Of a DNA stretch of 64,000 bases, positions 1-64,000 are shown piece by piece. The DNA comes from Sphingobium sp. (GTDB lineage Bacteria; Pseudomonadota; Alphaproteobacteria; Sphingomonadales; Sphingomonadaceae). How positions within the stretch are numbered: position 1 is the first letter of the stretch; the number at the start of each line of letters is the position of its first letter. A model generated the notes under the pieces. That model saw only the letters and a program-made list of their open reading frames with translations, searched no databases and was not told the origin of the DNA. The position numbers were made by a program, and so were the translations under genes. The stretch spans positions 85,518 through 149,517 of the forward strand of contig JAHFPV010000010.1 in the NCBI GenBank assembly GCA_023266575.1, given 5' to 3'.

Positions 1-1
1 T

Positions 2-856
2 GCGCTCGATTCGGGCCAGGTCGCGGGCGCCGCGCTCGACGTGTTCCAGACCGAACCGGCCAAGGAATCGCCCTTGTTCGGCACCCCCAATTTCATCTGC
101 ACCCCGCATCTGGGCGCGTCGACCGACGAAGCGCAGGTCAATGTCGCGTTGCAGGTCGCCGATCAGCTGTCCGACTATCTGCTCGACGGCGGCATCACCA
201 ATGCGCTGAACGTGCCCAGCCTGTCGGCGGAGGAAGCCCCCAAGCTCAAGCCCTATATGGCGATTGCCGAGAAGCTGGGCAGCCTGGTCGGCCAGCTGGA
301 AGGCGACCAGATCACCGGCGTTGCGGTCGAAGTGGAGGGTCATGCCGCCGAACTGAACCAGAAGCCGATCACCGCCGCCGTACTCGCAGGCCTGATGCGC
401 GTCTATTCGGACACGGTGAACATGGTCAACGCGCCCTTCCTGGCCAAGGAACGCGGCCTTGACGTGCGCGAAGTGCGCCATGACCGCGAAGGCGACTATC
501 AGACGCTGGTGCGCGTCACCGTCACCACCGAAAGCGGCCAGCGTTCGGTTGCCGGCACTTTGTTCGGTCACGCAAGCCCGCGTCTGGTCGAACTGTTCGG
601 CATCAAGGTGGAGGCCGATCTGGACGGCACCATGCTCTACATCGTCAACCAGGACGCGCCCGGTTTCATCGGTCGCCTGGGGTCGACGCTGGGTGCAGCC
701 GACGTCAATATCGGCACCTTCCATCTTGGCCGTCGCAACCAGGGCGGCGAAGCCGTGCTGCTGCTGTCGGTCGACGGCACCGTCACCGAACCGCTCCGCT
801 GGGAAATCTGCAACCTGACGGGCGTGAAACAGGTCAAGGTGCTGCGCTTCGCATAA
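2..856 (+). CDS. serA: D-3-phosphoglycerate dehydrogenase, C-terminal part (cut by window edge)
   Basis: First enzyme of serine synthesis: NAD-dependent oxidation of 3-phosphoglycerate to 3-phosphohydroxypyruvate in the cytosol. The gene enters from the left; the frame is open from base 2, and the GTG at 41 is an internal codon. The visible 284 residues start at the end of the NAD/catalytic domain, with CTPHLGAST carrying the catalytic histidine at about visible residue 41. A roughly 130-residue intervening domain follows, then a C-terminal ACT domain (LYIVNQDAPGFIG) that is usually a serine-sensing site. This makes it the long, ACT-containing SerA form. A palindromic repeat begins 13 bases after the stop. 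Confidence 0.95.
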   Translation, partial: ALDSGQVAGAALDVFQTEPAKESPLFGTPNFICTPHLGASTDEAQVNVALQVADQLSDYLLDGGITNALNVPSLSAEEAPKLKPYMAIAEKLGSLVGQLEGDQITGVAVEVEGHAAELNQKPITAAVLAGLMRVYSDTVNMVNAPFLAKERGLDVREVRHDREGDYQTLVRVTVTTESGQRSVAGTLFGHASPRLVELFGIKVEADLDGTMLYIVNQDAPGFIGRLGSTLGAADVNIGTFHLGRRNQGGEAVLLLSVDGTVTEPLRWEICNLTGVKQVKVLRFA

Positions 857-868
857 GCTGCTCTAAAG

Positions 869-1288
869 CCCTCTCCCTCCGGGGAGAGGGTTGGGAGAGG
901 GGGAGCAACAGTGCGGCTGGACCCAACACTGAAGCAGCGCGCAAAACATATGCGCGCCAACCCCACCCCCGCCGAACAGAAACTCTGGCTTGCCCTGCGC
1001 GCCAACCGTTTTGAAAACCGACAATTCACGCGCCAGACCATCATCGCGCCCTATATCGTCGATTTCGCGTCAAAGGCCGCGGGCCTCATCATCGAAGTCG
1101 ATGGGGATACACATTCCGCCAAAGATCGCTATGACGCGCGGCGAACCGAATTTCTGGAATCGCTGGGGTATCGCGTGATCCGTTTTGCCAATCCCGATGT
1201 CATCAGCAATATCGAGGGTGTATTGAGCGTGATTGCCGATGCGTTGCGCGTGCCCCCTCTCCCCAGCCCTCCCCCCCTAGGGGGAGGG
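869..1288 (+). mobile_element. DUF559 unit 1: nuclease gene between hairpin-type inverted repeats
   Basis: Left arm 869-903: hairpin CCCTCTCC (869-876) / GGAGAGGG (883-890), then GGGAGAGGGGG. Right arm about 1252-1288: the same architecture in opposite orientation, with hairpin CCCTCCCCC / GGGGGAGGG (1267-1275 / 1280-1288). The arms are imperfect inverted copies of about 38 bases. One DUF559 gene lies between them, starting 7 bases after the left arm and stopping 6 bases past the right arm. I see no target duplication. The mobility is inferred from the second unit at 14511-14987, which has the same plan. Confidence 0.5.
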
Positions 1289-1294
1289 AGCTAA
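911..1294 (+). CDS. DUF559 (Vsr-like endonuclease fold) protein, copy 1
   Basis: 127 residues. DUF559 proteins are small predicted nucleases related to very-short-patch-repair endonucleases; their biological role is not established. Visible family features: N-terminal PTPAEQKLW, a basic FENRQFTRQ stretch, YIVDFAS, the acidic IIEVDGDTH core (likely metal-binding active site) and the C-terminal VIRFANPDVISNIEGVL. The start is GTG 911, with Shine-Dalgarno GGGGGAG at 899-905 supplied by the palindromic repeat. The last dozen residues (PPLPSPPPLGGGS) are simply the translated right-hand repeat. TAA is 3 bases before hisZ. A second copy is at 14570-14995. No methylase is nearby, so a classical restriction or Vsr role has no local support. 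Confidence 0.8.
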   Translation: MRLDPTLKQRAKHMRANPTPAEQKLWLALRANRFENRQFTRQTIIAPYIVDFASKAAGLIIEVDGDTHSAKDRYDARRTEFLESLGYRVIRFANPDVISNIEGVLSVIADALRVPPLPSPPPLGGGS

Positions 1295-1297
1295 GGT

Positions 1298-2428
1298 ATG
1301 ACCATGATCCCGCCTGGCCTTCTTCCCGAAGGATTATCCGACCGCCTGCCACCGCAGGCCGAAGCCTCCGCCCGCCTCGCGCGCCGCGTGCTGGATACGG
1401 TTGCGACCCATGGTTATGAGCGGGTCATGCCGCCGCTTGCGGAGTTTGAGGATACGCTGACCCAGCGGCTCAAATCCATGCGCGCGCAGGATCTGGTCCG
1501 CGCGGTCGATCCGGTGTCGCAGCGCAGCCTGGCGCTGCGCCCGGACATGACAGCGCAGGTCGGCCGCATCGCCGCGACCCGCCTGGCCACCGCGCCGCGC
1601 CCGCTGCGTCTTTCCTATGCCGGGCCGGTGATCCGCCTCAAGGCCAACCAGTTGCGGCCGGAGCGGGAGAAATTGCAGGTCGGGGCCGAACTGATCGGGT
1701 CGGATAGCGTCGCCGCCGCGGTCGAGATCGTCAATGTCGCGATCGAGGCGTTGCAGGCGGCGGGTGTCAGTGGCCTCACCATCGACTTCACCCTGCCTGA
1801 CCTCATCGACATGCTGGCTGCCGGGCCGCTGCCGCTGGCGGCGGACGAGCTGGAAGCGGTGCGCACCGAACTCGACGCCAAGGATGCAGGCGCGCTTGTC
1901 GCGCTCGGCCCGCAGGCGGCGGCCTATCTCCCGCTGATCGAGTCGACCGGCCCGTTCCACGCCGCGATGGAGCGGCTCGAAGCCTTCAATGCACAGTTGG
2001 GCGGCGCGATCGACAGCCGCATCGCGGGCCTGCGCGCTATCGCCAAACCGATCGGCTGGGACATCACCCTGACGCTCGATCCGACTGAACGGCACGGCTT
2101 TGAATATCAGAACTGGTTTGGCTTCTCGATCTTTGCCGAAGGCTTCATCGGCGAAATCGGCCGGGGCGGCAGCTACGCCATTTTGCGCGCCGACGGGCAG
2201 GACGAACCCGCCATCGGCTTCTCGCTCTATCCCGACCCGCTCATCGACGCGGGCTTTGGTGACGAGGCACCCAAACGCCTGTTCCTGCCGCTGGGTGCCG
2301 ACGCAATTCGCGCCGCCGAATTGCGGGCCGAGGGCTGGCACACCGTCGCCGCGCTGGTGGGTGATGAGGATGGCGCGACCCTGCGCTGCTCGCACTGGCT
2401 CGACGGCGCGGAACTGCGCTCTTTCTAA
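1298..2428 (+). CDS. hisZ: ATP phosphoribosyltransferase regulatory subunit
   Basis: HisZ is a catalytically inactive HisRS paralogue that partners the short form of HisG in the first step of histidine synthesis. The 376 residues match family length. The class II aminoacyl-tRNA-synthetase motif-2 region reads ALRPDMTAQVGRIAATRL (about residues 77-94), followed by RLSYAGPVIRL. ATG 1298 sits behind GGAGGGAGCTAAGG, most of which is the right-hand repeat of the DUF559 unit; ATG 1304 is an alternative start. hisG is not in the window. The stop overlaps the convergent esterase gene by 4 bases. Confidence 0.93.
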   Translation: MTMIPPGLLPEGLSDRLPPQAEASARLARRVLDTVATHGYERVMPPLAEFEDTLTQRLKSMRAQDLVRAVDPVSQRSLALRPDMTAQVGRIAATRLATAPRPLRLSYAGPVIRLKANQLRPEREKLQVGAELIGSDSVAAAVEIVNVAIEALQAAGVSGLTIDFTLPDLIDMLAAGPLPLAADELEAVRTELDAKDAGALVALGPQAAAYLPLIESTGPFHAAMERLEAFNAQLGGAIDSRIAGLRAIAKPIGWDITLTLDPTERHGFEYQNWFGFSIFAEGFIGEIGRGGSYAILRADGQDEPAIGFSLYPDPLIDAGFGDEAPKRLFLPLGADAIRAAELRAEGWHTVAALVGDEDGATLRCSHWLDGAELRSF

Positions 2429-3291
2429 CGGAATATCCGCGCCAGCCAGTTATCCACGATCGCCGTCCCCGGATAGTCGGGGTCACCCATCTGCCGGTTG
2501 ATCTGCATATGGCCGCGCAGCCCGCGGCCCTCCAATGCCTGTATCTCCACCGGCGTGCCTGCGCGTTTCAAGGCAGCGGCCAGCGCCTCTGATTGCGCCG
2601 CGCCATCGTCCCGGTCGACATGCAGGATCAGGAAGGCAGGGGCATTGGGCTTCGCGGCATGGCGGGTCGGCGACAGCGCTTGCTGCCGCGCGGAATTGGT
2701 GCCGAACGCCTGTTCATAGGTGCCCTTCATGAACCGGCCCGATTGCGCCATCTGCGCCGCCACATCATAGGCCGCGCCGTCCAGCGGGATGATCCCGCGC
2801 ACGGCATCGGGCGGCAGGCCAGCCTTGGCGAAATAGCGCATGTCCGTCCCCACCAGCGCGACCAGATGCGCGCCCGCGCTATGCCCCATCAGCACGATTC
2901 GGTTCGGATCGACGCCCAATGTCGCCGCGCGCTTGCGCAGGAAAGCGACGGCATCGGCGACATCCTGCGCCTGCTGTTCCACTGTGGCCCCCGGAACCAG
3001 GCGGTAGTCGATGGACGCGAAAGCATAATCAAGCTGTTGATAATGAACGGATTTATGCCGACCGGTGGCATTGTCCTTGCTACCGCGCTTCCACCCGCCG
3101 CCATGGACGAAAATCACCAACGGCTTTACTATGTTCGGGTCACTGTCGGCTTTGCCAGGCCAGAAATCGAGCGTCTGCGCCGGATCGCTGCCATAGGCCA
3201 TCATTTCCTCTCTAGCCTGCTCCCGCAGCGGCGCGCCGCTGGCGGGGGACACAAGCGACAGGCACAGGGCAAGGATCAACGCTATCCGCAC
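2425..3291 (-). CDS. Secreted alpha/beta-hydrolase (HSL/BD-FAE-type esterase)
   Basis: 288 residues with a signal peptide ending near ASGA (residue 20), so probably periplasmic. The carboxylesterase pattern is complete: oxyanion-hole HGGGW at 63-67, nucleophile elbow GHSAG with Ser138, an acid at Asp226 or Asp229 (HVDRDDG) and His261 (GLRGHM). Substrate unknown; the family covers acyl-ester and carbohydrate-ester hydrolases. The gene runs opposite to hisZ and is divergent from purA, with a 236-base spacer (3292-3527) in which I see no gene, only a degenerate GTCGAGTCCCGTCGAAGG repeat fragment around 3474-3491. Confidence 0.85.
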   Translation of the reverse strand: MRIALILALCLSLVSPASGAPLREQAREEMMAYGSDPAQTLDFWPGKADSDPNIVKPLVIFVHGGGWKRGSKDNATGRHKSVHYQQLDYAFASIDYRLVPGATVEQQAQDVADAVAFLRKRAATLGVDPNRIVLMGHSAGAHLVALVGTDMRYFAKAGLPPDAVRGIIPLDGAAYDVAAQMAQSGRFMKGTYEQAFGTNSARQQALSPTRHAAKPNAPAFLILHVDRDDGAAQSEALAAALKRAGTPVEIQALEGRGLRGHMQINRQMGDPDYPGTAIVDNWLARIFR

Positions 3292-3527
3292 GACACATCT
3301 CCACAGACGACGGATAATCAGGATTGCGCGCCTGCATCATCTCGTAAAGCCACTGCCCTGTATCAAAGTGTAATCGCTCCCCGCCTTGACGCGCCCGCCC
3401 CGCGCCGCTAACCCGCGCCCGCACCGGGTGCCCCATGTTTCTGTCGGGCGCCCAATCGATCCTACTGGCATGTCGAGTCCCGTCGAAGGGCATGGCCGGT
3501 CCGCGCGGCGGGCGGAGATCTGTATCC

Positions 3528-4817
3528 ATGGCAAATGTAACCGTGATCGGCGCCCAATGGGGTGACGAGGGCAAGGGCAAGATCGTCGACTGGCTGTCGG
3601 AGCGCGCCGATGTCGTCGCCCGTTTCCAGGGCGGCCATAATGCGGGCCACACGCTGGTGGTCGGCGAGAAAGTCTATAAGCTCTCGCTGCTGCCATCGGG
3701 CATCGTGCGGGGCACGCTGTCGGTGATCGGCAATGGCGTGGTGCTGGACCCGTGGCATTTCCGCGATGAAGTCGCCAAGCTGACCGGGCAGGGCGTGTCG
3801 ATCACGCCCGACAATCTCCAGATTGCCGAAACCTGCCCGCTGATCCTGCCCTTCCACCGCGACCTGGACGGCCTGCGCGAGGATGCGAGCGGTGCTGGCA
3901 AGATCGGCACCACCCGGCGCGGCATTGGCCCCGCCTATGAGGATAAGGTCGGCCGCCGCGCTATCCGCGTGTGCGACTTGGCCCATCTCGACGACCTTGG
4001 CCCGCAGCTGGACCGGCTGACCGCCCATCATGACGCGCTGCGTGCCGGTTTTGGCGAACCGCCGATCGACCGCGCCGCGCTGATGGCGGAACTGACCGAG
4101 ATTGCCGACTTCATCCTGCCCTTCGTCAAGCCGGTCTGGCTGACGCTCAACCGCGCCAAGGCGGCAGGCAAGCGTATCTTGTTCGAGGGCGCTCAGGGCA
4201 CGCTGCTCGACATCGACCATGGCACCTATCCCTTCGTCACCTCGTCCAACACGGTCGCGGGCACGGCGGCGAGCGGCACCGGCCTTGGCCCCAATGCGGC
4301 AGGCTTCGTGCTGGGCATCGTAAAGGCCTATACCACCCGCGTCGGCTCCGGCCCGTTCCCGACCGAACTGGAGGACGCCACCGGCCAGCGGCTGGGCGAA
4401 CGCGGCCATGAATTTGGCACTGTCACCGGGCGCAAGCGCCGCTGCGGCTGGTTCGACGCGGTGCTGGTGCGCCAGTCGATCGCGGTGTCGGGCGTCACCG
4501 GCATCGCGCTGACCAAGCTCGACGTGCTGGACGGGTTCGACACGCTCAACATCTGCATTGGCTACAAGATTGGCGAGCAGACTTACGACTATCTGCCCGC
4601 CCATGCGCAGGATCAGGCGAAGGCGCAGCCGATCTACGAAACGATCGAAGGCTGGCACGATACCACCGCCGGCGCACGCAGCTGGGCGGACCTTCCGGCG
4701 CAGGCGATCAAATATATCCGCCGGATCGAGGAACTGATCGGCTGCCCGGTCACGCTCGTATCCACCAGCCCAGAGCGCGAGGATACCATCCTGGTGCGCG
4801 ATCCGTTCGCGGATTAA
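3528..4817 (+). CDS. purA: Adenylosuccinate synthase
   Basis: GTP-dependent ligation of IMP and aspartate, the committed step to AMP. ATG 3528 is chosen because it gives [18 protein letters not shown], the canonical N-terminus with the GTP loop (GDEGKGK) and Asp13. An upstream in-frame ATG at 3435 would add 31 unconserved residues. His41 lies in GGHNAGH. The length of 429 residues is exactly typical. The conserved substrate loop RKRRCGWFD and the C-terminal VSTSPERE are present. A small HTH-like gene follows after 5 bases, probably cotranscribed. Confidence 0.97.
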
Positions 4818-4822
4818 GGGCG

Positions 4823-5002
4823 ATGGCCGAGAAATTCGAGCGGCATCGCCAGCCCTGGACTCAGGATGAGATCCAGAAGCTGCACCTGCTGGCGAAGAAA
4901 GGCATGGGCCTCAAGGCCATTGCCAAGGCGCTGACCCGGACCGAGGAATCGACCAAGGCCCGTGCCAAGGAAGACGGGTTGAACATCGCCAAGCTGCGTT
5001 AA
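4823..5002 (+). CDS. Small basic HTH/Myb-like protein (59 aa)
   Basis: ATG 4823, with AAGGG 5 bases upstream, just after the purA stop. The product begins MAEKFERHRQPWTQDEI and is strongly basic. W-T-Q-D-E-I plus the helical LKAIAKALTRTEESTKARA resembles a SANT/Myb-like or homeodomain-like helix-turn-helix, so DNA binding is plausible. Reading frame, ribosome site and tight spacing behind purA support a real gene. The stop overlaps the convergent Pr6Pr gene. Function unknown; the DNA-binding idea is inference from sequence pattern only. Confidence 0.65.
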   Translation: MAEKFERHRQPWTQDEIQKLHLLAKKGMGLKAIAKALTRTEESTKARAKEDGLNIAKLR

Positions 5003-5595
5003 CTGCGCTCCGCCATGCGCCGGTCGATCCAGACCAGCGCATGGCCTGCCGCGACGAAGCCTATCGCGATCAGCACGGCATTGACCAGCACCGTGCCGAT
5101 GCCGAGCTTCGCGACGTCGATGAACGGATAGGCATAGCGTCCCTCCGCCATGCCGCGCAGCAAAGCATAGGGCAAATAGAGCGCGGGAAACAGCGTCCAT
5201 CCCCATGCATCGCGCCATCGCAACTGGCCTCGCACCGCAAAGGCGATCCACCACAAGGGGACCAGCACGGGCGTCACCTTGTGCAGCAGCGTATCGGCGA
5301 GCAGCGCGCCGCCGCTCAACGTCAACAGTCCGCGCAGCAGCAGGCCATAGATGATCCCGACCAGCAGGATCGCCAGCATGACGCCTGCCAATCGGCGCGG
5401 ATGCGGCCGCCCACCGATCGCAACCCAGCCAAAGGCGAGCGCGACGAGCAGATTGGTCAGCACCGTGAAGTAGCGCAGCAATACCCAGAGCGTGCCCGCA
5501 ACCGACCCGGTCTGATCGAGCGTCGCTGCGAATTGCACGACCAGCCCGGCCAGTGCGACAAGGGCCACGATCGCCGCCGCTATCCTTGCCGTCAT
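4999..5595 (-). CDS. Pr6Pr family integral membrane protein
   Basis: 198 residues with six hydrophobic spans. Pr6Pr-type landmarks are visible: LLRYFTVLTNLLVAL in the second span, LLHKVTPVLVPLWW in the middle, and a late YPFIDV element. These proteins belong to the FAR-17a/AIG1-like membrane group; no reaction is established for the bacterial members. The start overlaps the end of the upstream symporter gene by 4 bases (5592-5595), so both are probably one transcript. Confidence 0.8.
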   Translation of the reverse strand: MTARIAAAIVALVALAGLVVQFAATLDQTGSVAGTLWVLLRYFTVLTNLLVALAFGWVAIGGRPHPRRLAGVMLAILLVGIIYGLLLRGLLTLSGGALLADTLLHKVTPVLVPLWWIAFAVRGQLRWRDAWGWTLFPALYLPYALLRGMAEGRYAYPFIDVAKLGIGTVLVNAVLIAIGFVAAGHALVWIDRRMAERS

Positions 5596-6902
5596 GCCCG
5601 ATCCTCCTCACCCGCGGCGATCACTGTCGCCGCGACCAGATCGCCGGTCACGTTGAGCGCAGTGCGGCACATGTCGAGCAGCCGGTCGACCCCCAGCACC
5701 AGCCCGATCCCTTCGGGCGGGATGCCGACCATGCCCAATATCATCGCCACCACGGGCAGCGATCCGGCCGGCACCCCCGCCGTGCCAATGCCGCCCAAGA
5801 TGCACATCATCATCACCATGACCTGCTGGGCGATGCTGAGGTCAATGCTGAAAAACTGGGCGAGGAAGATCACCGTAATCCCCTCGAACATCGCCGTGCC
5901 ATTCTGGTTGGCGGTTGCGCCGATGGTCAGGACGAAGCGGGCGATGCGGCGCGGCAGGCGCAACTCCTCTTCGGCCACGCGCAAGGCGGTCGGCAGGGTC
6001 GCGTTGGAGGATGCGGTGGCAAACGCCATGACCGTCGCCTCCTGCACGTCGGCGAAGAAGCGCCAAGGCGATCGTTTGGCGATGAAGGCGATCAGCAGCG
6101 AATAGACGCCGAACATCTGGATCGCCAGCGCCAGCAGCACCACGCCGACATAGGCGGACAGGCGAATGAGCAAGTCCCAGCCGAAATGTGCGGCCAGGTT
6201 GAACATGAAACAGGCGATGGCGATCGGGGCCAGGCGGATCACCAGCCCCATCAGCCGCATCGTCACCGCCAGCAGCCCTTCCATCGCACTCAGCAGCAAT
6301 TGGGTCTGCGGCGTACGGACCAGCATCAGCCCGATGCCGAAAAACAGGGCAAAGACCATCACCGCCAATATGTCGTTACCCGCCATGGCCGCGACGATAT
6401 TGTCGGGGACGATGGCGATGAAGGCGGCCATCCCATGCGGCGCGTCACTGCCCCGGCTCAGTATCGCCTGCGCGCCCGGTCCTGCCTCGCTCAGCATCGC
6501 CCGCGCCATGGCCGGGTTAATGCCCGCGCCCGGCCGCAACAGGTCGACCACCAGCAGGCTGACCGCCACTGCAATGGCCGACACGACCAGCGTGTAGACC
6601 AATGTGCGCAGCCCCACGCGGCGCAGGGCACGGATTTCGCCCATCTCGGCAATGCCGACGATCAGCGCCGACACCAGCAACGGGATGACCAGCATGAACA
6701 GCAGGCGCAGGAAAATCTGGCCGATCGGCCCTGTAACATAGGTGGTGACGTGATCGACCCAGCGCGCGTCAGGCGCGGTCATATAGACGGCAAGGCCAAC
6801 CACCAGCCCGATGACGAACCCGGCCAGCATCTGCCACTGGAGCGACACAGCCGCGGTCCTTGTTCCGGTCTCGGCGCTTGGTTCGAGGCTCGTGCCGGTC
6901 AA
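5592..6902 (-). CDS. Dicarboxylate/amino acid:cation symporter (DAACS family)
   Basis: 436 residues, eight predicted spans plus two re-entrant hairpins; secondary transporter for C4-dicarboxylates or acidic amino acids driven by Na+ or H+. The serine-rich hairpin 1 reads ATASSNATLPTAL; the spot normally NMDGT in TM7 reads NQNGT. Hairpin 2 (GGIGTAGVPAGSLPV) and the TM8 motif VDRLLDMCRTALNVTGD are conserved. Asp-to-Asn and Met-to-Gln changes in the TM7 motif touch known cation-binding positions, so coupling may differ from GltPh-type carriers. The second DAACS gene at 8124-9455 has a different motif (NLDGS). Confidence 0.88.
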   Translation of the reverse strand: MTGTSLEPSAETGTRTAAVSLQWQMLAGFVIGLVVGLAVYMTAPDARWVDHVTTYVTGPIGQIFLRLLFMLVIPLLVSALIVGIAEMGEIRALRRVGLRTLVYTLVVSAIAVAVSLLVVDLLRPGAGINPAMARAMLSEAGPGAQAILSRGSDAPHGMAAFIAIVPDNIVAAMAGNDILAVMVFALFFGIGLMLVRTPQTQLLLSAMEGLLAVTMRLMGLVIRLAPIAIACFMFNLAAHFGWDLLIRLSAYVGVVLLALAIQMFGVYSLLIAFIAKRSPWRFFADVQEATVMAFATASSNATLPTALRVAEEELRLPRRIARFVLTIGATANQNGTAMFEGITVIFLAQFFSIDLSIAQQVMVMMMCILGGIGTAGVPAGSLPVVAMILGMVGIPPEGIGLVLGVDRLLDMCRTALNVTGDLVAATVIAAGEEDRA

Positions 6903-7044
6903 TCGCCTGTCCTCATGTTACAGTAGCTGTCCAACGGTCCGGCGCGGCTGCAAGTTGCACTAAAGGCCAGTCATTTCGCTATAGCATCGAGGGAGCTTTT
7001 GCGCGCCTCTTGCGTTAGCGCGGTCCTGTCCTTTGGAGACCCGC

Positions 7045-7929
7045 ATGATCGTTGATCCCGTCCCCAGTCTGCGCCGCATGGCGACAGAAGTGTGGAAGCC
7101 GCTGACTATCCTGTTCGTGTGGGACTGTGCCGTCACGATCGCTTATTATGTGCTGCCGTTCAAGGCGCCCGAACTGCCGCTGACCATCTTCGGCACCGCG
7201 CTGGCGCTGTTCCTGGGGTTCCGGTCCAATTCGGCCTATCAGCGCTGGTGGGAAGGGCGCACCCTGTGGGGGGCGATGATCAACGCGTCGCGCAGCCTGG
7301 CGCGGGCGACCCGCAATTTCCTGCCCGATCCCGAAGGGCGCGATTTGAAGCGGGAAATCGTCAAGCGCCAGATCGCCTATGTCAACGCGCTGCGCTGCCA
7401 GTTGCGGCGGCTGCCGATCGACGACGATGTCACCCGCTTTCTGGAGGAAAAGGACAAGGGGCTGGCGCTGGCCCGCACCAACGCGGCCAACGGCCTGCTC
7501 GACAGCACCGGGCGGCGCATCGACATTGCCCGGCGTGAAGGGTGGATCGACACGATCCAGCAGACCCAGATGGAGGCGGTGCTGGTCGATATCGCCAATG
7601 CGCAGGGCGGGATGGAGCGGCTCAAAAACACGCCGCTACCGGTGCAATATCGCTATCTGCCGACCATCTTCACCCATCTCTTCTGCCTCTTCCTGCCGAT
7701 CGGGCTGGTCGAAACGCTGGGGCTGGCGACGCCTTTGGGGTCAACGGTGGCGGGCCTCATGTTCTTGGCGGTGCTGCGGATCGGCGACGATCTGGTCGAT
7801 CCCTTCGCCAACAGCGTGCATGACGTATCGCTCAACGCCATGTGCCGCACGATCGAGATCGACCTGCTCCAGTCCATCGGCGACCCCGCACCGGAGCCGC
7901 TCAAACCGGTGCGCGGGGTGTTGTGGTGA
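7045..7929 (+). CDS. Bestrophin family channel protein
   Basis: 294 residues from ATG 7045, preceded by TTTGGAG at 7032-7038; an in-frame TTG at 7033 is inside that ribosome site and is rejected. Bestrophin (UPF0187) homologues form pentameric ion channels; bacterial ones studied are cation-selective. Visible: FLGFRSNSAYQRWWEGRTLWG after the first spans, two C-terminal spans (FTHLFCLFLPIGLVE) and the acidic DDLVDPFANSVHDVSLN belt near the end. It is divergent from the symporter at 5592-6902 with a 142-base spacer. A composite palindromic element begins 10 bases after the stop. Confidence 0.88.
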   Translation: MIVDPVPSLRRMATEVWKPLTILFVWDCAVTIAYYVLPFKAPELPLTIFGTALALFLGFRSNSAYQRWWEGRTLWGAMINASRSLARATRNFLPDPEGRDLKREIVKRQIAYVNALRCQLRRLPIDDDVTRFLEEKDKGLALARTNAANGLLDSTGRRIDIARREGWIDTIQQTQMEAVLVDIANAQGGMERLKNTPLPVQYRYLPTIFTHLFCLFLPIGLVETLGLATPLGSTVAGLMFLAVLRIGDDLVDPFANSVHDVSLNAMCRTIEIDLLQSIGDPAPEPLKPVRGVLW

Positions 7930-7938
7930 GGGCTTAAA

Positions 7939-8117
7939 CCCTCTCCCTTTGAGGGAGAGGGTGTGGAGACTTGGCAGCTTGCTGCCTAGTCGTAGCAGGG
8001 AGAGGGTGTGCTAAGCCAACGCAAGCCAGCCGCCTCTGCGTCGAACCCCCTCTTCCAAGTCCGCCTAAGCGACTGCGTCGCCAAGGCTTCCTATCCTTCT
8101 CCCCGGCGGGGAGAAGG
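7939..8117. repeat. Composite inverted-repeat element, copy A (179 bp)
   Basis: Two outward halves face each other. The left half begins with hairpin CCCTCTCCC (7939-7947) / GGGAGAGGG (7953-7961), then ACTTGGCAGC, hairpin GGCAGC/GCTGCC and GGGAGAGGGTGTG (7998-8010). The right half, read on the minus strand, begins with hairpin CCTTCTCCCC / GGGGAGAAGG (8095-8104 / 8108-8117), then CCTTGGCGACG, a GCCTaag arm and ends in GGAAGAGGGGG. Copy B at 20479-20658 has the same parts in the same order in the opposite orientation. It occupies the space between bestrophin and the DAACS gene. Confidence 0.75.
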
Positions 8118-8123
8118 CGATGA

Positions 8124-9455
8124 CTACCCCTTGCGCTCGTCATCCACCATGTCGGGGGCCAGCTCCAGCCCGGCGCGGCCATGCGCGACTGTATGCGCCG
8201 GTGCCTTGGGATGGGGCACGTCGATCGGCTCCTCGACCTCCAGCATCCCCTCCCATTTGGTGATGACCGATGTGGCGATGGCGTTGCCCAGCACGTTGGT
8301 GGCGGTGCGGCCCATGTCCATGAAATGATCGACCGCCAGGATGAAGGCGACGCCCTCGACCGGGAGGTCGAACTGGCCCAGCGTGGCCGCGACCACGACC
8401 AGCGACGCGCGCGGCACGGCGGCGATGCCCTTGCTGGTCACCATCAGCACCAGCAGGATCGTTATCTGGGTCGCGATCGGCAGGTCGATGCCATAGGCCT
8501 GCGCGATGAAGATGGTCGCGAAGGTCGAATACATCATCGACCCGTCGAGGTTGAAGCTGTAGCCCAAGGGCAGCACGAAGCTGTAGATACGGCGCGGCAC
8601 GCCGAAGCGATCGAGCTGCTCCAGCATCTTGGGATAGGCGGCTTCGGACGAAGCGGTGGAAAAGGCGATCAATATCGGTTCGCGGACATAGCGGATCAGC
8701 GTGAACATCCGCTTGCCGAGGAATATCGATCCCGCCGCAAACAGCAGCAGCCAAAGCGCGCCCAGCGCGATATAGAATTCACCGATCAGCTCACCAAAGG
8801 TGACCAGCACGCCCAGCCCCTCGGTCGTCACGACCGACGCCAGCGCCCCGAACACGGCGAAGGGGGCGACGCGCATGACATAGCCTGTCACCTGCAACAT
8901 CAGCTCGACCATCGATTCGATGACGGTGACGACCGGCTTGCCCTTTTCGCCGATCGCGGTCAGCGCGACGCCGACGAACAGCGAGAATACGACGATCTGG
9001 AGGATCGAATTGTCCGCCATCGCGCCGACCATGGAGGTCGGAAAGACATGCAGGATGAAATCGCGGAAATTGAGCGCTTCGGTATTCACGCCCGATTCCG
9101 CGCCCGACCGGACCAGGTTCAGCCCTTCCCCCGGCGCGAAGAAATTGACGAAGATCAGGCCCAAAGTCAGCGAAATCAGGCTGGCGATCACGAACCAGGC
9201 AAGCGCCCGCCCGCCGATCCGCCCCAGCGCGGCGCTGTCTCCCATATGGGCGATGCCCGCGACCAGGGTGGAGAACACCAGCGGCGCGATGATCATCTTG
9301 ATCAGGTGGAGAAATATGTCGGCCAGCAGGTGGAAATAGCCAGCCACATCCTTGGCCAGCGTCTTGTCGCTGCCAACCCACAGATTGGCTGCGAAGCCTA
9401 CAATCACCCCCAGGACCATGCCGGTGAGAATGAAGGCCGTCAGTCTGTTACGCAT
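8124..9455 (-). CDS. DctA-like dicarboxylate/amino acid:cation symporter
   Basis: 443 residues from ATG 9455, chosen because GAGGGAC lies 8-14 bases upstream and the protein then starts MRNRLTAFILTGM at the first span; the longer frame to 9572 is not hydrophobic. DAACS family: hairpin-1 STASSEAAYPKML, TM7 motif SFNLDGSMMYS, hairpin 2 TSKGIAAVPRASLVV and TM8 VDHFMDMGRTATNVLGN. The conserved Asp in NLDGS and DMGRTATN is intact, unlike the symporter at 5592-6902. Substrate probably C4-dicarboxylates or glutamate/aspartate; it cannot be fixed from sequence. Confidence 0.88.
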   Translation of the reverse strand: MRNRLTAFILTGMVLGVIVGFAANLWVGSDKTLAKDVAGYFHLLADIFLHLIKMIIAPLVFSTLVAGIAHMGDSAALGRIGGRALAWFVIASLISLTLGLIFVNFFAPGEGLNLVRSGAESGVNTEALNFRDFILHVFPTSMVGAMADNSILQIVVFSLFVGVALTAIGEKGKPVVTVIESMVELMLQVTGYVMRVAPFAVFGALASVVTTEGLGVLVTFGELIGEFYIALGALWLLLFAAGSIFLGKRMFTLIRYVREPILIAFSTASSEAAYPKMLEQLDRFGVPRRIYSFVLPLGYSFNLDGSMMYSTFATIFIAQAYGIDLPIATQITILLVLMVTSKGIAAVPRASLVVVAATLGQFDLPVEGVAFILAVDHFMDMGRTATNVLGNAIATSVITKWEGMLEVEEPIDVPHPKAPAHTVAHGRAGLELAPDMVDDERKG

Positions 9456-9633
9456 CCGTGTCCCTCTAGGCCGCAGGAGCCAAAGCTCCGCGCTTCTTTT
9501 ACGTCTGTCAGGCCGACACCTAACAGGCCCATGGGCCACCGGCAATCGGCGCGCGTCAGGGGGCATCAGCATAGACGAACAAGCGCACGCTTTCCGCGCC
9601 TCGCTTCGTCCGAAATGGTGGCGTCAGAAGCGC

Positions 9634-10209
9634 TTAGGGGTAGAGAAAACCCTCGTTCCAGCCATCGCCAGCGCGGGTGAACAGCCGCCGCTCATGCAGA
9701 CGATGCTCGCGATCCTGCCAGAATTCGATCCGCTGCGGCGTGACGCAAAAGCCCGACCAGTGCGGCGGGCGCGGCACCGGCCCGCCCTCGAACCGCGCCC
9801 GTTCAGCCTCATAGCGGTCCATGAAGGTCTGGCGGTCGGGCAGGGGGCGGGACTGGTCGGATGCCCAGGCACCCAGCTGGCTGTCGCGGCTGCGGGTCGC
9901 AAAATAGGCGTCGGCAGTCGCATCATCGACCGGGCCGACCGGGCCTTCGATCCGGATCTGCCGCCGCGCCGATTTCCAGTGGAACAGCAAGGCCGCATGG
10001 GGATTGGCCAGCAGCTCGCCCGCCTTGCGCCCCTCAAAATTGGTGTAAAAGACAAAGCCGTCCGGGCCATGCCCTTTCAGCAGCACCATCCGCACCGACG
10101 GATGGCCGTCCGCGTCTGCGGTGGCGAGCGCCATGGCGTTGCTGTCGTTGATTTCACTCTCGCGCGCCTGGGCGTACCAGTCGTCGAACAGGGCAAAGGG
10201 ATCGGTCAT
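9634..10209 (-). CDS. pdxH: Pyridoxamine/pyridoxine 5'-phosphate oxidase
   Basis: FMN enzyme making pyridoxal phosphate from PNP or PMP. 191 residues. Family features: N-terminal [34 protein letters not shown] (FMN site), [17 protein letters not shown], and the substrate pair R-x-H in REHRLHER. The usual C-terminal R-L-(A/S)-P is replaced by EGFLYP, a small oddity. The gene stands alone; the 178-base space up to 9633 shows no further gene. Confidence 0.93.
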
Positions 10210-10264
10210 GCCCGGTCTTTAGGGGCCGGACGTGGCCCTGTCGATACGGGCTGACCGAAGGGGA

Positions 10265-10287
10265 GGGGGTGCCGGCGCGACACCCCC
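10265..10287 (-). terminator. Hairpin terminator after the outer-membrane protein gene
   Basis: GGGGGTG (10265-10271) pairs with CACCCCC (10281-10287) around a 9-base loop, 9 bases downstream of the stop of the minus-strand gene ending at 10296. No long T tract follows, so efficiency is uncertain. Confidence 0.45.
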
Positions 10288-10295
10288 TTACATCC

Positions 10296-11639
10296 TCAGA
10301 AGCGGAAGCCCAGACCGGCCGACCAGCTGGTATAGTCGCCCGCCTTGATCAGGTTGAAGTTCAGCCGGATGAGGTCGCGGGCGTTGCGCGCCGATTCTTC
10401 GCGGCCCCTGATGCCCAGCGACAGGGTCATTTCGTGGAAGGTGTTATAATAGAGCTTGTCGCCGCTATAGTTGGTCAGCGCATAGCTGGCCCGCACCGAC
10501 GTATTGCGTCCGAACCCGCGGAATTTGAGCGGCAGGTCATAGGCCAGCCCGTTGCGGAATGCCCAGTTCTTCAGGCCCGGATTGACGTTATAGCCGGTAA
10601 ATCCGGTGCTCATCGTCGATGTGTAGCCGATCATGTTGCCGATGATCAGCCGACCCCGGCCCAGTCCGTCCAGCACATAGCGGCTGGCCACCGTGGTGGA
10701 GATCATATGGCCGAGCGAACCGAGCTGGTCCGACCCGGTAATGCCATAGCCGATCCGCGGTTCGAGCGACCAGCGCTGCGCGATCAGTGGAAATTCGACG
10801 CCGACGCCGAACTGGGCGGTCGCGGCGCGCGCGCCGTTCACTTCGGAATAGCTGACCGGCAGATCGAATTTCAGCAGGGCGCGGCCGCCTTCGCTCAGGC
10901 GGAAGCTGCGCGCAATCCGGCCGTCCACGCGCATGAAGTCATAGCGGCCGCCATCCGACGAACCGCCGCTATAATTGGCGCCGACGATCCAAGGGTCGCC
11001 CGCCGTGTTGGTGCCGCCATTGGCCGCCTGTTCGATCGCCGAATCGCCCGACGACAGGTCCAGGCTGGAGCGGATCAGGCCGCTCTGCACCGAACCGGGA
11101 TTGCCCGCGAGCGGATCGACCGGCGAATAGCGCGCCAGCGATTTGAGCAGCAGGCGCACCAGCCGTTCGGCTTCGGCGCTGTCGACCTCGTCCAGATATT
11201 CGTTGAACAGGTCGTAGGAGGACTGGCGCGTCACCCCGTTAAAACGGTTCTGGTAGGTTTCGCCTTCCGCATCGAGCGCAGGGATAGAGATGCGGAATAC
11301 CGAGCTGTTGGCGTCATAAAAGCCATAGATTGGCAGGCCGCGAAAATCGATGACGCCGCTGACCGGCAGCAGATCATTATATTGCGCGCCATAACGCTCG
11401 CGCAAACGCTGCGGATTCATGAAATCCTGGCCGTCATTGGCGATGTCCAGGCCATAGCTGTCAGTTCGGGTGAGGCCGCCTGGCAGACCCAGTGTCACGC
11501 CGATGCGGAACAGGCTTTCCAGCTGGTCGAGCTGCTGCGGCGTTGGCGGCGGCGGGCCGACCTGCGCCTGCGCGCTGGTCGCGATCGGGCCGAGCATCGA
11601 CAGGGCGGCCACGGCACCCCATGCAAATTTCTGAAACAT
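10296..11639 (-). CDS. Putative outer-membrane beta-barrel protein
   Basis: 447 residues. Signal peptide to about residue 25 (TSAQAQ), a proline-rich start, a mixed 100-200 region, then alternating short hydrophobic/aromatic strands (RALLKFDLPVSYSEV, WSLEPRIGYGITG) ending in SAGLGFRF, a classic C-terminal Phe insertion signal for the BAM complex. I do not recognise a named family; a transport or autotransporter-like barrel role is possible but unsupported. A monocistronic gene: divergent from the CbpA-like gene and followed by a hairpin. Confidence 0.7.
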   Translation of the reverse strand: MFQKFAWGAVAALSMLGPIATSAQAQVGPPPPTPQQLDQLESLFRIGVTLGLPGGLTRTDSYGLDIANDGQDFMNPQRLRERYGAQYNDLLPVSGVIDFRGLPIYGFYDANSSVFRISIPALDAEGETYQNRFNGVTRQSSYDLFNEYLDEVDSAEAERLVRLLLKSLARYSPVDPLAGNPGSVQSGLIRSSLDLSSGDSAIEQAANGGTNTAGDPWIVGANYSGGSSDGGRYDFMRVDGRIARSFRLSEGGRALLKFDLPVSYSEVNGARAATAQFGVGVEFPLIAQRWSLEPRIGYGITGSDQLGSLGHMISTTVASRYVLDGLGRGRLIIGNMIGYTSTMSTGFTGYNVNPGLKNWAFRNGLAYDLPLKFRGFGRNTSVRASYALTNYSGDKLYYNTFHEMTLSLGIRGREESARNARDLIRLNFNLIKAGDYTSWSAGLGFRF

Positions 11640-11816
11640 GATTTAACCCCCAAAATACTCGCATTCCCCACGCGAGACAGGCGGCGGCTAGCAATTGGCG
11701 GGACGGGGCGCATACCCCAACAGGGTTATGGCGGGCTTGGCGCGCATCCATTGCTTGAATGTCGCGCGATCCTCCGCCACATAGTCGCCAAGTGATGCTT
11801 TTTCGCAACAGGTAAG

Positions 11817-12728
11817 ATGATGGCCGATCCCTATTCCACATTGGGCGTCGCGCGCGGCGCGACCGACGCGGAGATCAAGTCCGCCTATCGCAAGCTGGCC
11901 AAGGAATTGCACCCCGACAAAAACCGGGACAATCCCAAGGCTGCGGAGAAATTTTCTGCCGCGACCAACGCCTATGACCTGCTGTCCGACAAGGACAAGC
12001 GCGCCCGTTTCGACCGGGGTGAAATTGACGCTGATGGCAATCCGACCGCGCCCTTCGGTTTTGGCGGCGGCGGGGGCGGGGGCGGTTTTCGCGGCCAGCC
12101 GGGCGGCTTTGAAACGGGCGGCGCTGATTTCGGCGATATTTTCGAAGGATTGTTCGGCGGCGCGGGGCGGCGCGCGGGCGGTGGCTTTGGCCGTCAGGCA
12201 CCTTTACCCAGGGGCGCCAACGTCGCCTACCGGCTGGCGGTGCAATTTGCCGACGCGGCCATATTGGCGCCGCAGCGGATCACCTTGCAGGATGGCAAGA
12301 CCATCGACTTGAAACTGCCCGCCGGGGTCGAAAACGGCACCCAGATGCGGCTGTCGGGCAAGGGGCAGCAGGGACCGGGCGGCGCGGGCGATGCGATCGT
12401 CACGATCGACTTGCGCCCGCACCCCTTCTTCACCCGCGACGGCGACAATGTGCGGCTCGACCTGCCGATCACGCTCGACGAAGCGGTCAGGGGCGGCAAG
12501 GTCAAGGTGCCGACCGTCGATGGCCCGGTGATGCTGGGCGTGCCCGCAGGCACTGCGTCGGGCAAGACGCTGCGGCTGCGCGGCAAGGGCTTTACCGGCA
12601 AGGACGGCACGCGCGGCGACCAGCTCGTCACCTTGATGGTCGACGTTCCCGCCGATGATCCGGCGATCCAGGCGCTGGTGGAAAATTGGCAGGACCGGCG
12701 GGCCGTGCGCGCCCATCTGGGCGTCTAG
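11817..12728 (+). CDS. CbpA-like DnaJ C-terminal domain co-chaperone
   Basis: 303 residues. J domain at about 5-70 with HPD at 32-34 (KELHPDKN), which stimulates Hsp70 ATPase; a Gly/Phe-rich linker with a run of glycines (about 80-130); then two DnaJ C-terminal beta domains (IDLKLPAGVENG, DLPITLDEAVRGG). The cysteine zinc fingers of true DnaJ are absent, so this is a type II/CbpA form. ATG 11817 and ATG 11820 are both possible; GGTAAG provides a weak ribosome site. Followed by yihY after 15 bases. Confidence 0.88.
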   Translation: MMADPYSTLGVARGATDAEIKSAYRKLAKELHPDKNRDNPKAAEKFSAATNAYDLLSDKDKRARFDRGEIDADGNPTAPFGFGGGGGGGGFRGQPGGFETGGADFGDIFEGLFGGAGRRAGGGFGRQAPLPRGANVAYRLAVQFADAAILAPQRITLQDGKTIDLKLPAGVENGTQMRLSGKGQQGPGGAGDAIVTIDLRPHPFFTRDGDNVRLDLPITLDEAVRGGKVKVPTVDGPVMLGVPAGTASGKTLRLRGKGFTGKDGTRGDQLVTLMVDVPADDPAIQALVENWQDRRAVRAHLGV

Positions 12729-12743
12729 GGCGTTATCGGGCGA

Positions 12744-13700
12744 ATGCCCATGCCTTCGCCCCTGTCGCCTGAATCCCGTCGCCAGCGGATGGCGGGCCAT
12801 ATCCACCGCCACATCAACCGCGTCCGCCCCGGATCGCACCCGTTCGAGATTTTCAAGCGGGTCGCGGTCGGCACCTATAGCGACGGGTTCATCCATGCCG
12901 GGAACCTCGCCTATCTCTCGCTGATGACGCTGTTCCCCTTCTTCATCGTCGCAGCGGCGGTGGCCAGTATCTTTGGCCGGACGCAGGACGGGGTGCAGGC
13001 AGTCAACGCTTTCCTCACCACCGTGCCGAGCGGGGTGGCGGAGGTCGTGCGCCAGCCGATCAACGATGTGCTGGCCGCCCGCTCCGGCCCCCTGCTGTGG
13101 CTGGGCGCGCTGGTGGGTCTGTGGACCGTGGGCAGCCTGATTGAAACGATCCGCGACATTCTCCGCCGCGCCTATGGCACCAAAAGCACCAAGCCCTTCT
13201 GGCGCTACCGGCTGGGCGCAGTCGGCATCACCCTCGTCAGCGTGGTCGCGGTGATGTTCGCTTTCTCGTTGCAGGTCGTCATCACCGGCATCGACCAGTT
13301 TCTGCAACAGATATTGCCCTGGGCCGACGATGCGATCGCGCTGGTGGCGTCGGCCAAGCTGGTGCCGATGGGCATCGTCTGCGTCGCGCTCTGGTCCTTG
13401 TTCGTGTCGCTGACGCCGACCCTGTACAAGGATCGCCGCTTTCCCAAATGGCCCGGTGCGGTCGCCACATCGCTCTGGTGGTATGCAACCACCTTGCTGT
13501 TGCCGCCCACCCTGTCGCTGCTGGGCGGCTATGACCGCACCTATGGCAGTCTGGCGGGCGTCATGATCACGCTCATTTTTTTCTTTCTCGTCGGGCTTGG
13601 CGTGGTAATTGGCGCGGAACTGAATGCGGCGCTGGCGGAATTTCCCGAAGAGGAAGAGGCCGCAGCGCCGGACACCCAAGGGAATGGAACGACGATATGA
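12744..13700 (+). CDS. YihY/BrkB family inner-membrane protein
   Basis: 318 residues, six predicted spans. Typical YihY features: a cytosolic N-terminus, then AGNLAYLSLMTLFPFFIV, a GLWTVGSLIETIRDILRRAYG segment, and LPPTLSLLGGYDRTYGSLAGVM near the end followed by an acidic tail. Function of the family is unsettled (formerly annotated as RNase BN, wrongly). Start at 12744 or ATG 12750. Its TGA overlaps the fabI ATG (ATGA), so coupling with fabI is likely. Confidence 0.85.
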   Translation: MPMPSPLSPESRRQRMAGHIHRHINRVRPGSHPFEIFKRVAVGTYSDGFIHAGNLAYLSLMTLFPFFIVAAAVASIFGRTQDGVQAVNAFLTTVPSGVAEVVRQPINDVLAARSGPLLWLGALVGLWTVGSLIETIRDILRRAYGTKSTKPFWRYRLGAVGITLVSVVAVMFAFSLQVVITGIDQFLQQILPWADDAIALVASAKLVPMGIVCVALWSLFVSLTPTLYKDRRFPKWPGAVATSLWWYATTLLLPPTLSLLGGYDRTYGSLAGVMITLIFFFLVGLGVVIGAELNAALAEFPEEEEAAAPDTQGNGTTI

Positions 13701-14503
13701 ACGGCTTGATGGCAGGAAAGCGTGGCCTCATCATGGGCCTGGCCAATGACAAGTCGCTGGCCTGGGGCATTGCGAAAGCGCTGCATGAACAGGGCGCGGA
13801 ACTGGCTTTCTCCTATCAGGGCGACGCGCTGGCCAAGCGGGTCCGGCCATTGGCAGAGCAGGTCGGATCAGACTTTCTGATCGATTGCGACGTCACCGAC
13901 ATGGACAAGCTGGACGCAGCCTTTGCAGAGATTGAGGCGCGCTGGGGCGGGCTGGATTTCGTGGTTCATGCGATCGGCTTTTCCGACAAGAATGAGCTGC
14001 GCGGCCTCTATGTCGACACCAGCCTGAAAAATTTCCTGCTGACCATGAACGTGTCTGCTTACAGTTTCGTGGCAGTCACCCGTCGCGCCCGCGCGCTGAT
14101 GCCCAATGGCGGCAGCATCCTGACACTGAGCTATTATGGCGCGGAAAAGGTCATCCCCCATTATAACGTCATGGGCGTGGCCAAGGCGGCGCTGGAAACC
14201 AGCGTCAAATATCTGGCGATGGATCTGGGACCGGAAAATATCCGCGTCAACGCCATCTCCGCCGGGCCGATCAAGACGCTGGCCGCCAGTGGCATCGGCG
14301 ATTTCCGTTACATTCTCAAATGGAACGAACTGAACTCGCCCCTGCGCCGCAATGTCACGATCGAGGATGTCGGCGGCGCGGGCCTTTACTTGCTGTCCGA
14401 TCTGGCAAGCGGCGTGACTGGCGAAATCCACCATGTCGATGCCGGCTATAACGTCATCGGCATGAAGGCCGAGGACGCCCCGGACATCGCATTGGACAAG
14501 TGA
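13697..14503 (+). CDS. fabI: Enoyl-[acyl-carrier-protein] reductase (NADH), FabI type
   Basis: Last reductive step of each fatty-acid elongation cycle. 268 residues of the SDR fold. Nucleotide-binding start GLIMGLANDKSLAWGIAKAL, then HAIGFSD, and the FabI-specific Y-x6-K pair at Tyr156 and Lys163 (HYNVMGVAK), with Tyr146/147 in SYYGAEK. Numbering coincides with E. coli FabI. Translationally coupled to yihY by a 4-base overlap. A DUF559-carrying repeat unit begins 8 bases after the stop. Confidence 0.96.
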   Translation: MNGLMAGKRGLIMGLANDKSLAWGIAKALHEQGAELAFSYQGDALAKRVRPLAEQVGSDFLIDCDVTDMDKLDAAFAEIEARWGGLDFVVHAIGFSDKNELRGLYVDTSLKNFLLTMNVSAYSFVAVTRRARALMPNGGSILTLSYYGAEKVIPHYNVMGVAKAALETSVKYLAMDLGPENIRVNAISAGPIKTLAASGIGDFRYILKWNELNSPLRRNVTIEDVGGAGLYLLSDLASGVTGEIHHVDAGYNVIGMKAEDAPDIALDK

Positions 14504-14510
14504 CAACTGA

Positions 14511-14987
14511 CCCTCTCCCTTTAGGGGAGAGGGAGGGGCCCGCCGCGAAGCGGTGGGAGGGTGAGGGGAATGAAGCGACCTGATCCTGCAACGCCAGACT
14601 CGCTGAATCGGGTTCGCGCCATGCGACGCGACCCGACCGAGCCGGAAAGGCGGCTCTGGGCCAGATTGCGCAGTCGCCAGCTTGCAGGACTAAAATTCCG
14701 GCGACAGGTTTGGCTGGTCGATTACATCGCTGATTTCTATTGCGCCGATCTCCGTCTGGTCATCGAAGTTGACGGCGATGACCATGCCGTTAGGGAAGCA
14801 GCCGACCGGCATCGGTCGGAAAGACTGGCACGAGAAGGCTTCCGCATCGTCCGTTTCGCCAATGCGGATGTGTTGAGCAATATCGAAGGGGTGTTGGAGA
14901 CAATATTGATGACGGCGCGCCAAAACCCCTCACCTTCCCACCCGGCTGCGCCGGGCGGGCCCCTCCCTCTCCCCCAAGGGGAGAGGG
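14511..14987 (+). mobile_element. DUF559 unit 2: nuclease gene between about 60-bp terminal inverted repeats
   Basis: Left arm 14511-14568 and right arm 14926-14987 are inverted copies. By eye, the outer 34 positions agree at 32 and the inner 17 at 16; the variable part between them is a hairpin that keeps its pairing although its bases differ. Each arm is hairpin CCCTCTCCC/GGGAGAGGG-type, then GGGGCCCGCC plus a second hairpin, then GGGAGGGTGAGGGG. The arms enclose a single DUF559 gene. The left arm ends in the ribosome site of that gene, the right arm in that of aroC. No clear target duplication. Confidence 0.65.
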
Positions 14988-14995
14988 GAATATGA
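14570..14995 (+). CDS. DUF559 (Vsr-like endonuclease fold) protein, copy 2
   Basis: 141 residues from ATG 14570, with GTGAGGGG at once upstream, all of it inside the left repeat; GTG 14561 is an alternative. Family core: [43 protein letters not shown] (probable metal site) and [19 protein letters not shown], clearly homologous to the copy at 911-1294 over the whole core. The C-terminal 25 or so residues ([17 protein letters not shown]) are translated repeat. The TGA overlaps the aroC ATG, so aroC translation may be coupled to it. Nuclease activity is predicted, not shown. Confidence 0.8.
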
Positions 14996-16077
14996 GTTTC
15001 AACACCTTCGGTCGTATGTTCCGCTTCACCACCTGGGGCGAGAGCCATGGTCCTGCGATCGGCGCGGTCGTCGATGGCTGTCCTCCGGGGCTGGACCTGA
15101 GCGAAGCCGACATCCAGCCCTGGCTCGACCTGCGCAAGCCCGGCACGTCCAAATTCACCACCCAGCGGCGCGAGGCGGACGAAGTGCGCATCCTGTCGGG
15201 CGTGTTTGAAGGGCGGACCACCGGCACGCCCATCAGCCTGATGATCGAAAATACCGACCAGCGATCGAAAGATTATTCGGACGTCGCCAAAGCCTATCGC
15301 CCCGGCCATGCCGACTATGCCTATGACGCCAAATATGGGTTCCGCGACTATCGCGGCGGCGGGCGGTCGTCGGCGCGTGAGACCGCGAGCCGGGTCGCGG
15401 CGGGCGCGGTCGCCCGCGCTGTCATCCCCGAAGTCGATATTTTCGCCTATGTCAGCGCCATTGGCGGCGATGCCATCGACTATGATAATTTCGATCCGGC
15501 GCTGATCGGGCAAAATCCCTTCTTCTGCCCGGATGCGCAGGCGGCGGTGCGATGGGAAAAGCTGGTCGATGCCGCGCGGCTCGACGGCTCCTCTCTGGGC
15601 GCCGTGGTCGAATGTGTCGCGTCGGGCGTTCCGGCGGGCTGGGGTGCGCCGCTCTATGCCAAGCTCGACAGCGAACTGGCCAGCGCGATGATGAGCATCA
15701 ACGCGGTCAAGGGGGTCGAGATTGGCGACGGGTTTGCCGCTGCCAGCCTGCGCGGCGAGCAGAATGCCGATCCGATGCGGCCGGGTAACGATGGCCCCAT
15801 CTTCCTCGCCAACCATGCCGGTGGCATCGCCGGCGGCATTTCCACCGGTCAGCCGGTCAAGGTCCGTGTTGCGTTCAAGCCGACCAGCTCGATCCTGATC
15901 CCGGTCGAAACCGTCACGCGCGAAGGCGCGGCGTCCGACATCATCACCAAGGGCCGCCATGACCCCTGCGTCGGCATACGCGGCGTGCCGGTGGTCGAAG
16001 CGATGATGGCGCTGGTACTGGCCGACCAGAAATTGCTCCACCGCGCCCAATGCGGCGAACGCCCCGAAACCGACTGA
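14992..16077 (+). CDS. aroC: Chorismate synthase
   Basis: Final shikimate-pathway enzyme, converting EPSP to chorismate with reduced FMN. 361 residues. All signature blocks are present: [23 protein letters not shown] start, [34 protein letters not shown] and the C-terminal [21 protein letters not shown] 14992 overlaps the DUF559 stop, and its Shine-Dalgarno (GGGGAGAGGGG) is the end of the repeat. The gene may therefore have been placed under new translational control by insertion of the unit. Confidence 0.97.
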
Positions 16078-16149
16078 CGCGCCAAAGCGAAGCGATCCTG
16101 CGCCGAAAAGGCGAGACGACTCGGCAAATTTAGGATAGGCTCCGTTTCA

Positions 16150-16246
16150 GGCCCGCCACAGGGCCAGCGGCAGAGCGTAAGCCTGGGGAACGTCACCACG
16201 CACAGCGCGGACATGACGACAAAACGTCCCCATACCGCCGCGATAC
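16150..16246 (+). other. Possible structured RNA leader of the SLC13 gene
   Basis: Between aroC and the permease. One long imperfect hairpin spans 16185-16231: GGGGA (16185-16189) with TCCCC (16227-16231), CGTCA (16191-16195) with TGACG (16214-16218), and CC-a-CGC with GCG-c-GG around loop ACA. A smaller GGCCC/GGGCC stem lies at 16150-16154/16161-16165. A strong hairpin follows at 16247-16274. I do not recognise a known riboswitch class, and the pairing could be chance in GC-rich DNA. Confidence 0.3.
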
Positions 16247-16278
16247 GGGCCAGCCATGCAACCATGGCTGGCCCCTTT
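16247..16278 (+). terminator. 12-bp perfect hairpin before the SLC13 gene
   Basis: GGGCCAGCCATG (16247-16258) pairs perfectly with CATGGCTGGCCC (16263-16274) around loop CAAC, followed by CTTTCGTTTC. It could terminate aroC transcripts or act as an attenuator in the leader of the permease gene starting at 16331. Confidence 0.6.
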
Positions 16279-16330
16279 CGTTTCTGCCACGGCAGGACAT
16301 GCGACGCCGCGATCCGGGGGACAGACACAG

Positions 16331-18112
16331 ATGCACTTCATCACCGCGCTGCTGGGCGTGTATCGCGCGGAAATCGGCCTGTTGATCCTGGCATTGATGT
16401 TCATCGCCTTCGTGCGCGAACGCTATTCGCCCACGGTCATCGCGGTGGTCGGAGCCTGCGCCTTTGCCCTGCTCGGCCTGCTCGACGAAAAATCGCTCTT
16501 CTCCGTCTTTTCCAACAGTGCGCCGCTGACCGTCGGGGCGATGTTCGTGCTGTCGGGCGCGCTGATCCGCACCGGGGTGATCAACCGGGTCGCTGACCTC
16601 ATCATGGCGCGCGCCAAAAAACATCCCCGGCTGGCACTGGCCGAAGTGGCGCTGGGCGCGGCATTGCTATCGGCCTTTCTCAACAACACGCCCGTTGTCG
16701 TGCTGCTGATCCCGATCATGTTCAAACTGGCGCAGGCAACCGGCTATCCGGTCAAGAAATTGCTGATCCCAATGAACACGATCGCGGTTCTGGGCGGCTG
16801 CCTCACTTTGATCGGCACATCGACCAACCTGATCGTCGCGGGCATCGCTGCCGATCAGGGGATGGAGCCGTTCGGCATTTTCGACATCACCCCCTATGGC
16901 CTGGCCGGTGCGGCCGCCGGGATCGTTGCCCTGCTCTGCCTGTCCTTTCTGCTGCCCAGCGATCCCCCGGCCATCAGTGGAGAGACTGGCGGCACCGTGC
17001 AGGATTATCTCACCGAACTGGTGGTGCCACAGGACAGCGAGTTGATCGGGCGGGAGATTGGCGCGCTTGGCCTGTTCAGCCCCTCGATCGTGCTGCTCGG
17101 CCTCAAGCGCGGCGGCGAGATACGACGGCGCGAGATATTGACCGAAGAATTGCGCTCCGGCGACCGGCTGATCGTTCGCGCCGACGGCACCGCCATCATG
17201 ACGCTGCGCGAATCGGGCGGGTTCGATCTGGGCGTGGCCGCCGATTCCAGCACATCGGCGCGCGACGGCACGGTGATCGAAGCGATGGTCGCCCCCAGCC
17301 ATCCTTCCATCGGGGAGCGGTTGCTGGACATTCCCTTCCTCCATGCCCTGCGCGTCCGCATCATCGGCATCCACCGGTCGCGCCATCTGCCCGGCCCTGC
17401 ACTGGCCGAGGCGCGAGTGCGCGGCGCGGACCGGCTGCTGATCGCGGGGAGCGACGACGCTATCCGTTCGCTGCGGGACAATCCCCACCTGATCGGCGTC
17501 GACATCAGCCGCACCCGCGCTTTTCGCCGCAACAAGGCGTGGATTGCCATGGCGGCGATGGCGGCGGTCGTGCTGCTGTCGGCACTCGACATGATCGGCA
17601 TCGGCATGGCGGCCTTCATCGCTGTCGGCATCATCCTCGTGACCCGCTGCATCGACCCCGAAGAAGCCTGGGCGGCGATCGACGGCGACGTATTGATCCT
17701 GATCTTCGCGATGCTGGCGGTCGGTCTTGGGCTGGAACGGGCGGGCAGCGTGGCGCTGATGGTCGGCTGGATCACTCCGCTGCTGACCGTCGCGCCGGTC
17801 TGGTCGCTGGTGTTCATCATCTATTTCTTCGCGCTATTGCTGTCCGAACTGCTCAGCAACAATGCGGTGGCGGCTCTGCTCACGCCGATCACCATCGCGC
17901 TGGCGCAGCAATTGGGGGTCGATCCGCGCCCGCTGGTCATCGCCCTGATGATCGGTGCGTCGGCCTGCTTCGCCACCCCGATCGGTTATCAGACCAATGC
18001 GCTGGTCTATGCTGCGGGCGACTATCGCTTTGCCGATTTCGTGCGGATCGGCGTGCCGATCAACATCATCGTCGGGCTGGCGGTGTGCAGCGCGCTGGTA
18101 TTGTTGGGCTAG
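16331..18112 (+). CDS. SLC13-family permease with two TrkA-C (RCK-C) domains
   Basis: 593 residues from ATG 16331 (GGGGGA 8-13 bases upstream; the longer frame to 16256 lies in the leader hairpin). N-terminal and C-terminal membrane halves of the DASS/SLC13 ion-transporter fold, with the carboxylate motif region LTLIGTSTNLIVAGIA in the first half and SELLSNNAVAALLTPI plus GASACFATPIGYQTNALVY in the second. Between them, about residues 215-400, lie two TrkA-C regulatory domains (ELIGREIGALGLFS..., PSIGERLLDIPFLHALRVRIIG). Likely carries a divalent anion such as sulfate or a dicarboxylate; the substrate is not determinable here. Confidence 0.88.
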   Translation: MHFITALLGVYRAEIGLLILALMFIAFVRERYSPTVIAVVGACAFALLGLLDEKSLFSVFSNSAPLTVGAMFVLSGALIRTGVINRVADLIMARAKKHPRLALAEVALGAALLSAFLNNTPVVVLLIPIMFKLAQATGYPVKKLLIPMNTIAVLGGCLTLIGTSTNLIVAGIAADQGMEPFGIFDITPYGLAGAAAGIVALLCLSFLLPSDPPAISGETGGTVQDYLTELVVPQDSELIGREIGALGLFSPSIVLLGLKRGGEIRRREILTEELRSGDRLIVRADGTAIMTLRESGGFDLGVAADSSTSARDGTVIEAMVAPSHPSIGERLLDIPFLHALRVRIIGIHRSRHLPGPALAEARVRGADRLLIAGSDDAIRSLRDNPHLIGVDISRTRAFRRNKAWIAMAAMAAVVLLSALDMIGIGMAAFIAVGIILVTRCIDPEEAWAAIDGDVLILIFAMLAVGLGLERAGSVALMVGWITPLLTVAPVWSLVFIIYFFALLLSELLSNNAVAALLTPITIALAQQLGVDPRPLVIALMIGASACFATPIGYQTNALVYAAGDYRFADFVRIGVPINIIVGLAVCSALVLLG

Positions 18113-18193
18113 GCGGCCAATCGCGCACGGGCGGCCCTGTTCGCCTGCCCGCGCGCCCGGCATCACGGCGCTCTATCCATCGAGGAACCCGCC

Positions 18194-18982
18194 ATGCCCA
18201 GCCTGCCCTTCACCCAGGTCGATGCCTTTGCCGACGCGCCATTCACCGGCAATCCCGCTGCCGTCATGCCGCTCGATCAATGGCTCGACGATGCGACGCT
18301 TCAGGGCATAGCGGCGGAAAACAACCTCTCCGAAACCGCGTTCACGATTCCGACGCCGGATGACCCGGACGCAGATTATGCGCTGCGCTGGTTCACCCCG
18401 ACGGTGGAGGTCAAATTATGCGGCCACGCCACGCTGGCCAGCGCCCATGTGCTGATCGGCGATCGGGATGCGATCCGTTTCCGCACCCGCCATGCCGGTA
18501 TATTGGCGGTCGTGCGGGCCGGGGCGGGCTATGAACTGTCGCTGCCCGCATGGGAGATGCAGGCCAAGCCGTTGCCCGATCTGGCGGCGGGGATGGGCGG
18601 CGATGTGCTGGAAACGCGCTGGCGCGACGGTGGCTATGCCATGTTCGTCTATCGCGATGCCGCCGCGATCCGCGCCCTGACGCCCGATTTCGCCGCACTC
18701 CGCCCGGCGGGCGACCTGCTGCTGATGGCCACCGCGCCGGGGGACGATAGCGACATCATCAGTCGGGTTTTCGTGCCCGGCGGCGGGGTGGATGAAGATC
18801 CGGTGACCGGATCGGCCCATTGCCTGCTCACCCCCTATTGGGCGGCGCGGCTGGGCAAGACGGCGATCAGCGCGGTGCAGGCCTCGGCCCGCGGCGGGCG
18901 CTTGGGCTGTACGCTGGCGGGCGACCGGGTGATCCTGACCGGCGGGTGCCGGACGGTGATCGAGGGGCGCTTCCTGCTTTAA
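18194..18982 (+). CDS. PhzF-family isomerase-like protein
   Basis: 262 residues. PhzF/DAP-epimerase fold: N-terminal FTQVDAFADAPFTGNPAAV, catalytic Glu47 in NNLSETAF, FTPTVEVKLCGHATLASAHV, and C-terminal DEDPVTGSAHCLLTPYW. The whole pattern is intact, so an active isomerase is likely, but most housekeeping PhzF proteins are not phenazine enzymes and there are no phz genes nearby. Start preceded by CGAGGAA at 18180-18186. Its TAA overlaps the convergent serine hydrolase by 4 bases. Confidence 0.88.
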   Translation: MPSLPFTQVDAFADAPFTGNPAAVMPLDQWLDDATLQGIAAENNLSETAFTIPTPDDPDADYALRWFTPTVEVKLCGHATLASAHVLIGDRDAIRFRTRHAGILAVVRAGAGYELSLPAWEMQAKPLPDLAAGMGGDVLETRWRDGGYAMFVYRDAAAIRALTPDFAALRPAGDLLLMATAPGDDSDIISRVFVPGGGVDEDPVTGSAHCLLTPYWAARLGKTAISAVQASARGGRLGCTLAGDRVILTGGCRTVIEGRFLL

Positions 18983-20103
18983 CCCGGAAACAGCCCGATC
19001 AGCCGGGCGAGCGCCGTCTTGACCGCGACCCGCTGTTCCTTGTGCGGCGACATGCCGATCCGCACGACGGTCAGCCGCTGCGACGGGGAAACCAGTATAT
19101 ATTGCCCATTATGGCCCACGCAGCCGAACAGGCTTGTGGGCGCCTGCCCCGGCATCAGCGCGCTCTCGCTGCTTTCCCGGTTGAGCCACAGATGCGCGCC
19201 ATAGGCCGGGTTGCGCGCCGATGGCGTGGTCATGATGTCGATCCATTTTTCCGGCAATATCTGGTGGCCGGTCGGGCTGCGGCCATGGCGGCGCAGCAAT
19301 TCGCCAAAGCGGCCATAGTCGCGCGCAGTCATGTGCAGGATGCTGCCACCGATCATCGTGCCTGCCGCGTCATATTCCGGGGTCAGGCTGGGCAACTGGC
19401 CCGGTGCCTTCAGCCTGCCGTCGATGAACATCTGCATCGCCCGCCGCCGCGCATCGGGATCGTCGCTGTTGGTCAGCATCCGCGTCATCAGGTCGGTCAG
19501 GATCATCGTGCTGCCGGTCGAGTAGGAAAAGGTCGATCCGGGCGCATGGGCCAGCGGCTTGGCCTGCGCAAAGCCGCTCATATCCTGCGCGCCGTCGGCA
19601 AACAGCATCCGCACCGTATCGCCAGCGGGCTGCGGATCGCCATCCTCGACATGGTCCAGCCCCGACGCCATCGTCAGCAACTGGCGCAGCGTGATCCGCC
19701 CGCGCGGATCGCCCGGCTGGCGCCACGCATCGACCGGCACCGGCGCGTCGAGCGCCAGCCGCCCGTCCGACACCATCAGCCCGACCAGCACCGCCGTCAC
19801 GCTCTTGGCGATCGACCAGGACAGCAATTTCGTGTCCGGGCCAAAACCGGTCGCATAGCGTTCCGCAATGATCTGCCCGTCGCGCATCACCAGCAAGGCG
19901 CGCGTGTCGCCCATGTCCGAATCATCGAACAGTGGGTCGATCGCGGCGCGCAGCGCGGCCTCGCCCACCACCGCGTCGCGCGACACGCGATAGAGCGGCT
20001 GCGGATCGGCTGCACGCACGCTCCAAAGCCCGCCCGCGCCGACCAGCGCAGCCAGGGCCACGCCCAGACCAAGCCGCTTTACGCTGTTCCATTCCGTCTT
20101 CAT
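18979..20103 (-). CDS. Class C beta-lactamase-related serine hydrolase
   Basis: 374 residues with an N-terminal hydrophobic signal or anchor (about 10-32), so periplasmic. The beta-lactamase/DD-peptidase fold shows SxxK at Ser97-Lys100 (SWSIAKS) and the second motif Tyr194-Ser-Thr (SYSTGS), with TMASGLDH between them, resembling 6-aminohexanoate-dimer hydrolase and EstB-type enzymes rather than true AmpC. A GHNGQYI segment near residue 335 stands where the KTG motif normally sits. Natural substrate unknown; antibiotic resistance cannot be inferred. Divergent from the small Cys protein at 20142. Confidence 0.85.
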   Translation of the reverse strand: MKTEWNSVKRLGLGVALAALVGAGGLWSVRAADPQPLYRVSRDAVVGEAALRAAIDPLFDDSDMGDTRALLVMRDGQIIAERYATGFGPDTKLLSWSIAKSVTAVLVGLMVSDGRLALDAPVPVDAWRQPGDPRGRITLRQLLTMASGLDHVEDGDPQPAGDTVRMLFADGAQDMSGFAQAKPLAHAPGSTFSYSTGSTMILTDLMTRMLTNSDDPDARRRAMQMFIDGRLKAPGQLPSLTPEYDAAGTMIGGSILHMTARDYGRFGELLRRHGRSPTGHQILPEKWIDIMTTPSARNPAYGAHLWLNRESSESALMPGQAPTSLFGCVGHNGQYILVSPSQRLTVVRIGMSPHKEQRVAVKTALARLIGLFPG

Positions 20104-20141
20104 AAGCCGCGGCCTTAGCCATCCTCAACCGAGTCGGGAAT

Positions 20142-20462
20142 ATGCCGGGTCGCCGGACGATCATTTATCTTGCCCTTGCGCTCTGCCTGTCGCTTCTTGT
20201 CGCGCTTGGCTGGCATTGGAATGCCTTGCGTGAGCAGGCCCGGCTGGGCGCCGCCTATGGCGCGCGGCTGACCTGTTCCTGCCGCTATGTCGAAGGCCGC
20301 GCCATGGGCAGTTGCGACGATGACAAGGAACCGGGCATGGCCCTGGTCCGGCTGACCGACCGGCCACAGGACAAGGCTGTCGACGCCAGCGTCCCGCTCA
20401 TGGCCACCCGCACCGCCCGCTTCCGCCCCGGCTGGGGCTGCTTGCTCGATCCGGTGGAGTGA
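20142..20462 (+). CDS. Small membrane-anchored cysteine protein, unknown
   Basis: 106 residues. One N-terminal span (IIYLALALCLSLLVALGW), then a periplasmic part with three close cysteines (LTCSCRYVEGRAMGSC) and a fourth at WGCLLD near the end; two disulfides or a metal site are possible. No family recognised. It is divergent from the serine hydrolase with only 38 bases between starts, so a shared promoter region is likely and a functional link is conceivable. Confidence 0.65.
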   Translation: MPGRRTIIYLALALCLSLLVALGWHWNALREQARLGAAYGARLTCSCRYVEGRAMGSCDDDKEPGMALVRLTDRPQDKAVDASVPLMATRTARFRPGWGCLLDPVE

Positions 20463-20478
20463 AGCGGGCCAGAAGCGA

Positions 20479-20658
20479 CCTTCTACCCGGCGGGGAGAAG
20501 GATACGCAGCCTTGGCGACGAAGGCGCCTAGGCGAAGTTGGATGAGGGGGATCGGCGCTGATCGTGCGCGCAGCGGTGCGGTCGCTACACCCTCACCCAG
20601 CTACGACTAAGGCTGCAAGCAGCCAAGTCTGCGCAGCCCTCTCCCTCAAAGGAGAGGG
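20479..20658. repeat. Composite inverted-repeat element, copy B (180 bp)
   Basis: Fills most of the 282-base gap between the small Cys protein and recQ, in which I see no gene. Same parts as copy A (7939-8117) but inverted: hairpin CCTTCTACCC/GGGGAGAAGG (20479-20501), CCTTGGCGACGAAGGCGCC, GTTGGATGAGGGGG, then ACCCTCACCCAGCTACGACTA, GGCTGC/GCAGCC hairpin, CCAAGTCTGCGCAG and hairpin CCCTCTCC (20637-20644) / GGAGAGGG (20651-20658). The middle, about 20552-20587, differs from copy A, whereas the halves match closely. Confidence 0.75.
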
Positions 20659-20744
20659 ATAAGGGACGTCCGCTACCCCCCGCACCCTCATCATAACGTA
20701 ACACCCACTGGCCCCCCTGCGCCTCAGCCGCTAGAGGCCATGCG

Positions 20745-22517
<1,773 letters not shown>

Positions 22518-22577
22518 CGCGACATCCTTGAAACCGGCGCTGTCCGGGCGCATGGGATGAGCAAAGGAGACCCACCG

Positions 22578-23006
22578 ATGTTCCGCAAACTGACCGACCA
22601 TATCCTCGTTTCGCCCCAGATCACGATCAATCAGGTGGCAGAGGCCAAGGCTCAGGGTGTGACAATGATCGTCAACAACCGCCCCGATGACGAGGAGCCG
22701 GGTCAGGTCAACGGCGCGGAAATCGAAGCCGCGGCTAAGGCGGCGGGCATCGCCTATGTCGCCGTCCCCGTAGCCCATGGCGGCTTTGCCCCCTGGCAGC
22801 TCGATGGCATGGCCGCCGCGCTGGAACAGGCCGGGACGGGTAAGACGCTCGCTTATTGCCGGTCAGGCACCCGCAGCACCTTGCTCTGGGCGCTCACCCG
22901 CGCGCGGGCAGGCGACAATGGCGACGTGCTGGCAGCACAGGCCGCCGCCGCAGGCTATGACATCGCCCCGGTGCGCCAGATCATGGACGCGCTCAAGAGC
23001 GACTGA
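22578..23006 (+). CDS. TIGR01244/DUF442 family phosphatase-like protein
   Basis: 142 residues from ATG 22578, with AAAGGAGA 8-15 bases upstream; the in-frame ATG 22557 precedes that site and is rejected. The fold is dual-specificity-phosphatase-like: the active-site loop YCRSGTRS (Cys-x5-Arg) is intact, with NNRPDDE upstream. Family members are often next to persulfide/sulfur-oxidation genes (Blh type), but none are here. Substrate unknown. The stop abuts the convergent gene with no space. Confidence 0.85.
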   Translation: MFRKLTDHILVSPQITINQVAEAKAQGVTMIVNNRPDDEEPGQVNGAEIEAAAKAAGIAYVAVPVAHGGFAPWQLDGMAAALEQAGTGKTLAYCRSGTRSTLLWALTRARAGDNGDVLAAQAAAAGYDIAPVRQIMDALKSD

Positions 23007-23708
23007 TCACTGCTCCTCGCACCGCCCGGTAAATTCGGTCGCCGCGCGCACATGGACGATGCGCGTGCGGCGATCATAGTCGATGCGCGGCTTGTTCAGC
23101 CCGTTCATGCGATAGCTGCCCGTAATCCGGTCCGGCGTCACCAGCAGGTCGGCGATCGGCCACCAGCCGTCGCTCCCGCCCGAATGGATCGGCGACACCA
23201 GCTTGCCGGACGGATGCACCCGGCCGACGCCATCGGCAATCTCGATTTCCAGGTCGGACGAGAAGGCTTCGCGCCCCATGGTCGTGCCAAATTCCGGCTC
23301 GAATTTGCGCGACTTGCGGTTGTAGCGATAGCCTGACGTGCTTTGCGCCGCCGGCCCGCTGCCCGCGCCGATACAGACCAGCGAAATCCGGTCATGAGGC
23401 TGCGTTGGCCGCATTGCCGCGCTGCCGCCAGCATTGCAATTGGCCGCCGGAACCGTGCCGATCGCACTGTATCGGCCCTCCGCCGTCGCCACCGAAATGC
23501 ACTGCCGCTGCCGCTCGCTCCACCAGAAGGACCATTTCGTGTCACGCACCACATTGGTGGTGACGAAGCGATAGCCCCGCGCCTCCAGCTGGGTTTCGCC
23601 CCCGGCGGCCCTGGCACCGACCAGGTCGGCGACATCGGGCGGGGTCTGGGCGATGGCGGGGGTCGCGGATGCCGCCAGCAGGACGGCTATCACAGGCAGG
23701 CAACGCAT
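23007..23708 (-). CDS. Secreted protein of unknown function
   Basis: 233 residues with a clean signal peptide (LLAASATPAIA, cleavage near residue 20). The mature part begins with VADLVGARAAGGETQLEARGY, a segment seen in other small secreted alphaproteobacterial proteins, and contains five cysteines, a WWSERQRQC stretch and a terminal FTGRCEEQ. No catalytic pattern recognised. It shares orientation with the membrane gene upstream (35-base gap) and may be cotranscribed. Confidence 0.65.
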   Translation of the reverse strand: MRCLPVIAVLLAASATPAIAQTPPDVADLVGARAAGGETQLEARGYRFVTTNVVRDTKWSFWWSERQRQCISVATAEGRYSAIGTVPAANCNAGGSAAMRPTQPHDRISLVCIGAGSGPAAQSTSGYRYNRKSRKFEPEFGTTMGREAFSSDLEIEIADGVGRVHPSGKLVSPIHSGGSDGWWPIADLLVTPDRITGSYRMNGLNKPRIDYDRRTRIVHVRAATEFTGRCEEQ

Positions 23709-23743
23709 GGATCAATCCTCCAGACAGGGCGCAGATATGAACA

Positions 23744-24415
23744 TTAGCGCGTGAACAGAAATCCGACGATAAGGAACAGGGTAAATGCTTCAAACAGGGT
23801 GATGGCAACCGCACCAATCGCGGAAATATAGCCGGTTTCCAGCTTTATGGCGAACCAGCGTGTCTCTACGATGACATAATAGACTATGCTTGCGACGACC
23901 AGCCCGATGCCGCCCATATAGGTGGTCGGCATTGTCGTGCGGGCCAGGCTGATGCCGATGCCAATCCCCAGCGCGAACACGCCGGTGGGATAGCATTGCG
24001 CGTAAAAGGGCGCGCGCAACGCATTGCGGTCGATCGGCAGGCCGCGCCGGCGCACCATCCTTGTCGCGGTGAACAGGGAAAAGGACGCAAAAACCACAAG
24101 GCGCAGCACCAGCGCGCTGGCATCGTCATTGACCAATCCGGCCAGCCCGTGCCGGTCGGCGACGATCGCGTCGACTTGCCCCAGCGCCAGCGACACCGCA
24201 TGGGCCATCAGCAGCGCAATCGCCAGGAACAGCGGCGGACTGAGCGCCGCGCCATATTGCTCGTCATCGGGCAAAGCGAGCTGGTCGTCGGCATAGTCCA
24301 TCATCGCAAAGGGATGGACGATCGAACGCCACAGCGTCAGCGGGAAGAAGAGCAGCCAGCTCATGACTTCGTAGAGAAGCTCGTCGAGCGAGTTGATCCA
24401 TTTCATGAAATCCAT
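23744..24415 (-). CDS. Multi-pass membrane protein of unknown function
   Basis: 223 residues, about five or six hydrophobic spans after an amphipathic N-terminus (MDFMKWINSLDELLYEVMSW). The region PFAMMDYADDQLALPDDEQY between spans 1 and 2 is acidic. Somewhat Yip1-like in layout, but no diagnostic motif; I leave it unnamed. ATG 24415 or ATG 24406 could start it. Confidence 0.65.
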   Translation of the reverse strand: MDFMKWINSLDELLYEVMSWLLFFPLTLWRSIVHPFAMMDYADDQLALPDDEQYGAALSPPLFLAIALLMAHAVSLALGQVDAIVADRHGLAGLVNDDASALVLRLVVFASFSLFTATRMVRRRGLPIDRNALRAPFYAQCYPTGVFALGIGIGISLARTTMPTTYMGGIGLVVASIVYYVIVETRWFAIKLETGYISAIGAVAITLFEAFTLFLIVGFLFTR

Positions 24416-24471
24416 GGCGCATCATCGAACAAAGCCGGTGCGCAGGGCAATCCCCTTAGAGCATGGAAATC

Positions 24472-25467
24472 TCAGCTCTCCACCGTCACATGCTCCATCC
24501 GGGGCAGGGTGCGCACCCGCGCGCGTATCCGCGCGGCGTCTGCGCCCGGTGCCAGGCTGATGATAGATGCATGGGCATGGGGTCCGATGCGCCAGACGTG
24601 CAGGTCGCGGATGGTCGCGCCCTCGGCCTCCACCAGCGTCCGCACCCTCGCCATCAGCGCCGGTTCGGCGGTATCGAGCAGGATGGCGGCGGTATCCTTC
24701 ATCAGGCCCCAGGCCCAGCGCGCAATCACCACCGCGCCCAGCAGGCCGACCGCCGGGTCCATCCACCACCAGCCCAGATATCGCCCCGCCAGCAACGCCG
24801 CGATCGCCAGCACCGACGTCAGCGCATCGGTCAGCACATGCACATAGGCAGCGCGCAGATTATTGTCGGCATGGCCATGCTTGGCACCATCGGCGTGATC
24901 ATGCCCGTCATGATCATGGCTATGGTCATGCCCCAGCAGGAAGGCGCTGATGATATTGATGACCAGCCCGACGACCGCCACCAAGGTCGCTTCGCCAAAG
25001 GCAACCTCGACCGGCTGAAAGAAGCGCATCCCCGATTCGATCGCGATGAACAGCGCCATGACGCCCAGCAACAGGGCGGACGCGAAGCCCGACAGATCGC
25101 CAACCTTGCCGGTGCCAAAGGTAAAGCGCGGGTTGCGCGCGTGCCGCCGGGCATAGCCATAGGCCGCCGCCGCTACCGCCAGCGCGCCCGCGTGCGTGGC
25201 CATATGAAAGCCATCGGCCAGCAGCGCCATCGATCCGGTGGTCCAGCCAGCAACAATTTCCACCACCATGGTCGCCGCAGTCAGCCAGACGACCCACAGG
25301 GTGCGCTTGGCATTTTCGTCATGTCCGGCGGACAGATAGATATGGTCGAAATAATGGCTGTCCTCGCCATCGCCGCCTTGCAGCGATGCGGCATTTTCCA
25401 GCCCCTGGTCATGGTCCCGATCATGGGGATGATCGCCATGATGATGATGGTCGTTATGCATCGTCAT
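24472..25467 (-). CDS. dmeF: CDF-family Co2+/Ni2+ efflux transporter DmeF
   Basis: 331 residues, six spans. Cation diffusion facilitators export divalent metals by proton antiport. Histidine-rich N-terminus (HNDHHHHGDHPHDRDHD) and a second His-rich loop between spans 4 and 5 (HDHSHDHDGHDHADG) mark DmeF. Metal-site motifs: DGFHMATHAGA in TM2 and HVLTDALTSV in TM5; a cytosolic ferredoxin-like domain closes the protein (DLHVWRIGPHAHASII). ATG overlaps the dmeR stop by 3 bases, giving a dmeR-dmeF operon as described in rhizobia. Confidence 0.92.
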   Translation of the reverse strand: MTMHNDHHHHGDHPHDRDHDQGLENAASLQGGDGEDSHYFDHIYLSAGHDENAKRTLWVVWLTAATMVVEIVAGWTTGSMALLADGFHMATHAGALAVAAAAYGYARRHARNPRFTFGTGKVGDLSGFASALLLGVMALFIAIESGMRFFQPVEVAFGEATLVAVVGLVINIISAFLLGHDHSHDHDGHDHADGAKHGHADNNLRAAYVHVLTDALTSVLAIAALLAGRYLGWWWMDPAVGLLGAVVIARWAWGLMKDTAAILLDTAEPALMARVRTLVEAEGATIRDLHVWRIGPHAHASIISLAPGADAARIRARVRTLPRMEHVTVES

Positions 25468-25736
25468 TTCCCGTAGCGGCGGATCAGCGCCAGCATTTCC
25501 TCACTTGCAGCTGTGCGCTCGGCATCGGTCAGGCCGGGCCGGGCGACATGCTCGCGCATATGCTGCTCGATCAGCTCCTCCATCAAACTGCCCACCGCGC
25601 CGCGCACCGACGCCACCAGTTGCAGCGTTTCGGAGCAACCCGCGTCGCCCGCCAGTTGGCGCTCGACGGCAGCCAGCTGTCCCGCGATACGACGCACCCG
25701 CGCCAGCAACTTGTCCCGATCAGCGATAATATGCAT
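25464..25736 (-). CDS. dmeR: Metal-responsive repressor of the CsoR/RcnR/FrmR family (DmeR)
   Basis: 90 residues, all helical. Ligands of the RcnR Ni/Co site line up: His2 at the N-terminus, Cys34 (DAGCSET), His59 (EQHM) and His63 (REHV), favouring a nickel/cobalt sensor over a formaldehyde or copper sensor. ATG 25736 is chosen over a much longer open frame because it gives the family start and directly follows an operator-like dyad. It would repress its own operon with dmeF until metal binds. Confidence 0.88.
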   Translation of the reverse strand: MHIIADRDKLLARVRRIAGQLAAVERQLAGDAGCSETLQLVASVRGAVGSLMEELIEQHMREHVARPGLTDAERTAASEEMLALIRRYGK

Positions 25737-25739
25737 AGG

Positions 25740-25751
25740 ATAGCCCCCTAT
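25740..25751 (-). promoter_or_regulatory. DmeR operator candidate
   Basis: ATAGCCCCCTAT reads as dyad ATAG-CCCC-CTAT, 3 bases upstream of the dmeR start, covering its GGGGG Shine-Dalgarno. A G/C tract flanked by AT-rich half sites is the operator type known for RcnR/DmeR repressors; assignment by analogy. Confidence 0.55.
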
Positions 25752-25792
25752 GCTATTTTCTGGACTTTGACCAGAGCTTGATACACCAGCCT

Positions 25793-25898
25793 CCGTTCGT
25801 TTCGAGCGAAGTCGAGAAACCTGCGCGCGACGTTTCTCGACGCAGTTTATCCTGAGCGCCTGCCGCAGGCGGGCAGTCGAAGGGCTCGAAACGAACGG
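25793..25898. repeat. GTTCGTTTCGAGC-type inverted repeat
   Basis: CCGTTCGTTTCGAGC (25793-25807) pairs with GCTCGAAACGAACGG (25884-25898). Inside are further palindromic pieces (CTTGAG-like, GCCTGCCGCAGGC at 25858-25870). It sits in the 282-base gap between dmeR and crtY, which holds no gene that I can see. Same family as the perfect 28-bp repeat at 54958-55024. Confidence 0.8.
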
Positions 25899-26018
25899 GG
25901 GACAGGAAAACCAACCCGCGCTTGACGGCGCACCCGTCTCCAGCCGCTTCCCCAAAAACCATGCCGCCGCGCCATTTGAGGCATGGCCTTGTCTTATCGC
26001 CTCCCCTAACAGGATGGC

Positions 26019-27167
26019 ATGACCAACCGGGTGGAATGCGATCTGGCGATCCTTGGCGGCGGCCTGGCGGGCAGCCTGATTGCGCTCGCCTTCGCTGCGC
26101 GGCGGCCCGATGTGCGGCTGGCGCTGATCGAGCGTGACGCGGTGATTGGCGGCAATCATATCTGGTCCTTTTTCGATGGCGATGTCGTGCCGGGTGACCG
26201 CTGGCTGGTCGATCCGCTGGTCAGCCATCGCTGGCCGCAGGGCCATGACGTCCGCTTTCCCGGCCATCAGCGTCGGCTCGACACCCCCTATAACAGCGTC
26301 GCCTCGCCCAAGCTCGACGCCCATGTCCGCGCCGTGCTGGGCGACGCCGTGTTGACCGGGGCGGATGCCATGTCCGTGTCACCGTCGGGCATCACGCTGG
26401 CGGACGGGCGAGAGATTGCCGCAGGTGCGGTCATCGACGCGCGCGGCGCGGGCGATCTGTCGACATTACGCTGTGGCTGGCAGAAATTTGTCGGCCATAC
26501 GCTACGGCTCGACGCGCCGCACGGGATCGACCGGCCGGTGATCATGGACGCAACCGTGGATCAGATCGATGGCTATCGTTTCGTCTATCTGCTGCCCTGG
26601 GACGCACGTACGATCTTCATAGAGGACACCTATTACAGCAACAGCCCGGCGCTGGATGTCGCCACCATCGGCGCGCGCATCACCGCCTATGCACAAGGCA
26701 TGGGCTGGCACGGCACTGTCATCCACCGCGAACAGGGCGTGCTGCCGGTGGTCCATGGCGGGGATTTCGACGCCTATTGGCCCAGCGACGATCCGGTCGC
26801 GCGGGCCGGGGTGCGGGCAGGGCTTTTTCAACCAATGACCGGCTATTCGCTGCCCGACGCGGTGCGCTTTGCCACCTGGCTGGTGGACCAGCCGCTCGAT
26901 CGTCTGGCTGCCGTCACCCGCGCCCGCGCCGCTGCCCACTGGCGCAATGGCGGCTATTATCGCCTGCTCAGCAAGATGCTGTTCGGCGCGGCGCAACCCG
27001 ACCAGCGCTGGCGCATCTTCGCCCGCTTCTATCGCCTGTCCGCGCCGCTCATCCAGCGCTTCTACGCCGGACGCTCCACCCTCACCGACCGCATCCGCAT
27101 CTTGTGCGGACGCCCCCCCGTGCCCATAAGGGATGCCATGCGAACATTGTTGAATCCGCCCGCCTGA
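26019..27167 (+). CDS. crtY: Lycopene beta-cyclase
   Basis: Cyclises both ends of lycopene to beta-carotene. 382 residues, bacterial CrtY type: FAD/NAD(P)-binding start DLAILGGGLAGSLIAL, ERDAVIGGNHIWSFF, the conserved PLVSHRWPQGHDV, IDARGAGD, FVYLLPWDARTIFIEDTYYS and GLFQPMTGYSLPDAV. First gene of the carotenoid run; TGA shares a base with the crtI ATG (TGATG). Confidence 0.95.
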   Translation: MTNRVECDLAILGGGLAGSLIALAFAARRPDVRLALIERDAVIGGNHIWSFFDGDVVPGDRWLVDPLVSHRWPQGHDVRFPGHQRRLDTPYNSVASPKLDAHVRAVLGDAVLTGADAMSVSPSGITLADGREIAAGAVIDARGAGDLSTLRCGWQKFVGHTLRLDAPHGIDRPVIMDATVDQIDGYRFVYLLPWDARTIFIEDTYYSNSPALDVATIGARITAYAQGMGWHGTVIHREQGVLPVVHGGDFDAYWPSDDPVARAGVRAGLFQPMTGYSLPDAVRFATWLVDQPLDRLAAVTRARAAAHWRNGGYYRLLSKMLFGAAQPDQRWRIFARFYRLSAPLIQRFYAGRSTLTDRIRILCGRPPVPIRDAMRTLLNPPA

Positions 27168-28657
27168 TGACCAGAAGAGCGATCGTCATCGGCGCAGGCT
27201 TTGGCGGGCTGGCGCTCGCCATCCGCCTGCAATCCGCCGGTATAGAGACCACTTTGGTGGAGGCGCGCGACCGTCCCGGCGGGCGCGCCTACATGTGGGA
27301 AAAGGACGGCTTCACCTTCGACGCCGGGCCGACCGTCATCACCGACCCCGACTGCCTGTCGGAACTGTGGCGTCTGTCGGGGCATGACATGGCGCAGGAT
27401 GTGACGCTGATGCCGGTCAGCCCCTTCTACCGCCTCAACTGGCGCGACGGCACCAATTTCGATTATAGCAATGACGAAGCGTCGCTGCGGACGGAGATCG
27501 CCAAGCTCGATCCCGCCGATGTCGCAGGCTATGAACGCTTCCTCGATTATGCCGCCGGCGTCTATGAGGAGGGGTATCGCAAGCTCGGCTCCGTCGCCTT
27601 CCTCGACTTCGCCTCGATGATCAAGGCCGCGCCCGCCCTTGCCAAATATCAGGCCTGGCGCTCGGTTTATTCGATCGTCTCCTCCTATGTGAAGAATGAC
27701 AAGCTGCGCGAGGCGCTGTCCTTCCACACGCTTCTGGTCGGCGGCAATCCGATGAACACCAGCGCCATCTATGCGCTGATCCACAAGCTGGAAAAGGATG
27801 GCGGCGTCTGGTTCGCCAAAGGCGGCACCAACCGTCTGGTGCAGGGCATGGCCACCCATTTCGAGCGGCTGGGCGGCACATTGCGTCTGGGTGACAAGGT
27901 GACCCGGATCGAAACCCATGGCGACAAGGTCACCGCCGTCCATACCGCGTCGGGCTGGCGCGGGGAGGCCGATGCGGTCGCCAGCAACGCCGACCTGATG
28001 CACAGCTATCGCGATCTGCTGGCCCACCATCCGCGCGGGCAAAAACAGGGCGAGAAGCTGGCGCACAAGCGCTGGTCGCCCAGCCTGTTCGTGCTGCATT
28101 TCGGCATCAAAGGCAGCTGGCCCGGCATCCCGCACCATATGATCCTGTTCGGGCCGCGCTATAAGGGGCTGCTGACCGACATTTATGATCATGGCGTGCT
28201 GCCGGAGGATTTCTCCCTCTATCTGCACCACCCGACCGTCACCGATCCGTCGATGGCGCCCGAAGGTCATTCCACCTTCTACGCGCTCGCCCCGGTGCCG
28301 CATATGGGCAAGCTGCCGATCGACTGGGACCAGTTCGCGCCCGCCTATGCCGAACGCATATTGGACGAGATCCAGCATCGCCTGATCCCCGACATCCGTT
28401 CGCGCATCGTCACCCAATTCCATTATGCGCCGTCCGATTTCGGGCGGGATCTGAACGCCCATCTGGGCAGCGCCTTCAGCCTGGAGCCGCTACTGACCCA
28501 GAGCGCTTGGTTCCGCGCGCATAATCGCGACGATGTGATCCCCAACCTTTATCTGGTGGGCGCAGGCACGCATCCGGGGGCTGGCATTCCTGGCGTCGTC
28601 GGCAGCGCGAAGGCGACTGCGGCACTGATGATCGACGATATGGCATCGACAAGTTAA
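27167..28657 (+). CDS. crtI: Phytoene desaturase
   Basis: Converts phytoene to lycopene by four desaturations. 496 residues from ATG 27167, coupled to crtY; the longer open frame reading through the crtY end is a shadow. Rossmann start AIVIGAGFGGLALAIRLQSAG, then EARDRPGGRAYMW, FDAGPTVITDP, and the C-terminal CrtI signature NLYLVGAGTHPGAGIPGVVGSA. Peripheral membrane enzyme using FAD. Confidence 0.96.
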   Translation: MTRRAIVIGAGFGGLALAIRLQSAGIETTLVEARDRPGGRAYMWEKDGFTFDAGPTVITDPDCLSELWRLSGHDMAQDVTLMPVSPFYRLNWRDGTNFDYSNDEASLRTEIAKLDPADVAGYERFLDYAAGVYEEGYRKLGSVAFLDFASMIKAAPALAKYQAWRSVYSIVSSYVKNDKLREALSFHTLLVGGNPMNTSAIYALIHKLEKDGGVWFAKGGTNRLVQGMATHFERLGGTLRLGDKVTRIETHGDKVTAVHTASGWRGEADAVASNADLMHSYRDLLAHHPRGQKQGEKLAHKRWSPSLFVLHFGIKGSWPGIPHHMILFGPRYKGLLTDIYDHGVLPEDFSLYLHHPTVTDPSMAPEGHSTFYALAPVPHMGKLPIDWDQFAPAYAERILDEIQHRLIPDIRSRIVTQFHYAPSDFGRDLNAHLGSAFSLEPLLTQSAWFRAHNRDDVIPNLYLVGAGTHPGAGIPGVVGSAKATAALMIDDMASTS

Positions 28658-28688
28658 GTGTCTGATATATAATGATAGTGTCTGATAT
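28657..28688 (+). promoter_or_regulatory. Two 12-bp direct repeats before the LOG gene
   Basis: AGTGTCTGATAT occurs at 28657-28668 and 28677-28688, period 20 bases (about two helical turns), in an AT-rich stretch unlike its surroundings. The first overlaps the crtI stop; the LOG start is 24 bases beyond the second. A regulator site or promoter is plausible. Confidence 0.45.
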
Positions 28689-28712
28689 GCCATATGTGAA
28701 TATGGGAAGAGT

Positions 28713-29294
28713 ATGAAAAGATTGGCAGTCTATTGCGGATCGGCCACCCCCGCCGATCCCACCTTTATCGAAGCCGCCCGCCATGTCGGCCACACCCTGG
28801 CCGCGCGCGGTATCGGCGTCGTCTATGGCGGCGGTCGCCTTGGCCTGATGGGCGCAGTCGCGGATGCTGTGCTGGAAGCGGGCGGGGAGGTGATTGGCGT
28901 GATCCCCGAAGCCTTGGTCGGCGCCGAAGTCGCCCATCGCGGCTGCACGGAGTTGCACGTCGTCCAGACCATGCACCAGCGCAAACAGCTGTTCACCGAC
29001 CTGTCGGACGGCTTCGTCACCCTGCCCGGCGGCGTGGGCACGATGGACGAATTGTGGGAAGCGATCAGCTGGTCGCAACTGGGTTACCACCAAAAGCCGG
29101 TCGGCCTGCTCAATGTCGGCGGCTTCTACGACCAGCTGATCGGCTTCAACCGCCAGATGGTGCAGGCAGGCTTCATCCGCGCCCAACATGCGGGCATTCT
29201 GCTCCATGCCGACGGCATTGACGCTCTGCTCGACGCCATGGCCGCCTATCAACCGCACGAAACGATCTTCGCGATGAAGGCGGATCGGTTGTGA
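28713..29294 (+). CDS. LOG family nucleotide 5'-monophosphate phosphoribohydrolase
   Basis: 193 residues. LOG proteins cleave ribose-5-phosphate from (iso)pentenyl-adenosine or other nucleoside monophosphates. The Rossmann-like start is RLAVYCGSATPADP, VYGGGRLGLMG is a nucleotide loop, and the catalytic signature PGGVGTMDELWEAI is intact. Shine-Dalgarno GGGAAGAG precedes ATG 28713. It stands between crtI and crtB in the same direction. Linkage of a cytokinin-type enzyme to isoprenoid genes may be chance or may reflect shared prenyl metabolism. Confidence 0.9.
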   Translation: MKRLAVYCGSATPADPTFIEAARHVGHTLAARGIGVVYGGGRLGLMGAVADAVLEAGGEVIGVIPEALVGAEVAHRGCTELHVVQTMHQRKQLFTDLSDGFVTLPGGVGTMDELWEAISWSQLGYHQKPVGLLNVGGFYDQLIGFNRQMVQAGFIRAQHAGILLHADGIDALLDAMAAYQPHETIFAMKADRL

Positions 29295-29301
29295 CTGAAA
29301 A

Positions 29302-29400
29302 GTCCCCGTCCCGCTTGCGGGAGGGGTTAGGGGAGGGCATGTCCGCATGATGGATTTAACAACCCCTCCCCCGCCCCCTCCCGCAAGCGGGAGGGGAGAC
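29302..29400. repeat. Gene-less inverted pair of the hairpin element at the crtB start
   Basis: Left arm 29302-29337 (hairpin TCCCGC-TT-GCGGGA, then GGGGTTAGGGGAGGG) and right arm 29361-29400 (inverted: CCCCTCCCCCGCCCCCTCCC, hairpin CCCGC-AA-GCGGG). About 36 bases each, 23 bases apart. The left arm gives crtB its Shine-Dalgarno, and the right arm encodes CrtB residues 6-18. It looks like a short form of the DUF559 units without a nuclease gene. Confidence 0.7.
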
Positions 29401-30339
29401 TACGACCGACCCGCCCTCGTCGCCCATGCGCAGGCGAGTATCGCGCGTGGTTCCAAATCCTTCGCCATGGCCTCCACCCTGTTCGACCGGGTGACCCGCG
29501 AACGCGCCTGGCTGCTCTATGCCTGGTGCCGCAAATGCGACGACATCGCCGACGGGCAGGACCATGGCGGCACGCTCACCGGCGTGACTGACGGGCAGGC
29601 GCGACTCTCCACCATTCGCGTCCTGACCGACATGGCGCTCCGGGGAGAAGCAACGGGCGATCCTGCCTTTGACGGCTTCGGCGTGGTAATGCGCGAATGT
29701 GCCATTCCCGCCCGCTATGCCCATGACCTGATCGAGGGCTTCGCGCTCGACGCACGCGACTGGCGACCGCGCAGTCAGGACGACATGCTGCTTTATTGCT
29801 ACCATGTCGCGGGCGCTGTCGGCTGCATGATGGCGGTGCTGATGGGGGTCGATCCGACCGATGAGGCCACTTTGGACCGCGCCTGCGATCTGGGATTGGC
29901 GTTTCAGCTGGCCAATATCGCCCGCGACATCAGCGAGGATGAGGCCGCCGACCGCTGCTACCTGCCGCAGGAGTGGCTGGCGGAAATGGATATCCCGCCC
30001 GGCGAACATATGAAGCCATGGGCGCGCCCGCGTCTTGCCCAGTTGGGCAAGCGGATGGCCGACATGGCCGCCGCCTACGAACAAAGCGCGCGCCACGGCA
30101 CCGGTGCACTTCCGCCGCGCGCCGCCTGGGCGGTCCTGGCCGCAGCAGGTATCTATGGCGACATTGCGCGTGAAGTCGCCAGAAGGGGCGGACGGGCGTG
30201 GGACCATCGCGTCGTCACGCCCAAGTCCGACAAGCTGCTATGGGTTGCCCGGTCCGGCTGGCAGGTGATCGGCCGCGCCCAGCGCTGGCCCGCGACTACG
30301 CCGCGCCCTGCTGATTTGTGGACTCGCCCAACAGCCTGA
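29347..30339 (+). CDS. crtB: 15-cis-phytoene synthase
   Basis: Joins two GGPP to phytoene, the first carotenoid step. 330 residues. Squalene/phytoene-synthase motifs: ARGSKSFAMAS, first aspartate motif WCRKCDDIADG, GFALDARDW, second NIARDISEDEAADRCYLP. ATG 29347 (or 29350) is the only available start before the conserved region; the consequence is an N-terminal TPPPPPPASGRGD that is translated palindromic repeat. GGGGAGGG in the other repeat arm is the ribosome site. Last gene of the crt run. Confidence 0.94.
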   Translation: MMDLTTPPPPPPASGRGDYDRPALVAHAQASIARGSKSFAMASTLFDRVTRERAWLLYAWCRKCDDIADGQDHGGTLTGVTDGQARLSTIRVLTDMALRGEATGDPAFDGFGVVMRECAIPARYAHDLIEGFALDARDWRPRSQDDMLLYCYHVAGAVGCMMAVLMGVDPTDEATLDRACDLGLAFQLANIARDISEDEAADRCYLPQEWLAEMDIPPGEHMKPWARPRLAQLGKRMADMAAAYEQSARHGTGALPPRAAWAVLAAAGIYGDIAREVARRGGRAWDHRVVTPKSDKLLWVARSGWQVIGRAQRWPATTPRPADLWTRPTA

Positions 30340-30354
30340 CATTTCCTCCAAGAA

Positions 30355-30384
30355 CAAAAAAAGGCCGATGCTTTCGCATCGGCC
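30355..30384 (-). terminator. Rho-independent terminator of glnK-amtB
   Basis: GGCCGATGC (30363-30371) / GCATCGGCC (30376-30384), loop TTTC on the plus strand. On the minus strand the hairpin is followed by eight Ts (A run 30356-30362 on plus), 76 bases after the amtB stop. A textbook terminator for the minus-strand operon; it may also halt crtB read-through. Confidence 0.9.
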
Positions 30385-30459
30385 CAAGGCATGTTCGCAG
30401 GAGGAACATAGTGGGGCGGGCGGGCCTTGTCTCTTTCGGGCGGCCCGCCCTGCCAAGTC

Positions 30460-31878
30460 TTACATATTGTAGGCGCGCTCACCGTGGCTGGAGAGATCCA
30501 GACCCTGCTGTTCATCTTCGGCGCTCGGACGCAGACCGATGGTCTTGTCGATGACGAAGAAGAGGATCGCGCTACCCACGCCGGACCAGACGAGGGTCAA
30601 CAGGACCGCCTTGATCTGGGTGATGACCTGACCGGAGATGCTGTAGGCCGAGGCATCGAAACCCGCCGGAAAGACGGTATAGTCGAAATAACCCTGACCG
30701 CCGAGCGCCGGAGAGGCGACGATGCCGGTGGCAATGGCGCCAACGATACCGCCAACGCAGTGGACGCCGAACACGTCCAGGCTGTCGTCATAGCCGAGCT
30801 TCCCCTTCACGAAGGCCACGAAGATGTAGCAGATCGGCGAGACGACGAAGCCCAGGACGACCGAGGTCATAGGCGCGCCCAGACCAGCCGCCGGGGTGAT
30901 GGCGACGAGGCCGGCGACAGCGCCGGTGACGGCACCCAGCAACGAAGGCTTGCCATGGTGGAACTGTTCGACCAGCGCCCAGCTGACGGCGGCTGCGCAG
31001 GTGGCGACCATGGTGTTGATGAAGGCGACGCCGGTCACGGCATTGGCTTCCAGGTTGGAGCCGGCGTTGAAACCGAACCAGCCGACCCACAGCAGGCTTG
31101 CGCCGATCATGGTCATGACGAGCGAGTGCGGCGGCATGGGTTCCTTGGGGAAGCCAACGCGCTTGCCGATCATGAGGCAGCCAACCAGGCCAGCGATGCC
31201 CGCATTGATGTGGACGACGGTGCCGCCCGCGAAATCAAGCGCGCCCATGCCCCATAGGAAGCCGGTGTCGGTCGGTGCATCAGCCAGGAAGTCGGGGCCA
31301 GCCCAATACCAGACCATGTGCGCGATCGGGAAATAGATCACGGTCAGCCAGGCGACCACGAACACGATCAGCGCCGAAAACTTCACGCGTTCGGCAAAAG
31401 CGCCGACGATGAGGGCCGGGGTGATCATGGCGAAGGTCATCTGGAACACGACGAACACCAGTTCAGGCAGATAGACGTTATTGCTGAACGTCGCTGCATA
31501 AGTGGTGGCGTCGACGCCCATCAGGAACGCCTTGGAGAAGTTGCCGATGAACGGATTGTTGCTGGTGAAGGCGAGGCTGTAGCCCCAGCAGACCCAAACC
31601 AGGCCCGCGACCGACACGATCATGAAAACCTGCATCAGGACCGACAGCATATTCTTGCTGCGGACCAGACCGCCGTAGAAGAGGGCGAGGCCGGGGATCG
31701 ACATCATCAACACCAGAGCGGCGGAGATCAGCATCCAGGCGACGTCGCCCTTGTTGACCATGCCGGCCATGGCAGCGGCGTCAGGTGCCTTGATCGGGCC
31801 GGCAAATGCCGGCGACGCGGCGAGCAGGGTCAGGCCAAGCGCCCCCGCTACCCCGCAAAGTTTCTTGGAAAAGGTCAT
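30460..31878 (-). CDS. amtB: Ammonium transporter
   Basis: 472 residues with a signal-like N-terminus (LTLLAASPAFA) and eleven spans. Amt signatures: ISAALVLMMSIPGLALFYGG, DFAGGTVVHINAGIAGL (pore histidine), and LLAAVTGA-like/DDSLDVFGVHCVGGIVGAI with the second pore histidine. ATG 31878 chosen: it follows GGGGGA 8-13 bases upstream, 13 bases after glnK. Imports ammonium under nitrogen limitation, gated by GlnK. Confidence 0.96.
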   Translation of the reverse strand: MTFSKKLCGVAGALGLTLLAASPAFAGPIKAPDAAAMAGMVNKGDVAWMLISAALVLMMSIPGLALFYGGLVRSKNMLSVLMQVFMIVSVAGLVWVCWGYSLAFTSNNPFIGNFSKAFLMGVDATTYAATFSNNVYLPELVFVVFQMTFAMITPALIVGAFAERVKFSALIVFVVAWLTVIYFPIAHMVWYWAGPDFLADAPTDTGFLWGMGALDFAGGTVVHINAGIAGLVGCLMIGKRVGFPKEPMPPHSLVMTMIGASLLWVGWFGFNAGSNLEANAVTGVAFINTMVATCAAAVSWALVEQFHHGKPSLLGAVTGAVAGLVAITPAAGLGAPMTSVVLGFVVSPICYIFVAFVKGKLGYDDSLDVFGVHCVGGIVGAIATGIVASPALGGQGYFDYTVFPAGFDASAYSISGQVITQIKAVLLTLVWSGVGSAILFFVIDKTIGLRPSAEDEQQGLDLSSHGERAYNM

Positions 31879-31891
31879 TATTTCCCCCTTC

Positions 31892-32230
31892 TTACAGCGC
31901 GGTTTCGCCGGTCTCGCCGGTGCGGATACGCACGGCCTGACCGACATCGAGGACGAAGATCTTGCCATCGCCGATGGCGCCCGAATTGGCGGCCGCCTGG
32001 GTCGCTTCCACGACGCGCGGCGCAAGGTCGTCGTCGCAGACCACCTCGATCTTGATCTTCGGGACCATGTTGGTGGAATATTCGGCGCCGCGATAGATTT
32101 CGGTCTGCCCCTTCTGGCGGCCAAAGCCCTTAACTTCGCTGACCGTCATACCTGCGATGCCGAGCGAGGAGAGTGCCTCGCGGACATCGTCAAGCTTGAA
32201 CGGCTTGATGATAGCCATGACAAGTTTCAT
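31892..32230 (-). CDS. glnK: Nitrogen regulatory protein P-II (GlnK/GlnB)
   Basis: 112 residues, exact family length. The T-loop contains the uridylylation target Tyr51 (IYRGAEYSTNMVPK); the C-terminal GAIGDGKIFVLDV is the second P-II signature, and RIRTGETGETAL the third. ATP/ADP and 2-oxoglutarate sensor that blocks AmtB when nitrogen is sufficient. ATG 32230 is chosen over an upstream in-frame ATG that lies inside the sigma-54 promoter. Confidence 0.96.
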   Translation of the reverse strand: MKLVMAIIKPFKLDDVREALSSLGIAGMTVSEVKGFGRQKGQTEIYRGAEYSTNMVPKIKIEVVCDDDLAPRVVEATQAAANSGAIGDGKIFVLDVGQAVRIRTGETGETAL

Positions 32231-32264
32231 GTCGCCCCCTGTTACTGGTGTGCGGGGACTACTC

Positions 32265-32280
32265 AGCAAGAGGCGTGCCA
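32265..32280 (-). promoter_or_regulatory. Sigma-54 promoter of glnK-amtB
   Basis: On the minus strand TGGCACG (32280-32274), CCTC, TTGCT (32269-32265): a perfect match to the TGGCACG-N4-TTGCW consensus with GG/GC spacing conserved, 35 bases before the glnK ATG. RpoN is encoded in this window at 37586-39112. An NtrC site upstream is expected; I could not identify one with confidence. Confidence 0.9.
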
Positions 32281-32387
32281 ATTTGTTAAACGCGGGTTAA
32301 CGCGGGCTTGCGGCGCGATGACATGAAGGGCAGCGCCAAAAAAATGGGCAGCGTCGTTTCGATGCTCAAAAAATAGGCAGCGTCAGC

Positions 32388-32963
32388 CTACCATTGCGCG
32401 CCTTCCGCAACGGCACCGGCTTCTTCGGGCAGCGTCTCCCGCCCCAGCGCGGCATTGCGATGCGGGAAACGGCCAAAGCGGGCGATGGTTGCATGATGCT
32501 GCCGGGCAAAGTCGAGCGAACGGGGGTCGCCGGCCCCTTCAAACAAGGTCAGCGACAGCTCCTGATCCTCAAGCGCCTCGCTATGCTGGAACGGCATGTA
32601 GAAGAAGAGCCGCCCTGCGCCGCCGATCTGAATGTCATAGCCATGGGCGATCGCACCGCGCGCCACGTCCCGCGCCAGCGCGTCAGTGGCGAAGGCCTGC
32701 GCCGTGCCCCGGAACATGTTGCGCGGCAACTGGTCGAACAGGATCACAGCGGCCAGCGCCTCGTCAGCGCGGTTGAGGAAAGTGTCGGCAGGGAGCGCTT
32801 TCTTTTCGCTCCACAAAGGCTGGAATCGTGCCTGACATTGGTGGTCCAGCGCCGGATCATGACTGTACCAGCCTGCCTCGCCGACCTGATTGAACCAGAA
32901 GTCGAGCAGCGCCGCCGCCCAGTCGGCGGTGACGGCGTCATGGCTGTCGGTCAGCATGTTCAT
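32388..32963 (-). CDS. DUF924 family protein
   Basis: 191 residues if started at ATG 32963; ATG 32957 and a TTG at 33014 are alternatives. All-helical TPR-like family; landmarks LLDFWFNQVGEAGWY, LIVLFDQL-type AAVILFDQLPRNMFRGTAQAFATDALA and FFYMPFQHSE are conserved. No biochemical role established. It follows tldD on the same strand with a short gap. The 157-base gap beyond it towards glnK holds three GGCAGCG copies separated by A runs. Confidence 0.85.
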   Translation of the reverse strand: MNMLTDSHDAVTADWAAALLDFWFNQVGEAGWYSHDPALDHQCQARFQPLWSEKKALPADTFLNRADEALAAVILFDQLPRNMFRGTAQAFATDALARDVARGAIAHGYDIQIGGAGRLFFYMPFQHSEALEDQELSLTLFEGAGDPRSLDFARQHHATIARFGRFPHRNAALGRETLPEEAGAVAEGAQW

Positions 32964-33018
32964 GGAGGCTATACCCACGACCTTCCCGCCGGGTTCCGCG
33001 ATCCGTAGCGGCAAAGCG

Positions 33019-34461
33019 TCAGGTCGCCGTGCCGCCGACCGTCAGTCCTTCCATCAGCAGGGTCGGTTGGCCGACGCCAGCGGGCACGCTCTGCCCGCCC
33101 TTGCCGCACATGCCAATGCCTTCGTCCAGCGCCCAGTCGTTGCCGATGCCGACCACCTTAGTCAGCGCGGTCGGACCGTCGCCGATCAGGGTCGCGCCCT
33201 TGATCGGATCGCCCAGCTTGCCATTCTCGACCCGGTAAGCCTCCGTGCAGGAAAAGACAAACTTGCCCGACACAATGTCGACCTGCCCGCCGCCAAAGCT
33301 TTTGGCGAAAATGCCCGACTTCATGCGTGACAGCAATTCTTCCGGGTCGTCATTCCCGCCCTTGATGAAGGTGTTGGTCATGCGCGGCATCGGGCCGTGG
33401 GCATAGCTTTCGCGGCGACCATTGCCGGTCGGCTCGACCCCCATCAGCCGGGCGTTCAGCCGGTCCTGCATATAGCCTTTGAGGATGCCATCCTCGATCA
33501 GGATATTCTCGCGCGTCGGCGTGCCTTCATCATCGATCGAAAGTGATCCGCGCCGGCTGGCGATCGCGCCGTCATCGACCACGGTCACGCCCGGCGCAGC
33601 GACGCGCTGGCCGATGCGGCCGGAAAAGGCGCTGGTCCCCTTGCGGTTGAAATCGCCCTCCAGCCCGTGGCCGATGGCTTCATGCACCAGCACGCCGGGC
33701 CAGCCGGGGCCAAGCAGCACGGTCATTTCACCAGCCGGCGCCGCGACCGAGCGGAGATTGACCTGCGCCTGCGCCAGCGCTTCGTCGATCGCGCGGTTCC
33801 AGACCGCCGGCTCCATCACCTGATCGTAAAGATAGCGCCCGCCAATGCCGAAGCTGCCGGTTTCGCGGCGTCCATCTTCTTCCAGAATCAACGAGACGTT
33901 GAGGCGCACCAGCGGGCGGATGTCGGTGGCGGTAAAGCCGTCGGCGCGGACGATCTCGACCACCGACCAGCTGCCGGCCAGGCTGACCGACACCTGCGCG
34001 ACGCGCGGGTCGCGGGCGCGGGCGGCGGCATCGATCGCGGCGCACAGCGTCACCTTCTCGGCAAAGGGGACGATCTCCAGCGGATTGGCGTCGGTATAAA
34101 GGTGGCGGTTGGTGCGCTGGGGCGGCGGCGCGGGCGGGGCGGTGGCCGGATCAAGCAGGGTCAGCGTCTGCGCCGCCTTGCGGATCGCCGCTTCGCTAAT
34201 GTCGTTGGCATGGGCAAAGCCGGTCATCTCGCCCGACACGCCGCGCAGGCCGAACCCGGCATCTGTCGAATAATCGGCGGTTTTCAGCCGTCCGTCGTCG
34301 AAACCGAAACTCTCGCTGGCGCGATATTGCAGATAGAGTTCGCCGTCGTCGCAGCTTTTGAGCGCATCGGCGGTCAGGCGGCGCGCGCCATCGGGATCAA
34401 GCAAGCCAGGGCGATAGAGAAGGCCACGGGCGTCGGTAAATTGGGCGGTCAGATCGGTCAT
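33019..34461 (-). CDS. tldD: Metalloprotease TldD
   Basis: 480 residues. TldD/TldE (PmbA) form a zinc protease that trims unfolded peptides and matures some modified peptides. The active-site HExxxH reads VLVHEAIGHGLEGDFN. N-terminal TldD domain with YLQYRASESFGFDDGRLK and C-terminal IGNDWALDEGIGMCGKGGQ with the third metal-ligand region. The partner gene pmbA is not in the window. Confidence 0.95.
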   Translation of the reverse strand: MTDLTAQFTDARGLLYRPGLLDPDGARRLTADALKSCDDGELYLQYRASESFGFDDGRLKTADYSTDAGFGLRGVSGEMTGFAHANDISEAAIRKAAQTLTLLDPATAPPAPPPQRTNRHLYTDANPLEIVPFAEKVTLCAAIDAAARARDPRVAQVSVSLAGSWSVVEIVRADGFTATDIRPLVRLNVSLILEEDGRRETGSFGIGGRYLYDQVMEPAVWNRAIDEALAQAQVNLRSVAAPAGEMTVLLGPGWPGVLVHEAIGHGLEGDFNRKGTSAFSGRIGQRVAAPGVTVVDDGAIASRRGSLSIDDEGTPTRENILIEDGILKGYMQDRLNARLMGVEPTGNGRRESYAHGPMPRMTNTFIKGGNDDPEELLSRMKSGIFAKSFGGGQVDIVSGKFVFSCTEAYRVENGKLGDPIKGATLIGDGPTALTKVVGIGNDWALDEGIGMCGKGGQSVPAGVGQPTLLMEGLTVGGTAT

Positions 34462-34504
34462 GCCCCCGATATAGGGACGACATCATCCAGGCCCAAAGGA
34501 AAAG

Positions 34505-34732
34505 TTAGAGGCTGGCGCCCGAAGCGATGTCGGGCAGGTTGCCGACGTCGCCAGTATCCGCAGCGCCACCCGCCAGCACGAAGCGGCGGTCGCAATAGCC
34601 GCAATCGACATAGCCATGCTCGTCAATTTCCAGAAACACGCGCGGATGGCCGAGCGCGGCAGGAATATCGCCCGAACCGTCGCAGGAGACGCGGGATTTG
34701 GAGACTCGGATGATTTCAGGCGGCTGGATCAT
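34505..34732 (-). CDS. Zinc-finger protein, NDUFS6/COG4391 type
   Basis: 75 residues from ATG 34732. Metal ligands Cys17, His29 (or His39), Cys44 and Cys47 (YVDCGYCDRRFV) match the CHCC zinc finger of the mitochondrial complex I subunit NDUFS6 and its small alphaproteobacterial relatives. In eukaryotes that protein helps place Fe-S clusters in complex I; the bacterial role is inferred. The longer open frame to 35122 has no family similarity upstream of this start. Confidence 0.88.
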   Translation of the reverse strand: MIQPPEIIRVSKSRVSCDGSGDIPAALGHPRVFLEIDEHGYVDCGYCDRRFVLAGGAADTGDVGNLPDIASGASL

Positions 34733-34782
34733 GATCGCGGACCTAGCAGCGGCGGCGCTGCGCTGCAATATGGGACAGGTGC

Positions 34783-34950
34783 CTACATCAGCGGCAGGCG
34801 CGGCCTTTTGCAGGGCATATCCCTGCCACCCTTCACCGCCTTGGCTGCAGGCTTCCAGTCGGCACAATCGCTCGCCGCCATCACCGCAAAGGGCGACAGC
34901 ATCAGCAGGGCAGGCGCGATGGTGCCGCCAATAAGGGCTGCAAAGGGCAT
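34783..34950 (-). CDS. Small secreted protein (55 aa), hypothetical
   Basis: ATG 34950 to TAG 34783. A hydrophobic signal-like start (TIAPALLMLSPFAVMAA) is followed by a short basic tail with two cysteines (DCADWKPAAKAVKGG, DMPCKRPRLPLM). The signal/mature division and location between the zinc-finger gene and tRNA-Val make it credible, but no strong Shine-Dalgarno is seen (only CATTAGCCC before ATG). No family recognised. Confidence 0.4.
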   Translation of the reverse strand: MPFAALIGGTIAPALLMLSPFAVMAASDCADWKPAAKAVKGGRDMPCKRPRLPLM

Positions 34951-35045
34951 GGGCTAATGGTGCCGCAGCGATGCTTGCCACAGGATGAACGATACGCAGG
35001 CGGTTTGATTTCGGCTCCAACCTCGCAGCATAGCTGCTCGGAGCT

Positions 35046-35088
35046 TTTCGGCCGCCCGTCCCCCGGACGGGCTCTAAAGGCCGAAAAA
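35046..35088 (-). terminator. Double-stem hairpin after tRNA-Val
   Basis: Inner stem GCCCGTCC/GGACGGGC and outer stem TTTTCGGCC/GGCCGAAAA enclose 35046-35088, directly downstream of the minus-strand tRNA. Its T-rich end (AGTTTTTCGG on minus) comes before, not after, the stem, so processing or Rho-type ending is as likely as intrinsic termination. Confidence 0.5.
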
Positions 35089-35089
35089 C

Positions 35090-35165
35090 TGGTGGGCGAT
35101 GACGGGCTCGAACCGCCGACATTCTCGGTGTAAACGAGACGCTCTACCAACTGAGCTAATCGCCC
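35090..35165 (-). tRNA. tRNA-Val (anticodon TAC)
   Basis: 76 bases including encoded CCA. On the minus strand: acceptor GGGCGAT / ATCGCCC, D-loop AGCTCAGTTGGTAGAGC, anticodon stem TCTCG/CGAGA with loop TTTACAC (anticodon TAC, valine), T-arm GGCGGTTCGAGCCCGTC. All arms pair. It is a lone tRNA with no integrase nearby. Confidence 0.97.
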
Positions 35166-35220
35166 GCTCCTGCGGAGAAGCGTCTATCTAGGGAAAAATG
35201 CCGGGGCGTCAAGCCGGGAG

Positions 35221-36222
35221 TCAGGTGGTGAGCAGGCGGCGGCTGGCCCCGAACCAGCGGGTCAGCGCTTCGGCAGCCTCGTTGGCCAGTGCGATGAAGA
35301 TGCGGCGGCCGTCATGCGGATCGGCCTGCCGCTCGACCAGCCCCTTGTCGGTCAGGGTGCGGATCCAGCGCAGCGCAGTGGTGGGCGGCACGGCGGCGGC
35401 GATGCACAGGCTGGAAACGGACACGCGCTCATGTTCCAGCTTGGCCGCCAGCAGGTCGAGCAGCATGTCCCAGGCGGGATCGGCAAACAGGTCGCCGGGC
35501 AGGAAATCGGCGCGGATGCGGCGGGCGCGCAGCAGGTCGCGGACCTGTGTGGCGGTGATGACGGGCGTGTCGGTGCGTGTCGCTTCGCCGCCGATCGGGG
35601 CGAGCGCGGGCATCCCGATATAGTCGCTCGGCCGATCGGAAATACGCTGGCCCAGATCAAAGCTGGGGGTGGCCACCCGCGTCCGCTCGGTCAGCGCGTC
35701 GAGGGTGCGGGCAAGGCGACCGACTTCCTCGCTCAATTGCTGGAGGCGGGCGCTTTCGCGGTCGATTTCATGCACCTGGCCCGAAGCTGGCCGACGCTCC
35801 CCGGCGGCGACCAGTGCGGCGGCCAGTTCGACCCGGTCGGGATCGCACAGTAATTGCGTATGCGGGCTGCGCAGGCAGGCGAAGGCGAGTTCCACCGTAT
35901 CCCATCCGGCGACCAGGATGACCGCCATGCCAGCCTGGATCGCCTGGGTTTCCAGTTGCACCAGCAAGCGTTCCAGCAGAGGGGTCATGACGGGACAAAA
36001 GACCAGTACCGTGTCACACTGGGCCTGAAGATCGAGCCGCACCGGGGCATCGGCCAGCGCGGTCAGCCCCAGCAGGCGGAAGCCTGCCGCCGCAGCGACC
36101 GGCTCCAGAGCGGAGGCGTCCATCTGGTCGGCGATCACCAGCAGGCTGGCGCGATCATCGCGCGGCGTCAGCGGTGCGCTATGGCTCGTCAGCGGCGAGG
36201 CGTAGGAAAAATCTTCCATCAT
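35221..36222 (-). CDS. MarR-like winged-helix regulator with receiver-like N-terminal domain
   Basis: 333 residues. N-terminal part (about 25-140) alternates strands and helices like a receiver fold (SLLVIADQMDASALEPV...) but lacks a clear phospho-acceptor triad. A helical segment (about 150-180, REDSARLQQLSEEVGRLARTL-like) may be a coiled coil. The C-terminal 100 residues are a MarR-type winged helix: SVSSLCIAAAVPPTTALRWIRTLTDKGLVERQADPHDGRRIFI. A LexA-type GTTC-N7-GTTC box lies 13-27 bases before ATG 36222. Target genes unknown. Confidence 0.75.
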   Translation of the reverse strand: MMEDFSYASPLTSHSAPLTPRDDRASLLVIADQMDASALEPVAAAAGFRLLGLTALADAPVRLDLQAQCDTVLVFCPVMTPLLERLLVQLETQAIQAGMAVILVAGWDTVELAFACLRSPHTQLLCDPDRVELAAALVAAGERRPASGQVHEIDRESARLQQLSEEVGRLARTLDALTERTRVATPSFDLGQRISDRPSDYIGMPALAPIGGEATRTDTPVITATQVRDLLRARRIRADFLPGDLFADPAWDMLLDLLAAKLEHERVSVSSLCIAAAVPPTTALRWIRTLTDKGLVERQADPHDGRRIFIALANEAAEALTRWFGASRRLLTT

Positions 36223-36234
36223 GGTCCGAATCCC

Positions 36235-36249
36235 GTTCTAGCTTCGTTC
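36235..36249 (-). promoter_or_regulatory. LexA-type SOS box candidate
   Basis: GTTC (36235-36238), 7 bases, GTTC (36246-36249): the alphaproteobacterial LexA consensus GTTCN7GTTC, just upstream of the MarR-like gene. One or two such matches are expected by chance in a window this size; position is what makes it notable. Confidence 0.4.
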
Positions 36250-36396
36250 TAAAGAATAAAGCAAGAACGGATCGATTCAGCCCCGCATATTCGCCATTTC
36301 GGACAGGCTCTGGAGCAATGGCCTTATTCGGCCATGGAAAAGGGGCGACAGGCGGCCCTTTCCGTCCAGTTTGCAGCCGATCTGGCGGGAGGATGA

Positions 36397-36422
36397 AGGA
36401 AATTTCCTATCACTTTAGGAAA
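36397..36422. promoter_or_regulatory. AGGAAATTTCCT palindrome with a third half site
   Basis: A perfect 12-bp palindrome at 36397-36408 followed by AGGAAAA at 36417-36423. It lies in the 232-base space between the MarR-like gene and the aminotransferase gene, otherwise without a gene. Operator-like; regulator unknown. Confidence 0.35.
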
Positions 36423-36454
36423 AGCTGACATTCGCTCCGAAATGGACTCAATTG

Positions 36455-37306
36455 TCACACCGCCGTGGCGCGGGCGAAGGCGATGTAGAGCGCGCGCAGC
36501 CGCATCGCGACCGGGCCGGGCGTGCCGCTGCCGATGATCTGGCCGTCGATGGTGACGACCGACTGGCACAGGGTCGATGCGCTGGTGATGAACGCCTCTT
36601 TCGCGGACAGCGCTTCCGCGACGGTAAAGGGACGGCGGATCACGGCCAGTCCGCTTTCGGCGGCCAAAGCGGTCAGCGCGTCGCCAGTGCAGCCTGCCAG
36701 CACCGCCTGACTATAGGGGCGGGTGATGATGCCTTCGTCGGTGACGATGAAGGCGGTGGAGGAAGCGCCTTCGGTGACGAAGCCGTCCTCGACCAGCCAG
36801 GCCTCCTGCGCGCCCGCGTCGCGCGCGGCCTGCTTGGCCATTGCCTGGGCCAGCAGGCCAGTGCTTTTGATGTCGCGCCGTTTCCAGCGCAGGTCGGGCA
36901 TCGTGGCAACCGCGATGCCGGTGGTGACGGCGGGCAAGTTCAGGAATGGCTTGTCCTGCACGAACAGGAAGAGGGTCGGCGCGGTATCGGGCGATGGCAG
37001 AAAGTCGCGGGTCGCGTCCGCGCCACGGGTGAGCTGGAGATAGACCAGCCCTTCATGGAGCGCATTGCGGGCGACGAGCTGCTTCTGCACCGCCTCAATC
37101 TCGGCAAGGCTGAGCGGCAGGCGGATGCCAAGCGCATCGGCAGAGCGTTGCAGCCGGGCGAGATGGCTGGCGCTGTCGACCAGCCCGCCATCGATCACCG
37201 CGGCGACCTCATAAATGCCGTCGGCAAACAGGAAACCGCGATCCAGCGGCGAGATCCGCGCCTGATCGAGCGGCAGAAAGGCACCATTGAGAAAGGCGAT
37301 CGACAT
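36455..37306 (-). CDS. dat: D-amino-acid aminotransferase (class IV PLP enzyme)
   Basis: 283 residues, fold-type IV aminotransferase. Start MSIAFLNGAFLPLDQARISPLDRGFLFADGIYE is typical; RWKRRDIKSTGLLAQ carries the PLP lysine; EAWLVEDGFVTEGASSTAF binds cofactor phosphate. Converts D-alanine and D-glutamate/2-oxoacids; branched-chain or aminodeoxychorismate-lyase activity is possible in this family, but RGADATRDF and the overall match favour D-amino-acid type. The 279 bases upstream (37307-37585) show no gene. Confidence 0.85.
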   Translation of the reverse strand: MSIAFLNGAFLPLDQARISPLDRGFLFADGIYEVAAVIDGGLVDSASHLARLQRSADALGIRLPLSLAEIEAVQKQLVARNALHEGLVYLQLTRGADATRDFLPSPDTAPTLFLFVQDKPFLNLPAVTTGIAVATMPDLRWKRRDIKSTGLLAQAMAKQAARDAGAQEAWLVEDGFVTEGASSTAFIVTDEGIITRPYSQAVLAGCTGDALTALAAESGLAVIRRPFTVAEALSAKEAFITSASTLCQSVVTIDGQIIGSGTPGPVAMRLRALYIAFARATAV

Positions 37307-37585
37307 GAAGCGGGACGGTTCCTGAGCGGTGGATAGCCCCTGCTTTTGCCGGTCGGGCGGGCAGGGTCAAGCGGCTTGGCGGCACATATTGCCTTGGCGC
37401 GGGGCCGGTGATGGGCGCGGAACTTCGCTAACTTCGCCCATATCGCGCATGAAGAATGGGCGCAAAGTCGGTCGTCCGCTGGTGCGGGTTGGGGAGGGGT
37501 GGACGATGGGAAGGCGCCGGGAAGCAGGTATAGCAGGGGTGAGGGTCTGTAGGACAGGGTCGATGCTCCGCCTTTGCCTTCCCGT

Positions 37586-39112
37586 CTAAGCCGCCTTCCC
37601 CTGCAACGCCTTCTGCCGCCGCCTTTGCACCGATGACCCGATCCCCATCGCCTCGCGATATTTCGCGACCGTACGCCGGGCTATGTCCATGCCCTTGGCG
37701 CGGAGCAGGTCGACGAGGGTATCGTCCGACAGGATGGCATGGGGTTCTTCGGCCATGATGAGCGTCTTGATGTGGCTCTTGACCGCTTCGGCGGACACCG
37801 CGCCGTCGCCTTCTGCGTTGGACACGCCGCTGGTGAAGAAATATTTGAGTTCAAACTGGCCGCGCGGGCAGGAGAGATATTTGTTCGACGTCACCCGGCT
37901 GACGGTCGATTCATGCATGGCGATGGCGTCGGCGACGGTGCGCAGGGTCAGCGGTTTCAGATGCGCGACGCCCTTGCGGAAGAAATCCTCCTGTTGGCGG
38001 ACGACTTCGCTGGCGACCTTGATGATCGTTTTCTGCCGCTGGTCGAGCGCCTTCACCAGCCAGTTGGCGCTGGCGAGGCAATCGGCGAGCCAGGCCTTGG
38101 CGCTCTTGTCCTGCTTGCCCGACGCCAGTTCGACATAGTAGCTGCGGTTGATGAGGACGCGGGGCAGGGTGGCGCTGTTGATCTCGATCGCCCAGCCATC
38201 GGCGGTCGGCCGCACGAACAGGTCGGGGGTGACCGGGGCGGCGCGATCGCTGGAAAAGCGCAGGCCCGGTTTGGGATCATAGCCGCGCAGCTCGCGGATC
38301 ATGTCGGCCATATCCTCCTCATCCACGCCGCAGATGCGGCGCAGCTGCGGCAGCGCGCCGCGCGCCAGCAGATCGAGATTGGCGAGCAATCGGGCCATGC
38401 AGGGATCGTGGCGGTCGGCCTCCTTGGCTTGCAGGGCAAGACATTCGGACAGCGAACGCGCGCCGACCCCGGTGGGGTCGAATGTGTGGATGACGCCCAG
38501 CACCCGTTCGACATCGCAAAGCGGCAGGCCGAGCGCATGGGCGGTTTCGAGCAGATTGGCCTCCAGATAGCCCGCCGGGTCGATCTGGCCGATCAGCTGG
38601 CCAGCAACGATCAGGTCCATGCCGGACAGGGCGGCGCGGGCCTGATCCATCAGATGTTCCTGAAGGCTGGGTTCGGGATTGGCGAAACTGTCGAAATCGA
38701 GCGCCTCGCCGCTGCCGCCCGTCAGCGCGTCCATGCCGCTGCCAGAACCGCTACCCGTGCCATGGGCGCTGGCCATGCGATCGCCGGGGCCATCGTCGAT
38801 GAAGGTTTCCGCGCCATAATCCACGTCGAGCGGGGAATCGCTGACACCCAGCCCCTGACCGATCAGATCGTCGCTTGACCCGGTTTCTGCCGAAAGCGTC
38901 GGGCGATCGACATCGCGGTCGATGCCGTCGGGCGCGGGCATATCGTCAGGCGCGCTGCCGCTGTCGAGCAGCGGGTTCTTCTCAAGCTCGCCCGCGACGA
39001 ACGCCTCTATCTCCAGATTGGACAGCGCCAGCAGCTTGATCGCCTGCTGGAGCTGCGGCGTCATCACCAGCGACTGGCTCTGCCGTATGTCGAGGCGTGG
39101 ACCGAGCGCCAT
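37586..39112 (-). CDS. rpoN: RNA polymerase sigma-54 factor
   Basis: 508 residues from ATG 39112 (MALGPRLDIRQSQSL); an in-frame ATG at 39127 would add MDPVL. Region I LVMTPQLQQAIKLLALS, an acidic variable region II (about 55-140), core-binding domain, DNA-binding HTH (ESTVSRVTSNKYLSCPRG) and the RpoN box ARRTVAKYRE near the end. Needs AAA+ activators such as NtrC. Directly downstream of lptB. Its own target, the glnK-amtB promoter, is 5 kb away in this window. Confidence 0.96.
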   Translation of the reverse strand: MALGPRLDIRQSQSLVMTPQLQQAIKLLALSNLEIEAFVAGELEKNPLLDSGSAPDDMPAPDGIDRDVDRPTLSAETGSSDDLIGQGLGVSDSPLDVDYGAETFIDDGPGDRMASAHGTGSGSGSGMDALTGGSGEALDFDSFANPEPSLQEHLMDQARAALSGMDLIVAGQLIGQIDPAGYLEANLLETAHALGLPLCDVERVLGVIHTFDPTGVGARSLSECLALQAKEADRHDPCMARLLANLDLLARGALPQLRRICGVDEEDMADMIRELRGYDPKPGLRFSSDRAAPVTPDLFVRPTADGWAIEINSATLPRVLINRSYYVELASGKQDKSAKAWLADCLASANWLVKALDQRQKTIIKVASEVVRQQEDFFRKGVAHLKPLTLRTVADAIAMHESTVSRVTSNKYLSCPRGQFELKYFFTSGVSNAEGDGAVSAEAVKSHIKTLIMAEEPHAILSDDTLVDLLRAKGMDIARRTVAKYREAMGIGSSVQRRRQKALQGKAA

Positions 39113-39157
39113 TAGAACAGGGTCCATTCAGGACAGTGAGCGCGCGCCACCATCATG

Positions 39158-39946
39158 TCAGAGCGAGAAATTCTCGCCCAGATAGAGGCGGCGCACATCG
39201 GCATTGGCGACCAGTTCGGTCGGGCTGCCGGCAAACAGCATCTGGCCGCCATAGATGATGCAGGCGCGATCGACGATTTCGAGCGTTTCGCGCACATTAT
39301 GGTCGGTGATGAGGACGCCGATGCCGCGATTTTTAAGGTCTTTGACCAGATCGCGAATGTCGGCGATGGATAGCGGGTCGATGCCCGCAAAGGGTTCGTC
39401 CAGCAGCACGATCGAAGGGTTGGCCGCCAGCGCGCGGGCGATTTCGCAGCGGCGCCGTTCGCCGCCCGACAGTGCCATCGCGGCCGAATCGCGCAGGCGG
39501 GTGAGGCCGAATTCGTCGAGCAACTGTTCCAGCCGCGCGTCGCGCGCGGCGCGATCCGGCTCGGCCAGTTCCAGCACGGCGCTGATATTCTGCGCCACGG
39601 TCAGGCCGCGAAAGATCGACGTTTCCTGCGGCAGATAGCCAAGGCCCAATATGGCGCGGCGATACATGGGTAGGCCGGTAATATCCTGCCCGTCCAATAT
39701 GATGCGGCCGCGATCGGGGCGGACCAGCCCCATGACCGAATAGAAGCAGGTCGTCTTGCCCGCGCCGTTCGGGCCGAGCAGGCCGACCACTTCGCCCTTG
39801 CCCACGGTCAGCGATACGTCGGACAGGACGACGCGCTTGTCATAGCTTTTGGCGATCGAGATGACCGACAGGCCGTCGCCCAGCTCCTGCGGGGCCAGCG
39901 GGCGGTGGTCGGCGGCGGGCCGGTCCTGGGTGGTGACGTCGTGCAT
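39158..39946 (-). CDS. lptB: LPS export ABC transporter ATPase
   Basis: 262 residues from ATG 39946. Powers extraction of lipopolysaccharide from the inner membrane with LptFG. Walker A GLLGPNGAGKTT, signature LSGGERRR, Walker B SIVLLDEPFAG, and H-loop TDHNVRETL. The first 25 residues before SIAKSYDKRVV are an unusual extension. lptB-rpoN adjacency is widely conserved, but the usual upstream lptC-lptA are absent here: an Lrp gene comes next. Confidence 0.95.
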   Translation of the reverse strand: MHDVTTQDRPAADHRPLAPQELGDGLSVISIAKSYDKRVVLSDVSLTVGKGEVVGLLGPNGAGKTTCFYSVMGLVRPDRGRIILDGQDITGLPMYRRAILGLGYLPQETSIFRGLTVAQNISAVLELAEPDRAARDARLEQLLDEFGLTRLRDSAAMALSGGERRRCEIARALAANPSIVLLDEPFAGIDPLSIADIRDLVKDLKNRGIGVLITDHNVRETLEIVDRACIIYGGQMLFAGSPTELVANADVRRLYLGENFSL

Positions 39947-40080
39947 GGCTCGTCCATATTTGCAGCCAAGGGGTTGACCGCCGGTAAAAATTGACCCGCC
40001 CATGGGGCAGTTGGCATTCTTTGTGCATGGGAATGCCGCCGGGGCAAGGGGGAAAATGCCGGGCGGGGGCTTCGACGCGC

Positions 40081-40557
40081 CTAGCCGCGCACGGGAAGCG
40101 CCGTCTGATATTTGGTCACCGACAGCGCAAATTGCGACGATGCGCCCGCGACCGAAGGATGTTTGAGCAGGGTGCGCATCAGGAAATGCTCATAATCGGC
40201 GACGTTTGAGGCGACAACGCGCATCAGATAATCCCACTCACCGGACATCGAATAACATTCCATCACCTGATCATGATCGCGCACGAACATCTCAAACGCG
40301 GCAATCGAGTCGCCTGAAAAATCCTTCATCCGCACATGGCAGAAAATGGTGACATCCTGCCCCAGCAATTGCGGATCGGCCAGCCGCACCGCGCCGCGCA
40401 GCACGCCTGCCTCCTCCAGCGCCCTGACCCTGCGCCAGCAGGAGGGGCCGGTGCTGCCCACCCGTTCGGCGAGGTCCGCATTGCTGAGCGCGGCGTCGCG
40501 CTGCAACTCTGTAACGATGCGGCGATCGAGGGCGTCGAGTTCGACAAATTTCGTCAT
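40081..40557 (-). CDS. Lrp/AsnC family regulator of the Phe/Tyr operon
   Basis: 158 residues. N-terminal HTH (LDALDRRIVTELQRDAALSNADLAERVG... SCWRRVRALEEAGVL) and C-terminal RAM ligand-binding domain (VMECYSMSGEWDYLMRVVA). Divergent from phhA with a 94-base spacer, so it probably senses an aromatic amino acid and controls the catabolic operon. Confidence 0.9.
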   Translation of the reverse strand: MTKFVELDALDRRIVTELQRDAALSNADLAERVGSTGPSCWRRVRALEEAGVLRGAVRLADPQLLGQDVTIFCHVRMKDFSGDSIAAFEMFVRDHDQVMECYSMSGEWDYLMRVVASNVADYEHFLMRTLLKHPSVAGASSQFALSVTKYQTALPVRG

Positions 40558-40651
40558 GTAATCGCGATTCTATGAAATCTAGTTACAGCTATAGTCGAAT
40601 AGCCGGCCATTTTGAAAAGCAATTTCGCGCCCGATTTGCGATGCTGTGTCG
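40558..40651. promoter_or_regulatory. Divergent control region of the Lrp gene and phhA
   Basis: 94 bases, notably more AT-rich than the flanking genes (TCTATGAAATCTAGTTACAGC, CATTTTGAAAAGCAATTTCG). Must hold both promoters and the Lrp site; small dyad CTATagtcgaATAG at 40592-40605. I cannot place -35/-10 boxes with confidence. Confidence 0.5.
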
Positions 40652-41524
40652 ATGGCTGACACCCCGACCAATCGTCCCGCGCACGCCGCAGAGGACTGGA
40701 CCGTCCCGCAGGACTGGGACCGCTACAGCGCGGCCGATCATGCGATGTGGGACCGATTGTTCGACCGGCAGGCGCATATGCTGCCGGGGCGGGTGGTGCC
40801 GGAATTTATCGCCGGGCTGGACATATTGCGGATGGACCAGCCGGGCATCCCGCGCTTCGACGCGCTGTCGGATCGGCTGATGGCGGCGACGGGGTGGCAG
40901 GTGGTCGCCGTGCCGGGGCTGGTGCCGGATCGCGCGTTTTTCGATCATCTCGCCAATCGCCGCTTCCCCGCCGGTCGCTTCATCCGCACGCCAAACCAAG
41001 AAGATTATCTGGAGGAGCCGGACGTGTTTCACGACATATTCGGTCATGTTCCGCTGCTCGCCAATCCGGTGTTCGCCGATTATATGCAGGCCTACGGTCA
41101 GGGCGGGCTGCGCGCCGACGGACTTGGCGCGATCGAGAAGCTGGCGCGGCTCTACTGGTACACCGTCGAATTCGGGCTGATCGACACGGATCAAGGCCTG
41201 CGCCTCTATGGCGCGGGGATCGTGTCGTCCAACGCCGAATCGCATTTCGCGCTGGAAGATCCCTCGCCCAACCGGCTGGGCTTTAACCTCCAGCGGCTGA
41301 TGCGGACCCGCTACAAGATTGACGATTTCCAGCAGAGCTATTTCGTCATCGACAGTTTCGACCAGCTGTTGCGCCAGACGGTCGAGACCGATTTCGCGCC
41401 GCTCTACGCCGCGCTGGACCAGCAGAGCGATCTCGACACCGACACTATCCTGCCCGGCGACCGCGTCTTTACCCGCGGGACGCAGGCCTATGCCCATAAG
41501 AAAATGCAAGAGGAGCCGATATGA
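40652..41524 (+). CDS. phhA: Phenylalanine 4-monooxygenase
   Basis: Hydroxylates phenylalanine to tyrosine with tetrahydropterin and non-heme iron. 290 residues from ATG 40652; GTG 40646 is possible. Iron ligands His127 and His132 in VFHDIFGHVPLL, and a Glu in YWYTVEFGLI (about 172). No regulatory ACT domain, as usual in bacteria. The ATGA overlap with hppD shows coupling. Confidence 0.95.
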   Translation: MADTPTNRPAHAAEDWTVPQDWDRYSAADHAMWDRLFDRQAHMLPGRVVPEFIAGLDILRMDQPGIPRFDALSDRLMAATGWQVVAVPGLVPDRAFFDHLANRRFPAGRFIRTPNQEDYLEEPDVFHDIFGHVPLLANPVFADYMQAYGQGGLRADGLGAIEKLARLYWYTVEFGLIDTDQGLRLYGAGIVSSNAESHFALEDPSPNRLGFNLQRLMRTRYKIDDFQQSYFVIDSFDQLLRQTVETDFAPLYAALDQQSDLDTDTILPGDRVFTRGTQAYAHKKMQEEPI

Positions 41525-42561
41525 CTGCCAGTGCCGACAATCCCCTGGGCCTTAACGGTTTCGAGTTCGTCGAGTTCACCTCGCCAGAGCCGCAGGCGAT
41601 GGCTGCGCAGTTCGAGGCGCTGGGCTTTACCGCGACCCACCGGCACCCGACCAAGAATATCACCCGCTACAAGCAGGGGCGGATCAATCTGATGCTCAAC
41701 CGCGACGATGCGGGCCGGGTCGCGGCGTTTCGCGGCGTGCATGGCCCCTCGGCCAGCGCCATGGCGTTCCGCGTCGCCAATCCGCAGGACGCGCTGCAAT
41801 GGGCGCTGGCCAATGGCGCGCAGCCGACGGAGGAGGATGATACCGTCATCATCGGGATTGGCGGCGCGTACCTCTATTTCATGCCGGACGGGGGCGACCC
41901 CTATGCCAACTGGGCCGAATTTCCCGGTTGGCGTGAGGCGGAGGCGCGCAACAATGTCGGCCTCGACCTGCTCGACCATCTGACGCACAATGTCCGGCGC
42001 GGGCAGATGCGGGTGTGGAGCGAATTTTACCGCACCCTGTTTGGGTTCGAGGAACAGAAATTCTTTGATATTGAGGGCAAGGCGACCGGCCTGACCAGCC
42101 AGGCGATGATCGCCCCGGACAAGGCGATCCGCATCCCGCTCAACGAAAGCAAGGATGAGAACAGCCAGATCGAGGAATTTATCCGCGACTATCATGGCGA
42201 GGGTATCCAGCATCTGGCGCTGACCACCGACGATATTTACGCGACGGTGGAAAAGCTGCGCGCGCGCGGCGTGCGGTTGCAGGACACGATTGAGACCTAT
42301 TATGAACTGGTCGACAAGCGCGTGCCGGGCCATGGCGAGGATCTGGAACGGCTGCGCGCAAACCGCATCCTGATCGACGGCGATGTGGAAAGCGAAGGGC
42401 TGTTGCTGCAAATCTTTACCGAGCCGATGTTCGGGCCGATCTTTTTCGAGATCATCCAGCGCAAGGGCAATGAAGGCTTTGGCAACGGCAATTTCCAGGC
42501 CTTGTTCGAGAGTATCGAACTGGACCAGATACGGCGCGGGGTGGTGAGCGTCGACGCCTGA
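41521..42561 (+). CDS. hppD: 4-hydroxyphenylpyruvate dioxygenase
   Basis: Converts 4-hydroxyphenylpyruvate to homogentisate. 346 residues, two vicinal-oxygen-chelate domains; the C-terminal one holds iron ligands His in LLDHLTHNV, His in GEGIQHLALTTDD and Glu in PIFFEIIQRKGNEGFG. The tyrosine aminotransferase that makes its substrate is not in this operon; hisC at 59859 or another enzyme could serve. Confidence 0.96.
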   Translation: MTASADNPLGLNGFEFVEFTSPEPQAMAAQFEALGFTATHRHPTKNITRYKQGRINLMLNRDDAGRVAAFRGVHGPSASAMAFRVANPQDALQWALANGAQPTEEDDTVIIGIGGAYLYFMPDGGDPYANWAEFPGWREAEARNNVGLDLLDHLTHNVRRGQMRVWSEFYRTLFGFEEQKFFDIEGKATGLTSQAMIAPDKAIRIPLNESKDENSQIEEFIRDYHGEGIQHLALTTDDIYATVEKLRARGVRLQDTIETYYELVDKRVPGHGEDLERLRANRILIDGDVESEGLLLQIFTEPMFGPIFFEIIQRKGNEGFGNGNFQALFESIELDQIRRGVVSVDA

Positions 42562-42588
42562 CATAAGAGACGCGAGGAGAGGATCGAC

Positions 42589-43860
42589 ATGCATTACCTC
42601 CCCGGCTGGGGCAATCATCATGCAAGCGAGGCGGTAGCCGGGGCGTTGCCGGTCGGGCGCAATTCGCCGCAGCGCGTGCCGTTCGGCCTCTATGCCGAGC
42701 AATTGTCCGGCACCGCCTTCACCGCGCCGCGTCACGACAACCGGCGCAGCTGGCTATACCGGATGCGGCCGAGTGCCGGGCATCCGCCGTTCCGGCCCTA
42801 TGCGTGCGAAACGCTGATCGCATCGGGGCAGGTCGATACGCCCAACCGACTGCGCTGGAATCCGCTGCCAGCCGCCGGGGCAGGGGTGGATTTCGTCGAT
42901 GGCCTGATCACGGTCGCGTCCAATGGCGACATAAGCGCAGGGACGGGCTGCGCGGTGCATCTCTATGCCGCCAGCGCGTCGATGGTGGACCGCGCCTTTT
43001 TCAGCGCCGATGGCGAGATGCTGATCCTGCCGCAACAGGGACGCCTGCGCATCGTTACCGAAATGGGGGTGCTGGAGGTTGCGCCGTTGCAGGTTGCGCT
43101 GATCCCGCGCGGGGTGCGGTTTCGGGTGGAGCTGCCGGACGGCGCGGCGCGCGGCTATGTCTGCGAAAATCATGGCGCGCTGTTTCGCCTGCCTGAATTG
43201 GGACCGATCGGCTCCAATGGCCTGGCCAATGCCCGCGATTTCGAGGCACCGGTTGCCGCCTATGAAGATGTCGAGCGCCCGACGCAGATCGTGCAGAAAT
43301 ATGGCGGCACGCTCTGGGTGACGCAGCAGGATCACAGCCCGTTCGATGTCGTCGCCTGGCACGGCAATCTGACGCCCTGCCGCTATGACCTGACCCGCTT
43401 CAACACGATCGGCACGGTCAGTTATGACCATCCCGATCCGTCCATCTTCACCGTGCTGACCAGCCCCAGCGACACGCCGGGCACCGCCAATGTCGATTTC
43501 GTCATCTTCCCGCCGCGCTGGATGGTGGCGGAGGATACGTTCCGCCCGCCCTGGTTCCATCGCAATGTGATGAGCGAATATATGGGCCTGATCCACGGCC
43601 AATATGATGCCAAGGCGGGCGGTTTCGCACCGGGCGGCGGCAGTCTGCACAACAGCATGTCGGGCCATGGCCCGGACGTCGATAGCTGGCGCAAGGCGGT
43701 GGAAGCTGCCCTGTCGCCCCACAGGATAAAAGACACGATGGCGTTCATGATCGAGAGCCGTATGCCGTTCCGGCCGACCCGTTGGGCGATGGAAACAGCT
43801 TTGCTACAGGCTGATTATGACGCCTGCTGGCAGGGCTTCCCCAAGGCCCGCCTGCCATGA
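42589..43860 (+). CDS. hmgA: Homogentisate 1,2-dioxygenase
   Basis: Opens the homogentisate ring to maleylacetoacetate. 423 residues, cupin fold; C-terminal iron site region [20 protein letters not shown] and [14 protein letters not shown]-terminal [13 protein letters not shown] and SGTAFTAPR are family-typical. Strong Shine-Dalgarno GAGGAGAGG at 42574-42582. Overlaps fahA by 4 bases. Confidence 0.96.
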
Positions 43861-45158
43861 CGCGCTGGTGGACGACGGATGAGACGCATGATCCGGCGCG
43901 GACCAGTTGGGTCGAGAGTGCGCAGGGTCATGGTGATTTTCCGATCCAGAACCTGCCCTATGGCGTCTTTTCGCCAAACGGCGCTGAGGCGCGGATCGGG
44001 GTCGCGATCGGCGACATGATCCTCGATCTCGCGGCCTGCGTGGAGGCAGGGCTGATCGCGCGGGACGCGGCGCTGCTTCACCCGACGCTCAACGCGCTGA
44101 TGGCGTTGCCGGGCGTGATGCGCCGCAGCCTGCGCCGTGCGATCAGCGCCTTGCTGTCCGACCCGGCGATGCGGGCGACGGTCACTCCACATCTCCATGT
44201 CGCGGGCGATTGCACGCTGCATCTGCCCGCGCAGATTGGCGATTATAGCGACTTCTATGTCGGCATCCATCACGCCAATAATATCGGTCGCCAGTTCCGC
44301 CCGGACAATCCGCTGCTGCCCAATTATAAATATGTGCCGATCGGCTATCATGGCCGCGCCTCCTCGATCCGGCCGTCGGGTGAAGCGCTGGTGCGACCCT
44401 GTGGCCAGCGCAAGGCACCCGATGCCGACGCGCCCGTCTATGGTCCCACCGCGCGGCTCGATTATGAGCTGGAGCTGGGCGTGTGGGTCGGGCCGGGCAA
44501 TGATCTGGGCAGCCCGATAGGGATTCACGACGCGGCGGAGCATATTGCCGGCTTCTGCCTGCTCAACGACTGGTCGGCGCGCGATTTCCAGGCATGGGAA
44601 TATCAGCCGCTTGGGCCGTTCCTGGCCAAGAATTTCCATTCCACCATCTCGCCCTGGGTCGTCACCGCCGAAGCCATGGCCCCGTTCCGCATCGCCCAGC
44701 CCGCGCGGCCCGACGGCGATCCCGCGCCCTTGCCCTATCTGGCCGACCCCGTCGATCAGGCGCATGGCGCGCTGGGGCTGACGCTGGCGGTCTATCTGAC
44801 CAGCGCGACGATGCGCGCGGAGGGGATGGCGCCGATGCGGCTCAGCCATGGTCCGGCCAGCAACATGTATTGGACGGTGCAGCAGATCGTGACCCACCAT
44901 GCGTCCAATGGCTGCAACCTGATGCCGGGCGATCTGCTTGGCACCGGCACCATTTCCGCGCCGCTGCGCGAGGGCTTCGGTAGCCTGATGGAATTGTCGG
45001 CGGGGGGCAAGGAACCGCTGACCCTGCCGACCGGCGAAACGCGCGCCTTTCTGGCCGATGGCGATGAGGTCATGTTGCGCGCAGTGGCGCGGGCGGATGG
45101 GTTTATGTCCATAGGCTTTGGCGAGTGCCGGGCGCAGATATTACCGGCGCGGGGATAG
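43857..45158 (+). CDS. fahA: Fumarylacetoacetase
   Basis: Last step: fumarylacetoacetate to fumarate and acetoacetate. 433 residues with the N-terminal SH3-like FAH domain ([12 protein letters not shown]) and catalytic core: [34 protein letters not shown]-like [24 protein letters not shown] and [19 protein letters not shown]. Metal ligands Asp/Glu are conserved. Confidence 0.96.
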
Positions 45159-45167
45159 GAGGACGGC

Positions 45168-45794
45168 ATGATCCTGCACGGCTATTATCGCTCCACCGCT
45201 TCCTACCGCGTGCGGATCGCGCTCAATCTCAAAGGCCTCGCTTATGCCGACGCCTTCCACCATCTGCGGCTGGGGGAACAGCGCGCGCCCGCCTATCTCG
45301 CGCTCAATCCGCAGGGGCTGGTCCCCGCGCTGGAGGTGGACGGTGCCGTGCTGACCCAGAGCATCGCTATCTGCGACTATCTCGATGAAGCCTATCCCGA
45401 ACCGCCACTGCTGCCCGCCGACCCGGTCACACGGGCGCAGGTGCGCGCCTTTGCGCTGGCGATCGCGTGCGACATTCACCCGGTGCAGAATCTGAAGATA
45501 TTGCGGCGATTGCGTGCGCTGGGGCTGGACGAGGCGCAGGTGACGGGCTGGGCGCGTGAGACGATCGAGGATGGGCTGGCCGCTTGCGCGGCGCTGATCG
45601 CGGGACAGAGCGGCCCCTATTGTTTCGGCAATCAGGTGACGCTGGCCGACATCTGCCTCGTGCCCCAACTGGTCAACGCCCGCCGCTTTGGCGCGCGCTT
45701 CGACTATGGCCGCATCCCCGCGATCGAAGCGGCCTGCCTCGCACTTCCCGCCTTCACCCGCGCCGCGCCGGAAAGCCAGCCCGACGCGGAATAG
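45168..45794 (+). CDS. maiA: Maleylacetoacetate isomerase (GST zeta type)
   Basis: 208 residues; glutathione-dependent cis-trans isomerisation to fumarylacetoacetate. Active-site N-terminus YYRSTASYRVRIALNLKGL (Ser-rich GST zeta motif), LNPQGLVPALEVDG, TQSIAICDYLDE and NQVTLADICLVPQL. Nine bases after fahA, closing the operon; order of the genes does not follow reaction order. Confidence 0.95.
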   Translation: MILHGYYRSTASYRVRIALNLKGLAYADAFHHLRLGEQRAPAYLALNPQGLVPALEVDGAVLTQSIAICDYLDEAYPEPPLLPADPVTRAQVRAFALAIACDIHPVQNLKILRRLRALGLDEAQVTGWARETIEDGLAACAALIAGQSGPYCFGNQVTLADICLVPQLVNARRFGARFDYGRIPAIEAACLALPAFTRAAPESQPDAE

Positions 45795-45904
45795 GGGACG
45801 ACTATTGTGGGATGGATGATCAATGCATCGTTCAACTGGTCAGGGGATTTGCGAGGAGATTTGCAGGTCATAATCATCCCGGCTTGGATAATCCAACCAA
45901 CAGC

Positions 45905-45938
45905 AAAAGGCCCGTTCCACCACTGGAACGGGCCTTTT
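45905..45938. terminator. Bidirectional terminator between maiA and rpmG
   Basis: AAAAGGCCCGTTCC (45905-45918) pairs perfectly with GGAACGGGCCTTTT (45925-45938), loop ACCACT. A 14-bp stem with A and T tails serves both converging units. Confidence 0.92.
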
Positions 45939-45987
45939 GGCTATCTGAAAACCGATCAGGCGCGCGGGGCGCAAACCCCGTAGCGGC

Positions 45988-46155
45988 TTACTTGATCTTG
46001 GCTTCCTTGAACTCGACATGCTTGCGCACGACCGGATCATATTTGCTGAAGCTCAGCTTCTCGGTCTTGGTGCGCGGGTTCTTCTTGGTGACGTAGAAGA
46101 AGCCGGTGTCAGCGGTGCTGACGAGGCGAATCTTGACAGTTGCTGGCTTGGCCAT
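45988..46155 (-). CDS. rpmG: 50S ribosomal protein L33
   Basis: 55 residues from ATG 46155 ([18 protein letters not shown]). The proteobacterial L33 pattern [14 protein letters not shown] and [14 protein letters not shown] is complete. It lacks the zinc cysteines, so it is the C-minus, zinc-independent form. An upstream in-frame ATG at 46203 is rejected on family length. Confidence 0.97.
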
Positions 46156-46232
46156 GGCCTTATCCCCGGACGTGAGTATAAAAAAGTAAGAGCGGCCCGC
46201 CAAATGTCAGGACCGCCCCGTTTCAGCGGTGG

Positions 46233-46261
46233 CCCATGGGGCAGATTCGCGTCGCTGTCAA
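46233..46261 (-). promoter_or_regulatory. Possible rpmG promoter
   Basis: Minus strand TTGACA (46261-46256), 17 bases, CATGGG (46238-46233). Perfect -35, poor -10; about 78 bases before the rpmG ATG. Confidence 0.35.
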
Positions 46262-46353
46262 GTTTGGCGCGCCGACTTTGGCCGGTTTACCCGGTCTTAA
46301 CCAGACAGGCGCATCATGCCAATGGGACGACAGGACAGCGAAGGGGCTTTCCC

Positions 46354-46683
46354 ATGCGACATGATCCAAAGCTGGCGATATTGGCCGACCTGATGCGACG
46401 GGTCGACGGGCTGGCGGGGCAGCGCGGCCATCTGTCGGTCGCCAGGCTGCATGATGAAGTCGACCAGATTCGCCATATCGCCCGCGCCTTTCACCTCGAT
46501 GAGGTCGAAGGACTGGCCGGGACGCTCGAATCGGCGCTCTCGCTCCACGGCCTTGGCCCGGTGGTCCTGTCCTATCTCGACCTGATGCGCGACGCGATCA
46601 CCAGTGACATGCCCGTGGCCGACATCGTGCCGATCATCGCGCACCGCCCGCCCGCCGCCGCACGTCCCACCCTGCACGCCTGA
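46354..46683 (+). CDS. Conserved-looking helical protein, unknown
   Basis: 109 residues from ATG 46354, with AAGGGG 8-13 bases upstream. Mostly helical (LAILADLMRRVDGLAGQRG, ARLHDEVDQIRHIARAF, YLDLMRDAITSDM), no signal peptide, no recognised motif. Followed after 13 bases by the GDT1-family transporter gene, probably as one transcript. The open frame starting at 46018 is mostly antisense to rpmG and is not its true start. Confidence 0.65.
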   Translation: MRHDPKLAILADLMRRVDGLAGQRGHLSVARLHDEVDQIRHIARAFHLDEVEGLAGTLESALSLHGLGPVVLSYLDLMRDAITSDMPVADIVPIIAHRPPAAARPTLHA

Positions 46684-46696
46684 ACCAGCGCCGCCG

Positions 46697-47263
46697 ATGG
46701 ACGCCCTGCTGCTTGCCCTGCTCGGCTGCCTGCTCGGCGAAATCGGTGACAAGAGCCAGTTGCTCGTCCTCGCGCTTGCCGCCCGTTATCGGCGCAACGG
46801 CGCGGTGATCGCTGGCATCATCGTCGCCGCCATCGCCAACGCCGCCATTTCCGCCACGGCGGGCGCATGGATCGGCCCGATGCTGGGCGCAGACGCGCGC
46901 CTCCTGTTCCTCTCGCTCTCCGTCCTGTTTCTGGGGATCGGTATGTTCTGGCCCGTCACTGCGCCCGATCCGCTGGCGGGCTGGCCGACCGGCGCGTTCC
47001 TCACCACGATGCTCGGCCTCTTCATCCTGGACTTTGGGGACGGCCCGCAATTCCTGATCCTGGGCATCACCACCCATAGCGGCAATCCGGTGCTGGCGGC
47101 GGTCGGCGGCGCGATCGGCGTGATCGCGGCGTCGGTGCCGGTCGTGCTGCTGCATGACCGGCTCTTCGCCGTCCTGCCCACCCGCGCGATCCGGCTGGGT
47201 GGCGGCGTGCTGCTGCTGATCGCGGGGAGTGTCATGGCCTTGTCCGCGCTGGCGCTTTTCTGA
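46697..47263 (+). CDS. GDT1/UPF0016 family membrane protein (Mn2+/Ca2+ transporter type)
   Basis: 188 residues, six spans as two homologous halves. The first half has the family motif E-x-G-D-K-S (LLGEIGDKSQLLVLAL). In the second half the expected E-x-G-D-(K/R)-(S/T) is altered to DFGDGPQFLIL. Characterised members (MneA, TMEM165, Gdt1) export Mn2+ or exchange Ca2+/Mn2+ for H+. The degenerate second motif makes transport activity less certain. Confidence 0.8.
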   Translation: MDALLLALLGCLLGEIGDKSQLLVLALAARYRRNGAVIAGIIVAAIANAAISATAGAWIGPMLGADARLLFLSLSVLFLGIGMFWPVTAPDPLAGWPTGAFLTTMLGLFILDFGDGPQFLILGITTHSGNPVLAAVGGAIGVIAASVPVVLLHDRLFAVLPTRAIRLGGGVLLLIAGSVMALSALALF

Positions 47264-47365
47264 TCGCTTTCTTTCATCAGGCTGATCGCGTTTTTCGGTG
47301 GCACCTTATGCGCTGTCGATCATTATATGTCCGAAACCAATATTGCACTGCCCAGGAGGACATGT

Positions 47366-47857
47366 ATGACCGCCGCCGATCTCAAGACCCCTACTGACCT
47401 TAAAAGCAACGCCACCAAGTCCGTGGCGCAGGCGCTCAACGGCGTGCTGGCGGACAGCTATGCGCTGTACCTCAAGACCAAGAATTTCCACTGGCATGTG
47501 TCCGGCCCGCATTTCCGCGACTATCATCTGATGTTCGATGAACAGGCTGCCGAAATCCTTGCCACCACCGACCTGATTGCCGAGCGCGTGCGCAAGACCG
47601 GCAACGTTACCCTGCGCTCGATCGGCGACATTTCCCGCCATCAGAGCCTCAAGGACAATGACGCCGAATTCGTCAGCCCCGCCGACATGCTGATGGAATT
47701 GCGCAACGACAATCTGGCGCTGGTCGAATCCTTCCGCGCGGTCAAGGCCGCGGCGACCGAGGCAGGCGACAACGCCACCGAAGGCATTGTCGACGACTGG
47801 ACCGACCAGGCCGAACAGCGCGCCTGGTTCCTGTTCGAGGCTGGCCGGGGGGCATAG
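47366..47857 (+). CDS. dps: DNA starvation/stationary-phase protection protein Dps
   Basis: 163 residues from ATG 47366, with AGGAGG 7-12 bases upstream; the in-frame ATG 47327 lies before that site. Dodecameric ferritin-like protein that oxidises iron with peroxide and shields DNA. Ferroxidase signature FHWHVSGPHFRDYHLMFDE with His42/44, His54, Asp58 and Glu62 region. A Lys-containing N-terminus (DLKTPTDLKSNATK) could bind DNA. Confidence 0.95.
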   Translation: MTAADLKTPTDLKSNATKSVAQALNGVLADSYALYLKTKNFHWHVSGPHFRDYHLMFDEQAAEILATTDLIAERVRKTGNVTLRSIGDISRHQSLKDNDAEFVSPADMLMELRNDNLALVESFRAVKAAATEAGDNATEGIVDDWTDQAEQRAWFLFEAGRGA

Positions 47858-47875
47858 CCGCCGCAGGCAAATGGA

Positions 47876-47936
47876 TTCACGCGGAGACGCAGAGAGGTTT
47901 CACCAAATCCTCCGCGTCTCCGCGTCTCCGCGTGAA
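47876..47936. repeat. CGCGGAGACGC inverted repeat
   Basis: TTCACGCGGAGACGC (47876-47890) is a perfect inverted match of GCGTCTCCGCGTGAA (47922-47936). Internally GCGTCTCC is repeated in tandem. It lies between the convergent dps and Gre-like genes and may act as a terminator. Confidence 0.8.
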
Positions 47937-47943
47937 CTTTACT

Positions 47944-48414
47944 TCACTCTTCGTCGATTAAAGTGATTGCGACGATCTCCACCGCATCCGGCTTCCCGGC
48001 AAAATCGACCGTCTCGCCAACCGCTGCATCCATCATCGCGCGCGCTAGCGGCGCGGAAAAACTGATCCGCCCGTCCGCCGGATCAGCCTCGTCATCGCCG
48101 ACGAGTCCGACCGTCTTGTCCCGCCCATTCAGCCGATAGGTAACCCGGCACCCGAACGCCACGACATCCCCCGCCGCAACCGGCCGCAATTCTGCCGTCG
48201 CCAGTCGCGTCCGCCAGTAGCGCAGCACACGGCTATGTTTTTTGAGATCCTCTTCGGTCATGCCGCTCAGATCGACCGCCTCCAGCGCCCCGACCTTCTC
48301 CCGCGTCAGCCGCAACCCCCGCGCCGTCACCCAGTTCGGCCCCGCCGGGATCGGCAGCTCGAACTTGGGTTCCATATGCTCATCATCGCCCTCGCGACGA
48401 AAGGCGACACTCAT
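47944..48414 (-). CDS. GreA/GreB-family transcription-elongation-factor-like protein
   Basis: 156 residues. The C-terminal domain (about 80-155) has the GreA/GreB FKBP-like pattern VAFGCRVTYRLNGRDKTVGLVGDDEADPADGRISFSAPLARAMM. The N-terminal part is shorter than a GreA coiled coil and begins with a GDDEHMEPKFELPIPAGPNWVT extension, so it may be a Gfh/Rnk-like secondary-channel binder, not a classical cleavage factor. Confidence 0.8.
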   Translation of the reverse strand: MSVAFRREGDDEHMEPKFELPIPAGPNWVTARGLRLTREKVGALEAVDLSGMTEEDLKKHSRVLRYWRTRLATAELRPVAAGDVVAFGCRVTYRLNGRDKTVGLVGDDEADPADGRISFSAPLARAMMDAAVGETVDFAGKPDAVEIVAITLIDEE

Positions 48415-48437
48415 CGCGCTCTCCCAAAAACAAATAT

Positions 48438-48533
48438 CCGTTCGCCCTGAGCGAAGTCGAAGGGCAGCCAGAACGAAGTGAAGGCACTTCGCTACGCTCA
48501 GCGGCAGGCTTCGACTTCGCTCAGCCCGAACGG
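48438..48533. repeat. TTCGACTTCGCTCAG-type inverted repeat
   Basis: CCGTTCGCCCTGAGCGAAG (48438-48456, continuing TCGAAG) pairs with CTTCGACTTCGCTCAGCCCG...ACGG (48509-48533), 23 of 25 positions. It lies just upstream of the Gre-like gene and downstream of cobT. Confidence 0.8.
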
Positions 48534-48543
48534 CTTTTGAAGC

Positions 48544-50370
48544 TCAATCTTCATCGAATAGGCCAGCGAGCTGCTCCACCATCGTCCCGCCCAATTGCTC
48601 GGCGTCCATGATCGTCACCGCGCGCTTATAATAGCGGGTCACGTCATGGCCGATGCCGATTGCGACCAGTTGCACGGGTGACCGGTTCTCGATCCAGTCG
48701 ATCACCTGCCGCAAATGGCGCTCCAGATAGGTACCACTGTTCACCGACAGGGTGCTGTCATCCACCGGCGCGCCGTCGGAAATCACCATCAATATGCGGC
48801 GCTCCTCATTGCGGGCGATCAAACGGCTATGCGCCCAGAGCAGCGCCTCACCGTCGATATTTTCCTTCAGCAGCCCTTCGCGCATCATCAGGCCCAGATT
48901 CTTGCGCGCCCGCCGCCACGGCTCGTCGGCCTTCTTATACACGATATGGCGCAGGTCGTTGAGCCGCCCCGGCATCGGCGGTCGCCCCGCGGCCAACCAC
49001 TCCTCGCGCGCCTGTCCGCCCTTCCAGGCCCGCGTGGTAAAGCCTAAAATCTCGGTCTTGACCCCGCACCGTTCCAGCGTGCGCGCCATGATGTCGGCGC
49101 TGATCGCCGCGATGCTGATCGGTCGCCCGCGCATCGACCCTGAATTGTCGATCAGCAGCGTCACCACCGTGTCGCGAAATTCGGTATCGCGTTCGATCTT
49201 GTAGGTCAGCGACCGGGTCGGGTCGATGATGACCCGCGCCAGCCGCGCCGCGTCCAGCATCCCCTCATCCTGGTCGAAATCCCAGGAGCGTGATTGCTGC
49301 GCCATCAACCGCCGTTGCAGCCGGTTGGCAAGTTTCGTCACCGCCCCCTGCAGGCTGACGAGTTGCTGGTCGAGGAAGCCGCGCAACCGCACCAGCTCCT
49401 CCTCATCGCACAGCTCGTCGGCGGTGACGATCTCGTCATGCTTGAGCGTATAGGCCTTATAGTCAAAGCCCGGCGGCAGGTCGGATATCGGCCGGTTGGG
49501 GCGGACCGGCATCATGCCTTCCTCGCCCATATCGTCCGCGCCCGCATCGCTGTCGGCGTCGAACTCGTCGCTATATTCGGTCTCGCCGTCCTCGGTGTCG
49601 CCGCCCTGATCCTCGGCGCGGGCCTCGGCATTGACGTCGCTGCCGCCGGACTCGTCCTGCCCCGAATCGCCGTCCTCCGACTGCTCCTCATCCTCGTCGC
49701 CCTCATCCTGGGCTTCGGGTTCGTCGGTATCGGGCGGCACATCGGCGTCGATCAGCTGGAGATGTTCCAGCATCGCGGTGGTCAGCTTCTGGAAGGCGCG
49801 CTGGTCGTCGATCGCCAGCGCGAGCGCGTCCAGATCATGCCCGGCCTTGTCCTCGATCCACTGCTCCACCATCGCGACGCCCGCCGCGACGTCCTTCGGG
49901 ATCGCCTGTCCGGTCAGCCGCTCGCGCACTTTCAGCGCCAGCGCGGTGGACAGCGGCACCTCGTCCGCCGACCGCGCCCGGCGGATCGCATCGGATTTCA
50001 GCCGCAGGTCGAGCGCATGGTTGAGGTTGGCGCGCACCCCCTCCATCTGCCTAGAGCCAATCGCCTCGACCCGCGCCTGTTCGACCGCATCGAACACCGC
50101 CCGCGCCACCGCCTCGCCCGGCGCGGAGGCTGCATGGATCTTCGCGCTATGATGCCGCAATTTCAGCGCATTGGCGTCGGCAAAGCCCCGCGCCAGCGCC
50201 ACCTGATCGGCGGGCAGGGTGCGCGCCGGTGTCGGCACCTTGATCGCCTTGCCCGCCAGATGCGGCGCATCGGCGGTAAAGCCCACCTCCACCTCAGCAT
50301 CGCGCGCCATAGACCGCGCCGCGCCCGACAGCACGTCTTTGAAGGCATCGAGGGGGGAGCGTTCGGTCAT
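48544..50370 (-). CDS. cobT: Cobaltochelatase subunit CobT-like protein
   Basis: 608 residues. N-terminal helical part, a very acidic linker (about 215-300, rich in D/E), and a C-terminal von Willebrand A domain with MIDAS motif DNSGSM plus FTTRAWKGG and SDGAPVDD. In aerobic B12 synthesis CobT and the AAA+ CobS drive cobalt insertion by CobN. CobN and other cob genes are not in the window, and relatives without B12 genes are common, so a general CobS/CobT remodelling role is also possible. Confidence 0.9.
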
Positions 50371-50411
50371 CGGGCGTCCTGTATGCGGACAGGATCAGCA
50401 GCGATCGCCAC

Positions 50412-51419
50412 TTACCCCGCCTTCCCCACCACGCTCTCCGGCAGATCCTTGCCGAACACGCGCTGATAATATTCGGCAACCAGCGCCCGTTCCGCCTCAT
50501 CGCACTTGTTGAGGAAGGACAGGCGGAACGCGAAGCCGACATTTTTGAAGATCAGCGCATTTTGCGCCCAGCTGATCACGGTGCGGGGCGACATGACGGT
50601 CGAAATATCGCCGTTGATGAAGCCCTGCCGCGTCAGTTCGGCGACCTTGATCATATTTTCGACTTCCTTGCGGCCGCCCTCATGATCATATTCGCCGGAC
50701 TTGGCCAGCACCACCTGCGCCTCGGTCGCGGCGGGCAGATAATTGAGCGCCACGACCAGATTCCACCGGTCCATCTGGCCCTGGTTGATCTGCTGCGTCC
50801 CATGATACAGGCCGGTCGTATCGCCCAGACCCACCGTATTGGCGGTCGCGAACAGGCGGAAATAGGGGTTGGGGCGGATCACGCGATTCTGGTCGAGCAA
50901 CGTCATCTTGCCGTCCGTTTCCAGCACGCGCTGGATCACGAACATCACGTCGGGGCGGCCCGCATCATATTCGTCGAACACCAGAGCGACCGGCCGCTGC
51001 AACGACCAGGGGAGCAGGCCTTCCTTGAATTCGGTAACCTGCTGCCCGTCTTTCAGGACGATGGCGTCGCGTCCGACCAGATCGATGCGGCTGATATGCG
51101 CGTCCAGATTGATGCGGATGCATGGCCACTTCAGGCGCGCGGCGACCTGCTCGATATGGCTCGACTTGCCGGTGCCATGATAGCCCTGCACCATGACGCG
51201 GCGGTTGAACGCGAAGCCCGCCAGAATCGCCAGCGTGGTGTCGGGGTCGAACACATAAGCGGGGTCCAGGTCCGGCACCCGCTCGTCGGCTTCGCTGAAG
51301 GCGGGAATTTGCATGTCGACGTCGATGCCGAACACATCGCGGGCGTCCACGAACCGGTCGGGGGCATCCATCAGCGTTTCGGCGCGCGTGTCGGGCTGAA
51401 CGTTGGAAATATCAGTCAT
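50412..51419 (-). CDS. cobS: Cobaltochelatase AAA+ subunit CobS-like protein
   Basis: 335 residues from ATG 51419, the MoxR-type AAA+ motor partnering CobT. Walker A is [10 protein letters not shown], Walker [14 protein letters not shown], sensor 1 [11 protein letters not shown]-terminal [28 protein letters not shown] is CobS-typical. Forty-one bases upstream of cobT on the same strand. The repeat at 51468-51546 occupies its upstream region. Confidence 0.92.
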
Positions 51420-51467
51420 CGGGTCATCATCTTCCTGCGAGTCACGCCAGCCGTAGAGCCTTTCCAC

Positions 51468-51546
51468 AAGAGCGGAAATGCTCTTTGCTTTTGATTTCGC
51501 ATTTTCCGAGCCGTTGTCCGTTACCGGCCAACTCGAAAATGCTCTA
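51468..51546. repeat. AGAGCATTTTCGAG-type double hairpin
   Basis: AAGAGC (51468-51473) / GCTCTT (51480-51485), then GCATTTTCCGAG (51499-51510) / CTCGAAAATGC (51532-51542). The two outer ends (GCATTT...GCTCT) echo each other in inverted orientation. Located between the Hsp70-like gene and cobS. Confidence 0.65.
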
Positions 51547-51596
51547 GCCGATCCATCGCGGCCGTGTCGATAGAGTGGGGGCAAGGATGCGCCGGA

Positions 51597-52889
51597 TCAA
51601 GCGGCCCATTCGGCCAGATTGGCCTCCTGCCCGATCAGTGCCAGCCCATGCGCGATCGATGTGAGTTCGCCCCCGGTCGCAATCCGATCCGCCCCGAAAC
51701 GTGCATCGAATATCCCCCGTATCGCCGGGATCAGCGACGATCCGCCGGTCAGGAACACCCGGTCGATGGCGTCCGGCGTCACCCCCGCGGTCGCCAGCGC
51801 CTTGTCCACTGTTGCCTCGATCCGGGCGATATCGGGCGCGATCCAGCGCTCGAAATCTGTACGGCTCACCTGCGTTTCGATCTCCAGCCCGCCGCCGGCA
51901 AAGCGGAACGCTGCGCTCTCCTGCGCCGACAACGCCCGCTTGAGGCTCCCCACCGCATCATAGAGCGGATAGCCCAGTTCCTTCTCGATCACCGTCATCA
52001 TCCGCCCGATCGCGGCGGGTTCATCGGCGGACTTCTGCAACCGCGCCAGCTCGTCCATCGTCCGCCGGTTGCGCATCAGCGCGAGGCGCGACCAGTCGGC
52101 AAAGTCGGCAAAATAGCTGCGCGGTATCTCCAGCGTCTTGCCGAACGACTGGTAACTGCCGCCCTTGCCCAACATCGGCAGCACCAGATGGTCCAAGATC
52201 CGATAGTCGAACCGGTCGCCCGCAATACCGATACCCGCCGACCCCAAGGGCGTCGCCCGCCGCGCTGCGCCCGGTGCCTCCACCCGCACGATGGAAAAAT
52301 CGCTGGTGCCGCCGCCGAAATCTGCGACCAAAATCGTCGCGGCCTGGGTCAAACGGCTGGCATAGCTGAACGCGGCGCCCAACGGTTCATAGACATAATG
52401 GATGTCGGTGCCGAATCCGGCAAACATCGCGTCATAGCGTTTGCGCGCCAGCGCCTCGTCAGGCCGCGACCCGGCATAGGTTACCGGCCGCCCGACGATG
52501 ATCCGCTCCGGCCTCTGGTCCAGTGCGCCGCCAGCATGGCCGACCATGCAGTTCAAGAACATCGCCCCCAGTTCCTCGAAGCGATAGCGCTTCTCGAGTA
52601 TATTGGCGCTCTCGAAGATCGGGCTGGCCGCGACCGATTTGAACGACTGGAGGAAGCGGCTATCCTCTGGATATTCCATATATTCCGCGATCGCCCACGG
52701 CCCCGCCTCATGCGCCAGCCCGCCCTTGACGCCTTCCTCATGCCAGAAACAGAGCGCCGACCGGAACACCGCGCCGGTCGCTTCCTTGCCGGCAAATTCG
52801 ACCAGATCGGACTGCAGGCCTGTGGCGATGGCGACGACGCTGTTGGTCGTGCCGAAATCTAGGCCCAGCGCGCGCGGCACGTCCTGCAT
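51597..52889 (-). CDS. Hsp70-like protein, YegD type
   Basis: 430 residues, an ATPase domain of the actin/Hsp70 fold without the substrate-binding lid. Phosphate-1 LGLDFGTTNSVVAIA, phosphate-2 ILVADFGGGTSDFSIVRV, adenosine motif VFLTGGSSLIPAIRGIF. Such YegD forms need not be true chaperones. Its place next to cobST and a J-domain gene suggests a dedicated pair with the J protein at 53078. Confidence 0.9.
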   Translation of the reverse strand: MQDVPRALGLDFGTTNSVVAIATGLQSDLVEFAGKEATGAVFRSALCFWHEEGVKGGLAHEAGPWAIAEYMEYPEDSRFLQSFKSVAASPIFESANILEKRYRFEELGAMFLNCMVGHAGGALDQRPERIIVGRPVTYAGSRPDEALARKRYDAMFAGFGTDIHYVYEPLGAAFSYASRLTQAATILVADFGGGTSDFSIVRVEAPGAARRATPLGSAGIGIAGDRFDYRILDHLVLPMLGKGGSYQSFGKTLEIPRSYFADFADWSRLALMRNRRTMDELARLQKSADEPAAIGRMMTVIEKELGYPLYDAVGSLKRALSAQESAAFRFAGGGLEIETQVSRTDFERWIAPDIARIEATVDKALATAGVTPDAIDRVFLTGGSSLIPAIRGIFDARFGADRIATGGELTSIAHGLALIGQEANLAEWAA

Positions 52890-53017
52890 GATCTGTCTCC
52901 GGGGAAGGGGGCCGCGCCCTATGGCATCGCCGCCGCATCAGGACAAGGCTGTCCTACACGGTCCTATGCTGCCATGCTCGAACCTGCTCTTTCCCATCGT
53001 CGATCGCGACACACGAA

Positions 53018-53037
53018 ACGTAATGAAATTACGTAAT
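53018..53037. promoter_or_regulatory. ACGTAAT palindrome upstream of the Hsp70-like gene
   Basis: ACGTAAT (53018-53024), GAA, ATTACGT (53028-53034), with ACGTAAT repeated directly at 53031-53037. AT-rich island in the 188-base gap (52890-53077) between the J-protein stop and the Hsp70-like start, which shows no gene. Confidence 0.4.
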
Positions 53038-53077
53038 TGCGCATGAAAATGTCGCATTTGCCGGGAAATATGCGAAG

Positions 53078-53698
53078 TTAAGCGAAAATCGCGGCCTTTT
53101 TCAAATGGCTATAGGCCTCGATCACGGCCTGCAACGCGCTTTCATGGCTGCGGTCGCCGCCATTATGGTCGGGGTGATAGCGGCGCAGCAACTGGGTATA
53201 GCGAGTGCGCAGCGCCTTGCGGTCGGCGTCGATCTCCAGCTCCATGACGCGCAGCGCCTTGCGGTCCTCGGCCGACAGGAATTTCCCGTCCTGCCGCATC
53301 TGCGCATCGGCCCGTGCCTTGGCCACCCGCTCCTTGAACTTCGCCCCGATGGCGTCGAGCGGGTCGGAGAAATCCGACCATTTGGGCGGCGGGCTGTGCG
53401 CGTTGGAGGAGAAAGCGCGCGTCTCCCGCTCCCACCCGGCAAAGGGGCGCTGGGCGGCGGCGATTTCCTCCGGCGACATGCCGGTGAAGAAATTATAGCC
53501 CTGATTGAACTCGCGCACATGGTCCAGGCACAACCAGCGCCAGCGCGGCCCCTCATCACCGGGGCGGGCGCTGCCCTCCAGCGGCGGCGCACGGAACTCG
53601 CCCGCTTCCGGGCAGCCGGTCACCCAGCAGGGGCGGTCGCCCTCCACCCGGCCATGAAAGCGGTTGAAGCGGCGGGTCGAGAAAGGGTCGGTCGACAA
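53078..53698 (-). CDS. J-domain protein with N-terminal Cys/His region
   Basis: 206 residues. Unlike DnaJ, the J domain is C-terminal (about 140-206): TRYTQLLRRYHPDHNGGDRS with the HPD motif. The N-terminal half carries CWVTGCPEAGEFRAP and RWLCLDHVREFNQGYNFF, a possible Cys/His metal site specific to an alphaproteobacterial family. Divergent from bolA with a 44-base spacer, 188 bases from the Hsp70-like gene on the same strand. Confidence 0.88.
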   Translation of the reverse strand: MSTDPFSTRRFNRFHGRVEGDRPCWVTGCPEAGEFRAPPLEGSARPGDEGPRWRWLCLDHVREFNQGYNFFTGMSPEEIAAAQRPFAGWERETRAFSSNAHSPPPKWSDFSDPLDAIGAKFKERVAKARADAQMRQDGKFLSAEDRKALRVMELEIDADRKALRTRYTQLLRRYHPDHNGGDRSHESALQAVIEAYSHLKKAAIFA

Positions 53699-53742
53699 AA
53701 CTGTCCTGATGCAAGTCGCGGTAAAGCGACTATATAGGCGGC

Positions 53743-54030
53743 ATGACCCAGATTCTGAAAGGCCCAGTGGCCACCGAAATCGAAACGCGGCTGCAAAATG
53801 CCCTGACCCCGCAACAACTCGCCGTAATCGACGACAGCGAAAAGCATCGCGGCCATGCCGGGCATGATGGCTCTGGCGAAAGCCATTTCACCGTGGACAT
53901 CGTGTCGGATCGCTTCACCGGCCAGAATCGCGTCGCCCGCCAGCGCATGGTCAATGCCGCGCTGGCCGACCTGCTGCGCGACAAGGTCCATGCGTTGGCC
54001 ATCAAGGCGCGCGCACCCGGAGAAGCCTGA
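53743..54030 (+). CDS. bolA: BolA family protein
   Basis: 95 residues. BolA fold with conserved HAGH (HRGHAGHDGS), SHFTVDIVSDRFTG and RQRMVNAALADLL. BolA proteins bind [2Fe-2S] clusters with monothiol glutaredoxins and influence cell shape or iron signalling. TGATG overlap with the pirin gene downstream. Confidence 0.93.
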   Translation: MTQILKGPVATEIETRLQNALTPQQLAVIDDSEKHRGHAGHDGSGESHFTVDIVSDRFTGQNRVARQRMVNAALADLLRDKVHALAIKARAPGEA

Positions 54031-54935
54031 TGACGATGGACGATCTCATCATCCAGACGATCACGCCCACCACCCATGATCTGGGCGATTTCAAGGTTCA
54101 CCGGTCGCTGCCCGCCAAGGGACGCACGATGGTCGGCCCGTTCATCTTCTTCGATCAGGCGGGGCCAGCCAAGATCGGCGCGGGGCAGGGCATCGATGTC
54201 CGCCCCCATCCGCACATCAATCTCGCCACCGTCACCTATATGTATGAAGGCGCCTTCTTCCACCGCGATTCGCTGGGGACAGAGCAAATTGTCGAGGCGG
54301 GCGCGGTCAATCTGATGACGGCGGGCAAGGGCATCGTCCATAGCGAACGATCGCCCGATGAGGAGCGCGCCAAGCTCTCCAAGCTGTCCGCCATCCAGAC
54401 CTGGCTGGCGCTGCCCGACCGCCAAGAGGAAATGGACCCGGCGTTCGAGCATGTCGGCGAAGGCGGCCTGCCGGTGATCGAGGCGCATGGGGTGCGCGCC
54501 CGCGTCATCATGGGATCGCTCTGGGGCGAACGATCGCCCGTCACCACCTATGCCGACACCATCTATGCCGACATCCAGCTGTCGCCCGGTGGCCGCGTGC
54601 CGATCGACCCGTCCACCGACGAACGCGCGATTTACGTGTCGGGCGGCGACGCTGCGCTCGACGGGATGATGCTGGCCCCGCAGACGCTCTACGTCCTGCG
54701 CCCCGGCACCAGCGCCACATTGATGAGCGTCGATGGGGGCCGCGTCGTCCTGTGCGGCGGCGAAGCCTTCAAGACGCCGCGCCATGTCTGGTGGAATTTC
54801 GTCTCGTCCCGCCAGGACCGGCTGATGCAGGCGCGCGAAGATTGGGACGCGCTGCGCTTCCCGCTGATCCCCGGCGACGATCAGGAGTTTATCCCGATCC
54901 CGCAGGGAAGGCCCAAGACGGTCAGCTATCCTTAG
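54030..54935 (+). CDS. Pirin family protein
   Basis: 301 residues, two cupin domains. Metal ligands in the N-terminal domain: RPHPHINLATVTYMYEG (two His) and IVHSERSP (His and Glu), with VGPFIFFDQ leading in. Bacterial pirins may be iron-binding redox sensors or quercetinases; no specific activity can be assigned. Coupled to bolA. Confidence 0.9.
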   Translation: MTMDDLIIQTITPTTHDLGDFKVHRSLPAKGRTMVGPFIFFDQAGPAKIGAGQGIDVRPHPHINLATVTYMYEGAFFHRDSLGTEQIVEAGAVNLMTAGKGIVHSERSPDEERAKLSKLSAIQTWLALPDRQEEMDPAFEHVGEGGLPVIEAHGVRARVIMGSLWGERSPVTTYADTIYADIQLSPGGRVPIDPSTDERAIYVSGGDAALDGMMLAPQTLYVLRPGTSATLMSVDGGRVVLCGGEAFKTPRHVWWNFVSSRQDRLMQAREDWDALRFPLIPGDDQEFIPIPQGRPKTVSYP

Positions 54936-55059
54936 AGCACGATGACTTTACCTTGACCCGTTCGTTTCGAGCGAAGTCGAGAAACCGCGCGCGACCGTTT
55001 CTCGACTTCGCTCGAAACGAACGGAGGCTGGAGTTTCAACCTGAAGTCATCAGGCTCTA
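54933..55059. repeat. Nested repeats: perfect 28-bp inverted repeat inside another inverted repeat
   Basis: Inner: 54958-54985 (begins CCGTTCGTTTCGAGC) and 54997-55024 are perfect 28-bp inverted copies, spacer 11. Outer: TAGAGCACGATGACTTTACC (54933-54952) and its inverted relative ACCTGAAGTCATCAGGCTCTA (55039-55059). The arrangement looks like one element inserted into another, between convergent pirin and zinc-ribbon genes. Confidence 0.85.
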
Positions 55060-55069
55060 AAATCAGAAG

Positions 55070-55879
55070 CTACTGCACAAAGGTCAGCGACAGATTCTCG
55101 GCGTTCTTGGGAATGTCGATCCGGCTCTCATTAATCGAGGCTTCCTCGCCCGGCTTCAGGCGGTTCTTGTCCGCTTTGGTGGTCCAGCTGAACACCAGCC
55201 GGTTCTGCTGGTCGCGCAACTGCACCAGCACCGGCGGCACCGGCAGCGCCTGCGTTCCGCTGTTGACGATCCGCGCGCCGAACGCGAAATATTCCTCGCC
55301 CGTCGGCAGCTTGCGCCGTTCGGCCGGCTTGGACAGATAGAAGAGCAGATCAGGATCGCCCTCTTCGGCCACCAGCCCCAGGCTGACCGCCCATCCGGGA
55401 GGACCGAAATAATAGAAGGCTCCACCCGCCGCCGCGACGACCAAGGCAAAGGCGATGGCGGCATAGGTCCACAGCTTGACCGGATTGCGCCGCGGCCTGA
55501 ACGGCGGCGCGGGCGCGAACTGGCTGTCCTCCCCGGCATCGACCGGCGCACCGGCGTAAATATCGTCGATCCGATTGTCCGCAGGCGCGGCGATCGGTGG
55601 TGCCACGGCCGGCGCTACTTCCTCCGGCACAGAGGCCACGGCTTCGGCGGCTTCCGGTGCAGCGACAGGCGCAGGCGGCGCGACTGGTTCGACCGGTGCC
55701 GCAACCGGCGGCACCACCACTGGCGCCTCGACCGGCGCGCGCTCGCGCGGCGGCAGGGCGGCTGGTTGCTGGAACCAGCTATGCTTGCACGCGGCACAGC
55801 GGACCTGGCGGCCGGCCGGACCGACGGCGCTGTCCGGCACGACATAGCGCGTCGCGCAATTGGGGCACACCAGGATCAT
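55070..55879 (-). CDS. MJ0042 zinc-ribbon, single-span DUF3426-type protein
   Basis: 269 residues. N-terminal zinc ribbon with Cys5, Cys8, Cys28, Cys31 ([19 protein letters not shown]), a long Pro/Ala/Val-rich linker (about 40-120), one transmembrane span ([20 protein letters not shown]), then a DUF3426-like domain ([27 protein letters not shown]). Cytosolic finger, periplasmic beta domain. Function unknown; divergent from ftsE. Confidence 0.85.
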
Positions 55880-56048
55880 GTTGCTTCATAGGCATGGCAG
55901 GGACTCGCGCGCAAGCGGTCAACTTGTGTTGACGTCATTCCGTCGCGACTCGCGGTCAGATGCGGGCCGGGCTTTACGGCTGCCTGCCCGCTGTGCCATG
56001 GCTGTGGTTCCGGGGAACAGGGAGCGCGCGAGCGCCATATTTCAAGAC

Positions 56049-56759
56049 ATGTCGGCCATCGTCCAGTTCGAGAATGTCGGCCTGCGCTATGGTCTAGACA
56101 GTGAAACGCTGTCCGACGTCAGTTTCACGCTGGCAGGCGGCGGCTTCTATTTCCTGACCGGCGCATCAGGGGCGGGCAAGACATCGTTGCTCAAATTGCT
56201 CTACCTTGCCCAGCGCCCCAGCCGGGGCGTCATCCGCCTGTTCGGCGAAGATGTCGTGACCCTGCCGCGCAAACGCCTGCCCGGCTTTCGCCGCCGCATC
56301 GGCGTGGTGTTTCAGGATTTCCGGCTGGTCCCGCATCTGTCCGCCTATGATAATATCGCCCTGCCGCTTCGCGTGGCTGGCATGGAGGAGGGGGAGATTG
56401 ACGCCCCCGTTACCGAGATGCTCAACTGGGTCGGGCTGGGCGACCGCGGGCAGGCGCGGCCCGCGACCTTGTCGGGCGGGGAGCAGCAGCGCGTCGCCAT
56501 CGCCCGCGCGGTGATCGGGCGGCCCGAAATTTTGGTGGCGGACGAACCGACCGGCAACGTCGACGCGGATATGGCCCGTCGCCTGATGACCCTGTTCGAG
56601 GCGCTCAATCGCCTTGGCACCACCATCGTCGTTGCCACCCACGATCTGCCGCTGATCGCGCAGGTGTCGGGCGCGCAGATGATGCGGCTGGACAAGGGAC
56701 GGTTGGCCGACCCGACCGGATCGCTGCGCTATCCGCCGCGCCAGCAGGGCAGCGAGTGA
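56049..56759 (+). CDS. ftsE: Cell-division ABC ATPase FtsE
   Basis: 236 residues from ATG 56049; the open frame extends to 55860 but family start is here. FtsE with FtsX links the divisome to peptidoglycan hydrolase activation. Walker A LTGASGAGKTS, Q-loop VVFQDFRLVPHL, signature LSGGEQQRVAIARAV, Walker B ILVADEPTGNVD, H-loop ATHDL. TGA overlaps the ftsX start. Confidence 0.94.
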   Translation: MSAIVQFENVGLRYGLDSETLSDVSFTLAGGGFYFLTGASGAGKTSLLKLLYLAQRPSRGVIRLFGEDVVTLPRKRLPGFRRRIGVVFQDFRLVPHLSAYDNIALPLRVAGMEEGEIDAPVTEMLNWVGLGDRGQARPATLSGGEQQRVAIARAVIGRPEILVADEPTGNVDADMARRLMTLFEALNRLGTTIVVATHDLPLIAQVSGAQMMRLDKGRLADPTGSLRYPPRQQGSE

Positions 56760-57664
56760 TGGTGTCGCGCGCGGATCGCCGTGCCGCCGCCGCCGCGCGC
56801 CATCGCCTGCTGCCCGGTGGCCGCGTGGCGGGGCCGATGCTGTGGATCATCGCGATCATGATGTTCCTGACCGTGCTGGCCGCCGCCGCCGGGTTGGGGT
56901 TAGGGGCTGCCGTCCAGTCGATGAGCGCGGACCTTGCCGGACGGGCGAGCGTGCAGGTGGTCGAAGCCAACCCGCAACAGCGCGACCAGCTGGCGGCGCG
57001 GGCGCTGACCGCCTTGCGTGGTGCGGACGGGGTGCAGGCCGCCGCCGCAGTCGATCCCGCACTGCTGGCCGACCAGATTCGCCCTTGGCTGGGCGAGGAA
57101 GCGACCAGCGGCGACCTGCCGTTGCCCGCTTTGATCGACGTGACGCTGACGCCCGGCGATGTCGATGCAAAGGTCGCGCGGTTGCGCCGCCTGCTCGGCG
57201 GGCTGTCGCCCGCCTTGCGGATCGAACCCCATGCCGCCTTCCTGCTGCCGCTGGCCGGTTTGCTGTCGGCGCTCGGCTGGCTGGCCGCCGGGGTCGTGCT
57301 GCTCATGACGCTGGCGACCGGCGCGGTCGTGGTGCTGGCGGCGCGCGGCGCGCATGATAGTCATCGCGGCACTATCGAGGTGCTGCACCTGATGGGGTCC
57401 ACCGATGTCCAGATTGCCCGGCTGTTCCAGCGCCGCATTGGCCTCGACGCGATGCTGGGCAGCGCGCTGGGTTTTGCCTTTGCTGCCTTCGTCATCCTGC
57501 TGATCGGCCTGCGCCTCTCGGCAACCGGATCGGAACTGCTCGGCGCGGTGCGCCTGCCCTCGATCAGTTGGGCGGTGCTGGCGTTGCTGCCGGTGGCAGG
57601 CGTCATGTTGGCGACGCTGGCGGCGCGCTGGACGGTGTTGCGGGCGCTGGGGCGGGCGCTGTGA
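56759..57664 (+). CDS. ftsX: Cell-division protein FtsX
   Basis: 301 residues from ATG 56759 (GTG 56756 is the alternative). Four spans: one near 25-50, a periplasmic loop of about 110 residues, then three (LLSALGWLAAGVVLLMTLA, ...). MGSTDVQIARLFQRRIGLDAMLGS between spans 2 and 3 is the FtsX cytosolic coupling segment. ydcF follows with a GTGA overlap. Confidence 0.92.
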   Translation: MVSRADRRAAAAARHRLLPGGRVAGPMLWIIAIMMFLTVLAAAAGLGLGAAVQSMSADLAGRASVQVVEANPQQRDQLAARALTALRGADGVQAAAAVDPALLADQIRPWLGEEATSGDLPLPALIDVTLTPGDVDAKVARLRRLLGGLSPALRIEPHAAFLLPLAGLLSALGWLAAGVVLLMTLATGAVVVLAARGAHDSHRGTIEVLHLMGSTDVQIARLFQRRIGLDAMLGSALGFAFAAFVILLIGLRLSATGSELLGAVRLPSISWAVLALLPVAGVMLATLAARWTVLRALGRAL

Positions 57665-58191
57665 TCGTCCGGCTGCTCGCCGTCTCGCTGTTGGGCTGGA
57701 TGCTGGGCTTTGTCTGGTTTGCGATCTTCCTGCCCCAGCCGCTAGACGGGCGGCAGACCGACGCGATCGTCGTGCTGACCGGCGGCGCGGGGCGGATCGA
57801 CCGGGGCATTGCCCTGTTGCAGGGCGGCGCGGCCAAGCGGATGCTGATTTCCGGCGTCGACCGGTCGGTCCGTCCGGGCGAACTGGCGGCGCAATATCAG
57901 ACGCCCGAAGCCTTGTTCACCTGCTGCATCACATTGGGCCGCGAAGCGATCGACACACGGTCCAACGCGATTGAAACCGCGCGCTGGCTGGAACGGCGCG
58001 ATTACAAGACCGTGCGGCTGATCACCACCGACTGGCACATGCGCCGCGCCGCGCTGGAATTGCGACAGGCGCTGCCCGGCCGGGTGGCGATCGTCTATGA
58101 TGCGGTGCCCAGTCGGCCTAGCCTGACGATGCTGGCGCGCGAATATAATAAATATCTGCTGCGCCGGGCCGCTGCACTTCTTGGCATTTGA
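57661..58191 (+). CDS. ElyC/SanA/YdcF family envelope protein
   Basis: 176 residues from GTG 57661, overlapping the ftsX stop. One N-terminal span (LLAVSLLGWMLGFVWFAIFL), then the DUF218 domain: DAIVVLTGGAGRIDRGIALL, KRMLISGVD, DTRSNAIETARWL, TTDWHMRRAALELR. Relatives such as ElyC and SanA act in envelope/peptidoglycan precursor homeostasis; the ftsEX context fits that. Confidence 0.88.
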   Translation: MIVRLLAVSLLGWMLGFVWFAIFLPQPLDGRQTDAIVVLTGGAGRIDRGIALLQGGAAKRMLISGVDRSVRPGELAAQYQTPEALFTCCITLGREAIDTRSNAIETARWLERRDYKTVRLITTDWHMRRAALELRQALPGRVAIVYDAVPSRPSLTMLAREYNKYLLRRAAALLGI

Positions 58192-58206
58192 TGGCATAGC
58201 GCTCCG

Positions 58207-58902
58207 ATGATCACCTTGCTGCGCTCCGTCGTCTTTTCGCTCATCTTCTATCCCGGCAGCCTGCTGCTGGTGCTGGCCGCGTTGATATCCAGCAGTTTTT
58301 CGCCGCCCACCGTGCAACGTGTGTCGACGGTCTGGGGCTGGTTCCACCGCTATTGCGCCCGCTGGCTGCTGGGGCAGAAGGTGGTGATAGAGGGCGATCT
58401 GCCGCTTGGTCCCTATCTCTATATCGTCAAGCATGAATCGATGTTCGAAACGATCGACATGCTGTGCGTGTTCGACCGACCGGTCATCGCCGCCAAGCGG
58501 GAGCTGTTCGATATTCCGCTATGGGGGACCATTGCCGACCGTTACGGCTTGATCCCGATCGAACGCACGGCCGGGGCGAGTGCGATGCGGACGTTGCGGA
58601 CCCGCGCCAAGGAAGCCAATGAAGCCGGAAGGGCGGTCTGCATTTTTCCCGAAGGCACCCGCGTTCCCCATGGCGAAGCGCCGCCGTTACGGTCGGGCTT
58701 TGCCGGCCTCTATGCGCTGCTTGGGCTGCCCGTGGTGCCGATTGCGCTCAACAGCGGGCTGGTATCGCCCAAGGGCAGTTTCCTCAAAAAAGCGGGCGTC
58801 ATCACGTACAAGGTTGGCGAGATCGTCCCCGCCGGGCTGGACCGGCGCGAGGCGGAAGTGCGGGTCCATGCCGCGATCAACGCGCTGAACCCAAAGGCAT
58901 AG
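58207..58902 (+). CDS. plsC: 1-acyl-sn-glycerol-3-phosphate acyltransferase
   Basis: 231 residues; makes phosphatidate from lysophosphatidate at the inner membrane. One or two N-terminal spans, then acyltransferase block I as VKHESMFETIDM: the canonical H-x4-D is H-x4-E here. Block III FPEGTRVPHGEA and block IV (LPVVPIALNSG) are normal. Fifteen bases after ydcF. Confidence 0.88.
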   Translation: MITLLRSVVFSLIFYPGSLLLVLAALISSSFSPPTVQRVSTVWGWFHRYCARWLLGQKVVIEGDLPLGPYLYIVKHESMFETIDMLCVFDRPVIAAKRELFDIPLWGTIADRYGLIPIERTAGASAMRTLRTRAKEANEAGRAVCIFPEGTRVPHGEAPPLRSGFAGLYALLGLPVVPIALNSGLVSPKGSFLKKAGVITYKVGEIVPAGLDRREAEVRVHAAINALNPKA

Positions 58903-58907
58903 ACTCT

Positions 58908-58943
58908 GATGACTTTAGGTTGAAATCCCAAGATAAAATCATC
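58908..58943. repeat. Small GATGACTTTA inverted repeat
   Basis: GATGACTTTA (58908-58917) pairs with TAAAATCATC (58934-58943), 9 of 10. Between convergent plsC and tyrA; related to the outer repeat at 54933-55059. Confidence 0.55.
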
Positions 58944-58948
58944 GCACC

Positions 58949-59854
58949 CTAATGCGCCCGGCCAAAATCCGGCTTGGCGTCGTCCTGACCCTGTTCTATG
59001 ATCGATCGGCGGATGGCGCGGGTGTGGGTGAACAGGTTGAACAGCGCGTCGCCATCATTCCAGCGGATCGCCCGCTGGAGCGCTGACAGATCCTCCGAAA
59101 AACGCTGGAGCATTTCCAGCACCGCATCCTTGTTGGCCAGGAACACGTCGCGCCACATGGTCGGGTCCGACGCCGCGATGCGGGTGAAATCGCGAAAGCC
59201 GCCGGCGGAATATTTGATGACTTCCGATTGTGTCACATTTTCCAGATCGCTGGCCGTTCCGACGATGGTGTAGGCGATCAGATGCGGCAAATGGCTGGTC
59301 ACCGCCAGCACCAGATCATGATGCGCCGGGTCCATCGTCTCCACGTCCGCGCCGACCCGGCGCCACAGTTCTGTGACGCGCTCGACCGCCACCGGATCGG
59401 CATCGGCGGGAGGCGTCACGATGCACCAGCGGCCCTTGAACAATGTGGCAAAGCCCGCTTCCGGCCCGCTATTCTCCGTGCCTGCCACCGGATGCGCCGG
59501 GATGATCGTGCGTCCGGGGAGCGCTGCGACCAGTTGCGCCAGCACATCCACCTTGCATGATCCGACATCGCTGATGATCGCGTCGGCGGGCAGATCGTCG
59601 GCCAGTTCCGCCGCCGCGGCGCCCATCGCCCGCACCGGCACGCACAGCACCACCAGATCGGCGTCGGTGACCGAAGCCCCCGCCGTGTCGGCAATGTCGT
59701 CGCACAGGTCGATCCGCCGCGCGGTGTCCCGCACCGCCGGATCGGCATCATGGCCGGTGACCCGCACGGTCGGCATCTCCGCCCGGATGGCGCGGGCGAG
59801 AGAGGAGCCGATCAGGCCAAGGCCGATGATGGTGATGCGGGCGAAAGGCAGCAT
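58949..59854 (-). CDS. tyrA: Prephenate/arogenate dehydrogenase
   Basis: 301 residues from ATG 59854. Oxidative decarboxylation to hydroxyphenylpyruvate or tyrosine. NAD(P) motif ITIIGLGLIGSSLARAI, IISDVGSCKVDV, the substrate region IPAHPVAGTENSGPEAG, and AVTSHLPHLIAYT. No chorismate mutase or ACT domain. hisC ends 5 bases upstream, and HisC often transaminates prephenate, so a tyrosine-synthesis role for the pair is sensible. Confidence 0.93.
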   Translation of the reverse strand: MLPFARITIIGLGLIGSSLARAIRAEMPTVRVTGHDADPAVRDTARRIDLCDDIADTAGASVTDADLVVLCVPVRAMGAAAAELADDLPADAIISDVGSCKVDVLAQLVAALPGRTIIPAHPVAGTENSGPEAGFATLFKGRWCIVTPPADADPVAVERVTELWRRVGADVETMDPAHHDLVLAVTSHLPHLIAYTIVGTASDLENVTQSEVIKYSAGGFRDFTRIAASDPTMWRDVFLANKDAVLEMLQRFSEDLSALQRAIRWNDGDALFNLFTHTRAIRRSIIEQGQDDAKPDFGRAH

Positions 59855-59858
59855 CGCG

Positions 59859-60968
59859 TCAGGCCGATTCCGCCATAGCGCGCAATGTGTTGGCGACGGC
59901 GCGGGTCTGCGCCTTGGTGCCGATGGTGATGCGCAGGCCGTTGGGCAGGCCTTGGCCTGGCAGCCAGCGGGTGGCATAGCCTTCTTCCCACAATCCCTTC
60001 ATCGCGGCTTCGGCGGTCAGCTTGCCCTCGAACAGGATCAGCAGGAAATTGGTCTTGCTCGGCACCACGCGCAGGCCGTGGTTGGACAGCGCACCGATTT
60101 CGCCCGCCAGCCATTCGCGCCAGCGCGCATTATGGGTGCGGCTCGATTCGACCCAGGCGCTGTCATTGATCGCGGCGATCGCGGCGGCCTGGCCTGCGGT
60201 CGTGACGTTGAACGGCGCGCGGATGCGGTGGAGAATGTCGATCACCTCCGCGCTGGCATAGCCCCAGCCGATCCGCTCCGCCGCCAGCCCGTAAATTTTG
60301 GAGAATGTGCGGGTGACGAAAACATTGTTGGCGGTCCTGGCCAGTTCGAGGCCACCATCATCCTCGTCAGCGTCCAGATATTCGGCATAGGCCTGATCCA
60401 GCACGAACAATATGTCGGGGCGCAGGCCCGCGTGCAGCCGGGCAATCTCCTCCCGGCTGGTCATCGTGCCGGTCGGGTTGTTGGGGTTGGCGAGGAACAC
60501 GACCTTGGTTTTCTCGGTCACGGCGGCCAGCAGCGCGTCCACGTCGGTCGCATAGTCCTTGTCCGGCGCGATCACCGGGGTCGCGCCGACGCGGCGTGCG
60601 GCGATGTCGTAAACGGCAAAGCCATAGCGCACATACAGCACTTCATCGCCCGGCCCGGCATAGGCGCTGGCCGCGATATGCAGCAGTTCGTCCGATCCGG
60701 TGCCGTAGATGATCTGCGCCGGGTCCAGCCCATGCACCGCGCCGATCGCCTCGCGCAGCCTGGTCGCGCCCGGATCGGGATAGGTGGCGAGGTCGGCGGT
60801 GGCGGCGACCAGCGCGGCGCGCGCGGCGGCACCGGTGCCCAGCGGATTTTCATTGGCCGACAGCTTGATCAGCGGGCGGCCATCATCGGTCGCGGACTTG
60901 CCCGGCACATAGGGCGAAATGCCGAGAATCCAGTCCTTGGGAGCGGGTTTTGCAAGTGTCTCTGTCAT
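59859..60968 (-). CDS. hisC: Histidinol-phosphate (and aromatic) aminotransferase
   Basis: 369 residues from ATG 60968. Fold-type I PLP enzyme: [63 protein letters not shown] with the PLP lysine, and a C-terminal [17 protein letters not shown]. Next to tyrA rather than his genes, as in many alphaproteobacteria where it also serves aromatic synthesis. Confidence 0.93.
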
Positions 60969-61018
60969 GGCGACGCGCTTTAGCGGCTTCCGCGCCAAAG
61001 GCAAAGCGGCAGTCCAGA

Positions 61019-61047
61019 TTGACAGCGCTCCACCGTGGTCCTAGCCC
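61019..61047 (+). promoter_or_regulatory. Possible metX promoter
   Basis: TTGACA at 61019-61024, 17-base spacer, TAGCCC at 61042-61047, ending 10 bases before ATG 61057. Perfect -35, weak -10; so close to the start that a leaderless-like transcript or use of ATG 61072 is implied. Confidence 0.3.
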
Positions 61048-61056
61048 GGCGCGACC

Positions 61057-62193
61057 ATGGCCAGCCTCTCTATGACAGATGACAGCCGTTTCGGCCTGCG
61101 CCGACAGGTTCGGCTTGCCGGGCCTTTGCCGCTGGATAGCGGCGCGGCGCTGGGGCCGGTCGATATCGCCTATGAAACCTATGGCACGCTGAACGCTGAC
61201 CGGTCCAACGCGATCCTGATCTGCCATGCGCTGACCGGCGATCAATATGTCGCGTCGGACCATCCGGTGACGGGCAAGCCCGGCTGGTGGTGGCGGCTGG
61301 TGGGCGAGGGGAAGCCGGTCGATCCGGCGCGCCATTTCATCGTCTGCGCCAATGTTATCGGCAGCTGCATGGGATCGAGTGGCCCGGCCAGCCTGGACGC
61401 GGCGACCGGTGCGCCCTTTGCCATGCGCTTTCCGGTGCTGACCATTGCCGACATGGTGCGGGCGCAGGCGATGCTGCTCGACCATCTGGGGGTCAATCGG
61501 CTGTCGGCGGTGATCGGCGGGTCGATGGGCGGGATGCAGGCGCTCACTTGGCCGACTTTGTTTCCCGACCGGGTGGAAAGCTGTGTCGTCATTGCGTCCA
61601 CCGCGCGGCACAGCGCTCAGAATATCGCCTTTCATGAGGTTGGTCGGCAGGCGATCATGGCCGATCCGCACTGGCGCGGGGGGGATTATTATGCCGACGG
61701 GCAAGTGCCGAGCGCGGGCCTGGCGGTCGCGCGGATGGCGGCGCACATCACCTATCTGTCCGAAGCGGGGCTGACCGAGAAATTCGGACGGCGCTTGCAG
61801 GGACGCGACGCCAAGACGTTCGGCTTCGACGCGGATTTCCAGGTGGAAAGCTATTTGCGTCATCAGGGGCTTAGCTTTGTCGAGCGGTTCGATGCGAACA
61901 GCTACCTCTACATCACCCGCGCCATGGACTATTATGACATTGCCGAGGATCATGGCGGGTCGCTGGCCAGGGCTTTTACCGCCAGCCAGGCGCGCTTCTG
62001 CCTCGTCAGTTTCGATACCGACTGGCTCTATCCGACGGCGGAATCGCGGATCATCGTCCATGCGCTCAACGCCGGGGGTGCGCAGGCGAGTTTCGTCGAA
62101 CTCTCCAGCCCGTTCGGCCATGACGCCTTTTTGCTGGAATGTCCTGAATTGAACCGCGTCGTTGACGGCTTCCTGAAGGGCGGGCGGGCGTGA
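61057..62193 (+). CDS. metX: Homoserine O-acetyltransferase
   Basis: 378 residues, alpha/beta-hydrolase fold; activates homoserine for methionine synthesis. [29 protein letters not shown], nucleophile loop [12 protein letters not shown], Asp in SFDTDWLYP and His in [10 protein letters not shown] complete the triad. ATG 61057 or ATG 61072. Translationally coupled to metW. Confidence 0.95.
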
Positions 62194-62783
62194 GCGAGCA
62201 GTTGCGGCCCGATCTGGCGCTGATCGCGCGCACGGTGCGGCAGGGTGCGCGGGTGCTGGACGTAGGCTGTGGCGACGGCGCGCTGATGGCGGCGCTGCGC
62301 GACAATGCCGGCGTCGATGCGCGCGGGCTGGAGATTGACGGATCGAACGTTGCGGGCGCGGTGGGGCGTGGCCTGTCGGTGGTGCAGGGGGACGCGGACA
62401 CGGACCTGCGCTATTATCCCGACGCCAGCTTCGACTATGCGATATTGAGCCAGACGCTCCAGACGACGCGGCGGCCCGACCTGGTGGTGGAGGAATTGCT
62501 ACGGATCGGCAGGCAGGCCTTCGTGTCCTTCCCCAATTTCGCCCATTGGCGCGGGCGGATTTCGCTGCTGTGGGGTGGGCGGATGCCAGTGACGCGGCTG
62601 TTGCCCGACACCTGGTATGACACGCTCAACATCCATCATGTGACGGTGGACGATTTCCGCGCGCTGGTGAAGGATCGCGGCTGGACCATCGACGGGCAAT
62701 GGTTCCTGAAAGGCGACAAGGAAACCACCCACGCCAACGCCAATCTGTTCGCCGAACATGCGGTGTTTTTGCTGCGGAAATAG
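62190..62783 (+). CDS. metW: Methionine biosynthesis protein MetW
   Basis: 197 residues, SAM-methyltransferase-like: [17 protein letters not shown] (motif I), [49 protein letters not shown]. MetW stimulates MetX; metX-metW coupling is standard. Its start (GTG 62190) overlaps the metX stop. Confidence 0.94.
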
Positions 62784-62798
62784 GCGGGTGACCGGGTG

Positions 62799-63485
62799 AT
62801 GGATGATCTGTTTTCCGAAACGGCGATTGCAGGGCGGACGCTGTCACGGGAGAATGTCGAAGCGTTGCGGGCAGGACCGCGCCGGCTGGTCGACTGTCAG
62901 TTGGAGGAAGCCGACCTGTCCGGCCTGACCCTGTCGGGATGGACGTTCGAGCGATGCGCGCTGCGCAAGGCGGATCTGACCGGCGCAAGGCTGGACCGGA
63001 CCATATGGACATCGTGCCGCGCGCCCTTTGCCAATTTTACCGGCGCGGACGTGAGTGAGGCGCAGGTGACTGCCTGCGATTTCAACAATAGCAGCTTTCG
63101 GCGGGCGGTGCTGATGTCGGCGACGTTCAACAACGCCAAGCTGACGGGCGCGGATTTCACCGACGCCAGGGGTATCGACCTGTCCTTTGTTGAAACGCTG
63201 CTGATCAACGCGAAACTGCCGGGTTTCTCGTTTCGCAAGCAGGTGATGACGAGGGTCGATTTCTCGCAGGCGGATCTACGCAAATGCGATTTTCGCCACA
63301 CGGTTTTCGAGGATTGCAGCCTGCGCGACGCCAATATGGCCGGATCGCGCTTTGACGGCGCGGACTTGCGGTCGGCCGATCTTGGCGGGCTGCGGCTGGT
63401 CGATGCAGGGCTGTTCCGGGGCGCGACCATTTCGCGCAGCCAGGCAGGGCAACTGCTGGGCGAACTGGGGCTGAACGTCCGCTAG
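62799..63485 (+). CDS. Pentapeptide-repeat protein
   Basis: 228 residues from ATG 62799 (GTG 62796 possible). Repeats of A(D/N)LXX type run from about 35 to 205 (ADLSGLTLSG, ADLTGARLDR, ADVSEAQVTA, ADFTDARGID, ADLRKCDFRH, ADLRSADLGG), interrupted near the middle by FVETLLINAKLPGFSFRK, forming a right-handed beta helix. Some family members mimic DNA and protect gyrase (Qnr, MfpA); a resistance role here is only conjecture. Confidence 0.88.
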   Translation: MDDLFSETAIAGRTLSRENVEALRAGPRRLVDCQLEEADLSGLTLSGWTFERCALRKADLTGARLDRTIWTSCRAPFANFTGADVSEAQVTACDFNNSSFRRAVLMSATFNNAKLTGADFTDARGIDLSFVETLLINAKLPGFSFRKQVMTRVDFSQADLRKCDFRHTVFEDCSLRDANMAGSRFDGADLRSADLGGLRLVDAGLFRGATISRSQAGQLLGELGLNVR

Positions 63486-63495
63486 GACGGGCGCC

Positions 63496-63876
63496 TCATC
63501 CCCGCGCTCCGATCCCCTTTTCGATCAGGGCGTTGGCGATGGCGGCGATTTCGTCGGCCGGGCGGCTGTCGTCCCAGACGCCATAGCGCAGCCCCAGAAA
63601 CACGTTCATGCCCATAATCGCCCAGGCGTGGACCTCCTCCACATCGGCGCGCACGTCGCCGCGCTCTGCGGCTTTGGCCAGGCGGGTCGTCATGCGGGCG
63701 GCGGTATTTTCATAATGGGCACGGTAGGCGGCGGCATCGACAAATTCCGATTCGTCGATGATGCGGTAGATTTCCTTGTGTGACCGGGCGAACTCCAGAA
63801 AGCTCAGCAGGCCGATTCTTTCGGCGTCGATGCCGTCGCGCGCCGTTGCGATGCGGGGTGACACATAGTCGCGCAC
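63496..63876 (-). pseudogene. TetR-family regulator lacking its DNA-binding domain
   Basis: 126 residues from GTG 63876, with an in-frame TGA 12 bases further upstream. The remaining part fits a TetR ligand-binding/dimerisation domain (GLLSFLEFARSHKEIYRIIDE, ALIEKGIGARG end), but the 45-50-residue N-terminal helix-turn-helix that defines the family is missing. Homologous coding sequence seems to stop near 63885. Either the gene was broken by an insertion or the true start lies beyond a frameshift; I favour disruption. Confidence 0.6.
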
Positions 63877-64000
63877 CTGCGTGTTGCCTCATTAAGCGAT
63901 GTTCCCGAGCGGCATAGCCATTGCCTCACGTAAATGCTCCCTACAGGAGATCACCCTCACGGACTATTCCTTGCGCGACTGGGGGCCGCGCAGCGGAGCC
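63877..64000. other. Edge sequence upstream of the broken TetR gene
   Basis: 124 bases with no open frame I can assign. It starts with GTTGCCTCATTAAGCGATG at 63881, which could be the end of an insertion element continuing past the window; I recognise no specific family. Confidence 0.3.

What the first reader, a model, noticed from the sequence alone, without database searches (positions are those of the whole stretch)
14511..14987. DUF559 nuclease gene enclosed by 60-bp terminal inverted repeats between fabI and aroC
The two flanks are nearly identical inverted copies (outer 34 positions: 32 match; inner 17: 16 match), each made of two hairpins plus GGGTGAGGGG. The middle hairpin differs in sequence but keeps pairing, as expected if structure is what is recognised. 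Only one gene lies inside, a Vsr-like DUF559 protein. The left repeat is its ribosome site; its last residues are translated repeat; the right repeat is the ribosome site for aroC. This has the look of a self-spreading palindrome plus its own nuclease, like REP/RAYT but with a non-transposase enzyme. I know of no described mechanism for it, though I cannot check the literature.
Basis: partly seen in the sequence, partly recalled or inferred. Interest (0 to 1): 0.85.

Follow-up and report, generated by a model that had tools for sequence, protein, structure and literature searches.

The report
Hairpin-ended mobile element with DUF559 nuclease
A tiny nuclease gene sits between mirror-image DNA hairpins, and the same gene-plus-hairpins unit recurs in many groups of bacteria, so it looks like an overlooked kind of spreading DNA element and a likely source of small repeats that have had no known cause.

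Summary
In detail: a DUF559 (Vsr-like) gene lies between 58/62-bp inverted repeats in fabI-aroC (32/34 and 16/17 matches). It is not a one-off. All 7 DUF559 genes of this genome are enclosed this way, as are 87/116 in the family (controls 2/1726), 43/67 in other families and classes of the phylum (4/931) and 22/32 found by HMM in genomes of other phyla (0/277); loci below 70 bits are not (1/15). DUF559-bearing genomes are rich in palindrome copies (>=10 in 45/61 versus 8/188 genomes). Hairpin 2 differs between arms in 48/53 elements yet pairs in both; 47/60 distinct triloops are C-GNA-G, the very stable DNA mini-hairpin. Copies 96-97% identical occur at unrelated sites of one genome, ending near the hairpins. 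The palindrome is the known but orphan TM_ECO/PIT triplex motif, whose authors found no mobility gene; in E. coli one copy lies beside the DUF559 gene ycjD. Best reading: a REPIN/RAYT-like element using a PD-(D/E)XK, homing-type nuclease instead of an HUH transposase (no Y1 transposase in this genome). Cutting and copying are inferred, not shown.

The parts
14511..14533 (+). left arm, hairpin 1 (CCCTCTCCC-TTTA-GGGGAGAGGG)
14539..14557 (+). left arm, hairpin 2 with a GNA-type triloop (GCGAAGC apex)
   Evidence: DNA fold; loop statistics
14558..14568 (+). left arm, G-rich tail pointing at the gene
14570..14995 (+). DUF559 (PF04480) nuclease ORF, 141 aa from ATG; domain at about 14606-14914; last ~23 aa are translated right arm; stop overlaps the aroC start
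14926..14936 (-). right arm, G-rich tail
14937..14959 (-). right arm, hairpin 2 (different stem, GCGCAGC apex)
14965..14987 (-). right arm, hairpin 1
869..903 (+). second element of the window, left arm
929..1246 (+). second element of the window, DUF559 domain
   Evidence: (G000:C17:86446-86763), E 8.4e-35
1253..1288 (-). second element of the window, right arm
7939..8117 (.). gene-free palindrome pair 7939-7961 / 8095-8117 (REPIN-like, somewhat degenerate)
20479..20658 (.). gene-free palindrome pair 20479-20501 / 20637-20658 (REPIN-like, somewhat degenerate)

Best explanation
The 477-bp unit is a mobile element of a class that I found no description of: one gene for a small Vsr-fold PD-(D/E)XK nuclease (DUF559) between two inverted arms. 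Each arm is a palindrome, often a second hairpin with a GNA loop, and a G-rich tail. Shown here: the unit recurs across phyla; arm type tracks nuclease type; palindrome copies, many in gene-free inverted pairs (REPIN-like, ~100-180 bp in this genome), are numerous where the nuclease gene is present; near-identical copies sit at unrelated sites of one genome and end within about 10 bp of the outer hairpin. Inferred: the nuclease binds the arms when they fold as single-stranded hairpins (for example on a lagging-strand template), cuts at or near them, and repair or template switching copies the unit or its short gene-free form into intergenic sites. It works like REPIN/RAYT, and in enzyme ancestry like a homing endonuclease, but is a member of neither.
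For: Flanking inverted palindromes: 7/7 in this genome (scores 19.5-41.5); 87/116 family loci (85, corrected) versus 2/1726 local control windows; 86/101 above 70 HMM bits, 1/15 below; other families of the class 28/41, other classes of the phylum 15/26, controls 4/931; other phyla by HMM 22/32 versus 0/277. Dosage: >=10 palindromes in 45/61 genomes with strong DUF559 versus 8/188 others, 44/61 after taking off two arms per DUF559 match; within the family, one genome per genus, >=5 in 26/46 (25/46 after taking off arms) versus 0/13. Arm type tracks protein: Mantel r 0.478, 0/2000 permutations; same-genome pairs with dissimilar proteins are no more alike in arms (0.240) than unrelated ones (0.236). 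Structure: hairpin 2 differs but pairs in 48/53; C-GNA-G in 47/60 distinct triloops. Copies: 97.9% over 516 bp in G085; 96-97% over 438-469 bp within G368 with unrelated flanks. Fold: I-Bth0305I homing endonuclease and, more weakly, Vsr. No Y1_Tnp in G000. dN/dS 0.00-0.22 in four comparisons.
Against: No transposition event or cleavage was observed. No consistent target-site duplication was seen. At fabI-aroC the element co-diverges with its neighbours, and other sites are shared across genera, so much of its history is vertical. Eight of 188 genomes without strong DUF559 hold ten or more palindromes: G152 74, G236 118, G295 103, G247 42, G257 174 (G236 and G257 incomplete), G186 13, and G116 and G147, where the reversed pattern is about as common or commoner. 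Five of 61 genomes with strong DUF559 have none by this pattern. Gene-free palindromes resemble the genome's own DUF559 arms clearly in only 5 of 10 genomes. The arm-protein correlation is partly expected from physical linkage. In G085 the shared stretch runs some 30-40 bp beyond the hairpins, so the unit's outer limits are not settled. E. coli ycjD has the motif only on its downstream side.
Confidence: 0.7

Rival explanations
1. The palindromes are an independent repeat family moved by another enzyme (an unseen transposase or host repair), and DUF559 is a frequent passenger or a domesticated repair nuclease that tolerates or tidies them.
For: Solo palindromes and gene-free pairs exist without the gene. 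Several genomes have many palindromes but no strong DUF559. The Caulobacter DUF559 protein VsrA is proposed to act in Vsr-like repair and is tied to the SOS response (PMC12907096, passages).
Against: Enclosure on both sides in matched inverted copies in 86 of 101 family loci above 70 bits and in 17 of 23 HMM-found Firmicutes loci. Y1_Tnp is found in only 8 of 26 palindrome-rich family genomes, whereas short DUF559 is in 26 of 26. Other transposase families were not searched.
Confidence: 0.15
2. The arms act as RNA: bidirectional terminators or mRNA-stabilising structures of a horizontally moving small gene, kept for expression.
For: The arms flank the gene tightly and the ORF stop lies inside or beyond the start of the right arm in 99 of 128 loci. 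Enterobacter sp. 638 authors presume a role of the repeat in transcription termination (PMC2869309, passages).
Against: Gene-free inverted pairs are numerous. GNA/GNNA loops are described as extraordinarily stable mini-hairpins of DNA (PMC4686876, passages) and lie on opposite strands in the two arms. PIT motifs are reported to show no promoter or terminator activity (PMC4666352, section 20).
Confidence: 0.08
3. Chance or compositional artefact: G+C-rich genomes throw up such hairpins everywhere.
For: Polypurine tracts are common in G+C-rich intergenic DNA; in a few genomes of the phylum sample the reversed pattern reaches 25-34 hits (G116, G147, G332).
Against: Control windows from the same regions 2/1726, 4/931 and 0/277; in the 59 family genomes the pattern read backwards gives 0-3 hits per genome against up to 140.
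Confidence: 0.01

Closest known systems
REP/REPIN elements and their RAYT (Y1 HUH, TnpA-REP) transposases
   Same: Palindromic hairpins flank a single nuclease gene; short gene-free inverted pairs spread in the genome; repeat type tracks enzyme type; largely vertical enzyme with within-genome repeat spread (RAYT traits recalled; the REPIN papers were seen only as search listings).
   Different: The enzyme is a PD-(D/E)XK Vsr-fold protein, not an HUH nuclease; no Y1_Tnp in this genome; arms are polypurine palindromes with a GNA hairpin, not GTAG/CGTC-tagged.
TM_ECO / PIT intrastrand triplex motif (Holder et al. 2015, PMC4666352)
   Same: Same sequence pattern CCCTCNCCC-N3-6-GGGNGAGGG-N3-GGGNGAGGG at several DUF559 loci; inverted pairs occur in E. 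coli (5 in MG1655).
   Different: Described as an orphan repeat: the authors report no common flanking function and no mobility activity near it (section 20). The DUF559 partner is the new part.
Vsr-like homing endonuclease I-Bth0305I (PDB 3r3p)
   Same: Closest characterised fold apart from an uncharacterised endonuclease-like structure (3hrl): sequence profile E 3.6e-5, Foldseek E 1.5e-4.
   Different: No intron or intein and no homing site seen; the gene lies between hairpin arms in intergenic DNA.
Vsr very-short-patch repair endonuclease (PDB 1cw0) and Caulobacter VsrA (DUF559)
   Same: Related fold, weaker match (Foldseek E 0.028); VsrA contains a DUF559 domain (PMC12907096, passages).
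   Different: Vsr genes are typically next to a methyltransferase gene and are not described with arms or gene-free repeats. Whether vsrA of Caulobacter has arms was not tested.

Membership tests
REPIN/RAYT | Y1 HUH transposase encoded by the element | tested here: not met
   PF01797 has 0 matches in G000; the encoded protein is PF04480 with a PD-(D/E)XK-type fold
REPIN/RAYT | enzyme gene flanked by inverted palindromes of the same type as dispersed gene-free pairs | tested here: met
   but the type match between gene-free copies and own arms is clear in only 5 of 10 genomes tested, G000 0.075
TM_ECO intrastrand triplex motif | CCCTCNCCCN3-6GGGNGAGGGN3GGGNGAGGG | tested here: inconclusive
   Hairpin 1 and the purine tail are present, but in the finding hairpin 2 sits between them. 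Arms of the strict pattern occur at other DUF559 loci, for example L102, L263 and L265
Homing endonuclease | catalytic fold of the I-Bth0305I / Vsr group | tested here: met
   invariant E26, Q46, D55, E66, D68, H72 among others in 36 sequences
Homing endonuclease | cuts the cognate empty site and is copied into it | not testable with these tools
   needs biochemistry
DDE insertion sequence / MITE | target-site duplication next to terminal inverted repeats | tested here: inconclusive
   read by eye: no consistent duplication at the ten Oscillospiraceae copies printed or at fabI-aroC
Anti-phage defence system | match to a PADLOC model | tested here: not met
   0 families

The most novel reading that the evidence does not exclude
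DUF559 nucleases with hairpin arms are a class of minimal mobile elements, found in many bacterial phyla and possibly archaea, that moves through single-stranded, GNA-capped hairpins, using a Vsr/homing-type nuclease in place of any known transposase. The orphan triplex repeats (PIT/TM_ECO), reported in thousands of copies in proteobacterial genomes including E. coli, are its non-autonomous offspring.
Probability: 0.55. Interest if true: 0.94.

Novelty: categorically new. Interest (0 to 1): 0.88.

Why it matters
It would add a mobile-element class whose only enzyme is not a transposase, recombinase or HUH nuclease of any group known to me, spread over many phyla. It gives a candidate maker for a repeat reported 3,610 times in 262 proteobacterial genomes with no assigned function (PMC4666352). 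It gives a testable function to DUF559, including E. coli YcjD. It offers a second, independent case of palindrome-nuclease co-evolution to compare with REPIN/RAYT.

Tried and rejected
Rfam: one sub-threshold chance match. PADLOC: none. PHROGs: one weak family of unknown function. NCBIfam: only PRK09767, below its cut-off. RAYT as driver: absent in G000; in the family 8 of 26 palindrome-rich against 4 of 33 other genomes carry Y1_Tnp, p 0.11. Automatic classification of tail direction was unhelpful: 41 towards the gene, 7 away, 86 of 134 unclassified; I do not use it. E. coli contrast: a place covering at least 80% of the fabI-ycjD-sapF query occurs in 3362 of 5426 genomes. Two genomes without it that I opened show a regulator and efflux genes next to fabI, not a clean empty site. 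Among 39 of the 40 listed records, the 25 with ycjD hold more motif-like places than the 14 without (mean 3.4 against 1.9 beyond the site itself, p 0.003), but strains are not independent and the count is crude, so I give it little weight. The search for related loci set is biased because one search peptide (QNPSPSHP) is translated repeat; the HMM set avoids that bias, although its genomes were reached through. Searches placed four loci near contig ends (L064, L069, L081, L083) wrongly; one search rescored them (family 85 to 87, other classes 14 to 15 at score 18 or more). Searches were not rerun with them.

Full report
WHAT IS THERE. The window (G000 contig 17; closest named relative of the protein in Sphingobium terrigena, 99% identity) carries between fabI and aroC a 141-aa ORF with a DUF559 domain (PF04480, E 1.7e-34) between two inverted arms, 14511-14568 and 14926-14987. 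Each arm holds a CCCTCTCC palindrome, a second hairpin whose stem differs between arms, and a G-rich tail.

IT IS A RULE, NOT A CASE. PF04480 matches seven loci in the genome; all seven have inverted palindromes on both sides (scores 19.5 to 41.5), most of them of different sub-types. In 59 family genomes, one per genus, 53 have a DUF559 match, 137 matches in all. I scored the inverted match between the 250 bp left and right of the domain for 116 of them (the seven own, 29 returned by the search, 80 fetched; 21 weaker or partial ones not used). 87 of 116 reach 18 (85; one search corrects four loci near contig ends), against 2 of 1,726 windows slid over the same regions. The 15 loci below 70 bits, mostly with shared neighbourhoods, give 1 of 15, and those above give 86 of 101, so the association belongs to one part of the DUF559 family. 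Outside the bacterial family (69 loci used of more than 150 listed, two of them same-family and both flanked), other families of the class give 28 of 41 and other classes of the phylum 15 of 26, with controls 4 of 931.

OTHER PHYLA. Relatives of the window protein found by DNA pattern (62 loci, one dropped for a short flank) give 42 of 61 against 2 of 1,430: 16 of 17 Alphaproteobacteria, 13 of 22 Firmicutes, 3 of 8 Bacteroidota, single loci of several further phyla, and one of three archaeal loci (phylum labels are mine, from the record titles; many are metagenome bins). That set is biased by a repeat-derived search peptide. I therefore searched 39 of those genomes with the Pfam profile, fetched 40 of about 80 further listed copies (the 30 loci returned itself were not scored), dropped 8 duplicates and found 22 of 32 flanked, controls 0 of 277; 17 of 23 in Firmicutes and 5 of 9 elsewhere.

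GENE-FREE COPIES. In G000 the pattern CCCTCNCCN3-8GGNGAGGG occurs at 51 places, none for the reversed control. At least nine pairs lie 72-86 bp apart; the three such pairs that I read (L009/L010, L012/L013, L015/L016) are inverted copies with facing tails, like REPINs. Across 249 genomes of the phylum, 45 of 61 with strong DUF559 (E at most 1e-15) hold ten or more palindromes against 8 of 188 others (Fisher odds ratio 63, p 1e-27); taking off two arms per DUF559 match leaves 44 of 61. Within the family, five or more occur in 26 of 46 genomes with a DUF559 above 70 bits (25 after taking off arms) and in 0 of 13 without (p 2e-4 and 3e-4). Y1_Tnp is found in 12 of 59 of these genomes and in 8 of the 26 palindrome-rich ones; own genome none. 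Exceptions: eight genomes have ten or more palindromes without strong DUF559 (G152, G236, G295, G247, G257, G186, G116, G147; the reversed pattern is high in G116 and G147), and five with strong DUF559 have none by this pattern.

PALINDROME AND NUCLEASE GO TOGETHER. Over 86 flanked family loci, protein similarity and arm similarity correlate in 3,394 different-genome, non-syntenic pairs (Mantel r 0.478, 0 of 2,000 permutations). Within a genome, dissimilar nucleases have arms no more alike than unrelated ones (0.240 over 37 pairs against 0.236), so arm type follows the protein, not the host. Linkage alone could give part of this. As an unlinked test, gene-free palindromes (first-listed places only) match the arms of the same genome better than random sets of loci in G118, G106, G200, G239 and G093 (fraction at most 0.005), weakly in G000 (0.075), and not in G126, G046, G216 or G073 (an eleventh genome had no scored locus).

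THE STRUCTURE IS DNA-LIKE. Of 202 elements with score 16 or more, 53 have a second hairpin in both arms; in 48 of these the stems differ in sequence while both pair, against 8.5% for a chance hairpin in one shuffled tail. Among 81 distinct second hairpins of those 48 elements, 60 have triloops, 47 of them C-GNA-G (p 6e-45 against 1/16; related elements are not independent). GNA or GNNA loops closed by G-C pairs are described as extraordinarily stable DNA mini-hairpins (PMC4686876, passages). The loop lies on the strand that reads inwards in each arm, hence on opposite strands at the two ends. This points to recognition of folded single-stranded DNA. The other 149 elements lack a second hairpin of this kind in one or both arms.

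MOBILITY. At fabI-aroC (41 genomes searched, 39 with AroC, 30 loci read), 25 same-genus loci split into 6 with element, 2 with a solo palindrome, 9 short or empty and 8 with other sequence; the 5 loci of other families are short. A second site (L006) is occupied in 5 of 10 genomes. A gene-free pair (L012) is intact in 2 of 9 loci read; one more holds a single arm nearby. In G085 three copies sit at unrelated sites, two 97.9% identical over 516 bp, the match running some 30-40 bp beyond the hairpins. In one Oscillospiraceae genome (RGIG8734, G368) copies 96-97% identical over 438-469 bp lie in different contexts, the match ending within about 10 bp of the outer hairpin, one copy lacking its left hairpin 1. 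Against recent movement here: several sites are shared across genera, and the fabI-aroC copy has silent divergence like its neighbour in G009 (dS 0.18 against 0.19 in fabI) and somewhat higher in three others, with dN/dS 0.00-0.22, so the protein is under constraint. In G006 the same site holds a nuclease only about half identical between the same type of arms, which I cannot explain.

THE ENZYME. A 36-sequence alignment keeps E26, Q46, D55, E66, D68 and H72 among its invariant columns. The model (mean pLDDT 76.8, repeat-coded tail below 50) matches an uncharacterised endonuclease-like structure (3hrl), then the homing endonuclease I-Bth0305I, and more weakly Vsr. YcjD of E. coli was earlier linked to Vsr by profile comparison (PMC1189080, passages).

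WHAT WAS KNOWN. The palindrome with its purine tail is the TM_ECO/PIT motif of Holder et al. 2015 (PMC4666352; abstract, sections 15, 16 and 19, the first part of section 20, and passages). They report 3,610 copies in 262 proteobacterial genomes, 23 in MG1655, a stable triplex of the DNA in vitro, excess variation near it, and no mobility genes beside it. In MG1655 one copy lies between fabI and the DUF559 gene ycjD, a second partial copy overlaps the end of ycjD, and the other side has a different hairpin; YcjD is 44% identical to the window protein. The DUF559 text search lists 14 papers; I opened only the Caulobacter one (passages) and saw the rest as listings. Searches listed no paper that by title or abstract start links DUF559 with palindromes, but only open papers are held and no preprints.

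VERDICT. Shown: a recurrent, hairpin-ended, single-gene unit with dispersed palindrome copies and multi-copy spread. Inferred: that the nuclease acts on its own hairpins and drives copying. It works like REPIN/RAYT but fails the RAYT membership test; it shares fold with homing endonucleases but has no shown homing site.

Noticed in passing
L042 (G006, fabI-aroC): The same site holds a DUF559 gene only about half identical to the window's, between arms of the same type: gene swap between arms or independent insertion.
   Followed up: partly
L025, L028, L036, L040, L041: In other same-genus genomes the fabI-aroC gap holds a two-gene insert resembling a DUF4160/DUF2442 pair (names recalled, not searched); the gap seems to be an insertion-prone spot.
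   Followed up: no
L318, L320, L321, L322: At the site where G000 has the L006 element, relatives carry an unrelated palindromic repeat (GTCACCCCGGACTTGATCCGGGG...), whole or in part.
   Followed up: no
G152, G236, G295, G247, G257: Genomes with 42-174 palindromes but no or only weak DUF559 match: lost partner, incomplete assembly, or another driver.
   Followed up: no
L089, L193 (G293): Two DUF559 loci of one genome about 5.7 kb apart with unusually long (about 98 bp) arms containing a further complex inverted structure.
   Followed up: no
L231:2337-2455: Next to E. coli ycjD a short stretch repeats part of the gene's 3' end (GAATATTCTCCAGCACCGTCTCC twice), possibly a remnant of a second DUF559 copy.
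   Followed up: partly
G126 and G247 (lists): These genomes hold a second palindrome type (CCCTCTCCTTCCAGGAGAGGG and its complement); in G126 it does not match the DUF559 arms examined, in G247 no DUF559 was found.
   Followed up: no
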